DNA of 64,000 nucleotides from the NCBI GenBank assembly GCA_016722945.1, contig JAEQMT010000010.1:451765-515764 (forward strand), given 5' to 3'. The notes beneath the pieces were generated by a model. It had not been told where the DNA came from, ran no database searches, and saw only the letters and a program-made list of their open reading frames with translations. Both the position numbers and the translations under genes were made by a program. The DNA comes from Desulfofustis sp. PB-SRB1. Lineage in GTDB: Bacteria; Desulfobacterota; Desulfobulbia; Desulfobulbales; Desulfocapsaceae. Positions 1-64,000 of this stretch are shown in pieces. Position 1 is the stretch's first letter. Every line of letters starts with the position of its first letter.

Positions 1-236
1 GGTGGTGGTTCCTGCATAACCGGCTGCCGCTGTTCAGTGAGCAGGGTGGAGCGTATCTTCAGCTCATGGCCGCGCAGCAGTTCCCGGGGATCGCAGATGT
101 AGAATTCATCACCCGGGCTGAGCTGATAGATTACCGCAACCCGGCTGGCGCCGGAGAACCTGCACAGGCCGTCGCGAACCCCGCGGAGGATTTCACACAC
201 CAGCGTGTTGATAAAATCAGGGTCGGCCTTATTCAT
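1..236 (-). CDS. Unknown protein, N-terminal part only
   Basis: An open frame reads leftwards from an ATG at 236 to the window edge (78 codons, no stop). It begins MNKADPDFINTLVCEILRGV and continues through a stretch with alternating hydrophobic residues and a DPRELLRGHEL segment. The pattern is vaguely like the start of a GAF-type sensory domain, but that is only an impression. Codon use is GC-rich like the housekeeping genes of this window, and the frame is uninterrupted, which is why I prefer it to the shorter opposite-strand frame at 66-269. The gene continues beyond the window; family not recognised. Confidence 0.55.
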   Translation of the reverse strand, partial: MNKADPDFINTLVCEILRGVRDGLCRFSGASRVAVIYQLSPGDEFYICDPRELLRGHELKIRSTLLTEQRQPVMQEPP

Positions 237-255
237 AGTGGGCGTGATTATATCA

Positions 256-411
256 TGATGGACTCGTGAAAACGTCAAAGTTGCTTGCTATCGTCATTCC
301 GCCTCGATTACACCTTCAAGGCAGGATTCAGCGGGAATCCAGTAATTTCAAATAATTATGGATTGCGGTTCAACTCACAATGACCGTAATTGGGTTTTTA
401 CGATGCCATCA
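256..411 (+). repeat. MITE-like repeat family A, copy 1
   Basis: 156-bp non-coding element starting TGATGGACTCGTGAAAAC and ending GTTTTTACGATGCCATCA, which are imperfect terminal inverted repeats. The pentamer TATCA directly flanks both ends (251-255 and 412-416), as expected of a target-site duplication. The interior (tcgtcattcc... cagcgggaatccagtaattt... caatgaccgtaat) matches copies at 31,024, 41,753 and 46,871. It fills most of the gap between the first gene and the LysE remnant. The rest of the gap (412-566) shows nothing I recognise. Confidence 0.75.
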
Positions 412-566
412 TATCATAAAAAGACGACACCGTAACGTGATGTGCCAGTAAAAAACCTGAAAAGTCTATGTACCGTCTTGCCACTTTCGATCTTGCTGGT
501 AAGCAGAGACTACGGCGGCAATCCAGCAGCCCCTTCGGTTGAGTTTGACCCCTGTTGATTCCACAC

Positions 567-1200
567 ATGAGTGAATACGGCTCACAATTTATCACCATAG
601 CCCTCGTCCATCTGCTGGCGGTGGCCAGCCCGGGGCCCGATTTTGCCATGGTGCTGCGGCAAAGCATCGCCTACGGCAGGCGGATCGGCAGCTATACGGC
701 GTGCGGCATCGGTGCCGGGATCCTGGTGCATGTCGGGTATTGTCTGGTGGGTATTGCCATGGTGTTGTCGCAGTCGGCCACCCTGTTTTTTATCACCAAG
801 ATGATCGGTGCCGGCTACTTGATTTACATTGGTATTTCGGCGCTAGCGTGCCGTTCCCTACGGGCCGCTGGAATTTTCCTGCCGGGCCGCGGGAACCATG
901 ACATTTTTCGCCGCATTTCGACGCGGCGTACTGACCAACGCGCTCAACCCCAAGGCGACCCTGTTTTTCCTTTTCCTGTTCACGGTGATCATCGATCCGG
1001 CTACCCCGCTTATCATCCAGGCCGGCTATGGTATCTATATGGCAGCGGCCACCGCCGTCTGGTTTGTCGGAGTCGCCTTCTTTTTTGGCCGGCCCGCCAT
1101 CAGAAACCGATTTCTGCGCCTTGGTCACTGGGTGGACCGGGGCATGGGAATCATCCTCATCGCCCTTGGCGCCCGGTTGATTTTCGCCACACTGCCGTGA
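567..1200 (+). pseudogene. LysE/RhtB-family amino-acid exporter, frameshifted
   Basis: The first part (ATG at 567, MSEYGSQFITIALVHLLAVA then SPGPDFAMVLRQS) is the typical N-terminus of LysE/RhtB transporters, with the conserved PGPD motif and two further hydrophobic segments ending near LIYIGISAL. The C-terminal half (FFAAFRRGVLTNALNPKATLFFLF, conserved NPKA motif, then three hydrophobic segments) lies in another frame, readable from about 847 to 1200. The shift is between about 840 and 875. Added together the two parts give about 205 residues, the normal family length. It is either a recent pseudogene or a sequencing error. An intact protein would be an inner-membrane exporter of amino acids or similar small molecules. 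Confidence 0.75.
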
Positions 1201-1482
1201 GTTGCATAGTAAGCAAAAAAAACTCTACCATCAAGAATTGTCAATATCGGCGGCCATCCCAGTCAATTGTAATTGCACCTAATCGGCCACTATTCAACAA
1301 AATTATTATCAAGCCTTTACTACTCTGACTATTTAATGTATGCTTAAAAAAATTGGCTATCACAATTTCTTGGGTTGGTGGCAAACACTCTCTAACAATT
1401 TGATTGATGCCTTTAAAAATTATCGTAGATAACTGATTCCCTGTCAACTAATGTAGCCAATAACTAACGGCGGAGGTAGCAG

Positions 1483-2025
1483 ATGAAATGGTTCGTCACT
1501 TCTTTTATTTTCTTCTTCAGTTCGCTTCTTCTTGTCTCATGTGCCAATCATCCTCCCAGGCTGACTGATTCGGGCAAAGGATTAGTGGCTATCCCGGTAA
1601 AGGGTGTCAACACATCTCAACTCCCCTTTAGTAGGGATTTTCTGTTGAGCAGCAGCATGAATACTTTTGAAGTTATGATATATCCGCAGGTAGGTGAGCA
1701 ACTTGTTTATAGCAAAGAGCTAGAGCCGGGCTCATATCAAATTGATGAGGTTTATGCTGTATTGGATAGGACCAAGCAGTTTTCCTCAACACAACCTAAG
1801 GTGAAAAAGTCGCTCAATATATTTATGTATCTAACCGTCGAGCCGGGTACTATCACCGTCGCTCCTTACCTAGTCAATATCAGACAAAGAAAATCACCAA
1901 ATCAGCCTCATTCTTACGGGTATTCATTGATAGTTGAAGAGTTCAGCAATGAAAGACATAAACAGTTCATTTCAGATCATCTGATTCTGGAAAAAAATAG
2001 TGGTTGGAAAGTTATGGGCCAGTAA
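1483..2025 (+). CDS. Putative lipoprotein, 180 aa
   Basis: Begins with a signal peptide (MKWFVTSFIFFFSSLLLVSC) whose LVSC lipobox puts the lipidated cysteine at residue 20. The mature part is predicted to be exported and membrane-anchored, with a beta-rich pattern of alternating hydrophobic residues. A strong ribosome-binding site (GGAGG at 1471-1475) supports the ATG at 1483. The gene is clearly more AT-rich than the housekeeping genes and lies in an AT-rich stretch (about 1,200-4,080) with another lipoprotein gene, suggesting lateral acquisition. Family not recognised. Confidence 0.7.
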   Translation: MKWFVTSFIFFFSSLLLVSCANHPPRLTDSGKGLVAIPVKGVNTSQLPFSRDFLLSSSMNTFEVMIYPQVGEQLVYSKELEPGSYQIDEVYAVLDRTKQFSSTQPKVKKSLNIFMYLTVEPGTITVAPYLVNIRQRKSPNQPHSYGYSLIVEEFSNERHKQFISDHLILEKNSGWKVMGQ

Positions 2026-2584
2026 ACACATCATTTGTTCTATTTCTATTGAATCGTGGAGTTTTTGCCGCGATATTTTTCAAAATATTGAGCTGCATAC
2101 AGCTGTTACGTTTGAGAGCCTTGAAAAATGTAAAATTTTTTCAATATTGAGACGCACAGAACAGTTTTCCGCAGGTATATTTAGTATATTTTCAGGATAA
2201 AATTTTCTAAGCCCTGATGGGATTGGGCGAATGAATTACAATGTAAGGTTCTCTTTTCACCGATCAAATTCATATTTTTATACTAGGTTTTCTGTTGGAT
2301 AATCATCAGCTTGTGTCCCGTAAGAGCCGAATGTAAGATATAACGATTCATGTATTTTGATCATATTTTGATAGGTGAATTTAAAGATATATATGTAATC
2401 ATTGTGATTTTATTTCTTTAAATTATGTGACCATTAAATTGTAGAAGAAACAGAAGTATAACCTACATATCATAAGGGTTAAATAGAACAAAAATAAACC
2501 GGTTTTTTATCGATTGTATTATATTTACGTGAAGTGTAGTTTATTTTAGTGATTTCTATTATGATTTACTTCTTGGGGGGGGAC
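2026..2584. other. AT-rich intergenic stretch, no gene seen
   Basis: About 560 bases of AT-rich DNA between the two lipoprotein genes. Only short frames occur, none with a convincing ribosome-binding site or codon pattern. The promoter of the downstream gene should be here, but many TATAAT-like hexamers occur by chance at this base composition, so I do not pick one. No repeat of family A or B was seen here. Confidence 0.5.
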
Positions 2585-3796
2585 ATGACAAAAAAAATAA
2601 TACAGGATGACTTGCCGCTCTATCGTTGGGAAAAGATACAATATTTGGCAATGAAATGGGGAAAATTATTTAAGATGGAGAGCTGTCTTTCCAGTAATAA
2701 AAATTTCTTGTCAATTGTTCTGTTATGTACCATAGCGGGGCTTAGTGGTTGTAAGGATGCTTACAAATCTACTTTAAAGCATACTGATATTGATATTCCT
2801 TCCGAAGAATTGCCGGTATCCTTAGAAGAAATAGACCCCATTGCCTATACAAAATATTACAAATATAGGGTCTATGATCGGAACTGGATGCCATTGCCAA
2901 AGTATGAGTTAAGTTCTCTTACCGAAAACAACGGGACGGGATATGAGGTTGCTTTCAATGATAGTGATCAATTTGTGAGTATTACAAGAATTATAAATAA
3001 TAAATTTATTGATCAGAAACAGTATATTTATAATAGTTCAGGTAAAATTTTTATGATATTAGATTATGATTTTTCTGGTGACAAAGATACCAGAATATTT
3101 TCTCAAATTGATTTAGTTACCTGGATGGGAGATGTCGTTAAAGTATTTGCTTATTATAGTTCTAAAGGTGAGTTAACCCACTTTTATCATTACGATCCGA
3201 TAGAAGGAAATGGCTCTTGGGTGAAATTCTCCGCTGATGGGACAAACCTCTATGAACGTCGTATTATAACTGAGTTGCTAGATGATGTTGTAGTTGGTTA
3301 TAAATGGGTCGTATCACCAACAAAGTATTACAGCAGGGAAATAGATCCTGAAACCGGGTTCTGGAATCAAAGTAAATGCTACGTAAAAAACAAATACGAT
3401 TTCCGTCAAAAAAATAATTATTCCGCTGAGGGTGTGATCACATCACGTGATCTAATTAGCAGTGAGGGTATAAAATATGCTACTGATTATTTTGATGTTT
3501 ATGGCAGGCGGATGAAATCAGAATATAATTATAAAAATGGGCATAAAGGAATTTTTATTTATGAACGAGATGATTTTGGCGATATCTCCAAACTAGAGTC
3601 TGTTAGAAACGGAAGATTAGTATATACTATTGTTTATGAGCGTTTTGAAGGTGGTGCAATCAAACGCTCAATTGTTTATGATAACGAAAGCCAGCTAATA
3701 GCTGAGTACCCTGGGAGGTATGTGGAGTTTCTGAATAGAGACGGCAGTTCTAAATCAGCACAAGGAATAATCCATAAAAAAATCAAGCTTTGGTGA
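2585..3796 (+). CDS. Putative lipoprotein with YD-like repeat pattern, about 400 aa
   Basis: I place the start at ATG 2585 because a run of G residues (2575-2582) precedes it; in-frame ATGs at 2549, 2651 and 2675 are alternatives. A hydrophobic segment with an LSGC lipobox (cysteine at residue 55 from the 2585 start) suggests export as a lipoprotein; a start at 2651 or 2675 would give a more usual signal-peptide length. The rest has recurrent tyrosine/aspartate/glycine-rich beta units (for example YIYNSSGKIFMILDYD and YKNGHKGIFIYERDDFGDI), which resemble the loose pattern of YD or YwqK-type repeats without being a clear match. AT-rich like its neighbour. Function unknown. Confidence 0.65.
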   Translation: MTKKIIQDDLPLYRWEKIQYLAMKWGKLFKMESCLSSNKNFLSIVLLCTIAGLSGCKDAYKSTLKHTDIDIPSEELPVSLEEIDPIAYTKYYKYRVYDRNWMPLPKYELSSLTENNGTGYEVAFNDSDQFVSITRIINNKFIDQKQYIYNSSGKIFMILDYDFSGDKDTRIFSQIDLVTWMGDVVKVFAYYSSKGELTHFYHYDPIEGNGSWVKFSADGTNLYERRIITELLDDVVVGYKWVVSPTKYYSREIDPETGFWNQSKCYVKNKYDFRQKNNYSAEGVITSRDLISSEGIKYATDYFDVYGRRMKSEYNYKNGHKGIFIYERDDFGDISKLESVRNGRLVYTIVYERFEGGAIKRSIVYDNESQLIAEYPGRYVEFLNRDGSSKSAQGIIHKKIKLW

Positions 3797-4122
3797 TAAA
3801 GTAACAGCAGTATAGCTGCTTCTTTGAGACTTGTTTTAATCGGTATAATGAATTTGCTGGTACTGCTTTTATTCTAGTGTGGAGTCACTGCTTTTTGTGG
3901 AAGAAAAAAACAGTGGAGACATAAAAAATATTTTTTTTTATCTCAAGAACAAGACGTGAAGAGAGTTTTAACGCAGCAATATGGCTTATGTTGCAATGAT
4001 ACGTTTTTTGAGCAATGATAAGAGTGGGCAAAAAGGCAAATTTGTAAGGCTTAATAAGATTTTATAGCAATTAATCATTAGTAATCATGCTGCCGAAGAG
4101 CGCCAATCTGCTAGAGGTATTT
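3797..4122. other. Intergenic stretch with degenerate repeat family B copy
   Basis: Gap between the lipoprotein gene and the convergent nuclease gene. Its right part (about 3,950-4,060) contains GTTTTTTGAGCAATGATAAG followed by GTGGGCAAAAAGGC, the same 3' end as the family B repeats near 43.97 and 60.29 kb. The left part (3,797-3,949) has no structure I recognise. No intrinsic terminator with a clear stem and T-run was found. Confidence 0.5.
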
Positions 4123-6126
4123 TTACCACGAGAAACGAACCGTGTTTTCCACGGCATCGGCCGCTATCAGACGAATTTGTACCAGTGAACCGGGCGGTAT
4201 GCTGGTGGCCGGGAGATCTACATCCATGAGCAGGGCGGTGAGCAGTAGATGAGAGCGCTTTGAAGATGTGTCGATGATGAGTGCATCGAACCACGAATCA
4301 ATCTTCTCTTCCAGATGCTTGAGCAGCCAGTAGCGTTGCCGCTGCTGCTTGACGATGTTGGCGGTAGAGACCGTGCGATTGATTACCGAGGTGAAGTCCT
4401 TACACATTTCTTCGGTGAAATAGGGGCGTTTTTGCCGTACCATGGCATTTATCTGGTGCTGCATGACCAGATCCAGCAGTCGCCTGATCGGCGAGGTGAT
4501 GGTGGTGTACTGGCTGACGCCGAGCCCGCTGTGCGGTCTGGCGGCGGTGGTCAGTTCACTGCGGGGTAAATGTTTACGTTGCAGGGTGTTGCGGTAGAGA
4601 TCGTCGTCTTCGCCCTGTACCAGCCTCCGGTTTATCTTTCCCTGGCCGCGGAACAGCCCGGGCGCCATTCGATCAGAGACAAAGCGGGCCGCCTCGGTGT
4701 TGGCGAGGATCATCAGCTCCGAGACGATGGTGCGCGCGGTGGTATCGGTCCGGCCCAGACTGACGCTGACCCGGGCGTTCGCATCGAGATGGATATTGAC
4801 GTCAGGAAAGGGCAGCAGCAGGGCGCCCGCCTCGATACGACGGCGACGAAGCTTATTCTTGAGCAGAGCGAGCAGACGCAGTTCGGGATCGGTTTCCGCC
4901 AGCCGGTCGCCGTCTTCGTAGCTCAATCGTCGTGCCACCTTGATAATGGAGGGGGAGATACTCACCTTGAGCACCTCCGCCTCGGGAGAAAGCAGGATCA
5001 GGTGGCTGAATGCCGCTCTGATTTCACCCTGGATCAGGCTGCAGATACCCTGGGAAAGATGGCGGGGAAGCATGGGAATCTGGCCCTCGGGAAAATAAAC
5101 CGAGGTGCCGCGGGCCATCGCCTCCTGAAAGAGCGGGTCCCCCGGCCGCACATAGTGGGCCACATCGGAGATATGAATTCCCACCAAGTAGTTGCCGTCC
5201 TGCTCCTCGATGCTCAAGGCATCGTCAAAATCCAGCGTGGTGATCCCGTCGATGGTGAGCGGCTTCAGATGGGTGAGGTCGAGCCGGTCGGGATCGGCAA
5301 AAAGCTGCTCATTGCCGGTGCGCAACAGACGTTCGGCCTGATGACGCGCGGGCACGGCAAAGGAGACGGGAAGCTGGTGGCGCAACAGCCCGACGTTGAC
5401 GTTTTTCGGCCAGAAGCCGCTTTTCACCAGAATATGATAGGGGTCATGCGGGCGGTTGTAACCGGATTGCTTGAGGATGAGCGCCCCGGTATCGGCATCT
5501 TTGGATTCCTTGCCGAAGAGATAGTAGTCCTGCACGAGGCTAAGGATGTTCTGCTCGCTCTGGGTAAAGGGCGCCGCTTGTTCGCCCTGATCGCTGATGC
5601 GTGCCAGCAGGGCGCAGGCCTCGTCGATAAGGGTGCGCTTTTCAGCTTCTTTTTCCCGCTGGTGTTTGAGCTGCTCCACTTTTTCCGGGGGGTGCGCTGT
5701 TATCTTGCCTTCCCGATATTTGAAAAAGAGGCGATCACGAAACACCGAGCGCAGAAAGGCGCTCACCAGATCATCGTCGGCGGCGCGGCCGAACATAATC
5801 TCGGCGAGAAAGGACGGCTCGAAGGTCTCGCTGTTTTCCGCCACAATCAACTCCCATAATGTTTCCAGATCGATCTGCTCCATGAGGGAGTGACGCTTTC
5901 TGGTGGTGTCCTGCAGGAATTTGACCAGGGCGGTCCGGTCTTTGGCCGTCTGGTGATTGAACCGCGAGCAATGAACGATACGGGAAACCGGCAGGTTGAC
6001 CTCACGGCCGTTTTGGTTGAGCAGACGCACTCGGGTGGGCTGGCTTTCGGTAACCAGGGCGCAGGTGAATTTGCCATTGTCCAGATACTCGATGAGAGAG
6101 CCGGACTGCACGTGTAGGACAACCAT
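4123..6126 (-). CDS. RNB-domain exoribonuclease (RNase II/R family)
   Basis: 667-residue 3'-to-5' exoribonuclease of the RNase II/R superfamily, a cytoplasmic enzyme that degrades RNA processively. The catalytic RNB motif is seen as TIDGITTLDFDDALS around residues 291-305, with D293, D299, D301 and D302 spaced exactly as the metal-binding aspartates of the family. A second conserved block, YTTITSPIRRLLDLVMQHQI, follows at about 555-575. The N-terminal 280 residues are divergent and there is no obvious long basic C-terminal tail, so it is closer to the shorter RNase II-like or cyanobacterial/plastid-type RNR proteins than to canonical rnr. Start ATG 6126; the nearest upstream gene is unlinked. 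Family assignment is firm, exact orthology is not. Confidence 0.9.
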   Translation of the reverse strand: MVVLHVQSGSLIEYLDNGKFTCALVTESQPTRVRLLNQNGREVNLPVSRIVHCSRFNHQTAKDRTALVKFLQDTTRKRHSLMEQIDLETLWELIVAENSETFEPSFLAEIMFGRAADDDLVSAFLRSVFRDRLFFKYREGKITAHPPEKVEQLKHQREKEAEKRTLIDEACALLARISDQGEQAAPFTQSEQNILSLVQDYYLFGKESKDADTGALILKQSGYNRPHDPYHILVKSGFWPKNVNVGLLRHQLPVSFAVPARHQAERLLRTGNEQLFADPDRLDLTHLKPLTIDGITTLDFDDALSIEEQDGNYLVGIHISDVAHYVRPGDPLFQEAMARGTSVYFPEGQIPMLPRHLSQGICSLIQGEIRAAFSHLILLSPEAEVLKVSISPSIIKVARRLSYEDGDRLAETDPELRLLALLKNKLRRRRIEAGALLLPFPDVNIHLDANARVSVSLGRTDTTARTIVSELMILANTEAARFVSDRMAPGLFRGQGKINRRLVQGEDDDLYRNTLQRKHLPRSELTTAARPHSGLGVSQYTTITSPIRRLLDLVMQHQINAMVRQKRPYFTEEMCKDFTSVINRTVSTANIVKQQRQRYWLLKHLEEKIDSWFDALIIDTSSKRSHLLLTALLMDVDLPATSIPPGSLVQIRLIAADAVENTVRFSW

Positions 6127-6236
6127 AGAAAATATGAATAAACCGACACGTCAGCGGATGTCGGTGATTAGGGTTGTTGGAAATGTGAACTGATGGTACT
6201 CCACTTTGTGAAATATTTCATTAATTGATGGCAACT

Positions 6237-6394
6237 GGGGTCAGGTCTTTTATTTTGGTGTTTTTGCCCACTTGATGTCTTGGGATCTCATATTTACTAA
6301 AAACACCAAAATAAAAGACCTGACCCCATCATCTACAAGAACGGATAGACAGGCGATGGTTGCATCAAAACACCAAAATAAAAGACCTGACCCC
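6237..6394. repeat. REP-like triple repeat at the 5' end of era
   Basis: Three copies of one 28-29 nt sequence. Copy 1 (6237-6265) begins GGGGTCAGGTCTTTTATTTT; copy 2 (6299-6327) is its exact inverted complement; copy 3 (6367-6394) has the same orientation as copy 2. Copies 1 and 2 could form a 29-bp perfect stem around a 33-nt loop. Copy 3 lies inside the era reading frame and encodes roughly KHQNKRPDP. Sequences of the type GGGG-CAG-TTTTATT are typical of REP elements mobilised by RAYT transposases; a RAYT gene with a similar flank lies at 29.6 kb. Confidence 0.75.
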
Positions 6395-7282
6395 AGTACC
6401 AAGGCGGGGGTGGTGAGTATTATCGGGCCGCCCAATGCCGGTAAATCGACCCTGCTCAACGCCATTTTAGGTCAGAAGCTGGCCATCGTCTCCCCCAAAC
6501 CGCAGACCACCAGAACGCGGCTTTCGGGGGTGCTTAACGAACCACGGTATCAGATTGTCTTTGTCGATACGCCGGGGCTGCATGAATCGACGGTGCCGAT
6601 GAACCGGGAAATGGTAAAAATCGCCCGGGAATCGTGTGAAAATGTCGATGCGGTGGTCTTCGTGGTGGATGTGACCAGCGGCGAGAAAAGTGTTGCCCTT
6701 TTTCCGCACCAGCAGAGGCGCCGGCTCTTTGCGGCAATCAGGGCGCCGCTGGTTCTGGTACTCAATAAAATCGATTGTATCGAAAAGCTCGCCTTACTGC
6801 CGATGATCGGCGAGTACCGAAACCACGCCGATTTCACCGCCATTATTCCGCTCAGCGCCAAACGCGGTGACGGTGTGGAAAAACTCATCCATGAACTGGT
6901 AGCACTGCTGCCCGAGGGCCCCCGCTATTTTCCGGAAGATATCCCCACCGACGCCAGCGAACGATTTCTGGTGGCGGAGATGATCAGAGAAAAGGTCTTT
7001 CTGCTCACCAATAAGGAGATTCCCTACGCCAGCACGGTGGAAATTGATGGCTGGCATGAGGATGCGGCGGCTGGGACGGTGACTATTTTTGCCTCGATCA
7101 TCGTTGAGCGGGCCTCGCAGAAAACCATTGTAATCGGCAAGGGCGGGGAGAAAATAAAAAAAATCGGGATCGCCGCCCGCCGTGATATTTCCGGCCTGCT
7201 GGCAACAAAGGTGGATCTACGTCTATGGGTGAAGGTGAAAAAAAACTGGACCCGTGATCCCGGGGCGTGGCAGATTTCGTGA
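6356..7282 (+). CDS. era: GTPase Era, ribosome biogenesis
   Basis: Era binds the 3' end of 16S rRNA and helps 30S subunit maturation at the membrane/cytoplasm interface. From ATG 6356 the protein is 308 residues, close to the usual 300. G1 GPPNAGKST (24-32), G2 TTRTR (51-55), G3 DTPG (71-74), G4 NKID (137-140) and a SAKRGDG G5 loop are all present, and the C-terminal KH domain carries GKGGEKIKKIG. The frame stays open upstream to 6272, but that extension is made mostly of REP-like repeat sequence; even with the 6356 start, residues 5-13 are repeat-encoded. The ribosome-binding site is weak. It converges on the DUF1992 gene. Confidence 0.93.
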   Translation: MVASKHQNKRPDPSTKAGVVSIIGPPNAGKSTLLNAILGQKLAIVSPKPQTTRTRLSGVLNEPRYQIVFVDTPGLHESTVPMNREMVKIARESCENVDAVVFVVDVTSGEKSVALFPHQQRRRLFAAIRAPLVLVLNKIDCIEKLALLPMIGEYRNHADFTAIIPLSAKRGDGVEKLIHELVALLPEGPRYFPEDIPTDASERFLVAEMIREKVFLLTNKEIPYASTVEIDGWHEDAAAGTVTIFASIIVERASQKTIVIGKGGEKIKKIGIAARRDISGLLATKVDLRLWVKVKKNWTRDPGAWQIS

Positions 7283-7289
7283 GAAGAAA

Positions 7290-7685
7290 TTACTCTATCG
7301 GCTTTTTGGCGGCACTGCTGCTCACCCGGTTAACGATTTTTGCGTAATATTCATCGTCATGGCCAATTGGGCTGGGGCGACTGCGCTGCGCATCGAGCTT
7401 CATGATCAACACGTTAAGTTTCTTCATCTGCTTGAGACGCAGATGCTCGTCATCGGTTCGTTTGATCAGGTCTTCGAGGTTGTTGATCTCTTTGCGGGTC
7501 TCTACCTCGGGCGGCAGATGGCCGCTGTTTTTGAGGATCTTGTAGGCCATTTTCAGATCGTCCGGGATAAAACTGTCATCTTCCATGGGCAGCCGCCGAT
7601 TCTTCCAGCCGTCAATACGCAGGGTGCCGGCGTTAATCGCCTCACTGATGCGGCGCTCGGCGATGATGGTCAAAGCACTAATCAT
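7290..7685 (-). CDS. DUF1992 (DnaJ-homologue-type) small protein
   Basis: 131-residue protein with the DUF1992 pattern: AERRISEAINAGTLRIDGW near the start, then a DDSFIPDDLKMAYKILKNSG block and PPEVETRKEI, followed by a helical tail. The family includes E. coli YhdN-type proteins and the conserved domain of DNAJC28; its molecular role is unknown. It starts 14 bases after the ctpA stop on the same strand, so it is probably the last gene of the ftsE-ftsX-envC-ctpA operon. It converges with era with a gap of seven bases and no obvious terminator. Confidence 0.85.
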   Translation of the reverse strand: MISALTIIAERRISEAINAGTLRIDGWKNRRLPMEDDSFIPDDLKMAYKILKNSGHLPPEVETRKEINNLEDLIKRTDDEHLRLKQMKKLNVLIMKLDAQRSRPSPIGHDDEYYAKIVNRVSSSAAKKPIE

Positions 7686-7699
7686 GATGATCCAGGTAT

Positions 7700-9037
7700 C
7701 TATTTTTTTGATTCGGCGGCAGCGGCATACCAGGCAATGCTGGTGATAACGGTATAGGCTGCCTGCAACTGGCTATCGCCGGCCAGCAACCGGGCTGCGT
7801 CTTCGGCAAGCACGGTGGTTGGCTCGGCTGGTCTATCGGGATTTGCCAGATGATGGGCCAGATCCATCTCGCGAACCCGTTCAGTTCCGTGACCATCTTC
7901 GGACACGGATGTCCCCGGACCAATGGGCAGATCGGGGGAGATGCCGGTTTCCTGGATTGATCGGCCGTTGGGGGTGTAATAGCGGGCCGTGGTAACTCGC
8001 AGCGCCGTACCGTTTGCCATGGGAATCACGGTTTGCACCGAACCCTTGCCGAAGGAGACTGTTCCCACAACAAGCGCACGCCGGTGATCCTGCAGGGCGC
8101 CGGCGACGATCTCGGCCCCGCTCGCCGAGCCTTCGTTGATGAGCACGACCATCGGCACGTGGCCATAGGGGGCGGTGGCCGATGCCTGGTAGATGCTGTT
8201 TTGTCGAGGATCTCTTCCCCTGGTTGAGACGATGGGCGCATCCTCTATGAAAAAATTGACCACCTGCACCGCCTGATTCAGCAGGCCGCCGGGGTTGTTT
8301 CGCAGATCGAGTATCAGGCCGCGGATTTCCTCACTCTTTTCGGCTTCAGCCAGATGGCGTGCCAGCTCAGCGGCGGTATCCTGTTGAAACGCGGCGATCC
8401 GCACCCACCATATATTTCCACCAAGCTCGGTGAAGATTACCGAGTCTATGGAAATCGGTTCCCGCGTGAGGGTGAATTCCAGCAGATTTTCCTCGCCTTC
8501 CCGATACACCGAGATGCTTACCTGGGAGCCTTCCTGACCGCGCAGCCGTTTGATCGCCTCAAAAGGGGGTACTTCCTCCACCGGCTGACCATCTATGGCA
8601 AGGATAACATCCCGCGCCTTGATGCCGGCAGCGGCGGCGGGGGTGCCGGCAATGGGTGAGATCACCATGATCCTGCCCTCTTCCATGGTAACCTCGACCC
8701 CGATGCCGATGATCATCCCGCTGGTCTCTTCCCGTAGGTCACGGTACCGCTCCTGAGTGAGATAGGCAGAATGTGGATCCAGTGAGAACAGCAACCCGTC
8801 AATGGCGCCGTCGATAATCCGGGCCGTATCTATCTCATCAACGTAGTAATCCTGCAACAGGGAGAGTACGGCGGCAAATTGCTCAAGCTTGGTGTAGGTG
8901 TCATCGACCTGCCGGCTGCTGATTTCAGCACGGCCGGCCGCTGCCGGCAAAACGGCTATGATGAACAGCAGGGCAAGCTGCGCAAGCAGGCGAAGCGGGT
9001 TGCTTGATATATTCTTGGGAATGGGGAGCCTGTTCAT
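7700..9037 (-). CDS. ctpA: Carboxy-terminal processing protease (S41 family)
   Basis: 445-residue periplasmic serine protease of the CtpA/Prc family. A membrane-targeting signal (residues about 14-36) is followed by an N-terminal helical region, a PDZ domain (about 105-185, with GIGVEV) and the peptidase core. The Ser-Lys dyad is visible: S306 in NEGSASGAEI and K331 in SFGKGSVQT. Such proteases trim C-termini of exported proteins and regulate peptidoglycan hydrolases, which fits the position three bases downstream of an envC-like gene. Start ATG 9037. Confidence 0.92.
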   Translation of the reverse strand: MNRLPIPKNISSNPLRLLAQLALLFIIAVLPAAAGRAEISSRQVDDTYTKLEQFAAVLSLLQDYYVDEIDTARIIDGAIDGLLFSLDPHSAYLTQERYRDLREETSGMIIGIGVEVTMEEGRIMVISPIAGTPAAAAGIKARDVILAIDGQPVEEVPPFEAIKRLRGQEGSQVSISVYREGEENLLEFTLTREPISIDSVIFTELGGNIWWVRIAAFQQDTAAELARHLAEAEKSEEIRGLILDLRNNPGGLLNQAVQVVNFFIEDAPIVSTRGRDPRQNSIYQASATAPYGHVPMVVLINEGSASGAEIVAGALQDHRRALVVGTVSFGKGSVQTVIPMANGTALRVTTARYYTPNGRSIQETGISPDLPIGPGTSVSEDGHGTERVREMDLAHHLANPDRPAEPTTVLAEDAARLLAGDSQLQAAYTVITSIAWYAAAAESKK

Positions 9038-9040
9038 GTT

Positions 9041-10267
9041 TCAAGGTTGCCTCAATTGCCTGGTATCCAGCCAGACCAGTGGGTCGAGCGTCTCATTTTT
9101 ATGTCTGATCTCCAGATACATGCCGTCGCTGAGTAGCATCGCCGTCTCCCCCATGATGCCGATATCGTCATGTTCATCGACGCGTTCTCCTTTTTTCACC
9201 AGCAGCCGTTCCAGCCGTGATATCACCGAATAATAGTCAAAGCCGTGATTGATAATAACCGCGTTGCCATACCCACGCAGGTAGCCGGCGAAACTGACGA
9301 CCCCTTCGTGGATGGCTCGAACGATGGTTCCCGGTTCCGCCTCGATGGCGATCCCTTTTGATACCCTGGTTATGCCCAGACGGTTTGTCCATTGCTGGTC
9401 GTAGCCGACAATCACCGTGCCTGCCACCGGCGGAGGAAGTTTTCCTCTGCTGCGGGCAAAACTCTGATCAACCATCTCTTTTTCCTGCTTAAGATTGCCG
9501 ATCGATTCGTCCAGACTGCGCCCGGCATCTTCCAGCTCGGCAATGGCCTGTTCATGGAGCGAGGTCTGGGTGCGAACCCGGGCCAGCAGGTTTATCTTTT
9601 CATCGCGGATGGCGTTGAGCTTTTCCTGTTCAATGCTGTTTTGCTCGATAAAATCGGCCAGCACCGCCTCTTCCCGCTCCAGAGCCTGGATCGATCCGGC
9701 CAGCTCGTCGATGGTCTGGCGGTAGATATCGATCACATCCTGGTCATATTGGATCAGCGTCTTGAATGAATCCTGAAACCGCAGCAGTTCCGGCAGGGTT
9801 TGAGTGGAAAAGGCGACGTTGATAAAACCGATCTCACCTGTTTTATAAAAGGCCTCGATACGGGCCTGGAGATGGCGCTGGACATCTGCTTTTTTCCGGT
9901 CGGTCTGGGCGAGCTGTTGATTTTTATCCTCGATGAGTTGTCGCTGCTCACTCATGCGGGCCTGCAATTCGGTGAGCATGTCTTTTTGCCTCAGTAGACG
10001 GACATCGATGTCTTCCAGCTCAGCCAGCAGATTTTGTTCTTTTTTCAATACCGCTTCGATCTGCCGTCGCTGGGCTTTGATCCCTTCCTGCAATTTTCTG
10101 ATATTGATCCGAAATAATTCGATGTTTTCAGCTATTTCTTCTTTTTTGGCGGCGCGTTCGGCGGCGGTTTCGGCGTTCAGCGAAGCGGCCGGCAAAGCAA
10201 GGCTTGCCAGGCCGGCGACAATCATCACCACCCGCCTGACAGATATGGTTTTGATAAGGGAGCTCAT
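9041..10267 (-). CDS. envC: EnvC-like murein hydrolase activator
   Basis: I choose ATG 10267 because it overlaps the ftsX stop (ATGA) and directly precedes a signal peptide ending near LNAE; an upstream frame to 10315 has no support. The 408-residue product has long coiled coils (about residues 35-240) and a C-terminal LytM/M23 domain (about 300-400). The zinc-binding histidine pattern is degenerate (SRL where active enzymes have AHL), so like E. coli EnvC it is probably not an enzyme but an activator of amidases, controlled by FtsEX from across the membrane. The gene order ftsE-ftsX-envC-ctpA supports this role in septal peptidoglycan splitting. Confidence 0.9.
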   Translation of the reverse strand: MSSLIKTISVRRVVMIVAGLASLALPAASLNAETAAERAAKKEEIAENIELFRINIRKLQEGIKAQRRQIEAVLKKEQNLLAELEDIDVRLLRQKDMLTELQARMSEQRQLIEDKNQQLAQTDRKKADVQRHLQARIEAFYKTGEIGFINVAFSTQTLPELLRFQDSFKTLIQYDQDVIDIYRQTIDELAGSIQALEREEAVLADFIEQNSIEQEKLNAIRDEKINLLARVRTQTSLHEQAIAELEDAGRSLDESIGNLKQEKEMVDQSFARSRGKLPPPVAGTVIVGYDQQWTNRLGITRVSKGIAIEAEPGTIVRAIHEGVVSFAGYLRGYGNAVIINHGFDYYSVISRLERLLVKKGERVDEHDDIGIMGETAMLLSDGMYLEIRHKNETLDPLVWLDTRQLRQP

Positions 10268-11154
10268 CAGGTGCGAAGAAATTTCTGCATGGAGGTGTAG
10301 CTGCCGATGGTGCACAGCAAAATAGAGATCGCAATGATGGCAATGAGAAAGGGCGGCTTAAAAAAGGTAAACTCAAACATGGCCAGAAAACCCGGCCCGG
10401 AAAAGTTCGACCGTATCCACTGAAAGAGAACGTAGAGGGCGGCAAGACCGAGGGTTGAGCCCAGCACGCCTTGCAGAAACCCTTCCATGAGAAACGGTGT
10501 CTTTATATAGTTGTTAGTGGCGCCGACAAGTTTAAGGAGTTCAAGTTCGGCCTGCCGGGCCAAAATCGTCAGCCGGATGGTGTAGGAAACCATGAAGACC
10601 GAGGTGAGGATCAACAGACCGCCGCTGAGAAATACGACAATGGAGAGCAGCCGGATAAAGTAGTAGAAGCGCTCGATCCAGTCCTGGCCATATTGCACCT
10701 TCAAGGTACCTGGCAGTTTCGCGAGATATTCGGAAAATAGCTTTAATTGGGTCAGGCTTCTGAGATTTTTCAGTGGCACCACTTCAATCGAGGCGGGCAG
10801 GAAATCTTGCGGCATATCGGCCAGAACATCGCTGTCGTCACCCAGTTGGGCGGCAAAGCGCTCATACGCCTGGAGCCTCGATATAAAGCGGATATCTTCC
10901 ACTTCATCAAAGGCGAGTATCTTACGGCGCAGCTGTTCCTGCAACTCCGGGCCAGGTTCCTCTTCGAGGTAGACGATGAGACGAAGATCATCACCCAATT
11001 TATCGCCAACCCCCAGCATATTGGTATAGACCAGGAAGAAAAAGGCGAAGATCAATACCGACAGGCTCACGGTGAGCAGGGTCATACATTGTGAGGGCCA
11101 TGTCTGGCGGAGGTTACGACCGGCCTGTCGAAAAACGGCGAACCAGAAATTCAT
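10267..11154 (-). CDS. ftsX: Cell-division ABC transporter permease FtsX
   Basis: 295-residue integral membrane protein with one N-terminal helix, a periplasmic domain of about 130 residues (near 50-175) and three C-terminal helices, the standard FtsX topology. It pairs with FtsE to transmit ATP-driven conformational changes to the periplasmic EnvC-like activator. The start overlaps the ftsE stop by four bases and its stop overlaps the envC start, so translation of the three is coupled. Confidence 0.93.
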   Translation of the reverse strand: MNFWFAVFRQAGRNLRQTWPSQCMTLLTVSLSVLIFAFFFLVYTNMLGVGDKLGDDLRLIVYLEEEPGPELQEQLRRKILAFDEVEDIRFISRLQAYERFAAQLGDDSDVLADMPQDFLPASIEVVPLKNLRSLTQLKLFSEYLAKLPGTLKVQYGQDWIERFYYFIRLLSIVVFLSGGLLILTSVFMVSYTIRLTILARQAELELLKLVGATNNYIKTPFLMEGFLQGVLGSTLGLAALYVLFQWIRSNFSGPGFLAMFEFTFFKPPFLIAIIAISILLCTIGSYTSMQKFLRT

Positions 11155-11858
11155 AATGCGGCGCCCTCTCGTACCAGATGCAGCCTGCCGGAACGCAATT
11201 CCATGACCCGGTGGGTGGTGTCTCGGAAGATCGACTCGTCATGGGTGGCGATAACCACCGTTGCTCCGGAATTCTTACAAGCATTGAGCAGGGTCATAAC
11301 TCCTTCGGTGGTAACCGCGTCGAGGTTACCGGTGGGCTCATCCACCAGGATCAGCGGTGGGCTGTTTGCCACCGCCCGGGCCAGCGCCACCCGCTGCTGT
11401 TCGCCACGCGACAACTCGCCGGTGATGGCGTCATGCTTGTCGGCCAGTGAGAGCCGTTCCAGCAGATTCTTGACCCGTTTTTTTATGTAGGCTGATTTTT
11501 TGTATGATACCTCCATGGAAATGGCGATGTTCTCAGCCGCGGTACGATCAAGCAGCAGCTTGAAATCCTGATAGGCGACGCCGATTTTCTGCCGCATTTT
11601 GGCCAGCGCCCTGCCTCTGAGTTTTTGGATGTCCTTGCCGGCTACCTCCACCAGCCCGTTCGTGGGAACTTCCATATTGCAGAGCAGCTTCAACAACGTG
11701 GTCTTGCCGGCGCCGCTGGCGCCGGTGAGAAAGAACATCTCCCCGTTGTTGATGGTGAGCGAGACATCGACCAGGGCACGCACCTGTGGCGGGTAAATCT
11801 TGCTGACCTTGATCATTTCGACCATGGCGCGGCTGGCGGATGATGTTGTTTGGCTCAC
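11151..11858 (-). CDS. ftsE: Cell-division ATP-binding protein FtsE
   Basis: 235-residue ABC ATPase. Walker A GASGAGKTTLL (about residues 41-51), signature LSRGEQQRVALARAV and Walker B LILVDEPTGNLD are intact, with a Q-loop in AYQDFKLLLDRT, as in FtsE. It works with FtsX at the division ring. ATG 11858 is preceded by a weak AAGGTGAG site. It is the first gene of the minus-strand ftsE-ftsX-envC-ctpA-DUF1992 operon and is divergent from ileS. Confidence 0.94.
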   Translation of the reverse strand: MSQTTSSASRAMVEMIKVSKIYPPQVRALVDVSLTINNGEMFFLTGASGAGKTTLLKLLCNMEVPTNGLVEVAGKDIQKLRGRALAKMRQKIGVAYQDFKLLLDRTAAENIAISMEVSYKKSAYIKKRVKNLLERLSLADKHDAITGELSRGEQQRVALARAVANSPPLILVDEPTGNLDAVTTEGVMTLLNACKNSGATVVIATHDESIFRDTTHRVMELRSGRLHLVREGAAL

Positions 11859-12349
11859 CTTGTCTTCTCATCCCGCCTGGTAGGGCAAAAGAGTTTCACT
11901 GATAAATTATAAGAATCTTTTACATTGAGATTGTTTGATCACAATCGGGGCGAAAAGTAAATATCGCCACATGCCGTATCGATAGCGCCAGAATAAGATG
12001 TTTGGATCATGGTTTGGTAAACGACTATTTGGCAAGGTTCCCGTAAGGTTTTTACAGCCCCGTCATACTGTGTGCCGGTGCTATCCCGCCAATTCTAAAT
12101 GAACGGGGCTCGACTTGTCAATATAATGGCTGATGATGGGCCGGGTACGAAGGGTGCAAAACGGCGGAATGGTTGGCGATGACTTGTACCGGGTTTGGAC
12201 ACTTTATCATTTGCACTTGCACTAAAGCGCTTTGCTGGTATGCTTTAGTGTTTACGATTTGTCTCTGAGCTTGGATCGACACCCGAATAACAGCGGCTGC
12301 CGGTAAGATTTTCAGCATAATGAACACCGTCTGCAACAAGGAGAGATGT
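11859..12349. other. Divergent ftsE-ileS intergenic region
   Basis: About 490 bases that should contain both promoters. A plausible sigma-70 promoter for ileS is TTGCAC (12217-12222) and TATGCT (12239-12244), 16 bases apart. Around 11,990-12,050 the sequence ATTTGGCAAGGTTCCCG resembles the right end of family B repeats (TTTTGCAAGGTTCCC at 60.4 kb), so a decayed copy may be present. No T-box or other riboswitch structure was recognised. Confidence 0.4.
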
Positions 12350-15166
12350 ATGGACTATCGGGCCACCCTCAATTTACCCAAAACCGCTTTTAAGATGAAG
12401 GCCAATCTGTCTCAGCAGGAGCCAAAGGCCCTGCAACGCTGGCACAATGAGGGACTGTATGAACTGGTGCAACGCCATAGTGAGGGCCGGCCACTCTTCG
12501 TCCTGCACGACGGTCCCCCCTATGCAAACGGGAAGATCCATCTGGGCACCGCATTTAACAAGATACTCAAGGATATCATCCTGCGTTCCAAACGGGCCGA
12601 CGGTTTCAATGCCCCCTATATCCCCGGGTGGGACTGCCATGGGTTGCCCATCGAGCACAATGTGGACAAAGAGCTTGGTGAAAAAAAACAGACAATTCCC
12701 ATTCTCTCCAAGCGCAGGGCATGCCGGAAATATGCCGAAAAATGGATCAAAACCCAGAAAGACGAGTTTAAGCGGCTGGGAGTTTTAGGCGATTGGGACA
12801 ACCCCTATCTCACCATGTCGTATGACTATGAGGCCACCATCGCCCGGGAGTTTAACCGGTTTTTCGACAGCGGCTCAATTATTCGCAGCAAAAAGCCAAT
12901 CTACTGGTGCGCTTCGTGCAAGACCGCGCTGGCCGAAGCGGAGGTGGAGTACCATGATCACCGCTCGCCTTCCATCTATGTGAAATTTCCGGTGCGCTCC
13001 GATCTCAGCGCCATCGATCCCGCCCTTGCCGGTGACAATCTGTCGGTGGTTATCTGGACCACTACGCCGTGGACCCTGCCGGCCAATCTGGCGGTGGCGT
13101 TCCATCCTGAATATCGGTATGCGGCGGTGGCACTGGGCAATGAGCGGCTCATCATGGCGCATGATCTGGTTGAGCGGGTGATGGGGGAGTGGGGGATAGA
13201 GCAGTATACCATCGAGGCCACCTTTTCCGCTGTCGAGCTGGAGCACAAATACTGCCGCCACCCCTTTATGGAGCGAGATTCATTGCTGGTGCTGGCCGAC
13301 TATGTAACCCTTGAGGCGGGTACCGGCTGTGTCCATACGGCGCCTGGTCACGGCGCCGAGGATTATCAGACCGGTCTGCGCTACGGCCTCGATATCTTAT
13401 CCCCGGTGGATGACGACGGGGTCTATACCGCCGCGGCAGGTGTCTACGCAGGCCGCCGAATCCCCGCCGTCAACGATGATATTATCGAGGACTGCCGCAC
13501 TGGCGAGGCCCTTGTTTCGGCCGGCTCGGTGGATCACTCCTACCCCCATTGCTGGCGCTGTAAAGAGCCGGTGATGTACCGGGCCACACCGCAGTGGTTC
13601 CTTTCCTTGGAGAAAAATGATCTGCGAAAAAAGGCGCTGGCTCAGATCAAACAGGTGCAATGGACCCCGCGCTGGGGCATGCAGCGCATCCATGACATGG
13701 TTGAGCATCGGCCCGACTGGTGTCTGTCGCGTCAGCGTACCTGGGGGGTGCCGATTACGGTTATCACCTGCCAGCAGTGCCATGAGCCGATCAAAGATCG
13801 TCGGATCTATGAAAGGATCGATGAAATATTCACCAAAGAGGGCGCCGATGGCTGGTTTGCCCGCGCTATAGAAGATTTTCTGCCCGCCGACTTGACCTGC
13901 CCCTCGTGCGCCTCCGGCAGATTTGCCCGCGAGCAGGATATTCTCGATGTCTGGTTTGATTCAGGGGTAAGCTACGCCGCCGTCTGTGAGACCCGCCCCG
14001 AGTTGCAGACCCCGGCCGACCTCTATTTGGAGGGAAGCGATCAGCATCGCGGCTGGTTCCATTCGGCCCTGCTTGCCTCGGTGGGTACCCGCGCCGTCGC
14101 TCCCTACAAGGGGGTGCTGACCCATGGCTATGTGGTGGATGGGCAGGGTAAAAAGATGTCCAAGTCGGTGGGGAATGTGGTGGCGCCGCAGGAGGTTATC
14201 GAGAAATTTGGCGCTGAGATTCTGCGGCTCTGGGTGGCCAGCGAGGATTATCGAGACGACGTCAAGGTATCAGATGATATCTTGCGCCAGATCAGCGATT
14301 CCTACCGGAAAATCCGCAACACCATCCGCTTTATGCTGGGCAACCTCTTTGATTTTGCCCCGGACACCGATGCGGTGGCCTATGCAGAGCTGGATGATCT
14401 CGACCGGTGGGCGCTTGCCCGGTTTGAGGAGCTTAAACGCCACATCGTCGAGGGGTACCGCAACTACTCCTTCCATACCATCTATCATCGGCTGCACTAC
14501 TTCTGCACTACCACCATGAGTGCGCTCTATCTGGATATTTGTAAGGATCGGCTCTACGCCTCGGCGCCGGGTGCGAAAAGCCGCCGATCGGTGCAGACAA
14601 CCCTGTCTGAAATCGTCGATGGATTGCTCCGGCTGATGGCTCCGATTCTCTGTTTCACCGCTTCCGAGGCGTGGGACAGCCTGCGTGAGCGCGGTTCGGA
14701 GGCGGGCCTGGAGGGCTCTGTCTATATGCAGGAGTTTCCGCCCGAACAGCCCGGCTATCTTCTTGATGAACAAACAACTAAGCGTTGGGAACAACTGCTG
14801 ACGATCCGCGCCGGTATCACCAAGGCCCTGGAGGCGGCACGGGTCGACAAGGTGATCGGCCATCCCCTGGAGGCGGCTGTTACCATTGTCGCCGGGGCTG
14901 AAATGCAGCCGTTTATCACTGAACATCACGCCGCCCTTAAGGAACTGGCGGTGGTGTCGGAGTTGTATGTGGAAGAGGCAGACAGCACCAATGACCCAGC
15001 ACAGGCGGGAGACGGTCTACTGGTGAACGTCGCCCCCGCTGAGGGAGAAAAATGCGAGCGGTGCTGGATCAGATCGACAACCGTAGGTGAACAGTCGGAT
15101 CATCCAACCATCTGTTCGCGATGCTATCAGGTGGTTATCAACGAGTATCAGGAAGTGGAGCAGTGA
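12350..15166 (+). CDS. ileS: Isoleucyl-tRNA synthetase
   Basis: 938-residue class I aminoacyl-tRNA synthetase that charges tRNA-Ile and edits valine. ATG 12350 follows an AAGGAG site; the frame also opens at 12320 without one. Seen: PPYANGKIHLG with the HIGH-type motif (residues 64-67), the CP1 editing domain, GKKMSKSVGN (KMSKS loop, about residue 600) and a C-terminal zinc finger (CERCW, later CSRC), the bacterial type. Its stop overlaps the lspA start. The neighbours ileS-lspA are a common conserved pair. Confidence 0.97.
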   Translation: MDYRATLNLPKTAFKMKANLSQQEPKALQRWHNEGLYELVQRHSEGRPLFVLHDGPPYANGKIHLGTAFNKILKDIILRSKRADGFNAPYIPGWDCHGLPIEHNVDKELGEKKQTIPILSKRRACRKYAEKWIKTQKDEFKRLGVLGDWDNPYLTMSYDYEATIAREFNRFFDSGSIIRSKKPIYWCASCKTALAEAEVEYHDHRSPSIYVKFPVRSDLSAIDPALAGDNLSVVIWTTTPWTLPANLAVAFHPEYRYAAVALGNERLIMAHDLVERVMGEWGIEQYTIEATFSAVELEHKYCRHPFMERDSLLVLADYVTLEAGTGCVHTAPGHGAEDYQTGLRYGLDILSPVDDDGVYTAAAGVYAGRRIPAVNDDIIEDCRTGEALVSAGSVDHSYPHCWRCKEPVMYRATPQWFLSLEKNDLRKKALAQIKQVQWTPRWGMQRIHDMVEHRPDWCLSRQRTWGVPITVITCQQCHEPIKDRRIYERIDEIFTKEGADGWFARAIEDFLPADLTCPSCASGRFAREQDILDVWFDSGVSYAAVCETRPELQTPADLYLEGSDQHRGWFHSALLASVGTRAVAPYKGVLTHGYVVDGQGKKMSKSVGNVVAPQEVIEKFGAEILRLWVASEDYRDDVKVSDDILRQISDSYRKIRNTIRFMLGNLFDFAPDTDAVAYAELDDLDRWALARFEELKRHIVEGYRNYSFHTIYHRLHYFCTTTMSALYLDICKDRLYASAPGAKSRRSVQTTLSEIVDGLLRLMAPILCFTASEAWDSLRERGSEAGLEGSVYMQEFPPEQPGYLLDEQTTKRWEQLLTIRAGITKALEAARVDKVIGHPLEAAVTIVAGAEMQPFITEHHAALKELAVVSELYVEEADSTNDPAQAGDGLLVNVAPAEGEKCERCWIRSTTVGEQSDHPTICSRCYQVVINEYQEVEQ

Positions 15167-15642
15167 TCCTCTATGGCACTGTCCTAATCGCGGTACTGGT
15201 TGTCGATCAGCTCACCAAAGGGTGGATTGTCAATACCTTTGGTCTGTATGAGAGCCGTGAGGTGGTGGCGGGATTGTTCAACCTGGTCTATGTGACCAAC
15301 AAGGGCGCCGCCTTTTCGCTGTTTGCCACCATCGATTCGCCCCTGCGCCACTACTTCTTCGTGACCGTCAACCTGATCGCCCTGAGTGTTCTTACCATCG
15401 CCGCCTTTAAGATGCGGGCTGAGAGGTGGTACCTGCTCTCGTTTGGTCTGATCAGCGGTGGAGCGCTTGGCAATCTGGTGGATCGGCTGCGCTACGGCGC
15501 GGTGGTCGATTTTTTAGACTTTTATCTTGGTTCATATCACTGGCCGGCCTTCAATGTGGCCGATTCCGCTATATTTTGTGGAGTGGGCCTGCTGCTGGTG
15601 CTTACTTTCAAAAAACCTCAGACAACAACACAAAAGGGATGA
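15163..15642 (+). CDS. lspA: Lipoprotein signal peptidase
   Basis: I choose GTG 15163, which overlaps the ileS stop (GTGA), giving 159 residues, the normal size. The protein is a four-helix inner-membrane aspartic protease that removes signal peptides from prolipoproteins. The conserved NKGAAFS block and the catalytic GNLVDRLRYGAVVDF region, with both aspartates, are present. An upstream ATG at 15121 lies within ileS and would add a hydrophilic extension. The lipoprotein genes at 1.5 and 2.6 kb would be substrates. Confidence 0.93.
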   Translation: MILYGTVLIAVLVVDQLTKGWIVNTFGLYESREVVAGLFNLVYVTNKGAAFSLFATIDSPLRHYFFVTVNLIALSVLTIAAFKMRAERWYLLSFGLISGGALGNLVDRLRYGAVVDFLDFYLGSYHWPAFNVADSAIFCGVGLLLVLTFKKPQTTTQKG

Positions 15643-16589
15643 AAACAGCACTGCTTTTCCCCGGACAGGGGTCGCAATATGTCGGTATGGCCACCGAGTT
15701 TGTTTCCCAGCATGGCGCCTGTAGCGAGGTCATGGTAACGGCGGAGAAAATCTGTGCGCCTGATTTCCGTCATATCGTCGAGCAAGGTCCCGAAGCGGCC
15801 CTGAGCCGGGCCGCAATCCTGCAACCTGCCATAACCGTGGCCAACATCATCAGTCTCACGGCGCTGCGCGCGGCGCTGCCGGATTGGGTGAATGTCTGCT
15901 CCTGTGCCGGTCATAGTCTGGGTGAATATTCGTCGCTCTATGCGGCCGGAGTGATGTCGCTCACCGATGTGATCAGGGTGGTGGAGCGGCGCGGTTATTT
16001 CATGGAGCGTGAAGGTGATCGGCACCCCGGCACCATGCGGGCGATACTGGGTCTGAGCATCGAGCAGGTGGAGGAATTACTGGCTTCATCCGGTGACGAC
16101 GAAGTGGTAATCGCCAATCACAACAGCGCTCAGCAGGTGGTGGTATCCGGCAGCCATGACGGACTTGCCCGATTCAGCCCCCAGGCCCAGGAGGTGGGCG
16201 GTAAGGTGATCGCGCTCAACGTCACGGTGGCCAATCACAGTCCCCTGGTGGCCGGGGCGGTGGATGATTTTGCCCGGGTGCTCGAAACTGTTGGTTTCAA
16301 CCCGCCGGCCGTGGATGTCTATCTCAACGTCACCGCTGAGCGATGCGAGGAGCCCGATCTCATCAGAGATATCATGGCGCGTCAGATCGTTTCACGGGTC
16401 CGATGGTACGAGATCATAACGGCTATGCTGGCGGATGGTGTCGATACCTTTATCGAGGTGGGGCCGAAAAAGGTTCTGGCCTCCATGATGAGAAAAATCG
16501 TCCCCAAAAAAGAGCAGGTCACGGTGCTGCAGGTGGATTCGCCGGATTCTCTTGCGGCCTGCCTGAAAACGCTGGCAGATAGCCGGTAA
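15639..16589 (+). CDS. fabD: Malonyl-CoA:ACP transacylase
   Basis: 316-residue cytoplasmic enzyme that loads malonyl groups onto acyl carrier protein for fatty-acid synthesis. ATG 15639 overlaps the lspA stop and follows AAAAGGG; the frame extends further upstream inside lspA but this is not needed. Diagnostic motifs: FPGQGSQYVGM at the start, GHSLGEYSSL with the nucleophilic serine, a VANHSPLV histidine and EVGPKKVL near the end. Confidence 0.95.
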   Translation: MKTALLFPGQGSQYVGMATEFVSQHGACSEVMVTAEKICAPDFRHIVEQGPEAALSRAAILQPAITVANIISLTALRAALPDWVNVCSCAGHSLGEYSSLYAAGVMSLTDVIRVVERRGYFMEREGDRHPGTMRAILGLSIEQVEELLASSGDDEVVIANHNSAQQVVVSGSHDGLARFSPQAQEVGGKVIALNVTVANHSPLVAGAVDDFARVLETVGFNPPAVDVYLNVTAERCEEPDLIRDIMARQIVSRVRWYEIITAMLADGVDTFIEVGPKKVLASMMRKIVPKKEQVTVLQVDSPDSLAACLKTLADSR

Positions 16590-16614
16590 CAGCCAATTAT
16601 CCGGGAGATACAGT

Positions 16615-19107
16615 ATGAGCAGACCAAACTTCGATGCCCTGCGCGAAGAATACGTCGATGGGCACCCGCACCATTATACGGAACCCACCGCTGCATCCAT
16701 CAGGCACAACATCATTCATCATCTCATGAGCTTTCAGGGACGCGATCCGGAACGCTCCGGCGCCCTGGACATATATTGGGCGCTGGCATATACCTTGCGC
16801 GATCTGATGGTGGAAAAATGGATCAAGACCCAGAAGACCTACTATGCCACCCAGCAGAAACGGGTGTACTACCTCTCCCTGGAGTTTCTCATCGGCCGAA
16901 CCTTGACCAACAGTATTATTAACCTCGGCCTCTACGACGAAGTTAGCAAGGCGGTGGAGGATCTAGGCTTCAATCTCGACGATATCAGCGAGCAGGAGCA
17001 GGATGCGGCCTTGGGAAACGGTGGTCTGGGCAGGCTTGCCGCCTGTTTTATGGACTCCATCGCAACCTTGAAGATACCCGCCTACGGCTATGGGATTCGC
17101 TACGAATACGGGCTATTCCAGCAGCGACTGGTGGACGGCAATCAGGTCGAGAGCCCCGACAACTGGCTGCGCTACGGCACGCCCTGGGAGTTTGAGCGGC
17201 GCATGCCGGTGTTTGCCGTCCACTTTTACGGCAAGGTCCGCACCTATCAGGACGATTCCGGCCGGTATCGCTCTCGCTGGGTGGATACCAGCGATGTCAT
17301 CGCTATTCCCTGCGACCTGCTGGTACCGGGTTATGGTAACGACCATGTCATCAATATGCGGCTGTGGACGGCGCGCGCCTCACGCGAGCTCGATCTTACT
17401 CACTTCGGTGAGGGCGATTACATCGGGGCGGTGCAGCAGAAGGTAAACTCGGAAACCATCTCCAAGGTGCTCTACCCGCCTGATCACAACTATGCCGGCC
17501 AGGAGCTGCGTCTCAAGCAGCAATACTTTTTCGTGGCGGCCACCCTGCAGGACATCATCCGTCGTTTCAAAAAGAAAGATGAGGGGTTTGCGGCGTTTCC
17601 CGATCGGGTTGCGGTGCAGCTCAACGATACCCACCCATCCATCGCCATTGCCGAACTCATGCGCATCCTGGTGGACGAGGAGGGATTGTTGTGGGCAGAT
17701 GCCTGGGAAATTTGTACGAAAACCTTTGCCTACACCAACCATACCCTGATGCCCGAGGCGCTGGAACGCTGGTCGACCACCCTGCTGGGCAAAGTGCTGC
17801 CGCGCCACCTGCAGATCATCTATGAGATCAATCAACGCTTTCTCGATGAGATTGCCCACCACTATCCAGGTGACGCCGACAAGCTGAGGACCATGTCGAT
17901 TATCGAGGAGGGGTACCCGAAGATGGTCCGCATGGCCCATCTGGCCATTATCGGTTCGCATTCGGTAAACGGGGTTGCCGAACTTCATACCCATTTGCTG
18001 AAACACCGGATCTTCCCGGAGTTCGATGCGTTTTATCCCGGCAAGTTCAATGCCAAGACCAACGGCATCACCCCGCGCCGCTGGCTGCTGGAGGCCAACC
18101 GGGAGCTGGCGGCACTGATCACCCGGCGCATCGGCAGCGGCTGGGAGGTGGATCTGGATAAGTTACGTGGGTTGGAGGAATTCATTGACGATGAGGGGTT
18201 TCATGAAGAATTCCGGCGGATTAAATTCAACAACAAAAGCCGGCTGACCGAATACATCAAGCTGCTCACCGATGTCGCGGTAAGCCCGGAAACTATGTTC
18301 GACGTGCAGATCAAGCGTATCCATGAATATAAGCGGCAGCTGCTCAATGCCCTGCACATTATCTATCTTTACCAGAAGATGATGGCTGAGCCCGAGCGCC
18401 CGTGGGCGCCGCGTACCTTCATTTTCGCTGGCAAGGCGGCGCCCTCATACTGGCGTGCTAAACTGATCATCAAACTGATCAACTCGGTGGGTGATGTGAT
18501 CAACAACGATGCCCGTATCGGAGACCGGCTGCGGGTGGTGTTTCTGCCCAATTACAACGTGAGTCAGGCGGAGATTGTTATTCCGGCGGCGGATCTTTCC
18601 GAGCAGATATCCACCGCCGGCACCGAGGCCTCAGGCACCGGCAATATGAAATTCGCCTTGAACGGGGCGCTCACCATCGGCACCCTGGACGGCGCCAATA
18701 TCGAAATCATGGAAGAGGTGGGCGAGGAGAACATTTTCATCTTCGGGCTCACCGCCGAGCAGGCCGCCCGCGAGCGTCAGCAAAACACCCGCCCGCCGGA
18801 GCTGATCGTCGCCGAAAACCAGGATGTGAGAAACGTGATGGAGGCGATCAGCAACGGTGCTTTCAGCCATGGCGATACAAACCTGTTCAAACCGCTGGTG
18901 GAATCTTTGATGAGTCCCCATGATCAGTACCTGCTGCTGGGTGATCTGGAATCATATCTTGCCTGTCAGCAGCAGGTCAATGATGTGTTTCTCGATCAGC
19001 ACCGGTGGACGAAGATGGCCATTTACAACGTGGCCCGCATGGGCAAGTTTTCCACCGACCGAACCATCAGAGAGTACGCCACCGATATATGGGGAATTAA
19101 GGTATAG
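16615..19107 (+). CDS. glgP: Glycogen/starch/alpha-glucan phosphorylase
   Basis: 830-residue PLP enzyme that releases glucose-1-phosphate from alpha-1,4-glucans. The conserved blocks run the whole length: LGNGGLGRLAACFMDS, QLNDTHPSIAI and near the C-terminus EASGTGNMKFALNGALTIGT, with the PLP-binding lysine. Start ATG 16615 follows a GGGAG site. It indicates a glycogen-like storage polymer, but no other glycogen genes are in the window. It begins 25 bases after fabD and may be co-transcribed. Confidence 0.96.
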   Translation: MSRPNFDALREEYVDGHPHHYTEPTAASIRHNIIHHLMSFQGRDPERSGALDIYWALAYTLRDLMVEKWIKTQKTYYATQQKRVYYLSLEFLIGRTLTNSIINLGLYDEVSKAVEDLGFNLDDISEQEQDAALGNGGLGRLAACFMDSIATLKIPAYGYGIRYEYGLFQQRLVDGNQVESPDNWLRYGTPWEFERRMPVFAVHFYGKVRTYQDDSGRYRSRWVDTSDVIAIPCDLLVPGYGNDHVINMRLWTARASRELDLTHFGEGDYIGAVQQKVNSETISKVLYPPDHNYAGQELRLKQQYFFVAATLQDIIRRFKKKDEGFAAFPDRVAVQLNDTHPSIAIAELMRILVDEEGLLWADAWEICTKTFAYTNHTLMPEALERWSTTLLGKVLPRHLQIIYEINQRFLDEIAHHYPGDADKLRTMSIIEEGYPKMVRMAHLAIIGSHSVNGVAELHTHLLKHRIFPEFDAFYPGKFNAKTNGITPRRWLLEANRELAALITRRIGSGWEVDLDKLRGLEEFIDDEGFHEEFRRIKFNNKSRLTEYIKLLTDVAVSPETMFDVQIKRIHEYKRQLLNALHIIYLYQKMMAEPERPWAPRTFIFAGKAAPSYWRAKLIIKLINSVGDVINNDARIGDRLRVVFLPNYNVSQAEIVIPAADLSEQISTAGTEASGTGNMKFALNGALTIGTLDGANIEIMEEVGEENIFIFGLTAEQAARERQQNTRPPELIVAENQDVRNVMEAISNGAFSHGDTNLFKPLVESLMSPHDQYLLLGDLESYLACQQQVNDVFLDQHRWTKMAIYNVARMGKFSTDRTIREYATDIWGIKV

Positions 19108-19114
19108 CTCGAAT

Positions 19115-19393
19115 ATGGTGTACGTCCTGCTCTTTGTGTTCGCGGTCATGCTGGCCTGGGGCAGTATGTGGACTATTGTCCTGGTAATGGCGGCAAAGCG
19201 TCGCCGGGCCGGGAAAAACACCTACTGGCTCGACTGCGTCGCGGCTCTGGTAGTGGAATTGGCGATTGCCGCCGCCATTTCTCTGATAAATCCATGGGGG
19301 CTGCTTTTCGGCCCGCTGGCAGGGGCTTTTGTGGGCGGCGTGTATTACTTCTGGGTGAGCGAGTACCGCGACCGTCAGCTTGGCCCAACCTGA
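19115..19393 (+). CDS. Small membrane protein, 92 aa
   Basis: Begins MVYVLLFVFAVMLAWGSMWT, with a first hydrophobic helix, a basic loop (AAKRRRAGKNT) and two further helices (about residues 42-80). It starts seven bases after glgP in the same direction, with AAGG 12 bases upstream. The frame is open further upstream within glgP, but that part is shadow. I do not recognise the family. Confidence 0.6.
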   Translation: MVYVLLFVFAVMLAWGSMWTIVLVMAAKRRRAGKNTYWLDCVAALVVELAIAAAISLINPWGLLFGPLAGAFVGGVYYFWVSEYRDRQLGPT

Positions 19394-19471
19394 GGTCGGC
19401 GGATGCAAACAGCTCTTGGCACGAACATGGGGCCGTCGTCTCGACTTGCGTGGATAGAGTTGCAGATATAC

Positions 19472-19507
19472 AAAAAGGGGACTGCCCGGTGCCGGACAGT
19501 CCCCTTG
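19472..19507 (-). terminator. Intrinsic terminator of tRNA-Cys
   Basis: Read on the minus strand, a 10-bp stem AAGGGGACTG / CAGTCCCCTT encloses a GC-rich loop and is followed by a short T-run. It lies seven bases beyond the 3' end of the tRNA gene on the same strand. The stem also resembles REP-like sequences (GGGGACTG...CAGTCCCC), so it may have been recruited from a repeat. Confidence 0.65.
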
Positions 19508-19513
19508 AATCAC

Positions 19514-19589
19514 TGGAGGCGGCGAGCGGATTTGAACCGCTGAATAATGGTTTTGCAGACCACTGCCTTAGCCACTTGGCTACGCCGCC
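19514..19589 (-). tRNA. tRNA-Cys (GCA)
   Basis: 76 nt with encoded CCA. The acceptor stem GGCGGCG pairs with CGCCGCC; the anticodon arm has stem GTGGT / ACCAT around loop CTGCAAA, giving anticodon GCA (34-36); the T arm contains GGTTCAAATCC. It is transcribed leftwards, between a small membrane-protein gene and rnc, and ends at an intrinsic terminator. Confidence 0.95.
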
Positions 19590-19667
19590 GTTGAACATCA
19601 CACCATACCATAGATAACCTCAGAGGCAAGGTCAAATATTTTTCAGCACATTGCATTTTCAACAACC

Positions 19668-20372
19668 ATGAATAGATCGGAACGCCGGATGGTCGATGAG
19701 CTCAGCGAGCGGCTGGGGTATCGTTTCCAGCGGCCTGAGCTGCTTGCCCAGGCCCTGGTGCACGGCTCCGCCGCCTTTGAGGCGGGCTCTCCCGGCCGCG
19801 ACAATCAGGTCCTGGAGTTTGTCGGCGACGCGGTGCTCGATCTTGCCGTTTCAAGACACCTCATCGACCGCCATCCGCACCTGCGCGAGGGTGAGCTGAC
19901 CCGTTTCCGGGCGGCTCTGGTAAATGAATCCTTTCTTGCCGAGATGGCCCGCACCATGGATCTGGGCAACTGTATCCAACTTGGCCGGGGGGAGCAGGGG
20001 GCGGGCGGCAACGACAAGCCGTCAATCCTGGCCTGTGCTTTTGAGGCGGTTATCGGCGCCGTCTTCATGGATGGCGGCTATGAACCCGCCGCCGATCTTG
20101 TTGGCCGGTTGTTTGGTTCTTCCCTTGAGGAAAAACCCGTCCATGTCTCCGATGCCAAGAGCAGCCTGCAGGAGGTGCTGCAGGGACTGTTCAATGAACC
20201 GCCCACCTATCGGCTGGACGGGGAGCAGGGGCCGCCGCACGATAAGCGTTTTTCCACCTCGGTTCTGTTTCGCGGCGAGGTGCTGGGCAGCGGTAGTGCC
20301 GGCTCGAAAAAGGAGGCGGAACAGCAAGCGGCCCTGGCGGCTCTGCGACAAAAGCCCTGGACCACCTGGTAG
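19668..20372 (+). CDS. rnc: Ribonuclease III
   Basis: 234-residue double-strand-specific endoribonuclease for rRNA and mRNA processing. The signature motif appears as NQVLEFVGDAVLDLAVS (normally NERLEFLGD; the catalytic glutamate and aspartate positions are retained), with the second metal site in FEAVIGAVFMDGG. A C-terminal dsRNA-binding domain follows (about 160-230, KEAEQQAALAAL). Start ATG 19668 has no good ribosome-binding site; ATG 19689 is an alternative. Confidence 0.94.
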   Translation: MNRSERRMVDELSERLGYRFQRPELLAQALVHGSAAFEAGSPGRDNQVLEFVGDAVLDLAVSRHLIDRHPHLREGELTRFRAALVNESFLAEMARTMDLGNCIQLGRGEQGAGGNDKPSILACAFEAVIGAVFMDGGYEPAADLVGRLFGSSLEEKPVHVSDAKSSLQEVLQGLFNEPPTYRLDGEQGPPHDKRFSTSVLFRGEVLGSGSAGSKKEAEQQAALAALRQKPWTTW

Positions 20373-20378
20373 CGCTGC

Positions 20379-21395
20379 ATGGCCCTGATCATCCCCTTTT
20401 TTATCGCCCATCAGGGGTGTCCACACCGCTGTTTATTTTGCGATCAACACGTGGTCACCGGCCACACTTCCGCCGACCGAGCCCCTGTTTCCATCGAAGC
20501 GCAGGTGCGGGCAACGGTTGCCCGGTGGCGAGACCGGGCACGGCCCACCGGCATGGTGCAGCTGGCTTTTTACGGCGGCTCATTCACCTGCCTGGATGAA
20601 AGCGTGCGTCATCGGTTGCTCGCCGCCGCCACTGCGCAAAGAGATGCGGGGCGGATCGACTCGATCCGGATTTCCACCCGGCCCGATTGTCTCGACCCGG
20701 TTATGCTCGCCTATCTTGGCGAGCATGGCGTGGATACGGTGGAGATCGGCATCCAATCCTTTAATGACGATGTCCTGCGAACAGCCCGCCGGGGACATCT
20801 GGCCAACGATGCAATAACCGCCGTGCGCGCGGTGCGGGCTGCCGGCTTGCGGGTCGGCGTGCAGCTTCTGATCGGGCTGCCCGGTGAATCCACCGGCTCG
20901 TTTCTGGCGGGAATCAGCCAAACTATCGCGGAACGTCCTGATTGTGTCAGACTCTATCCATTGCTGGTATTGAAACAAACTATCCTGGCGAATTGGTACG
21001 TGAGCGGCGTCTATCACCCCCTGAGTCTCGCCCGCGCCGTCTGCCTTACGAAACTGGCGCGGCGCCGTTTGCTGGAGGCGGGAATCAAGGTTATCCGGAT
21101 GGGCCTGCAGCCGACCGACTCTCTTGCCGGGCAGGTAATGGCCGGGCCGTATCACCCCGCCTTCGGCGAACTGGTCATCAGTGCCGACTGGTATGGCCGG
21201 GCCAGACGGCTGCTGGCCACCTCGCAACCCGGTGAGCACATCAGCTTTACCGTAACCGGCAAGGATTACTCCGCCTTTGTTGGGCAGCGGCGCGTCAACA
21301 TGCAGCGTCTCTGCCGCCGTTTTCCAGACCGAACCATCACGGTTCACCGTGATCCGTCTTTGCACCGTAACGAACTTCACTATGCTGTCCATTAA
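20379..21395 (+). CDS. Elp3-like radical SAM protein
   Basis: 338-residue radical SAM enzyme. The 4Fe-4S/SAM motif CPHRCLFC is at residues 14-21, followed by the GGSFT glycine motif and the QSFNDDVL block seen in Elp3- and HemN-related enzymes. It has no separate acetyltransferase domain, so it is not full Elp3. It starts six bases after rnc, a neighbourhood also seen in other anaerobes (general knowledge of rnc contexts), which suggests an RNA-related role; the substrate is unknown. Its end overlaps the start of the ABC-F gene. Confidence 0.85.
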   Translation: MALIIPFFIAHQGCPHRCLFCDQHVVTGHTSADRAPVSIEAQVRATVARWRDRARPTGMVQLAFYGGSFTCLDESVRHRLLAAATAQRDAGRIDSIRISTRPDCLDPVMLAYLGEHGVDTVEIGIQSFNDDVLRTARRGHLANDAITAVRAVRAAGLRVGVQLLIGLPGESTGSFLAGISQTIAERPDCVRLYPLLVLKQTILANWYVSGVYHPLSLARAVCLTKLARRRLLEAGIKVIRMGLQPTDSLAGQVMAGPYHPAFGELVISADWYGRARRLLATSQPGEHISFTVTGKDYSAFVGQRRVNMQRLCRRFPDRTITVHRDPSLHRNELHYAVH

Positions 21396-23373
21396 CAATC
21401 TCTCCATCCGGTTTTCCGACAAACATCTCTTTCGAGATGTTTCCACGGTGGTGTACGGCCATGACCGCATCGGCCTGATCGGGGTGAACGGGGCCGGCAA
21501 ATCGACCCTCATGCGCATTATGGCCGGTGAAACCGCCACCGATGATGGGGTTGTCTCCCGGTCACGGTTTTTCACGGTGGGCTATCTTGCCCAGGAGCCG
21601 GGGGGGCTTAATTCCGCCACTACCCTCTATGCCGAGGCGGAGGGTTCATTTGGCGATGTCCTGGGACTGCAGAATGAGCTGGAGACCATTAACTCGGTGC
21701 TGGCCGAAGGCGCTGAAGGCGAGCACGAACTCGATGATCTGCTGGTCCGACAGGGCGAACTCCAGCATCGGCTGGAGGCGGCCGATGTCTTCACCATCCG
21801 CGCCCGGGTAGAAAAAGTGCTGTATGGGTTGGGGTTTTCGCAGGCGGACTTGAATGCGCCGGTACGTTCGTTTTCCGGCGGCTGGATCATGCGGCTGGAG
21901 CTTGCCAAGATGCTGCTGGCGGCGCCTTCATTGCTGCTTCTGGACGAACCCACCAACCATCTTGATCTCGATTCGCTCACCTGGCTCGAATCGTATCTGG
22001 ACTCCTATCATGGTGCCATGGTGGTGATTTCCCACGATCGCTCTTTTCTTGACCGGATCACCACCCAGACCTGGGAGCTGAGTATGGGCCGGCTGAGTTC
22101 CTATAAGGGTAACTATTCCTATTATCTCGGCGAAAAAGAGGAACGGCGGCGTATTGAAAAGGCGTCCTATGACAATCAGCAGGCCAAAATCCGCCAGACC
22201 ATGCGTTTTGTCGAGCGGTTTCGGGCCAAATCAACCAAGGCGCGGCAGGCGCAAAGCAAGCTTAAGCAGCTCGACCGCATGGAGCTGATCGAACTGGCCG
22301 AGGATGAGCGGCATGTCAACTTTGCATTTCCACCGGCGCCCCATTGCGGTCGCGATGTGCTGATGGCCGAGAATTTGAGCAAACATTTCAGCAAGAAACA
22401 GGTCTTTTCCCACGTGTCGCTGCACCTGCAACGCGGCGACAAGGTAGCGGTGGTGGGGGTGAACGGGGCCGGCAAATCAACCCTGGTCAAGATACTTGCC
22501 GGCCAGCTCGACCCCTCCGGCGGTGCCCGTCGGTTCGGCGCCGGGGTGCGTCTCACCTATTTCGGTCAGCATCAGGCCCAGGAACTCTCACCCCAGTTCA
22601 CCGTATTCGAGACCCTTTCCCAGGCGGTTGAGGATATGACCATTACCCGTATCCGCTCGCTGCTCGGCGCCTTCTTGTTCAGCGGTACGGCGGTGGATAA
22701 AAAAGTGGCGGTGCTCTCCGGCGGCGAGAAAAGCCGCCTCGCCCTGGCCAGGATGATTGCCACTCCCGCTAATTGCATGGTGCTGGATGAGCCTACCAAT
22801 CACCTCGATATGTCCTCCCAGGAGGTTCTCCAGGAAGCGATGCGTCAATATGACGGCACCATCATCGTGGTCTCTCATAACCGCTACTTTCTCGATTGTT
22901 TCGTCAACAAGGTCATTGAGGTCAAAAACGGTGCGGTAACCGTCTATCCCGGCACCGTTACCGAATACCTTCAGCGCTGTCGTGAGCGAGACCAGCTGGA
23001 GACCGACGCTGATATCGCCGCTCAGTCTGATACCGGTGCTTCATCGTCCGGGCGTGACGGTAAAAAAGAGCAGCGTCGGCAGAAGGCCGAATTGCGTCGC
23101 AGGCGCACCGAATTGGCCGGGACGTTGCTACGTAAACTGGCCGAAGCCGAGAAGAAGGTGGCGCGTCTAGAAGAACGGAAAAAAGAGTTGGAAACAGTTA
23201 TGGCCGATCCCGGTCTCTACCAGGATGAACAGCGCTGGAAAGAGACCAGCGCCGACTATGAGCAGTGCAGTCGTCGGCTCGATCGGTGGCTGGGGCGCTG
23301 GGAAGAGGCCCAGAGCAAGATCGATGGGATCGACGCTGAACTCGGTTACACCCCCGATCAGACCGATGGTTGA
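21382..23373 (+). CDS. ABC-F family ATPase (Uup/YheS type)
   Basis: 663 residues from ATG 21382, overlapping the end of the radical SAM gene by 14 bases. It has two ABC domains without membrane segments: GVNGAGKST twice, FSGGWIMRLELAKMLL and LSGGEKSRLALARM signatures, and DEPTNHLD twice, the ABC-F hallmark. A linker of about 80 residues separates them and a C-terminal coiled coil follows a Ser/Gly-rich hinge. ABC-F proteins act on ribosomes as translation factors or antibiotic-protection proteins. The subfamily cannot be fixed by eye. Confidence 0.9.
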   Translation: MLSINNLSIRFSDKHLFRDVSTVVYGHDRIGLIGVNGAGKSTLMRIMAGETATDDGVVSRSRFFTVGYLAQEPGGLNSATTLYAEAEGSFGDVLGLQNELETINSVLAEGAEGEHELDDLLVRQGELQHRLEAADVFTIRARVEKVLYGLGFSQADLNAPVRSFSGGWIMRLELAKMLLAAPSLLLLDEPTNHLDLDSLTWLESYLDSYHGAMVVISHDRSFLDRITTQTWELSMGRLSSYKGNYSYYLGEKEERRRIEKASYDNQQAKIRQTMRFVERFRAKSTKARQAQSKLKQLDRMELIELAEDERHVNFAFPPAPHCGRDVLMAENLSKHFSKKQVFSHVSLHLQRGDKVAVVGVNGAGKSTLVKILAGQLDPSGGARRFGAGVRLTYFGQHQAQELSPQFTVFETLSQAVEDMTITRIRSLLGAFLFSGTAVDKKVAVLSGGEKSRLALARMIATPANCMVLDEPTNHLDMSSQEVLQEAMRQYDGTIIVVSHNRYFLDCFVNKVIEVKNGAVTVYPGTVTEYLQRCRERDQLETDADIAAQSDTGASSSGRDGKKEQRRQKAELRRRRTELAGTLLRKLAEAEKKVARLEERKKELETVMADPGLYQDEQRWKETSADYEQCSRRLDRWLGRWEEAQSKIDGIDAELGYTPDQTDG

Positions 23374-23444
23374 GCATATTACCCGGTTGCACCGGGTCGT
23401 GATTGGCGGTATAACCAGGTAAATTTTACTACTGGAGGATCCCC

Positions 23445-24056
23445 ATGAAAAAATGGAAATGTACTGTTTGTGGCTATATCCACGAGGGTGACGAGCCCCC
23501 CGAGAAGTGCCCGGTCTGCGGGGTCGGCGCCGAATTTTTCAAGGAGGTGGTGGAAGAGGACGCCGCCCCCGCCGCCGCTTCACCCGCCGCGGCAGCGGGA
23601 GCACCACCGCCGGAGGCGAAAGTGGGCGGCATCGCCGGGCTCATTCTTGATTATCATCTGCATCCGATTACCGTGCATACCCCCAACGGGATTCTGCCCA
23701 TGGCCCTTTTATTTATTGCGGCCGCCATGTTTCTGGGGGCGCCGGGGTTTGAGTATGCCGCTTTTATCAGTCTCTTCTTCGTACTGCTGGTGATGCCGTC
23801 GGTACTCATCACCGGTGTTGTGGTGTGGCTGAAACGCTACCGGGGTGCAACCACGACTATCTTTATCATAAAGATCGGCGCCGCCATGGTAGTTACCACC
23901 TTGCTGACCATCATGGTGGTATGGCGAATTATCGATCCGGAGGTGCTGGCTGGAGCGGGCCGCTGGATATATTTGCTGCTTGGTGCGGTAATGGTGGGGG
24001 CCGCCGGGCTGGCCGGTCATCTGGGCGGCACCATGGTGCATGCCGGCCGCCATTAA
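23445..24056 (+). CDS. Rubredoxin-like domain fused to DUF2231-type membrane domain
   Basis: 203 residues. The N-terminal 30 residues form a rubredoxin/rubrerythrin-tail iron site, C6-x2-C9 and C22-x2-C25 ([16 protein letters not shown]). An Ala/Pro-rich linker (about 40-55) leads to a membrane domain with four helices that begins with the motif [12 protein letters not shown], as in DUF2231-like proteins, where histidines may bind haem. The architecture suggests electron transfer between a soluble partner and the membrane; this is inference. A good GGAGG site precedes ATG 23445. Confidence 0.8.
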
Positions 24057-24062
24057 CGACTG

Positions 24063-24091
24063 ACCAGCGGGCGCCGCCGCCCGCTGGTTTT
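24063..24091. terminator. Bidirectional intrinsic terminator
   Basis: A GC-rich stem ACCAGCGGGCG / CGCCCGCTGGT with a tight loop lies between the converging rubredoxin-fusion and aminotransferase genes, followed by TTTTC on the plus strand. On the minus strand only a weak T-tract follows, so it works best for the plus-strand gene. Confidence 0.7.
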
Positions 24092-24094
24092 CAG

Positions 24095-25291
24095 TTACCG
24101 GTTTATCGCTTCCGCCATGGCGGCGCAGAAATAGTCAATATTGGCACTGCTCAGACCGGCCACGTTGATGCGTCCGCCCCCCACTATATAAATCGATTTC
24201 TCCTCCCGCAGCCAGGCAACGGCCTGTTCATCAAGCCCGCTGAAAGAGAACATACCGCGCTGGTTGGCGATGAAGCGGTAATCTTCTTTTACCCCGTGGG
24301 CCGCCAGCCCCTCCACCAGTGCGGTGCGGGTGGCGGCAATACGCTCACGCATCAGGGTAAGTTCCTGTTCCCATGAACCTCGCAGATTAGGCTCTTCCAA
24401 TATTGTCTTGACCACCAGACCGCCGTGGGCGGGTGGGGTGGAATAACAGGCCCGGATGGTGGCCTTGAGGTGGCTCATGGCCACCGCTGTCTCCTCTTTA
24501 CTGGAACAGACGATGGTCAATGCCCCGGTTCGCTCGTTGTAGAGGCCGAAATTCTTGGAAAACGAGCTTGCCACAAAAAAGTCGCCGCCGGTACGGGCAC
24601 ACAGCTCGATAGCGGTGCGGTCGGCCTCGATGCCATCCGCGAAACCCTGATAGGCAAAGTCGATCAGCGGCAGCCATCCCCGCTCTGTGCTGATCGCAAA
24701 GACCTGCTCCCATTGTGCTGTATCAAGATCGACGCCGCTGGGGTTGTGACAACAGCCGTGCAGGACGACGATGTCGCCGGCCGGAATCGTAGCCAGACAC
24801 GATAACAGATCATCAGCGGCAAGCTGCCTGGTGGCGGCGTCATAATAAGGGTAGGTGTTAATGGCAAATCCAGGGGCGGAAAAGATTGCCCGATGATTGG
24901 CCCAGGTGGGACCGCTGAGCCACACCGTGGCCGCGGGTCTGAACCGCTTGAGCAACTCGGCTCCCATGCGCAGGGCGCCGGTGCCGCCGGGGGCATGGGC
25001 GGTGGCCGCCCGGCCGCCGGTTACGATCTCGCTGTCGGCACCGAACAGCAGATTCTGGACACAGATGCCATAGCCCGGATCGCCGGATATGGGCAGGTAG
25101 CTCTTGGTCTGTTCACGGCCCAGCAGGATGCGCTCGGCGTCTTTGACGCAGGCAAAAATCGGGGTGATACCCTGCTCGTTCTTGTATACTCCGGCACCGA
25201 GATTGATTTTATCCGGGCTCTCATCTTTCTTGAAGGCCTCGGTAAGGCCGAAAATCGCATCGGGCGGGGCGGCTTCAATATCTTTCCACAT
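24095..25291 (-). CDS. Aromatic/aspartate aminotransferase (class I)
   Basis: 398-residue PLP aminotransferase of the AspC/TyrB group. It starts MWKDIEAAPPDAIFGLTEAF with the typical INLGAGVYKNEQG block; HGCCHNPSGVDL and SSFSKNFGLYNERTG contain the PLP-contacting residues and the Schiff-base lysine. It interconverts aspartate or aromatic amino acids with oxo-acids. It is not in an operon with iorAB, but the same genome has a 2-oxoacid oxidation cluster at 47-57 kb that needs such an enzyme. AspC versus TyrB cannot be settled by eye. Confidence 0.9.
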   Translation of the reverse strand: MWKDIEAAPPDAIFGLTEAFKKDESPDKINLGAGVYKNEQGITPIFACVKDAERILLGREQTKSYLPISGDPGYGICVQNLLFGADSEIVTGGRAATAHAPGGTGALRMGAELLKRFRPAATVWLSGPTWANHRAIFSAPGFAINTYPYYDAATRQLAADDLLSCLATIPAGDIVVLHGCCHNPSGVDLDTAQWEQVFAISTERGWLPLIDFAYQGFADGIEADRTAIELCARTGGDFFVASSFSKNFGLYNERTGALTIVCSSKEETAVAMSHLKATIRACYSTPPAHGGLVVKTILEEPNLRGSWEQELTLMRERIAATRTALVEGLAAHGVKEDYRFIANQRGMFSFSGLDEQAVAWLREEKSIYIVGGGRINVAGLSSANIDYFCAAMAEAINR

Positions 25292-25448
25292 GGCTATCCT
25301 CTTTTCTGGTAAAGTTGGCGGCGCAGACTAATGGGTTTTACCGGTATCTGTCAACCGCCATGGCGAATGGGTTGTCGGGTGGTAAATCGGTGTTATTGTC
25401 AGATTTTTATACGAGCAACGACAAACAGAGTAACCCGAAGGAGATACC

Positions 25449-26453
25449 ATGAAATATAAGGATATCGGCACAACCGGCATCAGCGCTTCCCGTGTTGCCT
25501 TTGGCGCCTGGGCCATCGGCGGCTGGATGTGGGGCGGAGCGGATGAAAAAGAGGCGATCAAAGCCATCCATGCCGCCATCGACGCCGGCATGAACTTTAT
25601 CGATACCGCCCCGGTGTACGGGTTTGGCCGTTCCGAAGAGATTGTCGGCAAGGCCATCAAAGACCGGCGCGACAAGGTGGTGCTGGCCTCCAAATGCGGG
25701 CTCATCTGGCACGAGGAGCGCGGCGTCTTCTTTTTTGCCTCCGATGAGAAGCAGCCCACCACCGACGGCGCCAGAAAGATATACCGGTGCCTCGCCCCCG
25801 ATGTGATCCGCTACGAGATCGAGCAGAGCCTCAGGCGGCTGCAGACCGATCATATCGATCTCTATCAGACCCACTGGCAGGATTCCACTTCACCCATTCA
25901 ATGGAGCGTGCAGACCATGATGGAGTTGCAGGACGAGGGCAAAATCAGGGCAATCGGCTGCTGCAATGCCGATGTCGAGCAGATGGACATGTACCGCGAC
26001 ACTGGCAAACTCGACAGCGATCAGGAACTATTCTCCCTGTTGGACCGCAAACATCTGGGCAAGAATCTTCCCTATGCCCGCGCCAAGAATCTTGCCTTTC
26101 TGGCCTATTCCCCGTTGGCCCAAGGGTTGCTGACCGGAAAGCTCGGCCCCGAGCGGGAGTTTTCAGAAGGTGATCAGCGTGGTGTGGCGCCGCGGTTCTC
26201 GGTGGGCAACCGGCAGCGGGTACGTGATTTTCTTGATCGATTGCAGCCCATCGCCGAGCGTCATCGCGCCACTCTGGCCCAGCTTGCCATCGGCTGGGCC
26301 CTGGCCCAGCCCGGCTGTACCCACGCCCTGGTGGGGGCCCGCTCAACTGAGCAGGTGCTGGAAAACGCCGCTGCCGCCGAACTGCGGTTAAGCACCAAGG
26401 ATCTCGCCGAGATCAATCAGATTCTGGCCGAGGGCGGTAAGGATATCAGGTGA
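25449..26453 (+). CDS. Aldo/keto reductase
   Basis: 334-residue NAD(P)H-dependent reductase with a TIM-barrel fold. The catalytic tetrad is visible: D52 and Y57 in FIDTAPVYGFG, K82 in LASKCG, H142 in LYQTHWQDS. The C-terminal cofactor-binding part (ALVGARSTEQVLENAAAAEL) is typical. An AAGGAG site precedes ATG 25449. The last 340 bases are duplicated in decayed form at 30.36-30.68 kb. Physiological substrate unknown. Confidence 0.92.
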   Translation: MKYKDIGTTGISASRVAFGAWAIGGWMWGGADEKEAIKAIHAAIDAGMNFIDTAPVYGFGRSEEIVGKAIKDRRDKVVLASKCGLIWHEERGVFFFASDEKQPTTDGARKIYRCLAPDVIRYEIEQSLRRLQTDHIDLYQTHWQDSTSPIQWSVQTMMELQDEGKIRAIGCCNADVEQMDMYRDTGKLDSDQELFSLLDRKHLGKNLPYARAKNLAFLAYSPLAQGLLTGKLGPEREFSEGDQRGVAPRFSVGNRQRVRDFLDRLQPIAERHRATLAQLAIGWALAQPGCTHALVGARSTEQVLENAAAAELRLSTKDLAEINQILAEGGKDIR

Positions 26454-26501
26454 GGGATTCACCGCAGTAAAAAGATAGGATCCTCTTTACAGGGAGAAGA
26501 C

Positions 26502-26870
26502 ATGGAAACGAAAACCGGAACCTGTCACTGCGGGGCGGTGACATTTGAGGTCGATCTCGATAACGGCCTGGAAAACCTGCGTCGCTGCAACTGCTCACTG
26601 TGCCGCCGCAAGGGAGCGATCATGATGGGGGTGCCGGAAACGAGGATACGGATCATCAGCGGCGCCGAACATCTGAGTATGTATCAGTGGAACACCAGGG
26701 TCGCCGAGCACTTTTTCTGTTCTCACTGCGGCATTTACACGCACCACCGGCGACGCTCCAACCCACGAGAGTTCGGCGTCAACATCGGCTGCCTGCACGG
26801 CGTAGACCCGCTTGCCTGCACCGATGTGACGGTCGTTGACGGCGGTTCGCTGACGGTGGTGGGCAGCTAG
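26502..26870 (+). CDS. GFA/CENP-V-type zinc-binding protein
   Basis: 122 residues with the zinc-ligand pattern of the glutathione-dependent formaldehyde-activating (GFA) family: CHCGAVTFEV near the start, CNCSLCRRKG in the middle and CSHCGIYTHH later. Members bind two zinc ions; few have known activity. An AGGGAGAAG site precedes ATG 26502, 48 bases after the aldo/keto reductase stop, so the two may be co-transcribed. Confidence 0.85.
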   Translation: METKTGTCHCGAVTFEVDLDNGLENLRRCNCSLCRRKGAIMMGVPETRIRIISGAEHLSMYQWNTRVAEHFFCSHCGIYTHHRRRSNPREFGVNIGCLHGVDPLACTDVTVVDGGSLTVVGS

Positions 26871-27041
26871 AGGCTCATGCTGGTGGGTAGAAGGTGCCGG
26901 GTGCCGGAAAGTGCAGGGCTGGAAGCCCGAAAAACCGCTGATTGCTCACGAAGCGGGTGAGAAAAGAAACGATAAGCGGATTACCAGAGACACTCTGACA
27001 TTGATATAGATGTATATTTGTCACATCAGGATGAGGGCTGA

Positions 27042-27335
27042 GTGGTTAGGGTAAGTGTGTTTGTGGGAGTTTTATCATGGGCATCGGCTGTTTGTGGTTC
27101 ATGGTATGTGCGTTCTATCTATAAAGATGCGAAACGCCAGCCACTTGCGATTTTCGAACCAGGTGCCTTTGAAGAGGTACTTTTAGTGCTCGTCTGTGCA
27201 ATTGCCACAGTTGTTGGGTTCATCATTGGGGCGTTATCGAAAAGTAAAAACGAGAAAGAAAAAAGATTGAAAATATTTGCCTTGATTATCAACGCGATGC
27301 TGTTCGTTCCGGTTGGTTTGATGATGCTGATGTGA
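27042..27335 (+). CDS. Small membrane protein, 97 aa
   Basis: Starts at GTG 27042, five bases after a GAGGG sequence. Three hydrophobic stretches are visible (about residues 3-24, 44-64 and 77-96), with a Lys/Glu-rich loop (SKSKNEKEKRLK) between the last two. Codon use is less GC-rich than the neighbours. The 170 bases before it contain no recognisable feature. Family unknown. Confidence 0.45.
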   Translation: MVRVSVFVGVLSWASAVCGSWYVRSIYKDAKRQPLAIFEPGAFEEVLLVLVCAIATVVGFIIGALSKSKNEKEKRLKIFALIINAMLFVPVGLMMLM

Positions 27336-27409
27336 ATGGAGCTACTGGCCATGGGGAAAAAGTCAGATTCAGCCAAGAGCCGATTTTCTAAAGGGGTAAA
27401 TCCCAGCTG

Positions 27410-28021
27410 ATGCCAGCCGCTGTCCTCCAGATTCTCACAGAACAGGCCCTGGCACGGGGGGCAAGTGCGGCCGCGGTAATTGCAGCGGATGACATTGTCG
27501 TCGATGATGAATTGGCCCGTCGCTGCGGCGAACCGCGCTGCCCCCACTACGGGTTGTCGGCCAGTTGTCCGCCGCATGTGGGTGGTCCGCCGGTGTTTCG
27601 CTCCCTGCAAAAGCGTTGTGCGCACGCACTGGTGGTACGCATCGATCTGCCTACCGGGGTGCTGCTCTCGGAGCAGATGCATGAGGTAAGCAGATTCCTC
27701 TACGAGCTGGTGGCGTCTCTTGAACGCGAAGCCCTGGCAGCAGGTTGTGCTGAGGCCGCGGGGTTTGCCGGCGGCTCTTGTAAACAGGCGTTTTGCAGCC
27801 AGTACCCCTCGTGCCGAAAAACTTCACTTGAAGGGATCTGTCGCCATCCAGACAGTGCCCGCGGCTCAATGTCCGGTTACGGCATCAACGTGGGCGCCTT
27901 GATGAAAAGCTGCGGCTGGCAGCACCGGATAACGGCGGGTGATCAGCGGGCGGAGCGTGAGGCCACGTCGTGGCTGGCGGGTCTGGTGATGATAGGCGGC
28001 TCAGACTGTGCAAATAGATGA
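27410..28021 (+). CDS. DUF2284-type metal-binding protein
   Basis: 203 residues with a cysteine pattern typical of DUF2284: CGEPRCPHYGLSASCPPHVG near residue 40 and later GGSCKQAFCSQYPSCRK with GICRHP. Such proteins are predicted to hold Fe-S or other metal centres and are frequent in anaerobes; function unknown. AAGGGG lies 13 bases before the ATG. Confidence 0.75.
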   Translation: MPAAVLQILTEQALARGASAAAVIAADDIVVDDELARRCGEPRCPHYGLSASCPPHVGGPPVFRSLQKRCAHALVVRIDLPTGVLLSEQMHEVSRFLYELVASLEREALAAGCAEAAGFAGGSCKQAFCSQYPSCRKTSLEGICRHPDSARGSMSGYGINVGALMKSCGWQHRITAGDQRAEREATSWLAGLVMIGGSDCANR

Positions 28022-28057
28022 AACATTCCCAGGTAAGGAGCACGACCACACTCTCAC

Positions 28058-28594
28058 ATGACCGTGCTCTGGCGTTATCTGCTGGCTAATCCCCTGGCCG
28101 GGCTGAGGGAATACCCGCGCCGCCCGCCGCGGCGGGTATGGGTGGCTGTTTTCTTGTATAGTTGCTGGGCTACGGCAGTGGGTTTTGGCTCCGGCCTGCT
28201 TGAGTTGGAGCTTGTTGGTTCACGGCTCTGGTGGATTTTACCCGTCTCTCTGCTGGTGTTTCCCTCGTTTCTTGAGGAATTTGTGTTTCGCGGCATCCTC
28301 ATTGCCCGTACCATAGCGGATCGAGGTGCGGTCCGGACATGGCTGGCCATTGGCCTGAGCACTGTGCTGTTTGTCCTCTGGCACCCGTTCAATGGTGCTT
28401 TCTTGCTGCGCAGAACGGCATCGGACATCTCATACGACCCCTCTTTTTTGTTAATTGTGGCGGCCCTGGGTGTAACTTGCGGATACTGTTATGCGGTAAC
28501 CAGGTGTCTGTGGGTGGCTGTTCTCATTCATTGGGCCACGGTTATGGTGTGGGTGTTTTTTCTCGGCGGCAGGAATCTGCTTCTGGAGCTTTAG
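28058..28594 (+). CDS. CPBP-family intramembrane metalloprotease
   Basis: 178-residue membrane protein with the three CPBP (Abi, CAAX-protease-like) motifs: SFLEEFVFRG (EExxxR), FVLWHPFNG and a C-terminal LIHWATV histidine. Bacterial members cleave or protect peptides in the membrane, some in bacteriocin immunity. Starts 36 bases after the DUF2284 gene, same strand; AAGGAG lies rather far (about 19 bases) upstream of the ATG. Confidence 0.82.
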   Translation: MTVLWRYLLANPLAGLREYPRRPPRRVWVAVFLYSCWATAVGFGSGLLELELVGSRLWWILPVSLLVFPSFLEEFVFRGILIARTIADRGAVRTWLAIGLSTVLFVLWHPFNGAFLLRRTASDISYDPSFLLIVAALGVTCGYCYAVTRCLWVAVLIHWATVMVWVFFLGGRNLLLEL

Positions 28595-28603
28595 AAAGCC
28601 GTT

Positions 28604-29119
28604 ATGGCATACGATCGCATCGCTTCTCGCTTGATGGGTATGAATGAAAAGGTCTGGGCGAGCCATGCCAATCCATTGAGCGGCTGGACGCGGCTGGCCA
28701 CCGCGCCCCTCTGGTTCTGTGCTCTGTGGAGTGTTCACTGGATCGGTTGGTGGTCGTTGATCACGATTGTTCCGTTGTGCCTGTGGACGTGGTTGAATCC
28801 CCGGATATTCCCACCACCCGCGGACGACCGCGCCTGGATGACCCGGGGGGTGCTTGGAGAGCGGATATTTTGCCGCCGGGATGAGTTTGATATTCCCGCT
28901 GAACACGTCAGGTTTGCCCACATTTTGACATTTTTTGCGTTTATTTCTTTGATTGGCGCGGTCTGGGGGTTACTCTCCGGCCGGTTCTGGCCGGCGCTGG
29001 GAGGCTGGCTGCTGATGATCACGTTCAAACTGTGGTTTATCGATCGCATGGCCTGGCTCTATCATACCATGAAAGAGACCGGCGCGGCGGTTGGATCAAT
29101 CGGCGCGGCGCATCGGTGA
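28604..29119 (+). CDS. Membrane protein, DUF6653-like
   Basis: 171 residues. The pattern MNEKVWASHANPLSGWTRLATAP at the start and a C-terminal KLWFIDRMAWLYHTM resemble the DUF6653 family, a small membrane-protein family of unknown function. Two hydrophobic segments near 35-62 and two near 103-140. It follows the CPBP gene by nine bases, and its stop overlaps the Nudix start. Confidence 0.65.
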   Translation: MAYDRIASRLMGMNEKVWASHANPLSGWTRLATAPLWFCALWSVHWIGWWSLITIVPLCLWTWLNPRIFPPPADDRAWMTRGVLGERIFCRRDEFDIPAEHVRFAHILTFFAFISLIGAVWGLLSGRFWPALGGWLLMITFKLWFIDRMAWLYHTMKETGAAVGSIGAAHR

Positions 29120-29577
29120 AGAATCAACCCCGTCCGCGTATTGCCGCCCGCGCCCTGATCGAGCAAAGCGGCGCTTTGCTGCTTATCAAATGTTTCGATC
29201 ATCGCGGCTACTGGTACTACCTGCCGGGCGGCGGCCAGCGGGCCAACGAGACCCTGCACGAGTGTTTGCACCGTGAACTGTACGAAGAGCTCGGGGTGCG
29301 CATCGATATCGACGAGCTGCTGTTCGTCCGTGAGATTATCGCCGACCGGCACCACGATACCGAACTGCCTGCCGGCTTTCATCAGGTGGAAGTGGTTTTT
29401 CGGTGCCGGCTCGTGGATGGTGAAGAGGTATGTCAGGGCGCTTCGCCGGACCCGGATCAGATGGGCTTTGCATGGGTTGATCGCTCCCGGATGAACGATA
29501 TCCTCTTTTTCCCACGCTCCATTGCCGCCACTATCTTCGATATGAAGAACGGTGGTTATCTTGGTGAAATACGCTGA
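29116..29577 (+). CDS. Nudix hydrolase
   Basis: I choose GTG 29116, overlapping the preceding stop (GTGA); this gives 153 residues. The Nudix box GGGQRANETLHECLHRELYEELG matches G-x5-E-x7-REUxEExGU. Such enzymes hydrolyse nucleoside diphosphate derivatives; the substrate cannot be read from the sequence. It is the last of a short run of four co-directional genes. Confidence 0.88.
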   Translation: MKNQPRPRIAARALIEQSGALLLIKCFDHRGYWYYLPGGGQRANETLHECLHRELYEELGVRIDIDELLFVREIIADRHHDTELPAGFHQVEVVFRCRLVDGEEVCQGASPDPDQMGFAWVDRSRMNDILFFPRSIAATIFDMKNGGYLGEIR

Positions 29578-29587
29578 GCCTCACCCG

Positions 29588-30358
29588 ACAAATAAGGGGA
29601 CAGATATATTTTATTGCCCCTATGACCTGTTTAGCAGTATAAGCAGAGTATGCCACGTCAAGCACGAGTAATATCACCCAACACCCCGCATCATGTGATG
29701 CAACGCGGACATAACCGTCAGGTTGTCTTTGCCTCCGATGATGATTTTGCCTATTACCGTAGGAATATGATTTTCTTTAAGAAGGAGTTTGGCTGCAAGA
29801 TATATTCGTATTGCCTGATGAGCAACCATGTGCATTTGATTGTCAATCCTGGGGATACCCCTGAGTCATTATCACTGTTGATGAAACGTCTGGCGGGACG
29901 GCAGACCAGGTATGTCAACAGGCTTGAAAAACGATCAGGCAGTTTATGGGAGGGCCGGTTTAAATCAAGCATTGTCTCAAGCAATGAATACCTGCTTTCC
30001 TGTTGTCGCTATGTTGAGTTGAACCCTGTCCGGGCAGGTATGGTTGAAGAGCCATCTGCATATAAATGGTCTAGCTTTGCCAAAAAAATAGGTATGAAGC
30101 GTGATCCGGCAGTGGATTATGATTGTGTATACACGGCACTGGGGAATAGTGCTGCAGAACGGCAGCAAGCGTATGAAGACTATGTTGTTCAGACGATACC
30201 TGAAGAGGAAATAAAACTGATCAGGGCTTCCATCCAGCGCAATCAAGTCACCGGCGGCAACCGGTTCAGGGAGCAATTGGAGAGGAAGTTGAAAATCAGA
30301 TTGTCAAATAGGGGTCCCGGCCGGCCGAGAAAAGTTTAAAATAAATCTGTCCCGTTAT
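29588..30358 (+). mobile_element. RAYT element with REP-like flanks
   Basis: A REP-associated tyrosine transposase gene flanked by inverted REP-like sequences. Left flank GGGGACAGATATATTTTATT (29594 onwards), right flank AAAATAAATCTGTCCC near 30,338-30,355, which is its imperfect inverted complement. Its right end abuts a truncated aldo/keto reductase copy, so insertion may have destroyed that gene. Confidence 0.7.
29650..30339 (+). CDS. REP-associated tyrosine transposase (Y1_Tnp)
   Basis: 229-residue single-strand DNA transposase related to TnpA of IS200/IS605. MPRQARVISPNTPHHVMQRG is the standard start; the HUH metal motif is HVH (residues 60-62 in SNHVHLIV), and RYVELNPVRAGMV is the conserved C-terminal core block. 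RAYTs cleave and join REP sequences and are usually domesticated and single-copy. The flanking inverted sequences match this role. Confidence 0.92.
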   Translation: MPRQARVISPNTPHHVMQRGHNRQVVFASDDDFAYYRRNMIFFKKEFGCKIYSYCLMSNHVHLIVNPGDTPESLSLLMKRLAGRQTRYVNRLEKRSGSLWEGRFKSSIVSSNEYLLSCCRYVELNPVRAGMVEEPSAYKWSSFAKKIGMKRDPAVDYDCVYTALGNSAAERQQAYEDYVVQTIPEEEIKLIRASIQRNQVTGGNRFREQLERKLKIRLSNRGPGRPRKV

Positions 30359-30361
30359 CTC

Positions 30362-30683
30362 TCTTCCCCGCTGGTCAAGGGGTTGCTGACCGGCAAGCTC
30401 AGCCCCGAGCGGGAGTTTTCAGAAGGTGATCAACGTCAGGTGGCGCCGCGGTTCTCGGTGAGCAACCGGCAGCGGGTACGTGATTTTCTTGATCGACTGC
30501 AGCCCATCGCCGAGCGTCATCGCGCCACCCTGGCCATGCCCGGCTGCACCCATGCCCTGGTGGGGGGCCCGCTCAACTGAGCAGGTGTTGGAAAACGCCG
30601 CCGCCGCCGAGCTGCGGCTAAGCACCAAGGATCTCGCCGAAATCAATCATATCCTGGCGGACGGCGGCAAGGATATCAGGTAA
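30362..30683 (+). pseudogene. Aldo/keto reductase fragment, duplicated 3' end
   Basis: Nearly identical to the last 340 bases of the gene at 25,449-26,453 (TTGCTGACCGGCAAGCTC to GATATCAGGTAA), with scattered substitutions. It has lost an internal 27-base segment (cagcttgccatcggctgggc and the seven following bases in the intact copy) and gained one G in the GGTGGGGGGCCC stretch, which shifts the frame. The first two thirds of the gene are missing; the RAYT element lies immediately upstream. A decayed paralogue, not functional. Confidence 0.88.
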
Positions 30684-30688
30684 GTCTC

Positions 30689-30988
30689 TCATTTGCCGGT
30701 GCGCACCCGCGGACGTTCCTTGCTCACGTAGCGATAAAACAGCGGGAAAACGACGAAAAAGCCGACACAGATGAGATATTCAATACCCTTTATCTGGGTA
30801 TAGAAATCAACCAGGGTGTGGGTCGGCCTGATCATACCGGTGGCGATCATGTATTGACGCAGCAGTTCGGTGACCTGCCAGTTGACGTGGTGCAGGGCGG
30901 CCACAATGGCGATGCCCGCCCACACGCCGCATGAACAGCAGATGAAAAACACACCGATTGCCGTTATTTTAAGTATGTTTGGTCTCAT
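30689..30988 (-). CDS. Small membrane protein, 99 aa
   Basis: Starts MRPNILKITAIGVFFICCSC with one helix (about 8-32) and has a second near 68-86, ending in a basic tail. TGAGGATA precedes the ATG at a suitable distance. Convergent with the reductase fragment. Family not recognised; the segment LLRQYMIATGM is reminiscent of LVRGYITAITG in the 65-residue protein upstream, so the two may be related or work together. Confidence 0.55.
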   Translation of the reverse strand: MRPNILKITAIGVFFICCSCGVWAGIAIVAALHHVNWQVTELLRQYMIATGMIRPTHTLVDFYTQIKGIEYLICVGFFVVFPLFYRYVSKERPRVRTGK

Positions 30989-31023
30989 AACCGTATCCTC
31001 AGTCGTTTCTTTCAGCGATTGTT

Positions 31024-31158
31024 TGATGGTTTCGTAAAAAGCCCAATTACGGTCATTGTGGAGTTGAACCGAAATCCATAATCAAATGAAGTTGCTGGAT
31101 TCCCGCTTTCGCGGGAATGACGTTAGCAAGCAAATGTAAGGTTCGTACGAGTTCATCA
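31024..31158 (-). repeat. MITE-like repeat family A, copy 2
   Basis: 135 bp, starting TGATGGTTTCGTAAAAAGCC and ending in a degenerate inverted end (CGTACGAGTTCATCA). Flanked on both sides by TTGTT (31019-31023 and 31159-31163), a probable 5-bp target duplication. Orientation is opposite to copies 1 and 3; shorter than the 162-bp copies because of an internal deletion in the hairpin region. Confidence 0.75.
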
Positions 31159-31162
31159 TTGT

Positions 31163-31360
31163 TTAGTGGCCGGTTATGGCGGTAATGTAGCCGCGCACCA
31201 GACCCATCACCCCGTTGTTGACGAGGCCGCTGAGCAGGCAGGCGGCGCCCCAGATGCCGGCAATTACGGCTGAGGCGGAGACGACCGTCAACAGGACTGA
31301 AGAGATGTCGCGCTCGAGGGTGGTTTTGTTGTGCGTCGTGGTTTTGGTGATAGTTTTCAT
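31163..31360 (-). CDS. Small single-helix membrane protein, 65 aa
   Basis: I choose ATG 31360, seven bases after GGAGG, rather than the ATG at 31372. The product begins MKTITKTTTHNKTTLERDIS and has one long hydrophobic helix (about 22-52). The stop codon lies next to the right end of repeat copy 2. It lies 600 bases from the redox operon on the same strand and could be a distal part of it. Family unknown. Confidence 0.55.
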   Translation of the reverse strand: MKTITKTTTHNKTTLERDISSVLLTVVSASAVIAGIWGAACLLSGLVNNGVMGLVRGYITAITGH

Positions 31361-31971
31361 GGCATCCTCCATCGCTAGGGTGATCGGTTATCCTTTGCCC
31401 TCTTTATTGCATTAAGGATGCCAGTATGAACACAGTGGTGAATATTTTTTACTCTATAAGATATTGTAATTATTATATAAAGATGAACCTCTGGGAGAGC
31501 GTTGGAGATGGTGGCAAGGGCGAGATCGGGGTGCACACCTGTGTGGCACAATACTACAGTCGTGTGGTGGTCGTGCAACGGGATTACACCTCATACAAGT
31601 GATTGAATACCATCGTGACGTGCTGGAAAATGTGGCCGAATTGAAATTCCGCGATGGTGAAGATGCCCTTGTGCACGAGGCGGCCGGGCAAAGCGGCGTT
31701 ACATGGTCATGTTAAACCTCGCCGATTGCAAGCATGCAACGCTTGCCGTGTTGCCCACTTCTGCATTCATTAACCCTCTGAAATCATTGCGGTAACAGGT
31801 CAACAATCGAGACTTTAGGTCTCTAGGGAGCCTTGCAACAAGCCTTGCAATATGAGAATGTTCGTCCAAGATCAACACGCGAGAAACATCTTGCTATCAT
31901 TGTTTACCCAGCGATGAGGTTGGGTGAAACGGCCGTTTATAACGGTTCCCGCAAAAATCTCATTGAAGGTA
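31361..31971. other. Gap with gene debris and repeat
   Basis: About 610 bases. From 31,599 to 31,715 a short frame reads IEYHRDVLENVAELKFRDGE and on to TWSC and a stop; it looks protein-like but has no start region, and preceding bases are open in another frame, so it may be the remnant of a decayed gene. The right part (31,826-31,950) is a family B repeat. The rest shows nothing I recognise. Confidence 0.35.
31826..31950 (+). repeat. Repeat family B, copy 2
   Basis: 125 bp beginning GGGAGCCTTGCAA and ending AACGGTTCCC, an imperfect inverted terminal pair. The interior ATGAGAATGTTCGTCCAAG and later GCGATGAGGTTGGG match copies near 43,966 and 60,292. Confidence 0.55.
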
Positions 31972-33218
31972 TCATCTATCCGTCGAATACAGCACCGGCA
32001 GCCGGTAGAGGATGAAGCGGTAGACCATGAAGTAGATGCAGAGCACCGTGAGCACCAACCAGATCTCGCTCCATCGCGGGATTTCCTGGTAGAGCCGCCA
32101 GTTGTAGGCGACCATGGCGGTGTTGAGCCGGTTGACGATAATTCCCGCCACCGCGATCAGGGCACCCGCCCGGATCAGCGGCAGGTGGTGGTGCCGCACC
32201 CCATAGGCGAACATGATCATCGGCGCCACCACGCCGATAACAATCTCTAGTAAGAAATAGCCGCCCCAGCCGCTGAGCAGATAGGCCCATTCTTGATCGT
32301 GGGCGACACCCACCAGTTTGATGGTGAGATAGGTGATCATGGCCAGCGCCGCGCCCTTGGCCAGTTTGATGGTCAAATCGTCAAGGGTGTCGAGAAAACG
32401 GCTGTCGCATCGCCAGGTCATGGTCCGGGCAACGAGGGTGGAGACCACGATTACCATGGACAATCCCCCGAATATGGAGGAGACAAAAAAGTGCAGCCAC
32501 TGAAATTCCGGTGCTATCCATAAGGGGTGAATCTTGGCGGGGCGTAGCAAAACAGTGCCCCCAGCGCCCCCTGGTGTAGGGTGGAAAGAATGATACCGGC
32601 AATGGTCAGTCCGATGGCGATTTTCTTGATAAACCGTTTCAGCCCCGGCCACTCCATCCATTCGGCAAAAGCGGGCATCATTTCGGCAACCTGCACGGAT
32701 AGATAGGTAGCAACGTGCCAGGCGACGAGAAACAGTACCGCGGCCGGTCCCAGGGAAATAAACATGGGGTAGGTCAAACGCCACGGCATGCCCAGATCCA
32801 CCAGCAGATACACCACCGCGAAGAAATAGCCGAGCAGCCCATTGAGCAGGGCGAGACGTTCAATGGGTTTAAAATCTTTTCTTTCAAAAATTTCCACCGC
32901 GGTGCTCAGCAGAAAGCCGGAGGCGGACAGCGGCACCATACCGAACAGGCCAAACCCCAGCAGCACTCCCCAGGGGTAATCCTGGGAGCCGTGGGTAACG
33001 GCGCCGATCCCGTAGATATAGCGTATGGCCAAAAGCGGCAGGCCGACACTTAGAATCGCGGCGAGCACCCAGTTGACCGGGTTAATCAGACCGCCATGCA
33101 GATAGTCGCGCCAGCTTTTTCCCAGCAGCAGCTTTTGGCTTATGGTGAGTCCGTCGGCAGCGGCGCCGGCGGATGTCGGGGTAAAATCTTCGCGGGCCGG
33201 ACTGGTTACACTATTCAT
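31972..33218 (-). pseudogene. NrfD/HybB-type quinone-interacting membrane subunit, frameshifted
   Basis: Two frames together make a protein of about 415 residues with eight to ten helices, the size of HybB/NrfD-family subunits. The first part starts at ATG 33218 and carries IERLALLNGLLGYFFAVVYL and STLHQGALGALF; the second (to 31972) continues KIHPLWIAPEFQWLHFFVSS. The break is near 32,553, where GTTTTG would read GTTTCTG if one base were restored. These proteins exchange electrons with the quinone pool for periplasmic partners. Its start overlaps the ferredoxin gene by eight bases. The single-base change may be a sequencing error in an otherwise conserved gene. Confidence 0.82.
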
Positions 33219-34140
33219 CGCTTATCTCCGTGTCGGCACTATCCGGGTGAACCCGATTTCTGCGCGCCAGCAGATGAAATCCGGCGAACAGGGCCGGCCA
33301 GATGGTCAGCACCATCGGCACAATGGCAAGAAAATCCTTGACGTAGTTGATAATCGGCTCGGTGGGAACGGTGGTGTCAAATCCCGCTTCGGCAAAGGGC
33401 ACCGGTGAGAGGTAGAGCCATGAGGTGCCGCCCGCCTCGTGCTCCCCGTAGATGTGGTTGACATACTCGTCCGGGCGGGTGCGGATGCGATGGCGGGCGA
33501 TGCGCAACAGGCTCTCCCGTTCGCCGAAGGTGAGGGCATCCCGGGGACAGGCCTCGACGCAGGCCGGCGGCCGGTCGTATTGGAGACGGGTTTCGTAGCA
33601 GAACTGGCACTTCATGATGCGCGGATGCAGGGCGCTGTCGTAGCGAAAGGCGGGTATGGAAAATGGGCAGGCAACCATGCAGGTGCGGCAGCCGACGCAC
33701 ACCGATGGATCGTAGATGACCGCCCCCTGCGCCGTCTTGGTGTAGGCATTGACAAAACAGGCCGTCAAACATGAGGGTTCCAGGCAATGGTTGCACTGGA
33801 TCTTGCGAAACAGCGGATGGTCTGCCAGCGGCGAATCGGTGCGATCCACCACCGTGTAGGCTTTGTCGTCGGGCCGGCGGTGGCCCAGATGACCGGTATC
33901 GGCAAACACCGACTGGTCGGTAAACGGTGTTGCCGGCGCCGGCAAACCCTGTTCCTTGTTGCACGCCGCTTCACAGCTCCGGCAGCCGATGCAGCGGGTG
34001 AGATCCACCAGCACTGCTTTGCTGTGGGCGTATCCCGAAAATGCCCGAGCCTGTGCCGGGGCACTCTTAAACCCAAGAATTCCAGCAAGCGCAGCGGTTG
34101 TGCCGGCCTTGAAAAAGCTTCGACGACTGATCCGTTTCAT
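33211..34140 (-). CDS. Tat-exported four-cluster ferredoxin subunit (HybA-like)
   Basis: 309 residues from ATG 34140, which overlaps the cytochrome stop (ATGA). A Tat signal (SRRSFFK at residues 5-11) is followed by four 4Fe-4S cysteine groups: CIGCRSCEAAC, CNHCLEPSCLTAC, CVGCRTCMVAC and CQFC with CVEAC. Near the C-terminus a hydrophobic helix (about 270-295, FLAIVPMVLTIWPALFAGF) anchors it, as in HybA. It should pass electrons between the pentahaem cytochrome on the periplasmic side and the NrfD/HybB subunit encoded next. Confidence 0.92.
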   Translation of the reverse strand: MKRISRRSFFKAGTTAALAGILGFKSAPAQARAFSGYAHSKAVLVDLTRCIGCRSCEAACNKEQGLPAPATPFTDQSVFADTGHLGHRRPDDKAYTVVDRTDSPLADHPLFRKIQCNHCLEPSCLTACFVNAYTKTAQGAVIYDPSVCVGCRTCMVACPFSIPAFRYDSALHPRIMKCQFCYETRLQYDRPPACVEACPRDALTFGERESLLRIARHRIRTRPDEYVNHIYGEHEAGGTSWLYLSPVPFAEAGFDTTVPTEPIINYVKDFLAIVPMVLTIWPALFAGFHLLARRNRVHPDSADTEISDE

Positions 34141-34655
34141 TGGTCTGCTCCCTGGTTTTTCGGTGAACCGAGTAATGAATCGGTAAGGTGAAAGAATTTC
34201 TTGCCTTCCTCGGTGAAGGCGTGACAATCAATGCATTCGATGGGACCGGCATCCACCGCCTGATGGCAATCAAGACAGTTTATATGATAGGCTCCGGCCA
34301 GGCTGACAATATCGATGTGATACCGGTGTGAAGGCCGCGGTTTAGCTGCATCTTCTCCAGACGGCCTTTTTGTACCGTGGCAGTTGCGGCAGGCAACACT
34401 TGCGCCTGCCGTTGCGGTGGTGTGACAAATGGTGCAGCGGGGATCGGTGGCCGGCGACGCGGTGGTGTGGTGATGGCACTCGGCGCAATCGGCATAATCT
34501 ATATGCAGTTGGTGATCAAAACGTACCGGCTCGTAGAAGTGCGCAAGTGAGTCCAGGACTATGAGCCGGGGAGGCTCATCTTCCGGTGGCGGTGCGCCGC
34601 CGGCAGGTATTGCCCCTATGGATATGGCCATGGCTGCAAACAGGAAATATTTCAT
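34137..34655 (-). CDS. Pentahaem cytochrome c
   Basis: 172 residues with a signal peptide (about 1-20) and five CxxCH haem sites: CAECH (57), CTICH (74), CRNCH (89), CLDCH (127) and CIDCH (141). Additional histidines (48, 51, 62, 63, 110, 113, 124, 156) can serve as distal ligands. Five haems beside a Tat ferredoxin and an NrfD-type subunit parallel the NrfB-NrfC-NrfD arrangement, but no nitrite reductase is present. It starts directly after the ftsH stop, so all four genes look co-transcribed. Confidence 0.92.
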   Translation of the reverse strand: MKYFLFAAMAISIGAIPAGGAPPPEDEPPRLIVLDSLAHFYEPVRFDHQLHIDYADCAECHHHTTASPATDPRCTICHTTATAGASVACRNCHGTKRPSGEDAAKPRPSHRYHIDIVSLAGAYHINCLDCHQAVDAGPIECIDCHAFTEEGKKFFHLTDSLLGSPKNQGADQ

Positions 34656-36478
34656 GCCGCGATCCTCTCGTGGTGGTGCGATTTCATGGTGTTTTGTTCG
34701 GTTCCGATGCGGTTCAGATAACAGCGGTAGATGATATCGATTTCATCTCGATCCAGGGTCTCATGGATGAGCAGGGCTTCAGCCAGCATGTGGACGAACA
34801 TGTCATGCTCTTGCATAAGTTTGCCGGCGACGCTGGCGCACTGGGTGATGATGCGGCGGATCTCATGATCTATCTCGCGCCTGGTTTGCTCGCTCTGCAT
34901 CATGCATTGCTGATCGTGGGTCTCGGTATCAAAGGGCGTGCCGCAATAGATGGGGCCGATCCGCTCACTCATTCCGAACTCGCAGACCAGGCGGGCGGCG
35001 ATGGCGGTGGCGCGTTTGATGTCGTTGCTTGCCCCGGAGCTCTGTTGGCCGAAAATCAGCTCTTCGGCCTGTCTGCCGCCCATGAGAATGGTGATACGGT
35101 CCAGCAGATATTCGCCTGAGAAAGTGAGTTGGTCGTCTAGGGCGATCTGGGTGGTTTGCCCCACTGAATGGCCGCGGGGGATGATGGTGACCTTGTGCAG
35201 CGGGTCGGCATCGGGGAGCAGCGCGGCGATGACCGCGTGGCCGGCTTCATGATAGGCGGTGAGCCGTCTGGTTTTCTCGGAAACCACCGCGGTCTTGCGG
35301 GCAATTCCCATGATGATCTTGTCTTTTGCCTCTTCAAAATCGGCCAATTCCACGGAAGTATGGTTTTTTCGTGCCGCCAGTAAAGCCGCTTCATTCACCA
35401 GGTTGGCTAACTCCGCCCCGGAGAAACCAGGCGTTGCCTGAGCGATTACCGAGAGATCAAGCTGAGCGGCAATGGTCACCCGGGCGCCGTGAACGGCAAG
35501 AATCTTCAGCCGCTCTTTTACGTCGGGCAGGGTAAGGGAAATACGGCGGTCGAAGCGGCCGGGACGGAGCAGGGCCGAATCAAGGATGTCGGGACGGTTG
35601 GTGGCCGCCATGACGATGACGGTGGCTTCAGAGCCGAATCCGTCCATTTCCACCAGCAAAGCGTTTAAGGTTTGCTCGCGTTCGTCGTTGGTACCGCTGC
35701 GCGGCCCGCCGCTGCGGGCGCCGCCGATGGCGTCGATTTCATCGATGAAAATAATGCAGGGCGCATGTTTTTTGGCTTCGGCAAACAGCTCACGTACCCG
35801 GGAGGCGCCGAGGCCGGCGAACATCTCCACGAAGTCGGAGCCGCTCAGGTGATAAAACGGCACTGATGCTTCCCCGGCAATAGCCTTGGCCAGCAGGGTT
35901 TTGCCGGTTCCCGGCGGACCCTCCAGAAGAACCCCGTGGGGGATGCGGCCGCCCAGTTTTTCATAACGCTGGGGAGTGCGGAGAAAATCGGTGAGTTCTT
36001 TCAGTTCTTCGCGTGCCTCCGATATTCCCGCCACGTCGTTAAAGCTGACGGCCGGGCAGGTGTCGCATCGTTGGCTCAGTTGTTTGGTGCGGGCAAACCG
36101 GGTGGAAGTATTGTTTTTACCGGCCGTGAAAATGAGCCAGCCGCCCAGCAGCACAAGGACGATGAGCAGGTCGCGGGAAAGCCCGACAAGCTCCCCTTGT
36201 TTTTCAGTGGAAATCTCGATGCCGGCCTGCTCCAGCTGCGGCAGCAGGGCGCCCACATCGGGAGCAAAGGTGTTAAACTCCCGGTTACTCTGGTCGGTAT
36301 AGACAATCTCACCGCCTTTGATGTGTACTGAAGCGATGTTGCCGCCTGCCAATTCAAAGAGAAAGGTGCTGTAGGATTGTTCCGGCACACGGTTGCTGAT
36401 GACGGCCAGATTGATCAGTACGACACCGAAGAAAATGGCAATTAGCAGTCCGATAGCGGCGCGGGTCGGGGTGATCAT
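34652..36478 (-). CDS. ftsH: FtsH-family membrane AAA protease (paralogue)
   Basis: 608 residues from ATG 36478, seven bases after AAGGAG; ATG 36484 and a longer frame to 36568 are less likely. Two helices (about 9-28 and 102-118) flank a periplasmic domain of about 75 residues. Walker A GPPGTGKT (187-194), Walker B IIFIDEID, the SRH region and the zinc motif HEAGH (410-414) are intact. Unusual is C138-x2-C141 ([15 protein letters not shown]) between the second helix and the AAA domain. Genetic linkage to a cytochrome/ferredoxin/NrfD set suggests quality control or regulated proteolysis tied to this complex, which is inference. Confidence 0.92.
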
Positions 36479-37006
36479 GGTCATGCTCCTTGACGCCTGT
36501 ACGGTTACCTCGCAGGCATGAACGCGGTTATCTTGAGTCAATGCATAATCGGTGCCCAAATAGTGCAATGACGCAGATAAACACGATATCGGCGATGAAG
36601 ATTAAAGCATAATGATTACGATTAGTTATAGAGTATAAATGGCGGTTGGATACCACCTGATCTTGTCACCTGGGTAGATGATAGTGGTGGTGTGCGATAA
36701 CCCGGCTCATCTGCCACACATGTGTTGCAACACAGGTGTGGCACCGGGTAAAAGGGGATCAGTTGCCGGGAAACCCTGTCCTGCCTGGGCCAGGGGTGTG
36801 CTGGCGGTTTCCCACAACCTATATATGTTCTGTGCAGATTTCTTACCCTGCATTTCGGTACGGCGTGGTATGGTATACCGTGATGCCGGGTGTATTGAAA
36901 ATGGCCCGTCTTGCCTCGTTTCCCTGCTGGTTCTGCGCCCTGTAGCTTATTGCATGTTTTGACCATCGAGGCTCCTGCTATTACTGAGGGAAATACGCTG
37001 AGCCCC
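36479..37006. other. Intergenic region upstream of the ftsH operon
   Basis: About 530 bases between the regulator gene and ftsH. It contains the 32-bp palindrome at 36,712-36,743 and an inverted pair GGGAAACC / GGTTTCCC (about 36,779-36,812). No convincing sigma-54 promoter (GG-N10-GC) was found; TATACT near 36,635 on the minus strand could be a -10 element. No T-rich terminator for the regulator gene is evident. Confidence 0.5.
36712..36743. promoter_or_regulatory. 32-bp palindrome, probable activator site
   Basis: Near-perfect dyad: TGCCACACATGTGTTG followed by its inverted arm ending GTGTGGCA, with a single mismatched pair and TGTTGCAACA at the centre. It lies about 235 bases upstream of the ftsH start, a typical distance for an NtrC-family enhancer. 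The regulator encoded just upstream (37,007-38,824) is the obvious candidate ligand; a half-site occurs before the kinase gene. Confidence 0.6.
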
Positions 37007-38824
37007 CTATTCCAGGGCGATGGCGGAAAGGTCGATGTTGTGTTCTCTGATTTTGCGATACAGGGTGGAGCGGTCAATGCCTAAAAGCCGGGCCGCTTTT
37101 GCCTTATTACCGCCGCATCGGGCCAGGGTGGCGACAATGGTATGGGCGATGTCATCTCTTTTCGCCCGCGGCGTCATCTTGTAGGCCTCACTATCCACCG
37201 GCGTTGGCGGGAGATCATCAATGCGAGGGGCGGGGGAGGACACGGCGGGTGTCTGGGTGCGCAACTCCTCGGGAAGGTCCTGGGTGGTGATGGTGGGGGT
37301 CTTGCTCAACACCACCGCCCGTTCGATACAATGTTCCAGTTCGCGGACGTTGCCCGGCCATGGATACCGTTCAAGCAGATACATGGCATTGTCGGAAAAA
37401 CCGCTCACCGGTTTGCCCCCTTTTTTCGCGAAGAGAGAGACGAAATGGTGTGCCAGCAGGCGCACGTCACCGTTTCGCTCGCGAAGCGGCGGCAGTGTCA
37501 CATCGATCACCCGCAGGCGGTAGTAGAGATCTTCCCGGAACAAACCCTCTTCCACCTTTTGTCGCAGGTTGACGTTGGTGGCGGTAATTACTCTGGCATC
37601 CACTTCGATGGGGGTATCACTGCCTACCGGGTAGAAGGTTTTTTCCTGCAGAAAACGCAGCAGTCTGAGTTGAGTCATGGCACTGATTTCACCTATTTCA
37701 TCGAGAAACAGGGTACCCCCCCTGGCCTGCAGAATAAGGCCCGGTCGATCTCGGTCGGCGCCGGTAAAGGAGCCTCTTTTATGGCCAAAGAGCTCACTTT
37801 CCAGAAGATTCTCGGTGATTGCCGTACAATCCAGTTTAATCAACGGTCCGGCGTGCCGTTTCGATTCCCGATGGAGGGCCTCGGCGGCCAGTTCCTTGCC
37901 GGTTCCCGACTCACCGGTAATCAACACGGTGGTGTCGGAGGCGCCCACGTGTTCAATGGTGGTGTAGACGTTCTGCATGGCGTCACTGGCGCCCATAAAG
38001 CGATGAAAACCGGCCCGCCGGCTCGTTGCATTATGAGAACGCCTGGACATGTCGCGGATAACCACGACGGCGCCCAGATAGGTTGTCCTGTTTTGTCTGA
38101 TGGGTGAGGTGCAGATGCTCAGAATTCTCGGTTTGAGGGTGATGGTCTTGCATTCAAAACAGTGTTCGCCGATATCCTCGCCGGTTTTCAGGACTCTGAG
38201 CAAATCGGCGCGCAGGGTGGAAAATTCGTCCCGGTCAACCTCGGTCGTTAATTGTGAACCCTCCCCTATACCGGGCAGAAAATCGGCGAAAAGCCGTTCC
38301 GCTGCATCGTTGAGCTTTACGATGGTAAGTTCCGCGTCCACCACAATGATGGCATCGGAGACGCTTTTAAATACCTTGTCCAGAAGTACCCGGTACCGTT
38401 CCCGCTGCTGTTCGGCGATACGGCGCTGTTTTTCGAGGTGCTGGTGGCGCAGGGCCATACCAACGGAACGCAGCAGCTGTTGCTTGTCGATGGGTTTGGT
38501 GAGGTAATCGAAGGCGCCCAGCCGCACCGCCTCGGCGGCGCTTTCCACTTCCGGGTATCCGGTAATCATGATGAATGGACAGTTGATCCCCAGTTCCCGG
38601 CTGTTTTTCAACAGATCAATGCCGCTGGACCGCTCGAGAACGATATCGCTGATCACCAGATCAATGGCGTTGGCGCCGATGATCCGTAACGCTTCATCGA
38701 AATTCGAAGCGGTATACACCGGCTGATACCCTTCCCGAGTGAGGAAAAATTCAAAGGTTTCACGCAGACTCGATTCGTCGTCGACGATCAGGATGGAACC
38801 GGTAGTATTGCGCTCATCAGCCAT
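37007..38824 (-). CDS. NtrC-family response regulator with internal PAS domain
   Basis: 605 residues from ATG 38824 (GGAGG seven bases upstream); the frame extends into the upstream gene but without a better start. Domains: receiver (10-125; D15, D16, phosphoacceptor D60, K110), PAS (about 150-265), sigma-54 AAA domain with GESGTGKE and the GSFTGA loop (variant of GAFTGA), and a C-terminal Fis-type helix-turn-helix ([20 protein letters not shown]). It should activate sigma-54 promoters when phosphorylated. It is last in a three-gene minus-strand operon with the kinase and a PAS protein. Confidence 0.93.
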
Positions 38825-38867
38825 AGTCAAACCTCCATCCTTGTGGCATGTTCCATGCCTGGTAGAT

Positions 38868-39623
38868 TTATGGTTCAAATGCACTGAGGTCCCTGAACAC
38901 CACCACCGCTCCCCGGATATCACCATTTTCGGTGATCGGGGTGGAGACGTATTCCACCGGAAAACTGGCGCCGTCTTTGGTCCAGAACACATCGGTTGAA
39001 CTTGAGTGGACGACACCGTCGCGATACGCCTGCTGTATCAAACACTCCCCGGTATGCAGCGGCGATCCATCCGGCTTGCTGTGATGTATCAGTTCATGGT
39101 GGGACCTGCCGATTAACTCGGTGGGCTCGTAGCCGACCATCAGGGCGGCGGCGGTATTGACGAATATGAAGTTGCCATCGGTATCAAGTCCGAGAATTCC
39201 CTCTCCCGCCGAGTTGAGGATGAGTTCGAATTGTTTTCGCAGTTTTTTGGCATGCGCCTCGGTCTGCATGCGCTCCGCGATTTCCCGGTTCAGGGAAGCG
39301 TTGATAACGGTTATCTCCAGCTCTTTTTTTTCTGAGCGTTCCTCGCACGTGGCCTTTGTCTGGGCCAGTGCGACCCGGGTTTGTTCCAGTTCAGTGACCA
39401 GCGAGTCATAGCGGCTCTGCCCGGATCGCTGGATAGCGAGCAACGCGGCAATCATGATGCCGGCAAGGACGGTAATGGTAAACCATGGAGCGATAAGCAT
39501 GGGCGTGCCGCCCGACCCTTGGAGAAGATAAAATATCAATGATATGAATATGCTGTGTGATATCACCACCACTGAAATCCAAAGACTAGCCCTGGTTTGC
39601 CCGGGGCTGCTAAGCGTTGTCAT
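38868..39623 (-). CDS. Membrane-anchored PAS protein
   Basis: About 250 residues. Starts at ATG 39623 (or 39629), overlapping the end of the kinase gene, after GAGG. Two N-terminal helices (about 18-35 and 42-62) are followed by a coiled coil (about 70-130) and a PAS/PAC domain (about 135-250, AGEGILGLDTDGNFIFVNTA) that ends with the protein. No kinase or output domain is present. It may sense a membrane or redox signal and modify the kinase or regulator beside it; that is inference. Confidence 0.85.
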   Translation of the reverse strand: MTTLSSPGQTRASLWISVVVISHSIFISLIFYLLQGSGGTPMLIAPWFTITVLAGIMIAALLAIQRSGQSRYDSLVTELEQTRVALAQTKATCEERSEKKELEITVINASLNREIAERMQTEAHAKKLRKQFELILNSAGEGILGLDTDGNFIFVNTAAALMVGYEPTELIGRSHHELIHHSKPDGSPLHTGECLIQQAYRDGVVHSSSTDVFWTKDGASFPVEYVSTPITENGDIRGAVVVFRDLSAFEP

Positions 39624-41640
39624 GTTCATCCTCAATGATCGGCAACTCAATGGTGACGGTGGCCCAACGCCCCCGTTCGCTGGTAATGTGAATGGCGCCG
39701 CCGTTGTCCCGGATCAGGCCGTAACTGATGCTCAACCCCAGGCCGGTGCCTTCGCCTTCCGGTTTGGTTGAAAAAAACGGATCAAACACCCGTTCGATCT
39801 CGTGATGCTCAAGGCCGACCCCGAAATCAGTCACACTCAGCCGGACAAACCCCTTGTTTGTCCGCGGTGCGGTTGAGGTGGACATGACGATTTTCTTTTC
39901 CGGGTGGGGGCCGGGGTATTTTTTATTGAGGGCATAGCGGCTGTTGCTGATCACGTTGAGCAGCACCTGCTGGATTTGCGCCCCGTTGCAGTATACCAGG
40001 GGGAGCTGGTAGCAGGGGTTGCGTTCGATGATAATGTGATCGCGGTGCAATTGGTGAAACACCAGATCAACGCAGCTGTCGATCAAGGCGCATAGTTGGT
40101 GCGGCTCCGGCTCGGTCAGCCGTCGCCTGGAGAAATCAAGAAGGTTGCGGACGATCATGGCGATGCGCTTGCCTTCATCGATTATTTTGCCGCAAATTTC
40201 ACGGGTGTGAAGATCTTCGACGAGATCCTCAATCATCTGGGCGTAATTTAAGATACCGTTGATCGGGTTGTTTATTTCATGGGCAACGCCTGCCGCCAAC
40301 TCGCCGATGGCGGCAAGTTGGGAGGAACGCAGGGATTCGGCCTTGAGCTGCTCTTCTTCGGTGGTGTCACGCGCCACCAGCAGAAATGCCTCATCGTCGG
40401 TGTCGCCGCTGCGCAGGGGACTCAAGGTGAGCAGGTAATCGCCGTGCAGGCCGGTGAGGTGAGTGTGCAGAATTCTGCTCTTGCCTGCCGCCAGCAGACC
40501 CTCCAGTGGACACACGGCGTTTTCCGAGTGACCGCCGTGTAAAATCTCGCATATACTTTTGCCGATTACTTCATCACGATTTTTCCTGGCGGCGGTAAAG
40601 GTGGCGTGATTGGCATCTAGAATCTCCCCGGCGGTGGTGGCAATGAGGGCCGGATCCTGGATGGTGGTGAAGATGTTTTCCCATTTAGCCACCGCCGTAT
40701 CGTAAGCGCGATCAGCTTCCAGGCGCTCGGTAATGTCGATGCCCAGCAGCACCATGCCGACGGTGCCCTCTTCGATCTCGGGTTTGATCGAGGCGTACCA
40801 GTCGATGGTGCGATACCGGCCGGCGCGGGTCTGAAGATCCGCCCGGAAGCTCAGCTGGCTGCTGTCACTTTTGAGCAGGTATGAGAGCACTTTCTGGTAA
40901 TGAAGCCGCTGTTCCGGGACCAGCAGGACATCCACCCAGTAGCGGTTGAATACCTCCTCCTGGCGATACCCGGTGACCCGCTCGGCCTCCGGATTAAAAC
41001 GGGTAATGTGGCCGCATGGGGTGATGGAAATCATCAGGGCCTGAATGGTATCGATGATCTCGGTGTTGAAATCCCGCTGCGCCTTGAGCTTGTGCGTCAC
41101 GTCATGGGCGTAGAGGGCAAGGGAGATGTCGGCCACGGCGGTTTGCAGAAATTCAAATTCACCGGGGTCCAGCCCATCCATATCGGTGGAGAAGATGAGG
41201 GTTACGCCGTGGCTATGCTCCTGGTGTATCAGTGGAAAGGCGGTGCATGCATGGTAGCGGATGGGGACCCGGTCAACCATTAGGCGACGGGCCGGCCGCA
41301 GGTGCGATATCGCCTTTACCGCCTGTTCATGCTGACATTGCAGTACCAGTTTTTTTAGATCACCGCGCAGGGCAATGGGGTGGCCCCGGGAGGGGTATCC
41401 GGGGTCGGGAGTCAGGCAGAAGGTGGTTAATTGACCGTCCCGGGGTGAGCGTCGAATTACCCCTACCGCCGGATAATTGCCGTGGGAGGCAAGGATCTCG
41501 CCGCAGCGGATGAGGATATCCCGGCGTGGCCGGTTGCGCCAGGAGATGGCGTTGAGCTGATTGATGTCGCGCAGAAGCAGGGCGTGACGGGCGGTAAGGT
41601 CGCGGTCGTGAACTGCGAGAGAATCTGGTGCTCTTTTCAT
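39610..41640 (-). CDS. Multi-PAS sensor histidine kinase
   Basis: 676 residues from ATG 41640 (TAGGGG five bases upstream); ATG 41658 is possible. No membrane helices. A GAF-like domain (about 50-190) precedes two PAS domains (about 205-320 and 330-430); then HisKA with the phospho-histidine in VAHEINNPINGILNY and a HATPase domain (NVISNSRYAL, DFGVGL, GTGLGLSISYG). The soluble, GAF/PAS-rich architecture suggests cytoplasmic sensing. It heads the operon with the PAS protein and NtrC-type regulator and probably phosphorylates the latter. Confidence 0.92.
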   Translation of the reverse strand: MKRAPDSLAVHDRDLTARHALLLRDINQLNAISWRNRPRRDILIRCGEILASHGNYPAVGVIRRSPRDGQLTTFCLTPDPGYPSRGHPIALRGDLKKLVLQCQHEQAVKAISHLRPARRLMVDRVPIRYHACTAFPLIHQEHSHGVTLIFSTDMDGLDPGEFEFLQTAVADISLALYAHDVTHKLKAQRDFNTEIIDTIQALMISITPCGHITRFNPEAERVTGYRQEEVFNRYWVDVLLVPEQRLHYQKVLSYLLKSDSSQLSFRADLQTRAGRYRTIDWYASIKPEIEEGTVGMVLLGIDITERLEADRAYDTAVAKWENIFTTIQDPALIATTAGEILDANHATFTAARKNRDEVIGKSICEILHGGHSENAVCPLEGLLAAGKSRILHTHLTGLHGDYLLTLSPLRSGDTDDEAFLLVARDTTEEEQLKAESLRSSQLAAIGELAAGVAHEINNPINGILNYAQMIEDLVEDLHTREICGKIIDEGKRIAMIVRNLLDFSRRRLTEPEPHQLCALIDSCVDLVFHQLHRDHIIIERNPCYQLPLVYCNGAQIQQVLLNVISNSRYALNKKYPGPHPEKKIVMSTSTAPRTNKGFVRLSVTDFGVGLEHHEIERVFDPFFSTKPEGEGTGLGLSISYGLIRDNGGAIHITSERGRWATVTIELPIIEDEHDNA

Positions 41641-41708
41641 GACGCCCCTATATCCCACGATGGATACTACACTTATGATGCATTAACGCCCATATGTACC
41701 CCAATTAT

Positions 41709-41735
41709 ACCACATAAGTGTTGCAAGCGGTGGCA
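41709..41735. promoter_or_regulatory. Half-site of the 36.7-kb palindrome
   Basis: CCACATAAGTGTTGCAA (41710-41726) matches the left arm and centre of the palindrome at 36,712 in 15 of 17 positions with identical spacing; the right arm (GGTGGCA) is shifted by four bases. It lies about 70-95 bases upstream of the kinase start, suggesting autoregulation of the kinase operon. A TATAAT (minus strand, about 41,704-41,709) overlaps its edge. Confidence 0.45.
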
Positions 41736-41752
41736 GGAGCCATCCTTATTGT

Positions 41753-41914
41753 TGATTAATTCGTAAAAACCCTGATATTGCTTGCTTTCGTCATTCCCGC
41801 CCTCGATAACAACACTCAAGGGCAGGCTTCAGCGGGAATCCAGTAATTTCATTTAATTACGGGTTTCGGGTCAGCTCCACCATGACGGTAATAGGAGGTT
41901 TTACGAATCCATCA
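41753..41914 (+). repeat. MITE-like repeat family A, copy 3
   Basis: 162 bp from TGATTAATTCGTAAAAACC to GGTTTTACGAATCCATCA. TTGT flanks both ends (41749-41752 and 41915-41918). Interior matches copy 4 closely (CCCTCGATAACAACACTCAA, then CAGCGGGAATCCAGTAATTT). Opposite orientation to copies 2 and 4. Confidence 0.75.
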
Positions 41915-41992
41915 TTGTTTGTCATGCAAAATCAGCGCCAATACGGAAGCCGTGGATAAGATTATGGCGGATTCCGCAGCGCAGTGTTGTTT

Positions 41993-42442
41993 CTACGGCG
42001 TCACTATCATTTCACGGATGTGTTCAAAGTTGTCCACCATGAGATAGCGCTCGATGATGATGATGAGCAATACCGTACTGGGTGATTCGAGAAATGAGCG
42101 CAGGGCTGGATGTTTGGCAAGATAGAGAGCGCTGTAGTGTGGATAGCTGGAAACCGGGAGCGGGGTTGCGGTGCCGATGGCGGTGAGGGAAATGGCCTGG
42201 GTGAAATCGTTTTCCGAATTGGCGCGGTTGTCAAACAGTAGAGAGACCCGCGCCTCGGCCATAATATTGGCGTGCTTGCGGGTTTCCTGGCCGGTGGCGG
42301 CCACGATGGTGGAAAGATCGGCGGTGTGGGCAAAGGCCATGAGGCTGGTATACGGCTGGTTCTGGTCCTGGGTAGCGAGCACGGCAAGGCGCTGCGCGGC
42401 GAGCAGAGCGGCGATATCGTCTCTAAGGCGGGAGGTCGTCAT
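41993..42442 (-). CDS. Pyridoxamine 5'-phosphate oxidase-like flavoprotein
   Basis: 149 residues of the PPOX/FMN-binding split-barrel fold: LAVLATQDQNQPYTSLMAFA at the start is the typical strand pair, followed by TRKHANIMAEARVSLLFDN, the family's second conserved block. Such proteins bind FMN or F420 and many are uncharacterised. Single gene, minus strand, divergent from the small gene at 42,587. Confidence 0.85.
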   Translation of the reverse strand: MTTSRLRDDIAALLAAQRLAVLATQDQNQPYTSLMAFAHTADLSTIVAATGQETRKHANIMAEARVSLLFDNRANSENDFTQAISLTAIGTATPLPVSSYPHYSALYLAKHPALRSFLESPSTVLLIIIIERYLMVDNFEHIREMIVTP

Positions 42443-42507
42443 GAATACTCACTCTATCTTAATTGTTGCCATATTGCTCTGATTAAGGTAAAAATATCTC
42501 TCATATC

Positions 42508-42535
42508 TTGCAAAAGAACTAATCCCGCATAATAG
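42508..42535 (+). promoter_or_regulatory. Possible promoter of the 61-aa gene
   Basis: TTGCAA (42508-42513) and TAATAG (42530-42535) separated by 16 bases, with CATAAT overlapping the latter. It lies about 50 bases before the start of a gene that has a strong ribosome-binding site and a strong terminator. Confidence 0.3.
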
Positions 42536-42586
42536 TTTTAGGAGTAGTAGTTTTACCATAAACCATGAATATAAGAGGAGAAAACA

Positions 42587-42772
42587 ATGGCTGATCCGGA
42601 AAAAACAGGTGGATACGAAGCAATGGTATGGATTCGCGACAAAGACGGTAAGGAATATGCCTGCTACGCCGACGATCTTAAAGGCAAGATCAAGACGAAG
42701 GAAGAACTTACCGACGAAGAAAAAGAAAAGTGCATGGATGTCAGCCAGCTGGTAGGAACCGAGCGCTGGTAA
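42587..42772 (+). CDS. Small acidic protein, 61 aa
   Basis: MADPEKTGGYEAMVWIRDKD then a Lys/Glu-rich middle and a conserved-looking end (VSQLVGTERW). No signal or membrane segment; two cysteines (C26, C49). An ideal AAGAGGAG site at 42,571 and two successive hairpins after the stop point to strong, monocistronic expression. Family not recognised. Confidence 0.75.
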   Translation: MADPEKTGGYEAMVWIRDKDGKEYACYADDLKGKIKTKEELTDEEKEKCMDVSQLVGTERW

Positions 42773-42787
42773 GCATGTAGATGATCC

Positions 42788-42811
42788 AGAACGCCGCTTC
42801 CGCGGCGTTCT
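42788..42811 (+). terminator. Hairpin after the 61-aa gene
   Basis: Perfect 11-bp stem AGAACGCCGCT/GCGGCGTTCT type with a two-base loop, not followed by a T-run. It may protect the mRNA 3' end ahead of the true terminator at 42,823. Confidence 0.5.
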
Positions 42812-42822
42812 CAGGGTGCACG

Positions 42823-42857
42823 AAGGGGGGATGCGAATACCGCATCCCCCCTTTTTT
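42823..42857 (+). terminator. Strong intrinsic terminator
   Basis: 13-bp perfect stem AAGGGGGGATGCG / CGCATCCCCCCTT around loop AATAC, followed by TTTT. One of the strongest terminators in the window; it ends the transcript of the 61-aa gene. Confidence 0.9.
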
Positions 42858-42910
42858 GTTTAGACGCATAGAATTAATGGGTTGGATGTATCACCGAAAC
42901 AGACGGCGCT

Positions 42911-43235
42911 ATGGACAGAAAGACCATTTCATTTATCCGGGAGGCTTTGCCCAAAGGCAGAACCATCTACTACGATTGTCCGGATCGATATGCATTTCTT
43001 CTGCTCGCCCTGGCACTGGATGAAAAAGGGTGTCATGTCGGTACGGTTCGACGGAGCAATTTTGCCCCGCTGCTTAACAAGCCGCGGGTCAAAACATTTC
43101 TGGCCGCGACAGGTGATGGGTGGCTAAGGCCCACTCTTCATCAGAGACAGCGCCAATCGGGAGCTGCGCCACATCTTCATCAACCCCGCCACGAAATGGT
43201 TTATCCTCGACTTCAGTGAAACAATAAAGCAGTGA
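42911..43235 (+). pseudogene. Unknown protein, frameshifted
   Basis: The first frame gives MDRKTISFIREALPKGRTIY then CPDRYAFLLLALALDEKGCHV and VKTFLAATGDGW; from about 43,128 another frame continues LFIRDSANRELRHIFINPAT and KWFILDFSETIKQ to a TGA at 43,233. Both parts are protein-like and join to about 105 residues, so a one-base error or mutation near 43,120-43,130 is likely. No family recognised. Confidence 0.55.
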
Positions 43236-43275
43236 TAAAGGCATGGGAGTCATTTTAACTCTGGTGGTTGAAGGC

Positions 43276-43316
43276 TTGACGGTACAACCATGTACATGTA
43301 CATATAATGTATACAC
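43276..43316 (+). promoter_or_regulatory. vapBC promoter/operator
   Basis: TTGACG (43276) and TACATA (43299) with 17-base spacing form a likely promoter. Two palindromes overlap it: ATGTACATGTACAT (43290-43303) and TGTATACA (43308-43315). Ribbon-helix-helix antitoxins bind such short TGTACA-type dyads, so autoregulation by VapB/VapBC is likely. Confidence 0.55.
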
Positions 43317-43332
43317 ACAAGGAGGGTGAAAA

Positions 43333-43563
43333 ATGGTTCGCACACAGGTCTATCTTACTGAACAACAGCGTGAGCAACTGGCTTTAATAGCCAAACATGT
43401 AGGGAAAAAGCAGAGTGAAATTATCCGCGAAGCTATTGACCGTCTCATCGAGCAAACCGGCAGCAAGCATAAGGAGCTGGCGTTGAAAAAAGCCGCGGGA
43501 ATATGGAAGAATCGGCAAGACCTTCCCGAATTCAGAGTCCTGCGAGGCCAATGGGATAGGTAA
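43333..43563 (+). CDS. VapB-type antitoxin (ribbon-helix-helix)
   Basis: 76 residues. RTQVYLTEQQREQLALIAKH and SEIIREAIDRLIEQ form the ribbon-helix-helix DNA-binding fold at the N-terminus; the C-terminal half (IWKNRQDLPEFRVLRGQWDR) is the expected toxin-binding tail. A GGAGG site precedes ATG 43333. Five bases separate it from the toxin gene. Confidence 0.88.
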   Translation: MVRTQVYLTEQQREQLALIAKHVGKKQSEIIREAIDRLIEQTGSKHKELALKKAAGIWKNRQDLPEFRVLRGQWDR

Positions 43564-43568
43564 CCGCT

Positions 43569-43952
43569 ATGTCGAATACAATGGTGGTTGATACTGATGT
43601 TTTGATTGATTTCTTGCGTGGCTCTGATAAGGCTGTCTTGTTTGTCGAAAAATTATCATCACACATCATTTTTCCTTCCATCGTCGTTGCCGAGCTCTAT
43701 GCCGGGGTAAAAAATAACCGTGAGTTGGTCATTTTGGATGCATTCATATCTCAATTCAAAGTTATACCCCTGACGGTTAACATTGCCAGAATGGGCGGAA
43801 TTTATAAACAAGAATTCAACAAATCTCATGGGGTGGGGCTTGCTGATGCGGTGGTGGCAGCAACGGCCACCTGTGAACAAGCTGAATTGAAAACGCTCAA
43901 TGTTAAGCTTTATCCAATGTTTAGAGATCTAAAACCCGCTTACAAAAAATAA
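43569..43952 (+). CDS. VapC-type PIN-domain toxin
   Basis: 127-residue PIN-domain ribonuclease. Acidic active-site residues are visible: D8 in VVDTDVLIDFL, E42 in VVAELYAGV and D93 in GLADAVVAATA. It cleaves RNA when free of antitoxin. Codon use is slightly AT-richer than the housekeeping genes, fitting acquisition with its antitoxin. Confidence 0.9.
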   Translation: MSNTMVVDTDVLIDFLRGSDKAVLFVEKLSSHIIFPSIVVAELYAGVKNNRELVILDAFISQFKVIPLTVNIARMGGIYKQEFNKSHGVGLADAVVAATATCEQAELKTLNVKLYPMFRDLKPAYKK

Positions 43953-43965
43953 GAAAATCTAAAAA

Positions 43966-44090
43966 TGAGAATTTTCATTCAAGATCGAGGCGGGAGGAAA
44001 GATTAGCAGCGGGCATATGACCGATATTCCGGGGTAACATTTTTTGAGCAACGCTGAGATTGGGCGAAAAGGCCCTTTCACTGAAATATC
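43966..44090 (+). repeat. Repeat family B, copy 3
   Basis: Starts ATGAGAATTTTCATTCAAGA, continues GACCGATATTCCGGGGTAAC, and ends TTGGGCGAAAAGGCCC. Follows vapC directly. The remaining bases up to the symporter gene at 44,269 show no structure I recognise. Confidence 0.6.
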
Positions 44091-44268
44091 AGATAAGCGC
44101 GGTTCTCAATCAGAATGATCCGGGCGGTGCAGCTGTCTTTAGAAAAGTGTGGAAAATCGATAGTGCCGAACCATCGCCTGCCAAATTCAAGGGTTGCCTG
44201 GAAGTGTTATAAACCGGCATGGTGATAATCAGGTGATTCGTTTCAATCAACGTTAACGGAGGGTAGAT

Positions 44269-45714
44269 ATGGAACTGCTGCAACAATTTTTCGGGATTAT
44301 CGGCGATCTGACCTGGGGATGGTCACTCATTCCTTTTCTGGTCATTTTCGGGGTGTTCTTCACTATTGCCAGCCGGTTTGTCCAGTTTCAGTTCTTCAAA
44401 CGGATGTTTGGGGTGCTTCTCAACAAAGGAGACAACTCGGGCAAGAGGGAGATCTCCGGTCGACAGGCGCTGCTGCTCTCGGTCGGTGGCCGGGTGGGTG
44501 GCGGCAATATCGCCGGGGTCGCGGTGGCGATTACCCTGGGCGGGCCGGGGGCGGTTTTCTGGATGTGGATGATTGCTCTTATCGGCATGGCCACCAGCCT
44601 GGTGGAGTGCTCGCTGGCCCAGTTGTTCAAGCGTTCCAATGGTGACGGCACCTACCGGGGCGGGCCGGCACGAACGATCATGTTTGGCCTTGGCGAAGAA
44701 TATAAATGGCTGGCGGCGATCTATGCGGTGTGCCTGATCGCCTCATTTGCTCTTGGCTTCAACGCGTTTCAGGGTAATACGGTGGCCGGTGCGGCCCAGG
44801 ACAGCCTCGGAATCCCCAGGTTATGGACGGGTCTGTTTCTTACCGTGGTCGCGGGGTTCATCGTGTTTGGTGGAATTCGCCGGATCGCCATGGCCGCCGA
44901 TGTCGTGGTACCGATTATGGCAATTGGCTACCTGGCCATGTCATTTATCGTCATTGTTATCAATATTGGTGATCTGCCCAGTGTTATCATCACCATCGTC
45001 AGCAACGCCTTCGGGATTGGTGAGATGGTTGGCGGCGGCATGGGCGCGGCCCTGGCCCAGGGGCTCAAGCGTGGCCTGTTTTCCAACGAAGCCGGCCTTG
45101 GCTCGGCGCCGAACGTCGCCGCTACCGCCCAGGTGGATCATCCCATTGCCCAGGGAATCACCCAGTCACTGTCGGTGTTTATCGACACCATTCTCATCTG
45201 CAGCTGTACCGCGTTTGTCATTTTGCTGGGCACCGTCTACGTTCCCGGGGCGGAATCCATCGACGGGGTGGTGTTGACCCAGCAGTCGTTGGTTTCTCAT
45301 CTTGGTTCATGGACCCAGTATTTTCTCACGTTCGCCATTCTGCTGTTCGCTTTCAGCTCGATCATCTACAATTATTACCTGGGGGAGAATGCCCTGACTT
45401 TTCTTACCGACAATCCGCTGGCGGTCAACGCCCTGAGGATCCTGGTCATGGCAATCCTGTTTGTCGGTTCAGTCGCTCCAGGAGCGACATCGGTCTTTTT
45501 CTTCTCCGACCCGATGATGGGGATTCTGGCGGTGGTCAACCTGCTCGCCCTGCTCATGCTGTTTCCAACCCTGAGCCGGATTCTGGCCGATTATCGTCAA
45601 CAACTCAAACGGGGTGTTGAATTTCCGGTTTTCGACGCGGCCAAGTTCGCCGATCTCGACCTTGACCCGGATGCCTGGCAGAGTTCTTCTTCAACGAAAC
45701 GAGAAACAACGTAA
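44269..45714 (+). CDS. Sodium:alanine symporter (AgcS family)
   Basis: 481-residue inner-membrane transporter with about eleven helices. The AgcS hallmark GGRVGGGNIAGVAVAITLGGPGA (about 75-97) and GLFSNEAGLGSAPNVAATA (about 268-286) are intact. It imports alanine or glycine with sodium. GGAGG precedes ATG 44269. No linked metabolic gene. Confidence 0.93.
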   Translation: MELLQQFFGIIGDLTWGWSLIPFLVIFGVFFTIASRFVQFQFFKRMFGVLLNKGDNSGKREISGRQALLLSVGGRVGGGNIAGVAVAITLGGPGAVFWMWMIALIGMATSLVECSLAQLFKRSNGDGTYRGGPARTIMFGLGEEYKWLAAIYAVCLIASFALGFNAFQGNTVAGAAQDSLGIPRLWTGLFLTVVAGFIVFGGIRRIAMAADVVVPIMAIGYLAMSFIVIVINIGDLPSVIITIVSNAFGIGEMVGGGMGAALAQGLKRGLFSNEAGLGSAPNVAATAQVDHPIAQGITQSLSVFIDTILICSCTAFVILLGTVYVPGAESIDGVVLTQQSLVSHLGSWTQYFLTFAILLFAFSSIIYNYYLGENALTFLTDNPLAVNALRILVMAILFVGSVAPGATSVFFFSDPMMGILAVVNLLALLMLFPTLSRILADYRQQLKRGVEFPVFDAAKFADLDLDPDAWQSSSSTKRETT

Positions 45715-46073
45715 CTGACTATGGGGTAAAGGGTGTATATTGCGAGATCAATGCCGGGCCATTGCGGACAATATCAACCAGTCTGCAGGCATTGTAAGCG
45801 TATCAGCCCGATTGGAAAGGGCAAAAGGTATGCTGGCAATCAGCGGATCTTACCTCCCATAATGTCTGGCTAGCCACCTTCGAGCAGTTAGTGGCGCGGT
45901 GAAAGAAATAGCAAGTCCAGCATATAATAGGCCTACATGATATCTCTTGGCGTTGCCATCTAAGACTATCAGAGAGACTACTGATCAACACGGGTGACGT
46001 GTTTTTCTCGCAGACGGTCTTGGGGTGGTACCTCTTTTTGAGATACCTTATTTTGAAGTAGTTGCCTCGATAG
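45715..46073. other. Intergenic gap, nothing recognised
   Basis: About 360 bases between the symporter and the convergent acuB-like gene. Only short frames without ribosome-binding sites; no repeat of family A or B; no clear terminator. Confidence 0.5.
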
Positions 46074-46757
46074 TTACGAAGCGAATCCCTCCGGCAGGTA
46101 GGGGGTGAGATCCTCCACGTAGCGGGTCATTACCTTAAACTTGGCGCGGTTGAGCACCGCCACCGCTTTCGGGCCGTCTTCGCCGGAGAGCCGTACCACC
46201 AGTTGGTGGACGCCGGGGTAGCGGCGCATGGGCCAGGTGATCAGGCTTTCGATGTTTATCTGGTTGTCGCTGAGCAGTGCCGTTATTTCGGCGATGGTGC
46301 CGATCCGGTTCTGCACCAGGATGATCAGCCGCACCGAATCCTCCTGCATGCCGATGGCCTCCAGCAGCACGTCCATAACATCGGTGGAGGTGATGATGCC
46401 CAGCAGCTTGCCGCTTTCCATCACCGGCAGCGAGTTGATATTGTGATTCTGCATGATGAAGGCGGCTCGCTCGATGGTGGTGTCGGGCGACACCGTCACG
46501 ATGGCCTTGATCATCATGATCCTTACCGGCAGTTTTTCCAGAACATAGCTCAACTCATGAGCGCTCAGGGTGGTGGCCGGTGAGGCCCAGTACCGCTTGA
46601 GATCACGGTCTGAGAGCAACCCCACGAGGGTGCCTTCGTCGTTAACCACCAGCAGATGATCGATGCCGTGTTTTTCCACCAGTTCATTGGCCTCCACGAG
46701 GCTTGCGTTGGGTGAGACGGTGATGAGATCGGTGTGCATTATGCGGCCGACGTACAT
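46074..46757 (-). CDS. CBS-CBS-ACT protein (AcuB-like)
   Basis: 227 residues from ATG 46757, seven bases after GGAGG; the frame to 46808 is unsupported. Two CBS domains (about 1-60 and 75-135, MYVGRIMHTDLITVSPNASL, then NSLPVMESGKLLGIITSTDV) are followed by an ACT domain (about 140-215, LVQNRIGTIAEITALLSDN). AcuB-like proteins probably sense adenylates and amino acids. It lies divergently from the iorA operon, whose product pathway deals with aromatic amino acids, so a regulatory link is plausible. Confidence 0.88.
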   Translation of the reverse strand: MYVGRIMHTDLITVSPNASLVEANELVEKHGIDHLLVVNDEGTLVGLLSDRDLKRYWASPATTLSAHELSYVLEKLPVRIMMIKAIVTVSPDTTIERAAFIMQNHNINSLPVMESGKLLGIITSTDVMDVLLEAIGMQEDSVRLIILVQNRIGTIAEITALLSDNQINIESLITWPMRRYPGVHQLVVRLSGEDGPKAVAVLNRAKFKVMTRYVEDLTPYLPEGFAS

Positions 46758-46870
46758 GGCATGTCCTCCAGTTAGGGTTCTGCAAACGTTACCAGATAAT
46801 TGTATCAATTGAATATAAGGTATCCGGGCGGTAAAAAAAAGAGCTATATCAGTATTAGTGGTGTTATCAG

Positions 46871-47032
46871 TGATGGCTTCGCAAAAACCCCGATTACGGT
46901 CATTGTGGAGTTGAACCGAAATCCATAATCATTTGAAATTGCTGGTTTCCCGCCGAAGCCTGCCCTTGAGTGTTGTTATCGAGGGCCGGAATGGCGGTAG
47001 CAAGCAATTTTGAAGTTTTTACGAAGCCATCA
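46871..47032 (-). repeat. MITE-like repeat family A, copy 4
   Basis: 162 bp, the best-preserved copy: TGATGGCTTCGCAAAAAC at the left and GTTTTTACGAAGCCATCA at the right differ at one position. Flanking bases do not show an obvious target duplication. Sits in the divergent acuB-iorA gap, which otherwise should hold the iorA promoter to its right. Confidence 0.8.
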
Positions 47033-47109
47033 ACCGATAAAACATGACGAAGAGGAGGTTACAGCTCAGGATGCGCATGGTGGCAGCGGTGTGGGCAGTC
47101 TTTGTTAGT

Positions 47110-47124
47110 CTTTGCATTGCAAAG
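47110..47124. promoter_or_regulatory. 15-bp palindrome upstream of iorA
   Basis: CTTTGCA-T-TGCAAAG, a perfect hyphenated dyad about 145 bases before the iorA start. Could be an operator of the aromatic amino-acid operon; no regulator is identified. Around it there is no clear gene; the short frame MRMVAAVWAVFVSLCIAK at 47,071-47,127 is mentioned only as a possibility. Confidence 0.3.
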
Positions 47125-47267
47125 TGAGCCAATGGTGCGGAGCATCTCGCAGGAAAAAAAACTTGCCCGATTCCGCCTTATTAGGGTACGATTTGCGGCC
47201 ATTTTCAGCTCATGGTGAAACAATCCAGGCTGAAAGTCACGATTCACAAAGATTCCTTATACACCCA

Positions 47268-49088
47268 ATGATACCAGAAAAACAGGCAGAAACGGTGTGG
47301 ATGTCCGGCAATGAGGCGATTGCTTTAGGCGCCTACGAGGCCGGGGTCAAGGTTGCCTCGGGATATCCGGGCACCCCGTCAACAGAGATTATGGAGCACC
47401 TCAGCGAGTATGACGGGGTGTATACCGAATGGGCGCCCAACGAGAAGGTCGGCCTCGAGGTGGCTATCGGCGCCTCGTTTGGTGGTGTTCGGGCGATGGC
47501 CACGATGAAGCATGTGGGCCTCAATGTCGCCGCCGATCCATTGTTCACCGCCGCCTATACCGGTGGCCGGGGAGGGCTCGTGGTGCTTACCGCCGACGAT
47601 CCGGATATGCACTCTTCACAGAATGAGCAGGACAGCAGGAACTACGCCTTCGCTGCCAAACTGCCCATGCTGGAGCCGGCCGATCCGGCCGAGGCCAAAG
47701 AGTTCATCAAGGAGGCCTTTGAACTGAGCGAGGAGCTGGATTGTCCGGTTCTGGTGCGGATCACTACCCGGATTGCCCACGTCAAAGCGGTGGTGACGCC
47801 TGGTGAGAGACTGCAACCAATGGTTGCTCCCGGTCTGGAGAAACATCCCGAAAAGTTCGTAATGCTGCCTGCCATGGCGCGTCGCCGAAGGCTTTACGTG
47901 GAAGAGCGGATGACCAGGTGCAGGCAGATAGCCGAAGATAGTGGTAACAACGTGATCGAGTCAGGAGACGCACAGCGCGGCTTTATCACCGGCGGGGTCT
48001 CGTATCTGTACGTCAAGGAGGCATTCCCCGAGGCCTCCATCCTCAAGCTTGGAATGGTCTGGCCGCTGCCGGAGCAAAAGATACGGGAGTTTGCCGGTTC
48101 GGTTGATGAGCTCTATGTGGTGGAGGAGCTCGATCCGTTCTGGGAGATCCATGTTAAGGCCATGGGTATCTCCTGCCATGGCAAGGATGTCATTCCCGCC
48201 ATTGGCGAGCTCAATACCGGGGTGGTGAAACAGAGCATCGATCCGGCCCGGTTGCGCGGCGAATCGTTCAGCCCGGAAGAGCTGCCGCCCAGGCCGCCTA
48301 ATATGTGTCCCGGCTGCCCGCACCGTGGCGTCTTTTTTACCCTGTCGCGGCTCGATGTATTTATTTCCGGCGATATCGGCTGTTACACTCTGGGATTTCT
48401 GCCGCCGCTCAACGCTCTTGATTCCACCGTCTGCATGGGCGCCTCGGTTCCCATCGCGCACGGGCTGGAAAAGGCTTTGGGAGCTGATAGCAACCGCAAG
48501 ATCGTGGCGGTGATCGGTGATTCAACCTTCGTCCACTCCGGCATTACCGGCCTGATCAATTCGGTATACAACGGCTCCAAGGGAACCCTCATCATCCTCG
48601 ATAACGGCACCACTGCCATGACCGGTCAGCAGCCAAACCCCGCCTCGGGCGCCCTCATTTCCGGTGAGCCGGCCCAGTCGATTGATCTTGAGGCGCTCTG
48701 CAAGGCGCTGGGGGTTCGCCATGTGTCCGTAATCAACCCGCACGAGGTGCCTGAGAGCCGCAAAATCATCCGTGCCGAGATCGAGCGTGATGAGCTCTCG
48801 GTGATCATCTCCCAGGCTCCCTGCGTCCTATTGCCTGAGTTGAAATACCAGAAACCCATCACCTATTTTACCAATATCGACAATTGCGTCGGCTGCACCT
48901 CGTGTATCCGCATCGGTTGTCCCGCTATCAGCTGGACGCCTTTTGCCAAGGGCGAGGCGGAGGCACGCGGGTACAAGAAGAGCCAGAAAGGCTACTCGCA
49001 AATCGACGAGGTATTGTGCAACGACTGCGGTCAGTGCGCCTCGCTGTGTAAATTTGGCGCCATCACCCCACGAGACATCAATTCATGA
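47268..49088 (+). CDS. iorA: Indolepyruvate:ferredoxin oxidoreductase, alpha subunit
   Basis: 606 residues from ATG 47268 (frame open back to 47112, but the homologous part starts at ETVWMSGNEAIALG). It oxidises aryl-pyruvates from aromatic amino acids to aryl-acetyl-CoA, reducing ferredoxin. Thiamine-diphosphate binding is indicated by GDSTFVHSGITGLINS and DNGTTAMTGQQPNP; the C-terminus has two 4Fe-4S motifs, CVGCTSCIRIGCP and CNDCGQCASLCKFGA. It overlaps iorB by four bases. Confidence 0.94.
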   Translation: MIPEKQAETVWMSGNEAIALGAYEAGVKVASGYPGTPSTEIMEHLSEYDGVYTEWAPNEKVGLEVAIGASFGGVRAMATMKHVGLNVAADPLFTAAYTGGRGGLVVLTADDPDMHSSQNEQDSRNYAFAAKLPMLEPADPAEAKEFIKEAFELSEELDCPVLVRITTRIAHVKAVVTPGERLQPMVAPGLEKHPEKFVMLPAMARRRRLYVEERMTRCRQIAEDSGNNVIESGDAQRGFITGGVSYLYVKEAFPEASILKLGMVWPLPEQKIREFAGSVDELYVVEELDPFWEIHVKAMGISCHGKDVIPAIGELNTGVVKQSIDPARLRGESFSPEELPPRPPNMCPGCPHRGVFFTLSRLDVFISGDIGCYTLGFLPPLNALDSTVCMGASVPIAHGLEKALGADSNRKIVAVIGDSTFVHSGITGLINSVYNGSKGTLIILDNGTTAMTGQQPNPASGALISGEPAQSIDLEALCKALGVRHVSVINPHEVPESRKIIRAEIERDELSVIISQAPCVLLPELKYQKPITYFTNIDNCVGCTSCIRIGCPAISWTPFAKGEAEARGYKKSQKGYSQIDEVLCNDCGQCASLCKFGAITPRDINS

Positions 49089-49669
49089 GCGAAACAACCA
49101 ATATTTTATTCTCCGGTGTCGGCGGTCAGGGCATTCTGCTGGCCTCCGAGTTGACCGCCACAGCGCTACTGGCCGCTGGTTTCGACGTAAAGAAAAGCGA
49201 AGTACACGGCATGGCTCAGCGCGGCGGTTCGGTTACCGCCCAGCTGCGCTACGGCAGCCGCGTCTATTCTCCGCTCATCGAGCCGGGTGGCGCCGATATT
49301 CAGATGGCCTTTGAGATGCTCGAAGCGGTCCGGTATCTCCCCTATTTGCATGCGGGCAGCACGGTGCTGGTCAATACCCAGCGCATTCTGCCGCCGTCGG
49401 TGGCAACCGGCCGGGCCGACTATCCGGAACAGGTGCTTGATAGACTGCGGCAGCGAAATATCAAGGTGATCGAGGTGGATGCATTTGCCATCGCCAAGCA
49501 AAGCGGTGAGGTCAGGACCGCCAACGTCGCGCTGGTGGGGGCCTTGTCGGTACATCTGCCGGTGGAGGAGAAGATGCTGGAGGCCCTCATTGAAGAGCGG
49601 GTGCCGCCGCGCTTCTATGAGCAGAATCTGTTCTCGTTTCGTGCCGGCCGGCAGGCGGGCAACGGGTAG
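49085..49669 (+). CDS. iorB: Indolepyruvate:ferredoxin oxidoreductase, beta subunit
   Basis: 194 residues, the 2-oxoacid oxidoreductase gamma-type domain: NILFSGVGGQGILLASE at the start and EVHGMAQRGGSVTAQLR are the signature. Binds with IorA. ATG 49085 overlaps the iorA stop (ATGA), so translation is coupled. Confidence 0.94.
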   Translation: MSETTNILFSGVGGQGILLASELTATALLAAGFDVKKSEVHGMAQRGGSVTAQLRYGSRVYSPLIEPGGADIQMAFEMLEAVRYLPYLHAGSTVLVNTQRILPPSVATGRADYPEQVLDRLRQRNIKVIEVDAFAIAKQSGEVRTANVALVGALSVHLPVEEKMLEALIEERVPPRFYEQNLFSFRAGRQAGNG

Positions 49670-49693
49670 GATAATTCTTTCAAAGAGAGGGAG

Positions 49694-51004
49694 ATGACAA
49701 CCCAATACTGGCAGGAGGAAATCGAAACCCTGCCGCGGCCGGGACTGGAATCCATCCAGCTCACCCGGCTGCGCAAGGTGGTGGAGCGCGTTTTCCGGAC
49801 GGTAGAGCCGTACCGGCGCAAGATGAAGGAGGCGGGCATTACCCCGGAACATATCACCAGCCTCGATGACCTGGCCCTCTTGCCCTTTACGCTCAAAGAT
49901 GATCTGCGGCAAAACTATCCGTTCGGCATGTTTACCGTGGACATGAGCGAGGTGGTGCGGGTCCATGCATCCTCAGGCACCACCGGCAAACCCACCGTGG
50001 TGGGCTACACCCGAGCCGATATCGAATTGTGGGCCGATCTGATGGCCCGCGCTCTGGTCTGCGGCGGCGCCACCACCGGTGATATGGTGCACAACGCCTA
50101 CGGGTATGGGTTGTTCACCGGTGGGCTGGGGGCTCATTACGGGGCGGAAAAGCTGGGAGCAACGGTAATCCCCGTCTCCGGCGGCAACACCAAACGGCAG
50201 ATCACCATCATGGTGGATTTTCGCTCCACGGTGCTGCTTTCCACCCCGTCCTATGCCCTCAATCTGGCCGATGCCATGGCCGAGATGGGGATTGATCCCG
50301 AATCTCTTGCCCTGCGGGTGGGGATTTTCGGGGCGGAGCCATGGAGCGAGTCCATGCGCACCGAGGTAGAGCGCAAGCTGTCTATCAAGGCGGTGGACAT
50401 CTACGGGCTCTCTGAGGTAATCGGACCCGGCGTAGCCATGGAGTGTCTGGACAGTTCCGGTGGTATGCACGTGTTTGAGGACCATTTCCTGCCGGAAATC
50501 ATCGATCCCGTCACCGGCGCCGTACTGCCGCCCGGTGAAAAAGGCGAGCTGGTGTTCACCGCCCTCACCAAAGAGGCGTTTCCGGTTATCCGTTATCGGA
50601 CCAAGGATATCTGCCGGCTTTTCTATGAAACCTGCCGGTGCGGACGTACCCTGGTGCGCATGGACAAGGTTACCGGGCGCTCCGATGACATGCTGATCAT
50701 TCGCGGGGTCAACGTCTTTCCCTCGCAGATCGAGCATGTCCTGGTGGGTACCGACGGGGTGGAGCCGCATTACCGGATCATCGTTGAGCGGGAAGGGGCA
50801 CTGGACAAAATGACGGTGGAAGTGGAGGTGAGCGATTCGCTCTTTTCCGACGAAATCAAAGAGCTTGAACAACTCAGGCGACGAATTACCCATGATATCA
50901 AGGATATTCTGGGAGTTACCTGCCGGGTGCAACTGGTCAACCCACGTTCCATTACGCGCTCCGAGGGCAAAGCCCAACGGGTTATCGACCGGCGTCATAT
51001 CTGA
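49694..51004 (+). CDS. paaK: Phenylacetate-CoA ligase, first copy
   Basis: 436-residue adenylate-forming enzyme. [16 protein letters not shown] is the nucleotide-binding P-loop; [25 protein letters not shown] and [17 protein letters not shown] are family blocks. It can make aryl-acetyl-CoA from acids or, in anaerobes, run in reverse to yield ATP from the IorAB product. GAGAGGGAG precedes ATG 49694. Confidence 0.92.
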
Positions 51005-51018
51005 GGAGGGAGGAGAGT

Positions 51019-51450
51019 ATGCGAGTCGAGCAAATCGCCGTGTTTTTAGAAAACAAATCGGGCCGCCTGGCGGAGATCGCCGAGATTCTTGCCGAGGCAG
51101 GCATCAACATTCGTGCCCTCTCGGTGGCCGATACCGCTGATTTCGGCATCCTGCGCCTGATTGTCGATAAAGTAAGCGAGGCCGAAGCGGCGCTTCGTGC
51201 CGGCGGTTTCACGGTGGGTAAAACCAACGTGATCGCGGTTGAGGTGCCGGACAAGACCGGCGGGCTGGCCATGGTGCTGAAAGCCATCAGAGAGACCGGT
51301 CTCAACGTCGAGTATATGTATGCCTTTGTGAATAAAACCGGGGAAAACGCGGTGCTGATCTTTCGCTTCGATGAGATGGATCGCGCCATCGAGGCCCTGC
51401 AGGCGGAAGGCTTCACCATCCTCAGAAGCAGTCAGATCTACAACCTGTAA
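51019..51450 (+). CDS. Tandem ACT-domain protein
   Basis: 143 residues made of two ACT domains (about 1-68 and 70-140): [20 protein letters not shown] and [20 protein letters not shown]. Stand-alone ACT pairs sense amino acids. Its place between paaK and the liv transporter, a recurring arrangement, suggests binding of an aromatic or branched amino acid to tune this pathway. GGAGGGAG precedes ATG 51019. Confidence 0.9.
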
Positions 51451-51531
51451 TAAAGCGTGAGGCGGCATCATATCGCCGCGCCAAAAAGCCGGGCACCGCT
51501 CCGGTGTCAACCATGAAGTAAAGGGGGAAGC

Positions 51532-52674
51532 ATGAACATTAGAACTCTCGTTGTATCTCTTGCAGCCTTGTGTATCTCGGCCTCGCCGGTAATGGCCGCG
51601 GACACCATAAAGATCGGCGCCATCCTGGCGGTGACCGGACCCGCCTCGTTTCTCGGCGGGCCTGAGGCACGAACTCTGGAGATGCTGGTGGCAGAAACCA
51701 ACGCCGCGGGCGGTATTGACAGCAAGCAGGTGGAACTCATCATCAAGGACTCCGGCGCCAACCCGGAGAAAGCCATCTCCTTTGCCAAGCAGCTCATCGA
51801 GGAAGAACGCGTGGTGGCGGTGATCGGACCGTCCACTTCCGGCGAAACCATGAAGGTAAAGAAGATATTTGAACAGGCCGGCACCCCGCTTATTTCCTGC
51901 GCCGCCGCCGAGGTCATCGTCAATCCGGTGGCCCGCTATGTGTTCAAGACCCCGCAGAATGACTCGTTTGCGGTACGCAAGATTTATCAGACCATGCAGG
52001 ATATGGGGATAGCAAAGATCGCGGTGCTGGCCGGCAATACCGGTTTTGGTAAGGCAGGCAAGGAGCAGCTGACCGCCATTGCCCCGGAAATGGGAATCGA
52101 AATCGTCGAGGCGGAGGTGTATGACAAAGACGCCAACGATCTCTCCGCTGTAGTTGCCAAGATCAAGGCCAATCCCGATGTGCAGGCGGTGGTCAACTGG
52201 TCCATAGTTCCCGCTCAGGCCATCGTTGCCAAAAACATACGCCAGGCGGGCTGGGATGTGCCGCTGTTTCAGAGCCATGGTTTCGGCAATATCAAGTACG
52301 TGGAGACGGCCGGCGCCGCCGCCGAGGGTATTATCTTTCCGGCCGGTCGGCTGCTGATTGCCGATCAGTTGGCCGACGATCATCCCCAGAAAGCGGTGCT
52401 GACCTCTTATATTACCGAATATGAGAAGAACTTCGATGAGCAGGCCTCGACCTTCGGCGGCCACGCCTATGACGCCTATATTGTCCTCAAGGCGGCCATC
52501 GAAGAGGCCGGTACCGATCGCGCCGCGTTGCGAGATGCCATCGAGGGTATCTCCGGGCTGGCCGGCACCGGCGGCGTGTTCACCTTTTCCGCCGATGACC
52601 ACAACGGCCTTGATATCGATTCGTTTGAGATGATCACCGTCAAGGCCGGTAAATTCGTGCCGCTGGCCCAGTAG
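51532..52674 (+). CDS. livK: Amino-acid ABC transporter, periplasmic binding protein (LivK type)
   Basis: 380 residues with a signal peptide (cleavage near ASPVMA, residue 23) and a type I periplasmic-binding fold (IKIGAILAVTGPASFLGGP). Leu/Ile/Val-type binding proteins accept other hydrophobic or aromatic compounds; linkage to iorAB and paaK points to aromatic amino acids or aryl acids. AAGGGGGAA lies before ATG 51532. Followed by an intrinsic terminator before livH. Confidence 0.92.
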   Translation: MNIRTLVVSLAALCISASPVMAADTIKIGAILAVTGPASFLGGPEARTLEMLVAETNAAGGIDSKQVELIIKDSGANPEKAISFAKQLIEEERVVAVIGPSTSGETMKVKKIFEQAGTPLISCAAAEVIVNPVARYVFKTPQNDSFAVRKIYQTMQDMGIAKIAVLAGNTGFGKAGKEQLTAIAPEMGIEIVEAEVYDKDANDLSAVVAKIKANPDVQAVVNWSIVPAQAIVAKNIRQAGWDVPLFQSHGFGNIKYVETAGAAAEGIIFPAGRLLIADQLADDHPQKAVLTSYITEYEKNFDEQASTFGGHAYDAYIVLKAAIEEAGTDRAALRDAIEGISGLAGTGGVFTFSADDHNGLDIDSFEMITVKAGKFVPLAQ

Positions 52675-52698
52675 AGCGGCAGCGCTGAGACTCTATCC

Positions 52699-52726
52699 GG
52701 GCCGGCCTTTGCCGGCCCTTTTTTTT
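52699..52726 (+). terminator. Terminator/attenuator between livK and livH
   Basis: Perfect stem GGGCCGGC / GCCGGCCC with loop CTTT followed by eight T residues. It lies within the operon and probably gives extra livK transcript relative to the membrane and ATPase genes, a usual feature of binding-protein operons. Confidence 0.88.
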
Positions 52727-52758
52727 GAAGCCCAGATGGTGGAGCAGGTTCGCGGAAG

Positions 52759-53646
52759 ATGACGCTGGAACTCTTTATCCAATATCTTTTTGCCGGCATC
52801 ACCTACGGCTCGATTTATGCGATCGTTGCCATCGGTTTCAATATTATCTATAACACCACCGGCATTATCAATTTTGCCCAGGGCGAGTTCGTCATGCTGG
52901 GGGGGATGATATCCATCTCGTTGTTGCCGGTTCTCGGGCTGCCGCTGGCAATTGTCGCGGCGGTGGTTATCACCATGATTTTCGGCGCCCTGCTGGAGAT
53001 CTGCTTTATCCGCTGGCTGGTCAACCCCGGTGTTCTGCGGATGATCATCATCACCATCGGCCTCTCCATTCTGACCCGTGAGGCGGCCCTGCATATCTGG
53101 GGCGAGTCGATTCACTCGCTGCCCTATTTTGTCGGCAATGAAATAACCTCAGTCACCATTGCCGGCGCCCGCATTTCACCACAGGTGCTCTGGGTGGTGG
53201 GTGCCTGTGGCTGCATGGTGATTATTCTCAGTATTTTTTTTCAGACCACCTCGGTGGGGCGCGATATGCGGGCCTGCGCCGCCAACCGTACCGCGGCTAC
53301 CCTGTGCGGCATCAATACCCGCAACATGGTGACCCTGTCGTTCATGCTCTCCGCCGGCATCGGCGCCCTGGCCGGGTGCGTGGTTTCTCCCATCACCTCA
53401 ACCGCCTATGACAACGGCACCGGGCTTGCCATCAAGGGATTCACGGTGGCGATATTGGGTGGTCTGGGCAACTCCATGGCGGCGGTGGGAGCGGGGTTGC
53501 TGCTGGGGATTATCGAGGCATTTTCCGTACATATCATTCCACTGGCCTTTCAGGATGCGATTGCCATCTCTTTGTTGCTGCTCATCCTGTTCATCCGGCC
53601 GCATGGGTTGTTCGGCAGCCGCAGTGCCGGGCTCAAAGAGTTTTAA
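52759..53646 (+). CDS. livH: Amino-acid ABC transporter permease LivH
   Basis: 295-residue inner-membrane permease of the branched-chain amino-acid family. YGSIYAIVAIGFNIIYNTTG and INFAQGEFVMLG at the N-terminus and KGFTVAILGGLGNSMAAVGA near the C-terminus are the LivH signature. ATG 52759 is 32 bases after the livK terminator T-run. Works with LivM, LivG and LivF. Confidence 0.93.
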   Translation: MTLELFIQYLFAGITYGSIYAIVAIGFNIIYNTTGIINFAQGEFVMLGGMISISLLPVLGLPLAIVAAVVITMIFGALLEICFIRWLVNPGVLRMIIITIGLSILTREAALHIWGESIHSLPYFVGNEITSVTIAGARISPQVLWVVGACGCMVIILSIFFQTTSVGRDMRACAANRTAATLCGINTRNMVTLSFMLSAGIGALAGCVVSPITSTAYDNGTGLAIKGFTVAILGGLGNSMAAVGAGLLLGIIEAFSVHIIPLAFQDAIAISLLLLILFIRPHGLFGSRSAGLKEF

Positions 53647-53648
53647 CC

Positions 53649-54722
53649 ATGCGTCGCCTGCTCCCCATATGTCTGCTGATCGGTGCGGTGGTGGCGGTGC
53701 AACTGGTTACCGAGGTGAGCGATACACGCTATTACCTTACCCAGTTGACCATGGCCGCCTACTATTGCCTGCTGATTATCGGGCTGAGCGTACTCATGGG
53801 CTATGCCGGCCAGATTTCTCTGGGCCATGCCGGATTTTTCGCCATCGGTGGCTACCTTTCGGCGGCGCTTACCACCCACAATTTGATCGAGTACAACCAG
53901 GCGGGGCTCGTCCAGGCGCTGCAACAGCTCGGCTTGCTGGTGAGCACCCAGGATATCTACGGCTCTTCACTGCTGGTGGTTGCGCCGTGGGCGGCGGCGC
54001 TGGCGGCGGTATGCGCGGCGGCGCTCATTGCCTGGTTGTTGGGTATTCCGGTACTCAAGCTCAAAGGTCATTACCTGGCCATGGCGACCCTTGGGTTCGG
54101 CATCATCGTCTACCGGGTGGCCCTGGCAAGCAGTTATTTCGGTGAGGCCGACGGTATCTCCGAGGTGCCTCCCTTTCAGTTGCCCTTCGGTCTCGCCGTC
54201 AGCGGTGATTTTTCCGCCCGGGTGGAGAACTACTACATCGCCTGGGGGGTGTTGATTATCGGGCTGATTCTGTTGAGAAATCTCATCGACAGCCGGGTAG
54301 GCCGGGCCCTGCGGGCCATTCACGCCGCTCCCGAGGCGGCCGAGGCGATGGGGGTGGATACGGCTCGGTTCAAGTTGAAAGTGTTTGTCATCTCAGCGGT
54401 ATATGCCGCCGTGGCCGGGGTATTTCTTACCCATTATAACGGCGGCATCGGCCCGTCCGAGGCCGGTGTGATGAAATCGGTACGCTACGTGGCCATTGTC
54501 GCGGTGGGCGGCATGGCCAATCTTAACGGGGCGCTGCTGATGGGGGTAGTGCTCAGTTTCATGTCGCTGCGCGGCGTGTTCGGCACCTATGATGATGCGG
54601 TATTTGGCCTGATCCTGATCGTTATCATGCTTTTTGCCCCCAAGGGTGTCTTGAGTCTTAATCCGCTTGCCAGGGTAAGGGCGACAATCGGCAGACGCCG
54701 CCTCTCCAGGGAGGGTGGATAA
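53649..54722 (+). CDS. livM: Amino-acid ABC transporter permease LivM
   Basis: 357 residues; GYAGQISLGHAGFFAIGGYL, a long hydrophilic insertion, and GRALRAIHAAPEAAEAMGVD with FVISAVYAAVAGV are typical of LivM. Starts two bases after livH and overlaps the livG start by one base. Confidence 0.93.
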   Translation: MRRLLPICLLIGAVVAVQLVTEVSDTRYYLTQLTMAAYYCLLIIGLSVLMGYAGQISLGHAGFFAIGGYLSAALTTHNLIEYNQAGLVQALQQLGLLVSTQDIYGSSLLVVAPWAAALAAVCAAALIAWLLGIPVLKLKGHYLAMATLGFGIIVYRVALASSYFGEADGISEVPPFQLPFGLAVSGDFSARVENYYIAWGVLIIGLILLRNLIDSRVGRALRAIHAAPEAAEAMGVDTARFKLKVFVISAVYAAVAGVFLTHYNGGIGPSEAGVMKSVRYVAIVAVGGMANLNGALLMGVVLSFMSLRGVFGTYDDAVFGLILIVIMLFAPKGVLSLNPLARVRATIGRRRLSREGG

Positions 54723-55477
54723 TGGCTCTTCTGGAACTGCGTGGTCTGCACAAGCGCTTCGGCGGCCTGCACGCGGTCAACGACGTTTCGTTTGGTGTCG
54801 AGCGTGGTCTTATCAAGGCGGTGATTGGCCCCAACGGGGCCGGCAAGACGACCCTTTTTAATCTGATTACCGGCACCGTGCCGGCAAGCGGCGGCCAGGT
54901 GCTCTTTGCTGAGAGCGATATATCGAGGAAAAAACCGCATCAGATCGCCTCCCTGGGCCTTGCCCGCACCTTTCAGAATATCAAACTGTTCAGTGATATG
55001 AGCGTGCTGGAAAATGTCATGGTCGGCCTGCATGTCCGCTCCAGGACCGGATTTATCGGCTCCATGTTGCGGATGCCCGCCGGTCGTCGGGAAGAGCGGC
55101 GTCTGCGGGTGCAGGCTCTGCAGCTTCTGGATCGCCTGGGGTTGAGCGACTTCGCTGATTGCGAAGCGACCAGCCTGGCCTTCGGCCAGCAGCGGGCCGT
55201 TGAACTGGCCCGGGCGATGGCCCTGCAGCCTTCTCTGCTGCTGCTCGATGAACCAGCCGCCGGGCTCAATATCTATGAGACCGCAGAGGTGGGGCGGCTG
55301 ATCTCATCGATCCGCGAACAGGGTGTTACCGTTTTACTGGTGGAGCACGACATGTCGCTGGTGATGGATATTTCCGATGAGGTGGTGGTGCTCAGCTTCG
55401 GCAAAAAAATTGCCGAGGACGTTCCTCAGTCGATTCAGCAAAACGACGAAGTGATCAGAGTCTATCTCGGTGAGTGA
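54722..55477 (+). CDS. livG: Amino-acid ABC transporter ATPase LivG
   Basis: 251-residue ABC ATPase with Walker A GPNGAGKTTLFN, the Q-loop LARTFQNIKLF, signature region LAFGQQRAVELARA and Walker B LLLLDEPAAGLN (the characteristic LivG form). Cytoplasmic partner of LivHM. Confidence 0.94.
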   Translation: MALLELRGLHKRFGGLHAVNDVSFGVERGLIKAVIGPNGAGKTTLFNLITGTVPASGGQVLFAESDISRKKPHQIASLGLARTFQNIKLFSDMSVLENVMVGLHVRSRTGFIGSMLRMPAGRREERRLRVQALQLLDRLGLSDFADCEATSLAFGQQRAVELARAMALQPSLLLLDEPAAGLNIYETAEVGRLISSIREQGVTVLLVEHDMSLVMDISDEVVVLSFGKKIAEDVPQSIQQNDEVIRVYLGE

Positions 55478-55483
55478 CGGGCG

Positions 55484-56206
55484 ATGCTGAAGATAAGAAA
55501 CCTTGAATCGGGTTACGGTAAGCTCAGGGTGCTGAAGCATATATCCATGCACATCAAACATGGTGAAATCGTCGCCATTATCGGTGCAAATGGGGCCGGT
55601 AAGACAACACTGCTCTCTACCATCGCCGGACTTATCAAGGCCCAGTCGGGAGAAATCGTGTTTGCCGACAGAGACCTGGGCACGGTTACGCCCCATCAAT
55701 TGCCGCACCTTGGCTGCGTTATGGTGCCTGAGGGCAGGCAGGTGTTTGCCCCGCTGACGGTAGAGGAAAATCTGATCCTGGGCGGACGGTGCCGGGCCAG
55801 AGACGGTGCCGCTGCTACCGCCAGTCGGTTGGAACATCAGTATGAATTGTTTCCGGTGCTCAGACAGCGGCGGCACCAGTATGCCGGTACGCTTTCCGGC
55901 GGTGAGCAGCAGATGTTGGCCATGGGGCGGGCGCTGATGGCTCAGCCGTCGCTGATCATGCTCGATGAGCCGTCCACCGGGTTGGCGCCGCTCATTGTCC
56001 AGGAGATATTTAAGGTTATTGCCGCCATGCGCGATGAGGGTAAAACGGTGCTGCTGGTGGAGCAGAATGCCAAAGCGGCACTCACCATCGCTGATCGTGG
56101 CTACGTGCTTGAGACCGGTAAGGTCATTTTACAAGGTGCCGCCACCGATCTGCTGGCAAACCGCGACGTTCAGCGTGCCTATCTGGGCCGGGAAAAAATA
56201 GAGTAA
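55484..56206 (+). CDS. livF: Amino-acid ABC transporter ATPase LivF
   Basis: 240-residue ABC ATPase: Walker A GANGAGKTTLLS, LSGGEQQMLAMGRALM and LIMLDEPSTGLAPLIV, the LivF hallmark. Starts six bases after livG. Ends the transporter genes; a GTGGCG/CGCCAC hairpin follows at about 56,217 without a T-run. Confidence 0.94.
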   Translation: MLKIRNLESGYGKLRVLKHISMHIKHGEIVAIIGANGAGKTTLLSTIAGLIKAQSGEIVFADRDLGTVTPHQLPHLGCVMVPEGRQVFAPLTVEENLILGGRCRARDGAAATASRLEHQYELFPVLRQRRHQYAGTLSGGEQQMLAMGRALMAQPSLIMLDEPSTGLAPLIVQEIFKVIAAMRDEGKTVLLVEQNAKAALTIADRGYVLETGKVILQGAATDLLANRDVQRAYLGREKIE

Positions 56207-56301
56207 CGGGGTTTATGTGGCGGGGAGCGCCACTGGACTGTACCTGTGCCTGTAATCTAAAGACGGACGAGAGAAAGATTTTTTTTTATCAATTCTTATG
56301 A

Positions 56302-57636
56302 GTGCATGAAAACGTGAACAGCAACGAGCGACAATGGAGCTACTGGGAGCCGGAACAGGAGACAATCGACCGGGCCGATCTTGAGCAATTACAGCTTGAG
56401 CGGTTACAGGCCACCCTGTATCGGGTGGGTACTCATGTACCGTTTTATCGCAATAAATTTTTTAACATCAAGTTTAACTATGAGTCCCTTCGTGACCTGA
56501 GTGACCTCAGCCGGCTGCCATTTACCACCAAGCAGGATTTGCGTGATAATTATCCGTATGGGCTGTTTGCCGTGCCGTTGCGCGATGTGGTAAGGATTCA
56601 TTCATCTTCGGGGACCACCGGTATGGCCACGGTGGTGGGGTATACCGGAAATGACATCAACACCTGGACGAATCTGGTGGCGCGCGTACTCACCGCCGCC
56701 GGAGTGGGTAAGGATGACGTCATCCAGATTGCCTTCGGCTACGGATTGTTTACCGGCGGGTTCGGCCTCCACTACGGGGCGGAGCGGCTGGGCGCCTCGG
56801 TTATTCCCATTTCGGCGGGCAATACCCGGCGACAGATTCAGATCATGCAGGATTTTAAGTCCAGCGCCCTGGTGTGCACACCCTCGTATGCCTTGAAAAT
56901 GGCTGATGTGATGATGGACATGGGGGTCAACCCCAACGGCCTTTCCCTGAAATACGGGTTGTTTGGGGCCGAGCCCTGGTCCGAGCGGATGCGCCTGGAG
57001 ATCAACGAGCGGCTGGGTATCGTCGCCACCGACAACTATGGTCTTTCCGAGGTGATGGGACCGGGGGTGGCCGGCGAGTGCCTGGAATGCAACGGGTTGC
57101 ATATCAACGAAGACCATTTTCTCGTGGAAATCGTCGATCCGGTGAGCCTCAAGCCGGTCGCACCGGGGGAGATCGGTGAGCTGGTGATTACCACCCTCAC
57201 CAAGGAGGCGTTTCCCATGATTCGTTATCGCACCCGCGATCTCAGCCGCTTGCTGACCGAGCCGTGTCCCTGCGGGCGCACCTTTCACCGAATCGAGCGC
57301 ATCACCGGACGTACCGATGACATGTTGATTATCAAAGGGGTGAACGTCTTTCCCACCCAGATCGAGACGATTCTGTTCGATATCGAGGGAACCCAGCCCC
57401 ATTACAACCTCATTGTCGAGCGTGAGCACCATGAGGACAAGGTAACGGTGCTGGTGGAGGTGGTGGAGTCTATCTTTTTTGACCAGATGAAAAAACAGCG
57501 CACCATTATCGACATCATCAAGAAACGGCTCGCCTCGGAGCTGGGCGTCAGTGTCGATGTGAAACTGGTTGAAGAGCGCAGCCTGGAACGTTTCAACGGC
57601 AAGGGCAGCCGGGTTATCGATAAACGGGCCTTGTAA
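56302..57636 (+). CDS. paaK: Phenylacetate-CoA ligase, second copy
   Basis: 444 residues, related to the copy at 49.7 kb with the same motifs (HSSSGTTGMATVVGYTGND, YGLSEVMGPGVAGEC, DDMLIIKGVNVFPTQIE) but clearly diverged, so it may use a different aryl acid. The start is probably GTG 56302 (or GTG 56314); ribosome-binding site weak. Ends directly at the rph start. Confidence 0.9.
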   Translation: MHENVNSNERQWSYWEPEQETIDRADLEQLQLERLQATLYRVGTHVPFYRNKFFNIKFNYESLRDLSDLSRLPFTTKQDLRDNYPYGLFAVPLRDVVRIHSSSGTTGMATVVGYTGNDINTWTNLVARVLTAAGVGKDDVIQIAFGYGLFTGGFGLHYGAERLGASVIPISAGNTRRQIQIMQDFKSSALVCTPSYALKMADVMMDMGVNPNGLSLKYGLFGAEPWSERMRLEINERLGIVATDNYGLSEVMGPGVAGECLECNGLHINEDHFLVEIVDPVSLKPVAPGEIGELVITTLTKEAFPMIRYRTRDLSRLLTEPCPCGRTFHRIERITGRTDDMLIIKGVNVFPTQIETILFDIEGTQPHYNLIVEREHHEDKVTVLVEVVESIFFDQMKKQRTIIDIIKKRLASELGVSVDVKLVEERSLERFNGKGSRVIDKRAL

Positions 57637-58362
57637 ATGGTGAGCCAGATGGCAGAGAATGCGTTTACCCGTGCCGACGGACGCCTTCCCGACGAACTGC
57701 GTCCGTTTTCCATTGAACGCGGCGTTCAGCCCCGGGCGTATGGCTCGCTGCTGATCAAGGCCGGCGGCACCGAGGTACTCTGTGCGGTGAGTATCGAAGA
57801 TGCGGTTCCCTCCTTTCTCGATGGCTTAAACCAGGGCTGGGTTACCGCCGAATACGCAATGCTGCCGGGTGCCGTCTCCGGCCGGACGCGACGTGAGCAT
57901 GGCGGGCGATCGGGCCGAAGTATGGAAATTCAACGTCTCATCGGGCGCAGCCTCAGGATGATGGTTGATTTAACTGCGCTGGGAACCCACACCCTGCGTA
58001 TCGACTGTGATGTACTCAACGCCGACGGCGGCACCAGAACCGCGGCTATCACCGGCGCCGCTCTGGCACTGCGCTGCGCCATCGCCCGCATGGTGGATGA
58101 GATGCGTATTATCCAGATGCCGGTGGTGGTGCCGCTGGCGGCGGTGTCGGTGGGGATTGTCAAGCAGACGGCATTGCTCGATCTCAGCTATGAAGAAGAC
58201 TCCGCCGCTGAGGCGGATGGCAATTTCGTTATGCGTGTAGATGGCCGATGGATCGAACTGCAGGCAACCGCGGAGGGTGCCCCGCTCACCGACGGGCAGT
58301 TCAGCGCCATGCATGGGCTGGCCCGTCGGGGAATCGGTGAACTTTTGCGGTTGTGGGAGTAG
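57637..58362 (+). CDS. rph: Ribonuclease PH
   Basis: 241-residue phosphorolytic 3' exoribonuclease for tRNA maturation. EYAMLPGAVSGRTRREHG, SMEIQRLIGRSLR and CDVLNADGGTRTAAITGAAL are conserved blocks. ATG 57637 is immediately after the paaK stop; a later ATG (57649, MAENAFTRADGR) is also possible. Confidence 0.94.
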   Translation: MVSQMAENAFTRADGRLPDELRPFSIERGVQPRAYGSLLIKAGGTEVLCAVSIEDAVPSFLDGLNQGWVTAEYAMLPGAVSGRTRREHGGRSGRSMEIQRLIGRSLRMMVDLTALGTHTLRIDCDVLNADGGTRTAAITGAALALRCAIARMVDEMRIIQMPVVVPLAAVSVGIVKQTALLDLSYEEDSAAEADGNFVMRVDGRWIELQATAEGAPLTDGQFSAMHGLARRGIGELLRLWE

Positions 58363-58365
58363 ATC

Positions 58366-58968
58366 ATGAGAAAAAAACAGCTGGAAATTACCGACCGAGC
58401 TGCCATTGATGAAATTTTGTACCGGGCCCGTATCGGCCGGTTGGCCACCATCGGGGCCGACGGCTTTCCCTACATCACCCCGCTCAATTACGTCTATTGG
58501 CAGGGATCGATCTATTTTCATTGCGCTCTCACCGGCGAGAAACTCGACAATATTGCACGAGATCCGCGTGTCTGTTTCACCGTGGACATCCCTCTGTCTT
58601 ATCTCGATCTTGACTATTTTGGCGACTACCCGGAAGGATGCCGGGTGCATCAGTTCTACCATTGCGTTATTATCCGCGGGCGTGCTGAAATCGTTGATGA
58701 ACCTCGGGAAAAAAGCGGCGCTCTCAACGCCCTGGTGGCAAGTCACGAGCCCAAGGGACGCGGGTTTCAGCCGATCACCCCGGACACCGATGCCTACAGT
58801 ATCTGCGCGGTGGTCGCGGTGCGGATCGAATCAATCACCGGCAAAGCCGATCTGGCCCAGAAAAAAAGCGTGGAAGAAAAACAAAAACTCAGTGAGTTTT
58901 TTAAAAAGCGCGGCTTACCTGAAGACAGAGAAACAGCCATATTAATAAAAAAGCACTATTCACCATAA
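58366..58968 (+). CDS. PPOX-family flavoprotein (NimA-like)
   Basis: 200 residues of the pyridoxamine 5'-phosphate oxidase-related group: RIGRLATIGADGFPYITPLN, YFHCALTGEKLDNIARDPRV and a lysine-rich C-terminus. NimA-type members bind FMN or haem and act on nitro compounds, but this cannot be concluded here. Three bases after rph. Confidence 0.85.
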   Translation: MRKKQLEITDRAAIDEILYRARIGRLATIGADGFPYITPLNYVYWQGSIYFHCALTGEKLDNIARDPRVCFTVDIPLSYLDLDYFGDYPEGCRVHQFYHCVIIRGRAEIVDEPREKSGALNALVASHEPKGRGFQPITPDTDAYSICAVVAVRIESITGKADLAQKKSVEEKQKLSEFFKKRGLPEDRETAILIKKHYSP

Positions 58969-58976
58969 TTGTCGTA

Positions 58977-60248
58977 ATGAATGAACGGACTCCCATGAAC
59001 AATGATTTAGGCGCACTCAGCGCGGCAGACAGAGATATCTTTGATTTAATCAAGGCCGAAGAGCAACGTCAGTTTGATAATATCCGGTTGATCGCTTCGG
59101 AAAACTATGTGTCAATGGCGGTGCTGGAGGCCACCGGTTCTGTTTTCACCAATAAATATTCGGAAGGCTATCCCGGCAAACGCTACTACGAGGGGCAGCA
59201 GTTTGTCGATCAGGTGGAACTGCTGGCCATAAACCGGGCTAAAGAACTGTTCGGCGCCGAACACATCAACGTCCAACCTTACTCCGGCTCTCCCGCCAAC
59301 CTGGCGGTCTACCTCGCCTTTTTAGAGCCCGGTGATACGATCCTGGGCATGTCGCTGCCCCATGGCGGTCATCTGACCCATGGCGCCGCCGTCTCCATCT
59401 CCGGGCGCTACTTCAACGCCGAAACATATGGTATAAACCTCCATACCGGGCTGCTCGACTATGATGAGCTGCGGGCAAAGGCCCTGTCATGCCGGCCCAA
59501 GATCATTATCGCCGGGCACTCCGCTTACCCGCGGGTGGTTGATTTTGAACGGTATCGAGCCATTGCCGATGAGGCGGGGGCATTGCTCTTTGTTGACATG
59601 GCCCATTTCGCCGGACTGGTGGCGGGCGGCGCCCATCCATCGCCGGTACCCCTGGCCGATGTGGTGACCACCACCACCCACAAATCGCTGCGCGGTCCGC
59701 GAGGTGCCATCATCATGTGTAAACAGCAGTATGCCAAGGCAATCGACAAGGCGGTGTTTCCAGGTATCCAGGGTGGTCCGCACAATCACAGCACGGCGGC
59801 CATGGCGGTGGCCTTTAAAGAGGCCTTGCAGCCGGAGTTTAGCCGCTATGCCCACCAGATTGTCGACAATTCTCGGGCTTTGGCTGGGACGCTGAATGAG
59901 CACGGCTTTGATCTTGTCACCGGCGGCAGCGACACCCATGTGGTACTGGTGGATCTGCGCAACAAGCAGGTATCGGGTAAGCTGGCGGCGCGTGCACTGG
60001 ATCGGGCCGGGCTGGTGGTCAATTACAATGCGGTTCCCTTTGATACCTGCAAGCCCACCAACCCAAGCGGCATCCGCCTCGGCACCGCGGCGGTAACCAC
60101 GCGCGGCTTCAAAGAAGCGGAGATGAGGCGGGTCGGTGACTGGATAAACCGGGTTCTCACAGAACCCGAGAACGAAAAGGAGCAGCAGCGAGTCAGCGCC
60201 GAGATTAAAGCACTCTGCCGCGATTTTTCACCTCCCGGGCCATATTAA
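58977..60248 (+). CDS. glyA: Serine hydroxymethyltransferase
   Basis: 423-residue PLP enzyme converting serine and tetrahydrofolate to glycine and methylene-tetrahydrofolate. LIASENYVS, NKYSEGYPGKRYYEGQQ, and VTTTTHKSLRGPRG with the PLP lysine are all present. ATG 58977 starts eight bases after the previous gene; a second ATG at 58995 is possible. A small CCTAATATTTAGG hairpin follows the stop. Confidence 0.97.
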   Translation: MNERTPMNNDLGALSAADRDIFDLIKAEEQRQFDNIRLIASENYVSMAVLEATGSVFTNKYSEGYPGKRYYEGQQFVDQVELLAINRAKELFGAEHINVQPYSGSPANLAVYLAFLEPGDTILGMSLPHGGHLTHGAAVSISGRYFNAETYGINLHTGLLDYDELRAKALSCRPKIIIAGHSAYPRVVDFERYRAIADEAGALLFVDMAHFAGLVAGGAHPSPVPLADVVTTTTHKSLRGPRGAIIMCKQQYAKAIDKAVFPGIQGGPHNHSTAAMAVAFKEALQPEFSRYAHQIVDNSRALAGTLNEHGFDLVTGGSDTHVVLVDLRNKQVSGKLAARALDRAGLVVNYNAVPFDTCKPTNPSGIRLGTAAVTTRGFKEAEMRRVGDWINRVLTEPENEKEQQRVSAEIKALCRDFSPPGPY

Positions 60249-60291
60249 TTGAGTTGCTAAACAGGCCTAATATTTAGGCAGAATTGTAACA

Positions 60292-60415
60292 TGAGAATTT
60301 TCGTTCAAGACCAAGGCACGAGAAACATGTTGCCGCAGGCCGACCTGATATTCCGAGGATAAACTTTTTTGCGCAAATATGAGGTTGGGCAAAAAGGCCA
60401 TTTTGCAAGGTTCCC
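60292..60415 (+). repeat. Repeat family B, copy 4
   Basis: 124 bp from ATGAGAATTTTCGTTCAAGA through GATATTCCGAGGATAAAC to TTTTGCAAGGTTCCC. The best-conserved copy. Directly abuts the left end of the insertion sequence, so the IS entered at or near its right end. Confidence 0.65.
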
Positions 60416-62498
60416 TTAACCCAACTTTGCACGGTCAAGTTATAAATTCAAGTAATTTCGGTAATTTAGTCCCCACCACATACTCTTTATGTCACTACTT
60501 TTGTCATTTTATATGATCGTCTTTATTACCTGCCCAGGCTGGCTTGCCACTCCTAGAGCGCTATATATTTGCTGCTGAGCCGGTTCAGGACGGGTGCTTT
60601 TCCTCACATGAACCGTGTCTCCATTGGAGCACCGCATGGACACCGTTACCCGCGCCTGACTGGATAACAATTTCCGCAACCGCGACCAGCTGTAAGTGAT
60701 CTTTTCCGTGCGCAGTCTTATCCGGATTGTGTGGATAAGGTGATAGGCTAATACGGTAATGAACAGGTGAGATGAAACACGTTCTGCCAGCTGGTGGTGC
60801 ACTGGTCGAAGACCAAGCTCAGATTTCAGCGAACGAAATACCGCCTCAAGATCGGTCAGCATGGTATAGGTCTTCCACAATCTGGACTCATCCCACCCGG
60901 TCTGACTGGTTCGCAGACAATATACTCCTGGATGGGTGTCGGTTGTCGCCGCTGCTGGATGTCGTTTCCAGGTAATCTCAGTCGCATTACCGCCGGCTTC
61001 ATCTTTTGTCACGGAGATGGTGAATTGTCTGGAGACGCGGGCATACTTTTGTCGCATGCGGCCAATCTTCCCCATCACCTTGTCATAGTTTTTCAGACAT
61101 TGTTTTTTGTGCAATCCGGAACGCAGCTTTTCCAACGCTTCTTCAAATCGGCTGACGAAACGATTGCTGATCGCCGTATCCTTTTTCTCACGCTGTGTGG
61201 AATGGCAATAGAGCAGTGTTTCCCCGGAGTTCTCGTCAAACACCTGGTGAACCCGCACCGTACACTCCGTATCTTGTTTTACGACAACCGATGAAGCCTC
61301 ATCAAACTCACGGTGCTTCTTTCTGCTCACCACAAGATAGGGGTAGTGGTGCTCTGTGAGCCAGCTGAGGTTATCTTCCGTGGCAATGCCGGCATCCATC
61401 ACCACGGTAGGCTTGTGGCCGGAAGAAGAGGAGCCTTTTTCTAATCCGGAGATCATGTCAGCCAGCGTACCGGGCTCGTTCACATTACCCTTATAGACAT
61501 GGCTGCGCCGGGGAAAACCACTGGAATCGAGCACCAGGCCAAGCGTAACCAGCGGGCAATCGGCTCTTTTTTCCTTGGAGTGACCATGGGCCGCCAGTGC
61601 ATTGCCCCGGCTTTGCCCTTCAAAATAGGTATTAGTCAAATCGTATAATGTAATGGTCTCTTGCAGACCAAACAGGCTTTGCTCTCGGCGAAAAAGATGC
61701 TCTTCAAGAGCTGCCTTGCGAGCAAGGAGCCGGTCGGCAATCCGGTACATTTCATGCAATTTTAGCGTGGCGAAATCATAGCCGATGAGCTCCCCCAGTC
61801 CGGAGCGATCCCGGAGCCATCGATGGGTTGCCAACTCGCTGCCGGGTTCGCAGGCTCTGCCGATGATCGTCCCGATGGCAGCGGCTGTTTGTGGTGCGTT
61901 GAACCCCAGTTCGGCAAGCTTCTTTTCAAGTCCAAGCATGCGCAGTGCTTCCAGACTGACATGTTCCGCGCCAACACTGCGGGGTCTGCTCAGGTCAATG
62001 GTATCAAGATCGACTTCGCGGTAATCCGTACCACCTGGCTGGCTGGTATTATGTTGTGATACGATCAGTTTTGCGGCAATATCCTGGGCTGTTTTTTCTA
62101 TATCACTATCGATTTCAAACAATGACTGTTGGCCGCTCAGGATATCTTCAACGCGCCTGGCCAGATCGGGCCACTGCTCGCGCGGCAGGGAGAAATCAGT
62201 GCCAAGATTGAGCAGGGTATATTGCTTGACACCGGTGGCGGTTCGCTTGGATTCAACAAGGCGATAGGTATAATACTTTCCGCCATCTTTTCTGCTTTTG
62301 ATTTGGGCTCTTCTGATATACATACGGGCGAGTATGTCAGACAAAACCAGGCGTGTCAAGAACTATTTACTATATTATGTCACTACAATAACAATCCGAA
62401 AACTAAGTTACTGTTTTATGGTGCTTATTGCATTCAAGAAGTCCTGTTTTAGCAAGTGTTAACAATCTTCAAGAGCTATTTGTGGAAAGTTGGGTTAA
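60416..62498 (-). mobile_element. IS1634-family insertion sequence
   Basis: About 2.08 kb bounded by inverted repeats TTAACCCAACTTTGCAC (60416-60432) and its near-complement GTGGAAAGTTGGGTTAA (62482-62498), one mismatch. The outer TTAA may belong to the repeat or be a 4-bp target duplication. One transposase gene is inside, intact. Confidence 0.8.
60509..62323 (-). CDS. IS1634-family transposase
   Basis: 604 residues from ATG 62323 (MYIRRAQIKSRKDGGKYYTY); frame open to 62359. DDE-type transposase of the IS4/IS1634 group: LYDLTNTYFEGQSRGNALAA, VMDAGIATEDNLSWL and a late YTMLTDLEAVFRSLKSELGL with YHLIHTIRIRL carry the conserved aspartate, aspartate and glutamate blocks. No frameshift or stop, so possibly active. 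Confidence 0.92.
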   Translation of the reverse strand: MYIRRAQIKSRKDGGKYYTYRLVESKRTATGVKQYTLLNLGTDFSLPREQWPDLARRVEDILSGQQSLFEIDSDIEKTAQDIAAKLIVSQHNTSQPGGTDYREVDLDTIDLSRPRSVGAEHVSLEALRMLGLEKKLAELGFNAPQTAAAIGTIIGRACEPGSELATHRWLRDRSGLGELIGYDFATLKLHEMYRIADRLLARKAALEEHLFRREQSLFGLQETITLYDLTNTYFEGQSRGNALAAHGHSKEKRADCPLVTLGLVLDSSGFPRRSHVYKGNVNEPGTLADMISGLEKGSSSSGHKPTVVMDAGIATEDNLSWLTEHHYPYLVVSRKKHREFDEASSVVVKQDTECTVRVHQVFDENSGETLLYCHSTQREKKDTAISNRFVSRFEEALEKLRSGLHKKQCLKNYDKVMGKIGRMRQKYARVSRQFTISVTKDEAGGNATEITWKRHPAAATTDTHPGVYCLRTSQTGWDESRLWKTYTMLTDLEAVFRSLKSELGLRPVHHQLAERVSSHLFITVLAYHLIHTIRIRLRTEKITYSWSRLRKLLSSQARVTVSMRCSNGDTVHVRKSTRPEPAQQQIYSALGVASQPGQVIKTII

Positions 62499-62626
62499 TT
62501 CCGAAGTAACTGTCACCAGGGTTGCATGGTATCAATTCCTCCCTACCCCCATTCTATCTGTTTGAACGATGTGTAGAGCCGGGTGCCTCGGCGCGGCAAT
62601 GTCAACAACAAAGGGTGGTTGGTAGC

Positions 62627-62833
62627 TCAGGCAGTTTTGAGATCGGAGATGAGTTTGAAGGCCAGGGCGGCTCTTTCGTTGCGGGTTAGCTCCGCCTCTG
62701 CCATGGTCACCAAGCGCTGAATGCGGGGCGATGATTCCGGATCGTTTTTAGCCAGCCGGAGCCCTTCCTGCATCTGCTGCTCGTTAATGCAGTGCACCGA
62801 TTTACCGCCCATAAGTGAAATCGTATTACTCAT
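62627..62833 (-). CDS. Small helical protein, 68 aa
   Basis: I choose ATG 62833, which overlaps the stop of the Fe-S carrier gene (ATGA) and follows AGGAG. MSNTISLMGGKSVHCINEQQ and a helical remainder ending RNERAALAFKLISDLKTA. Probably translationally coupled to the Fe-S carrier; function unknown. Confidence 0.65.
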   Translation of the reverse strand: MSNTISLMGGKSVHCINEQQMQEGLRLAKNDPESSPRIQRLVTMAEAELTRNERAALAFKLISDLKTA

Positions 62834-63192
62834 GGCAGGGGGGCTCCTTTGTCCGCGAGTTGGGGAAACCCGGCCAAGGCAAAGCTGGCGCCGCACCCAC
62901 AGCTGGTTTCGTTTTTGCTGTTGGTAAAGCGAAAGCCGGCGCTGATCAGATCATCGGAATAATCAACCACGAGACCCTCAAGAAGGGGCAGACTCACCCT
63001 ATCGGCAACGACGGTAAGTTCATCGTCGACCAGTATGATTACCTCACTTTCTCTTTTTTCAGTATCAATTTCGGCGTCATAGACCATGCCCGCACAGCCT
63101 CCCGCCTTTACGGTAAGTCGCACCACGCTGCCGGGTTGGGCATAACGAGCAATCTGTTTGCGAGCCCGATCGCTTATCTGTATGGTGGCCAT
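62830..63192 (-). CDS. A-type iron-sulfur carrier (IscA/HesB family)
   Basis: 120 residues from ATG 63192. The three ligand cysteines are present with family spacing: C33 in KAGGCAGM, C98 and C100 in ETSCGCGAS. The scaffold passes Fe-S clusters to apoproteins. The frame extends upstream to 63297 without a ribosome-binding site. Which A-type subclass it is cannot be told by eye. Confidence 0.9.
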   Translation of the reverse strand: MATIQISDRARKQIARYAQPGSVVRLTVKAGGCAGMVYDAEIDTEKRESEVIILVDDELTVVADRVSLPLLEGLVVDYSDDLISAGFRFTNSKNETSCGCGASFALAGFPQLADKGAPLP

Positions 63193-63824
63193 AATCTTCT
63201 CGATCCTGGTGTTAGCTTGGATATATAATCTTTTCCGACTTATAGGAATGATTGATCCATGTGACAAGTTATTCAATCTATTTTCCAGGCTCTGCAATCC
63301 AAAAAAATAAAGACCATGTCCCGGCGCGCTGGAAATTGACCAAGGGGTGCTTACTCTGAAGTAGGTTATTCAGTGTGAGGGGCCATGGTTTCGCAGAAAT
63401 ATCAACTTATATCGATTCACCTGCTGTTGAGCATCGGGGCAATGCTGCTTCATCTCAGGACTCATTGCGTACCGAGAGCTTATTTTTCAGGTGGGCGGCG
63501 CCGATGACGGTGCGGGCAGGGTGGGTGTGCTTGTCATAAACCTCGTCATTGCCACACCCGCCATCGCCGCTGCCGAGGTAAGCGATGACGAATGGGATAA
63601 GGTTTTTATGGCTCTTGTCGGTGCCAGGTGCTCCTTGGCCGCCTGGATACCGCTGAAGATGATGCATCATTTGTTGCGTATCTGTGTGCGGAGGCGGCAA
63701 ATTGTTTTGTCGGGCAGCTATTTCCGCTATGCGGCGGCTGGATTTCGCGCTGAGAGAGATGCGTAATTATAGTAAGTAGTTAAAAAAAGAACTTTTACTA
63801 CACAGCAATCAGAGGAATGCCAAA
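63193..63824. other. Gap with no confident gene
   Basis: About 630 bases. Frames of 81 codons on the minus strand (63,455-63,700) and 91 on the plus strand (63,491-63,766) overlap, and neither has a convincing start or recognisable motif. The minus-strand frame contains a Gly/Asp-rich stretch (YLGSGDGGCGNDEVYDKH) that could be a gene remnant. Confidence 0.35.
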
Positions 63825-64000
63825 ATGACTATTGATAAACTCGCGAAACTGCGGGAGGAATGGTACAGCCAGCCGGATCATTCCGAGCAGACGGAAGAAG
63901 AGCACATCGATGACGAGCTGTTAGAGCTCAACATCTTGTTCAAATCACGCGGGGTGACGGTGGCGGGCGAGAACAGCGTTACCGTCAGCAAAGATGAAAC
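63825..64000 (+). CDS. Unknown protein, N-terminal part only
   Basis: Starts at ATG 63825 with AGAGGAAT upstream and runs off the window (58 codons). MTIDKLAKLREEWYSQPDHS then an acidic segment (EQTEEEHIDDELLELN). Soluble, acidic; family not recognised. Confidence 0.55.
   Translation, partial: MTIDKLAKLREEWYSQPDHSEQTEEEHIDDELLELNILFKSRGVTVAGENSVTVSKDE

Follow-up and report, generated by a model that had tools for sequence, protein, structure and literature searches.

A conserved palindrome behind an NtrC-family response regulator gene as predicted upstream activating sequence of an ftsH/Hmc-like redox operon

Which protein, if any, reads the long palindrome that lies between a response regulator gene and ftsH in Desulfofustis sp. 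PB-SRB1? The window, i.e., the whole stretch of 64,000 nucleotides that was analyzed, carries on its minus strand, in this order, genes coding for a histidine kinase, a PAS protein, a response regulator, and then, after a gap of 529 bp containing the palindrome, FtsH, a cytochrome, an HmcB-like protein, and an HmcC/NrfD-like protein. The sensor histidine kinase (39610-41640, -) has PAS domains, and another PAS-domain protein (38868-39650, -) is encoded between it and the regulator. The regulator (37007-38824, -), the presumed binder of the palindrome, is composed of a receiver, a PAS domain, a sigma-54 AAA+ domain, and a Fis-type HTH. The matches to PF00072, PF00158, and PF02954 are all above cut-off, which is the domain set of an NtrC-type bEBP, and both Walker motifs are present (A, GESGTGKE; B, GGTLFLDEI). 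The sigma-54 contact loop reads GSFTGA, a one-residue variant, the exact GAFTGA being absent. The protein shares with NtrC, AtoC, and ZraR the receiver, the sigma-54 AAA+ domain, and the Fis-type HTH; it differs from them by the extra PAS domain and by scoring under all three NCBIfam equivalog cut-offs (414 of 714 bits for AtoC, 404 of 559 for NtrC, and 363 of 760 for ZraR).

The presumed target operon starts in this genome with the FtsH-family membrane protease (34652-36478, -), followed by a small c-type cytochrome with five CXXCH motifs (34137-34655, -; Pfam cytochrome c3/c7 matches just under cut-off), the HmcB-like iron-sulfur protein (33211-34227, -), and the HmcC/NrfD-like membrane protein (31972-33218, -). 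The last two are Hmc-like only, as both fall under the equivalog cut-offs of HmcB (375 bits, cut-off 420) and HmcC (169 bits, cut-off 550, with the first open frame alone scanned). The open frame of the HmcC/NrfD-like gene breaks and seems to continue in another frame; the gene apparently lies across two reading frames, through either a real frameshift or an assembly error.

A first-pass annotation had described a 32-bp palindrome at 36712-36743, and it is indeed found there, with 15 of 16 pairs matching (arms of 18 nt, 36712-36729 and 36726-36743, 94% complementary). It consists of two overlapping 18-bp dyads that start 14 bp apart, each matching the consensus TGYNACANNNNTGTNRCA at 12 of 12 positions. 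A copy before the kinase gene had been said to match 15 of the 17 bases of the left arm, and CCACATAAGTGTTGCAA at 41710-41726 (+) does so, with two differences in 17. Its description as a half-site has to be replaced: there is a full 18-bp dyad (TGCAACACTTATGTGGTA on the - strand, 41708-41725, 11/12), and a second one 43 bp after it (TGCATCATAAGTGTAGTA on the - strand, 41665-41682, 10/12). When the whole genome (4.69 Mb) is searched with the left-arm 17-mer, four places have two mismatches or fewer, namely both arms, the kinase site, and one on contig C34; at three mismatches seven more places are listed, one of them again within the palindrome. A degenerate 17-mer with up to three mismatches has four matches in the window (three in the palindrome and one at the kinase) for 0.54 expected, a number reached by none of 100 shuffles, although this pattern was built from both sites and so favors them. 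Random occurrence throughout the genome had been named as a refutation of the motif. It does not apply to the 12/12 dyad, which is found in the 4.69 Mb at the palindrome only, but single dyads with at most one mismatch are at background level in this genome (12 positions, compared with 10 for the reversed control pattern). Because of this background, position and conservation, and not sequence alone, carry the case for the kinase copy. A wider regulon in this genome, for which additional one-mismatch dyads might have been taken, is not supported, these being at control level.

Conservation was analyzed by scanning genome contigs with the regulator, which gave 50 loci. Six of these (L053-L058) were dropped as distant and another (L047) ends before the regulator stop, so that the counted set has 43 related loci and the window, i.e., 44. 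The names among them include Desulfocapsa, Desulfobulbus, Desulforhopalus, and Desulfoprunum; a taxonomy look-up of the first, third, and fourth places them in the order Desulfobulbales. Many loci, not all, share the order kinase, PAS protein, regulator, gap, IS1595-type gene, FtsH, cytochrome, iron-sulfur protein, and NrfD. Matches to the 32-mer of the window at 23/32 or better were found in 28 of the 49 loci scanned (up to four best matches per locus), each about 600 bp or less behind the regulator. Dyads of at least 11/12 concentrate in two zones. The 700 bp that follow the regulator gene contain 40 of them, spread over 26 of 44 loci (counting the window), and the 500 bp preceding the kinase operon contain 21, found in 16 of the 37 loci having such DNA. 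All other DNA, 600 kb in total, has only four, two reaching into the regulator stop codon region. Each of 12 permuted dyads has at most one match in either zone and between 1 and 36 elsewhere. Since the consensus was written after viewing sites behind the regulator, the count in that zone is partly circular, and the kinase-side count is the cleaner test. The base frequencies of the two sets of dyads agree.

The motif is thus present in orthologous loci at both expected places, which supports, at the level of sequence comparison, the initial proposal that palindrome and kinase site are candidate binding sites of this regulator. Absence from orthologous loci, the other refutation named, holds for a part of them: at 11/12 or better 18 of 44 loci have no dyad following the regulator, and 21 of 37 have none ahead of the kinase operon. 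At 10/12 or better 38 of the 44 loci have one behind the regulator, but the background is higher as well, at 0.11 per kb. Among cultured species, Desulfopila IMCC35006 (L030) and Desulfogranum mediterraneum (L044), for example, have a related regulator without clear dyads; these regulators may be paralogs.

If the regulator is a sigma-54 activator, one would expect a -24/-12 promoter between the palindrome and the target operon. The predicted box GGGCACCGATTATGCA (36542-36557, -; GG-N10-GC) is imperfect, at 9/12, with ftsH 65 bp downstream and the dyads at a distance of about 170 bp, a layout that is the same in relatives. There, the regulated operon usually begins with a gene (27 loci) that codes for an IS1595/ISXO2-type transposase-like protein of about 300 aa, perhaps a domesticated transposase (domains checked in three loci; examples are L049:10056-10949 and L052:10136-11050). 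In the window no such gene is called between the regulator and ftsH, and its own genome has weak matches only (best 7e-10, 31% identity, residues 10-111 of 300). In all 25 loci tested, a GG-N10-GC box of at least 9/12 precedes the IS1595-like gene by 36-118 bp, whereas 8% of random 330-bp stretches score as well. The 36-118 bp range is approximate for L036, L046, and L048, as their gene starts were moved by eye to a later methionine, the coordinates of L046 and L048 being themselves approximate. The 25 were taken from the 27 loci with the gene, omitting L015 and L043 (late-called starts), which have a 9/12 box as well. A dyad of at least 10/12 starts 112-275 bp upstream of the box in 24 of these 25 loci, the exception being L024, which has none at that score. 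Upstream activating sequences are expected some 80-300 bp upstream of a -24/-12 promoter, and both this range and the distance of about 170 bp in the window lie within these bounds. The variable distance between box and dyads at the target operon is what a looping enhancer allows. A terminator-like stem is also observed between the palindrome and the promoter box (36641-36657, -), possibly the end of the regulator transcript.

We conclude that the palindrome is probably, with a probability of about 0.87, the upstream activating sequence through which the adjacent NtrC-family response regulator acts on the ftsH/Hmc-like redox operon. The motif, its position and conservation, the promoter geometry, and the co-occurrence with the regulator described below are read directly from the genomes; the steps from binding to activation are predicted from them. 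Regulator dimers on the two overlapping dyads would contact, by DNA looping, a sigma-54 polymerase waiting about 170 bp off at the -24/-12 promoter, and phosphorylation of the regulator by the linked kinase would switch on the operon of ftsH, cytochrome, and HmcB-HmcC-like genes. At its own kinase-PAS-regulator operon, whose transcription would start from a sigma-54 promoter in some members of the family, the regulator would occupy the two dyads near the beginning of the transcribed region. Such autoregulation from downstream could have either sign.

The arrangement at the kinase operon was not part of the first-pass annotation, which included neither the sigma-54 boxes, nor the downstream geometry, nor the mobile element found there. 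Some family members have a sigma-54 box upstream of the kinase-side dyads, which places the dyads behind the presumed start point. Among the 35 relatives with usable DNA, 17 have such boxes (18 in total). A dyad of at least 9/12 is found 48-53 bp downstream of 15 of the 18 boxes, 90-96 bp downstream of 14, and at both distances for 13. The corresponding numbers among 303 other boxes of the same score in these loci (both strands) are two, four, and zero. The 48-53 bp arrangement is absent from 20 of the 35 relatives.

The window has a predicted sigma-54 promoter of the kinase operon at 41925-41940 (-), TGGCGCTGATTTTGCA, with a score of 10/12; only three boxes as good exist on both strands of the 64 kb. 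It is separated from dyad 1 by a MITE-like repeat of 162 bp (41753-41914, -), which has inverted repeats at its termini and an ACAA duplication of 4 bp, so that the distance from box to dyad 1 is 215 bp. Once the repeat and one duplicate are removed, this distance becomes 49 bp, and that to dyad 2 becomes 92 bp. Because these spacings fall within the range of relatives, we take box and dyads for one old unit that was probably split later by the insertion. The repeat belongs to a family with at least 48 matches in its own genome, of which at least 38 extend over 155 query positions or more; both numbers are lower bounds, as 40 of 219 candidates were scored. The inverted arms have 16 nt (88%), the ends of the family are of TGATGG type, and an exact duplication of 4 or 5 bp flanks 11 of the 26 copies examined (of 30 loci). 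The element is thus short, present in many copies, and has inverted ends and a target duplication, as MITEs do, while the absence of a transposase gene is judged by its 162-bp length alone.

What the regulator would do behind its own promoter can be read in two ways, which are not exclusive of the activating role at the target operon. It could repress, as a roadblock or fixed complex behind the start site, and we give this refinement close to an even chance. The rigid kinase-side spacing (48-53 and 90-96 bp), compared with 112-275 bp at the target operon, points in this direction, as does the overlap in the window between dyad 1 and TGGTATAAT, a possible extended -10 box (41704-41712, -). Activation from the transcribed side is the other option. 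FleQ, FlrC, and FlbD are sigma-54 activators said to act from that side; they do so on flagellar genes, whereas here the case would be one of autoregulation of a redox-linked two-component system. In Desulfovibrio vulgaris, too, a few activator sites 40-70 bp behind sigma-54 promoters are predicted in the relevant passages of Kazakov et al. (2015, PMC4641369), which place sites of the flagellar regulator DVU1063 at this distance. As far as these passages go, the likeness is in activator sites downstream of the promoter, and the difference is that the sites described here belong to the operon of the regulator itself and form, in 13 loci, a pair with a fixed separation of about 42 bp.

A broader and more tentative proposal, which we hold to be more probably wrong than right, is that one motif serves in two modes, and that the MITE rewired the kinase operon. 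At the redox operon the motif would be a looping enhancer that tolerates different distances, and behind the regulator's own sigma-54 start it would be a rigidly phased pair. The dyads of the own operon, about four helical turns apart, would then form a fixed-geometry autoregulatory module. The MITE would have landed at about the predicted start point, moving the dyad pair from 49 to 215 bp, and the kinase operon may have been rewired, perhaps to the TGGTATAAT box inside dyad 1. That this box serves as promoter in place of the sigma-54 box is speculation. With the sigma-70 consensus, a scan of 36400-42500 gave five matches (4.1 in shuffled sequence), neither site being among them. In L042 and L017 the kinase regions contain GTGTGGTATAATG and GTGTAGTATAATG, which may be compared with TGGTATAAT.

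A different transcription factor could bind these sites and co-regulate the same genes. Sequence analysis cannot name the binder, and passages of PMC4641369 report similar motifs for different regulators in Desulfovibrio. The distribution of the motif, however, makes this improbable. A double dyad (at most two mismatches) is present in 18 of 58 related genomes (own genome included, no other of the genus of the window), and all 18 are among the 37 that have the regulator at E <= 1e-120, with none among the other 21 (Fisher p = 5.7e-5, kinship ignored). These genomes may overlap with the loci used for footprinting. The reversed control pattern occurs in none of the 58. The double dyad is absent from 19 of the 37 regulator-bearing genomes, so that its conservation together with the regulator, as expected of an upstream activating sequence, is seen in 18 of the 37. 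For most of the listed double-dyad places (17 of 21) a regulator match lies no farther than 3.4 kb away, the exceptions being in G027, on two short contigs of G008, and at G052:C19. In G027 the IS1595-like gene and FtsH come after the site, and both regulator matches are on other contigs; hence the site goes with the target. The Fis-type HTH and sigma-54 domain of the regulator, together with promoters of sigma-54 type, also argue for the adjacent regulator as the binder.

The palindrome might instead act as an RNA hairpin, i.e., as terminator of the kinase-regulator operon or as attenuator before ftsH. Its - strand RNA has a folding energy of -29.4 kcal/mol (z -3.7), and the palindrome sits behind the regulator stop codon. 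Yet its stem is not followed by the U-run of an intrinsic terminator, and a terminator scan that reported the 36641-36657 stem did not report it. In relatives, the dyads are also found as direct repeats (G043) or starting 19-35 bp apart (L009, L011, L015, L027), and such layouts would not form this hairpin. A dyad is also present before the kinase gene, and the double dyad lies between ftsH and the cytochrome gene in G043, G051, and G056. A main role as terminator or attenuator was rejected for the missing U-run, the negative scan, and the layouts of relatives, and we regard it as very improbable. At gathering threshold the only known RNA family in the window is a tRNA located elsewhere. A chance palindrome or a mobile repeat has a negligible probability: the genome does carry short repeats, including one upstream of the kinase, but the 12/12 dyad has no second place in it, and conservation of the motif at fixed places in many genera already refutes this explanation.

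The predicted upstream activating sequence has parallels in known systems. The enhancers of NtrC, AtoC, and ZraR are dyads upstream of a -24/-12 promoter, as here, and to our knowledge their motifs differ from TGYNACANNNNTGTNRCA. A description of the dyad motif or of the regulator was not found among the matches listed in openly licensed literature, searched by titles and abstract beginnings, a weak absence. The signal may be the redox state, which is our guess from the PAS domains and the Hmc-like partners. The nearest described case, within the passages considered, is the regulator DVU3142 and the ohcBAC operon of Desulfovibrio (Kazakov et al. 2015, PMC4641369), which makes the arrangement one of a known kind. 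As described there, a sigma-54 activator gene stands beside a cytochrome/iron-sulfur/membrane redox operon, with sigma-54 promoters and conserved activator sites upstream; this comparison is by description, not by motif letters. The differences in the same description are the divergent layout, the other genes, and FtsH not being named. The terms TTGCAA, TGTTGC, FtsH, and NrfD do not occur in the main text of that work.

These results provide a testable motif, a target operon, and a promoter set for a two-component system of many Desulfobulbales, which are sulfur-cycle bacteria, and tie this system to FtsH and an Hmc-like electron-transfer operon. The interesting part is the fixed downstream geometry together with its natural insertion variant. 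Because relatives keep the spacing, whereas in this genome a mobile element has apparently abolished it, the kinase operon is a natural experiment on whether downstream-bound sigma-54 activators need fixed spacing.

Two minor observations concern DNA outside the sites discussed. In one related locus (L041:16783-16842) there are three overlapping matches in a 14-bp register, about 7 kb past the regulator and outside both expected zones, which is perhaps another target. The window also contains, at 29650-30339 (+), an open reading frame whose product we take to resemble a REP-associated (Y1) transposase.
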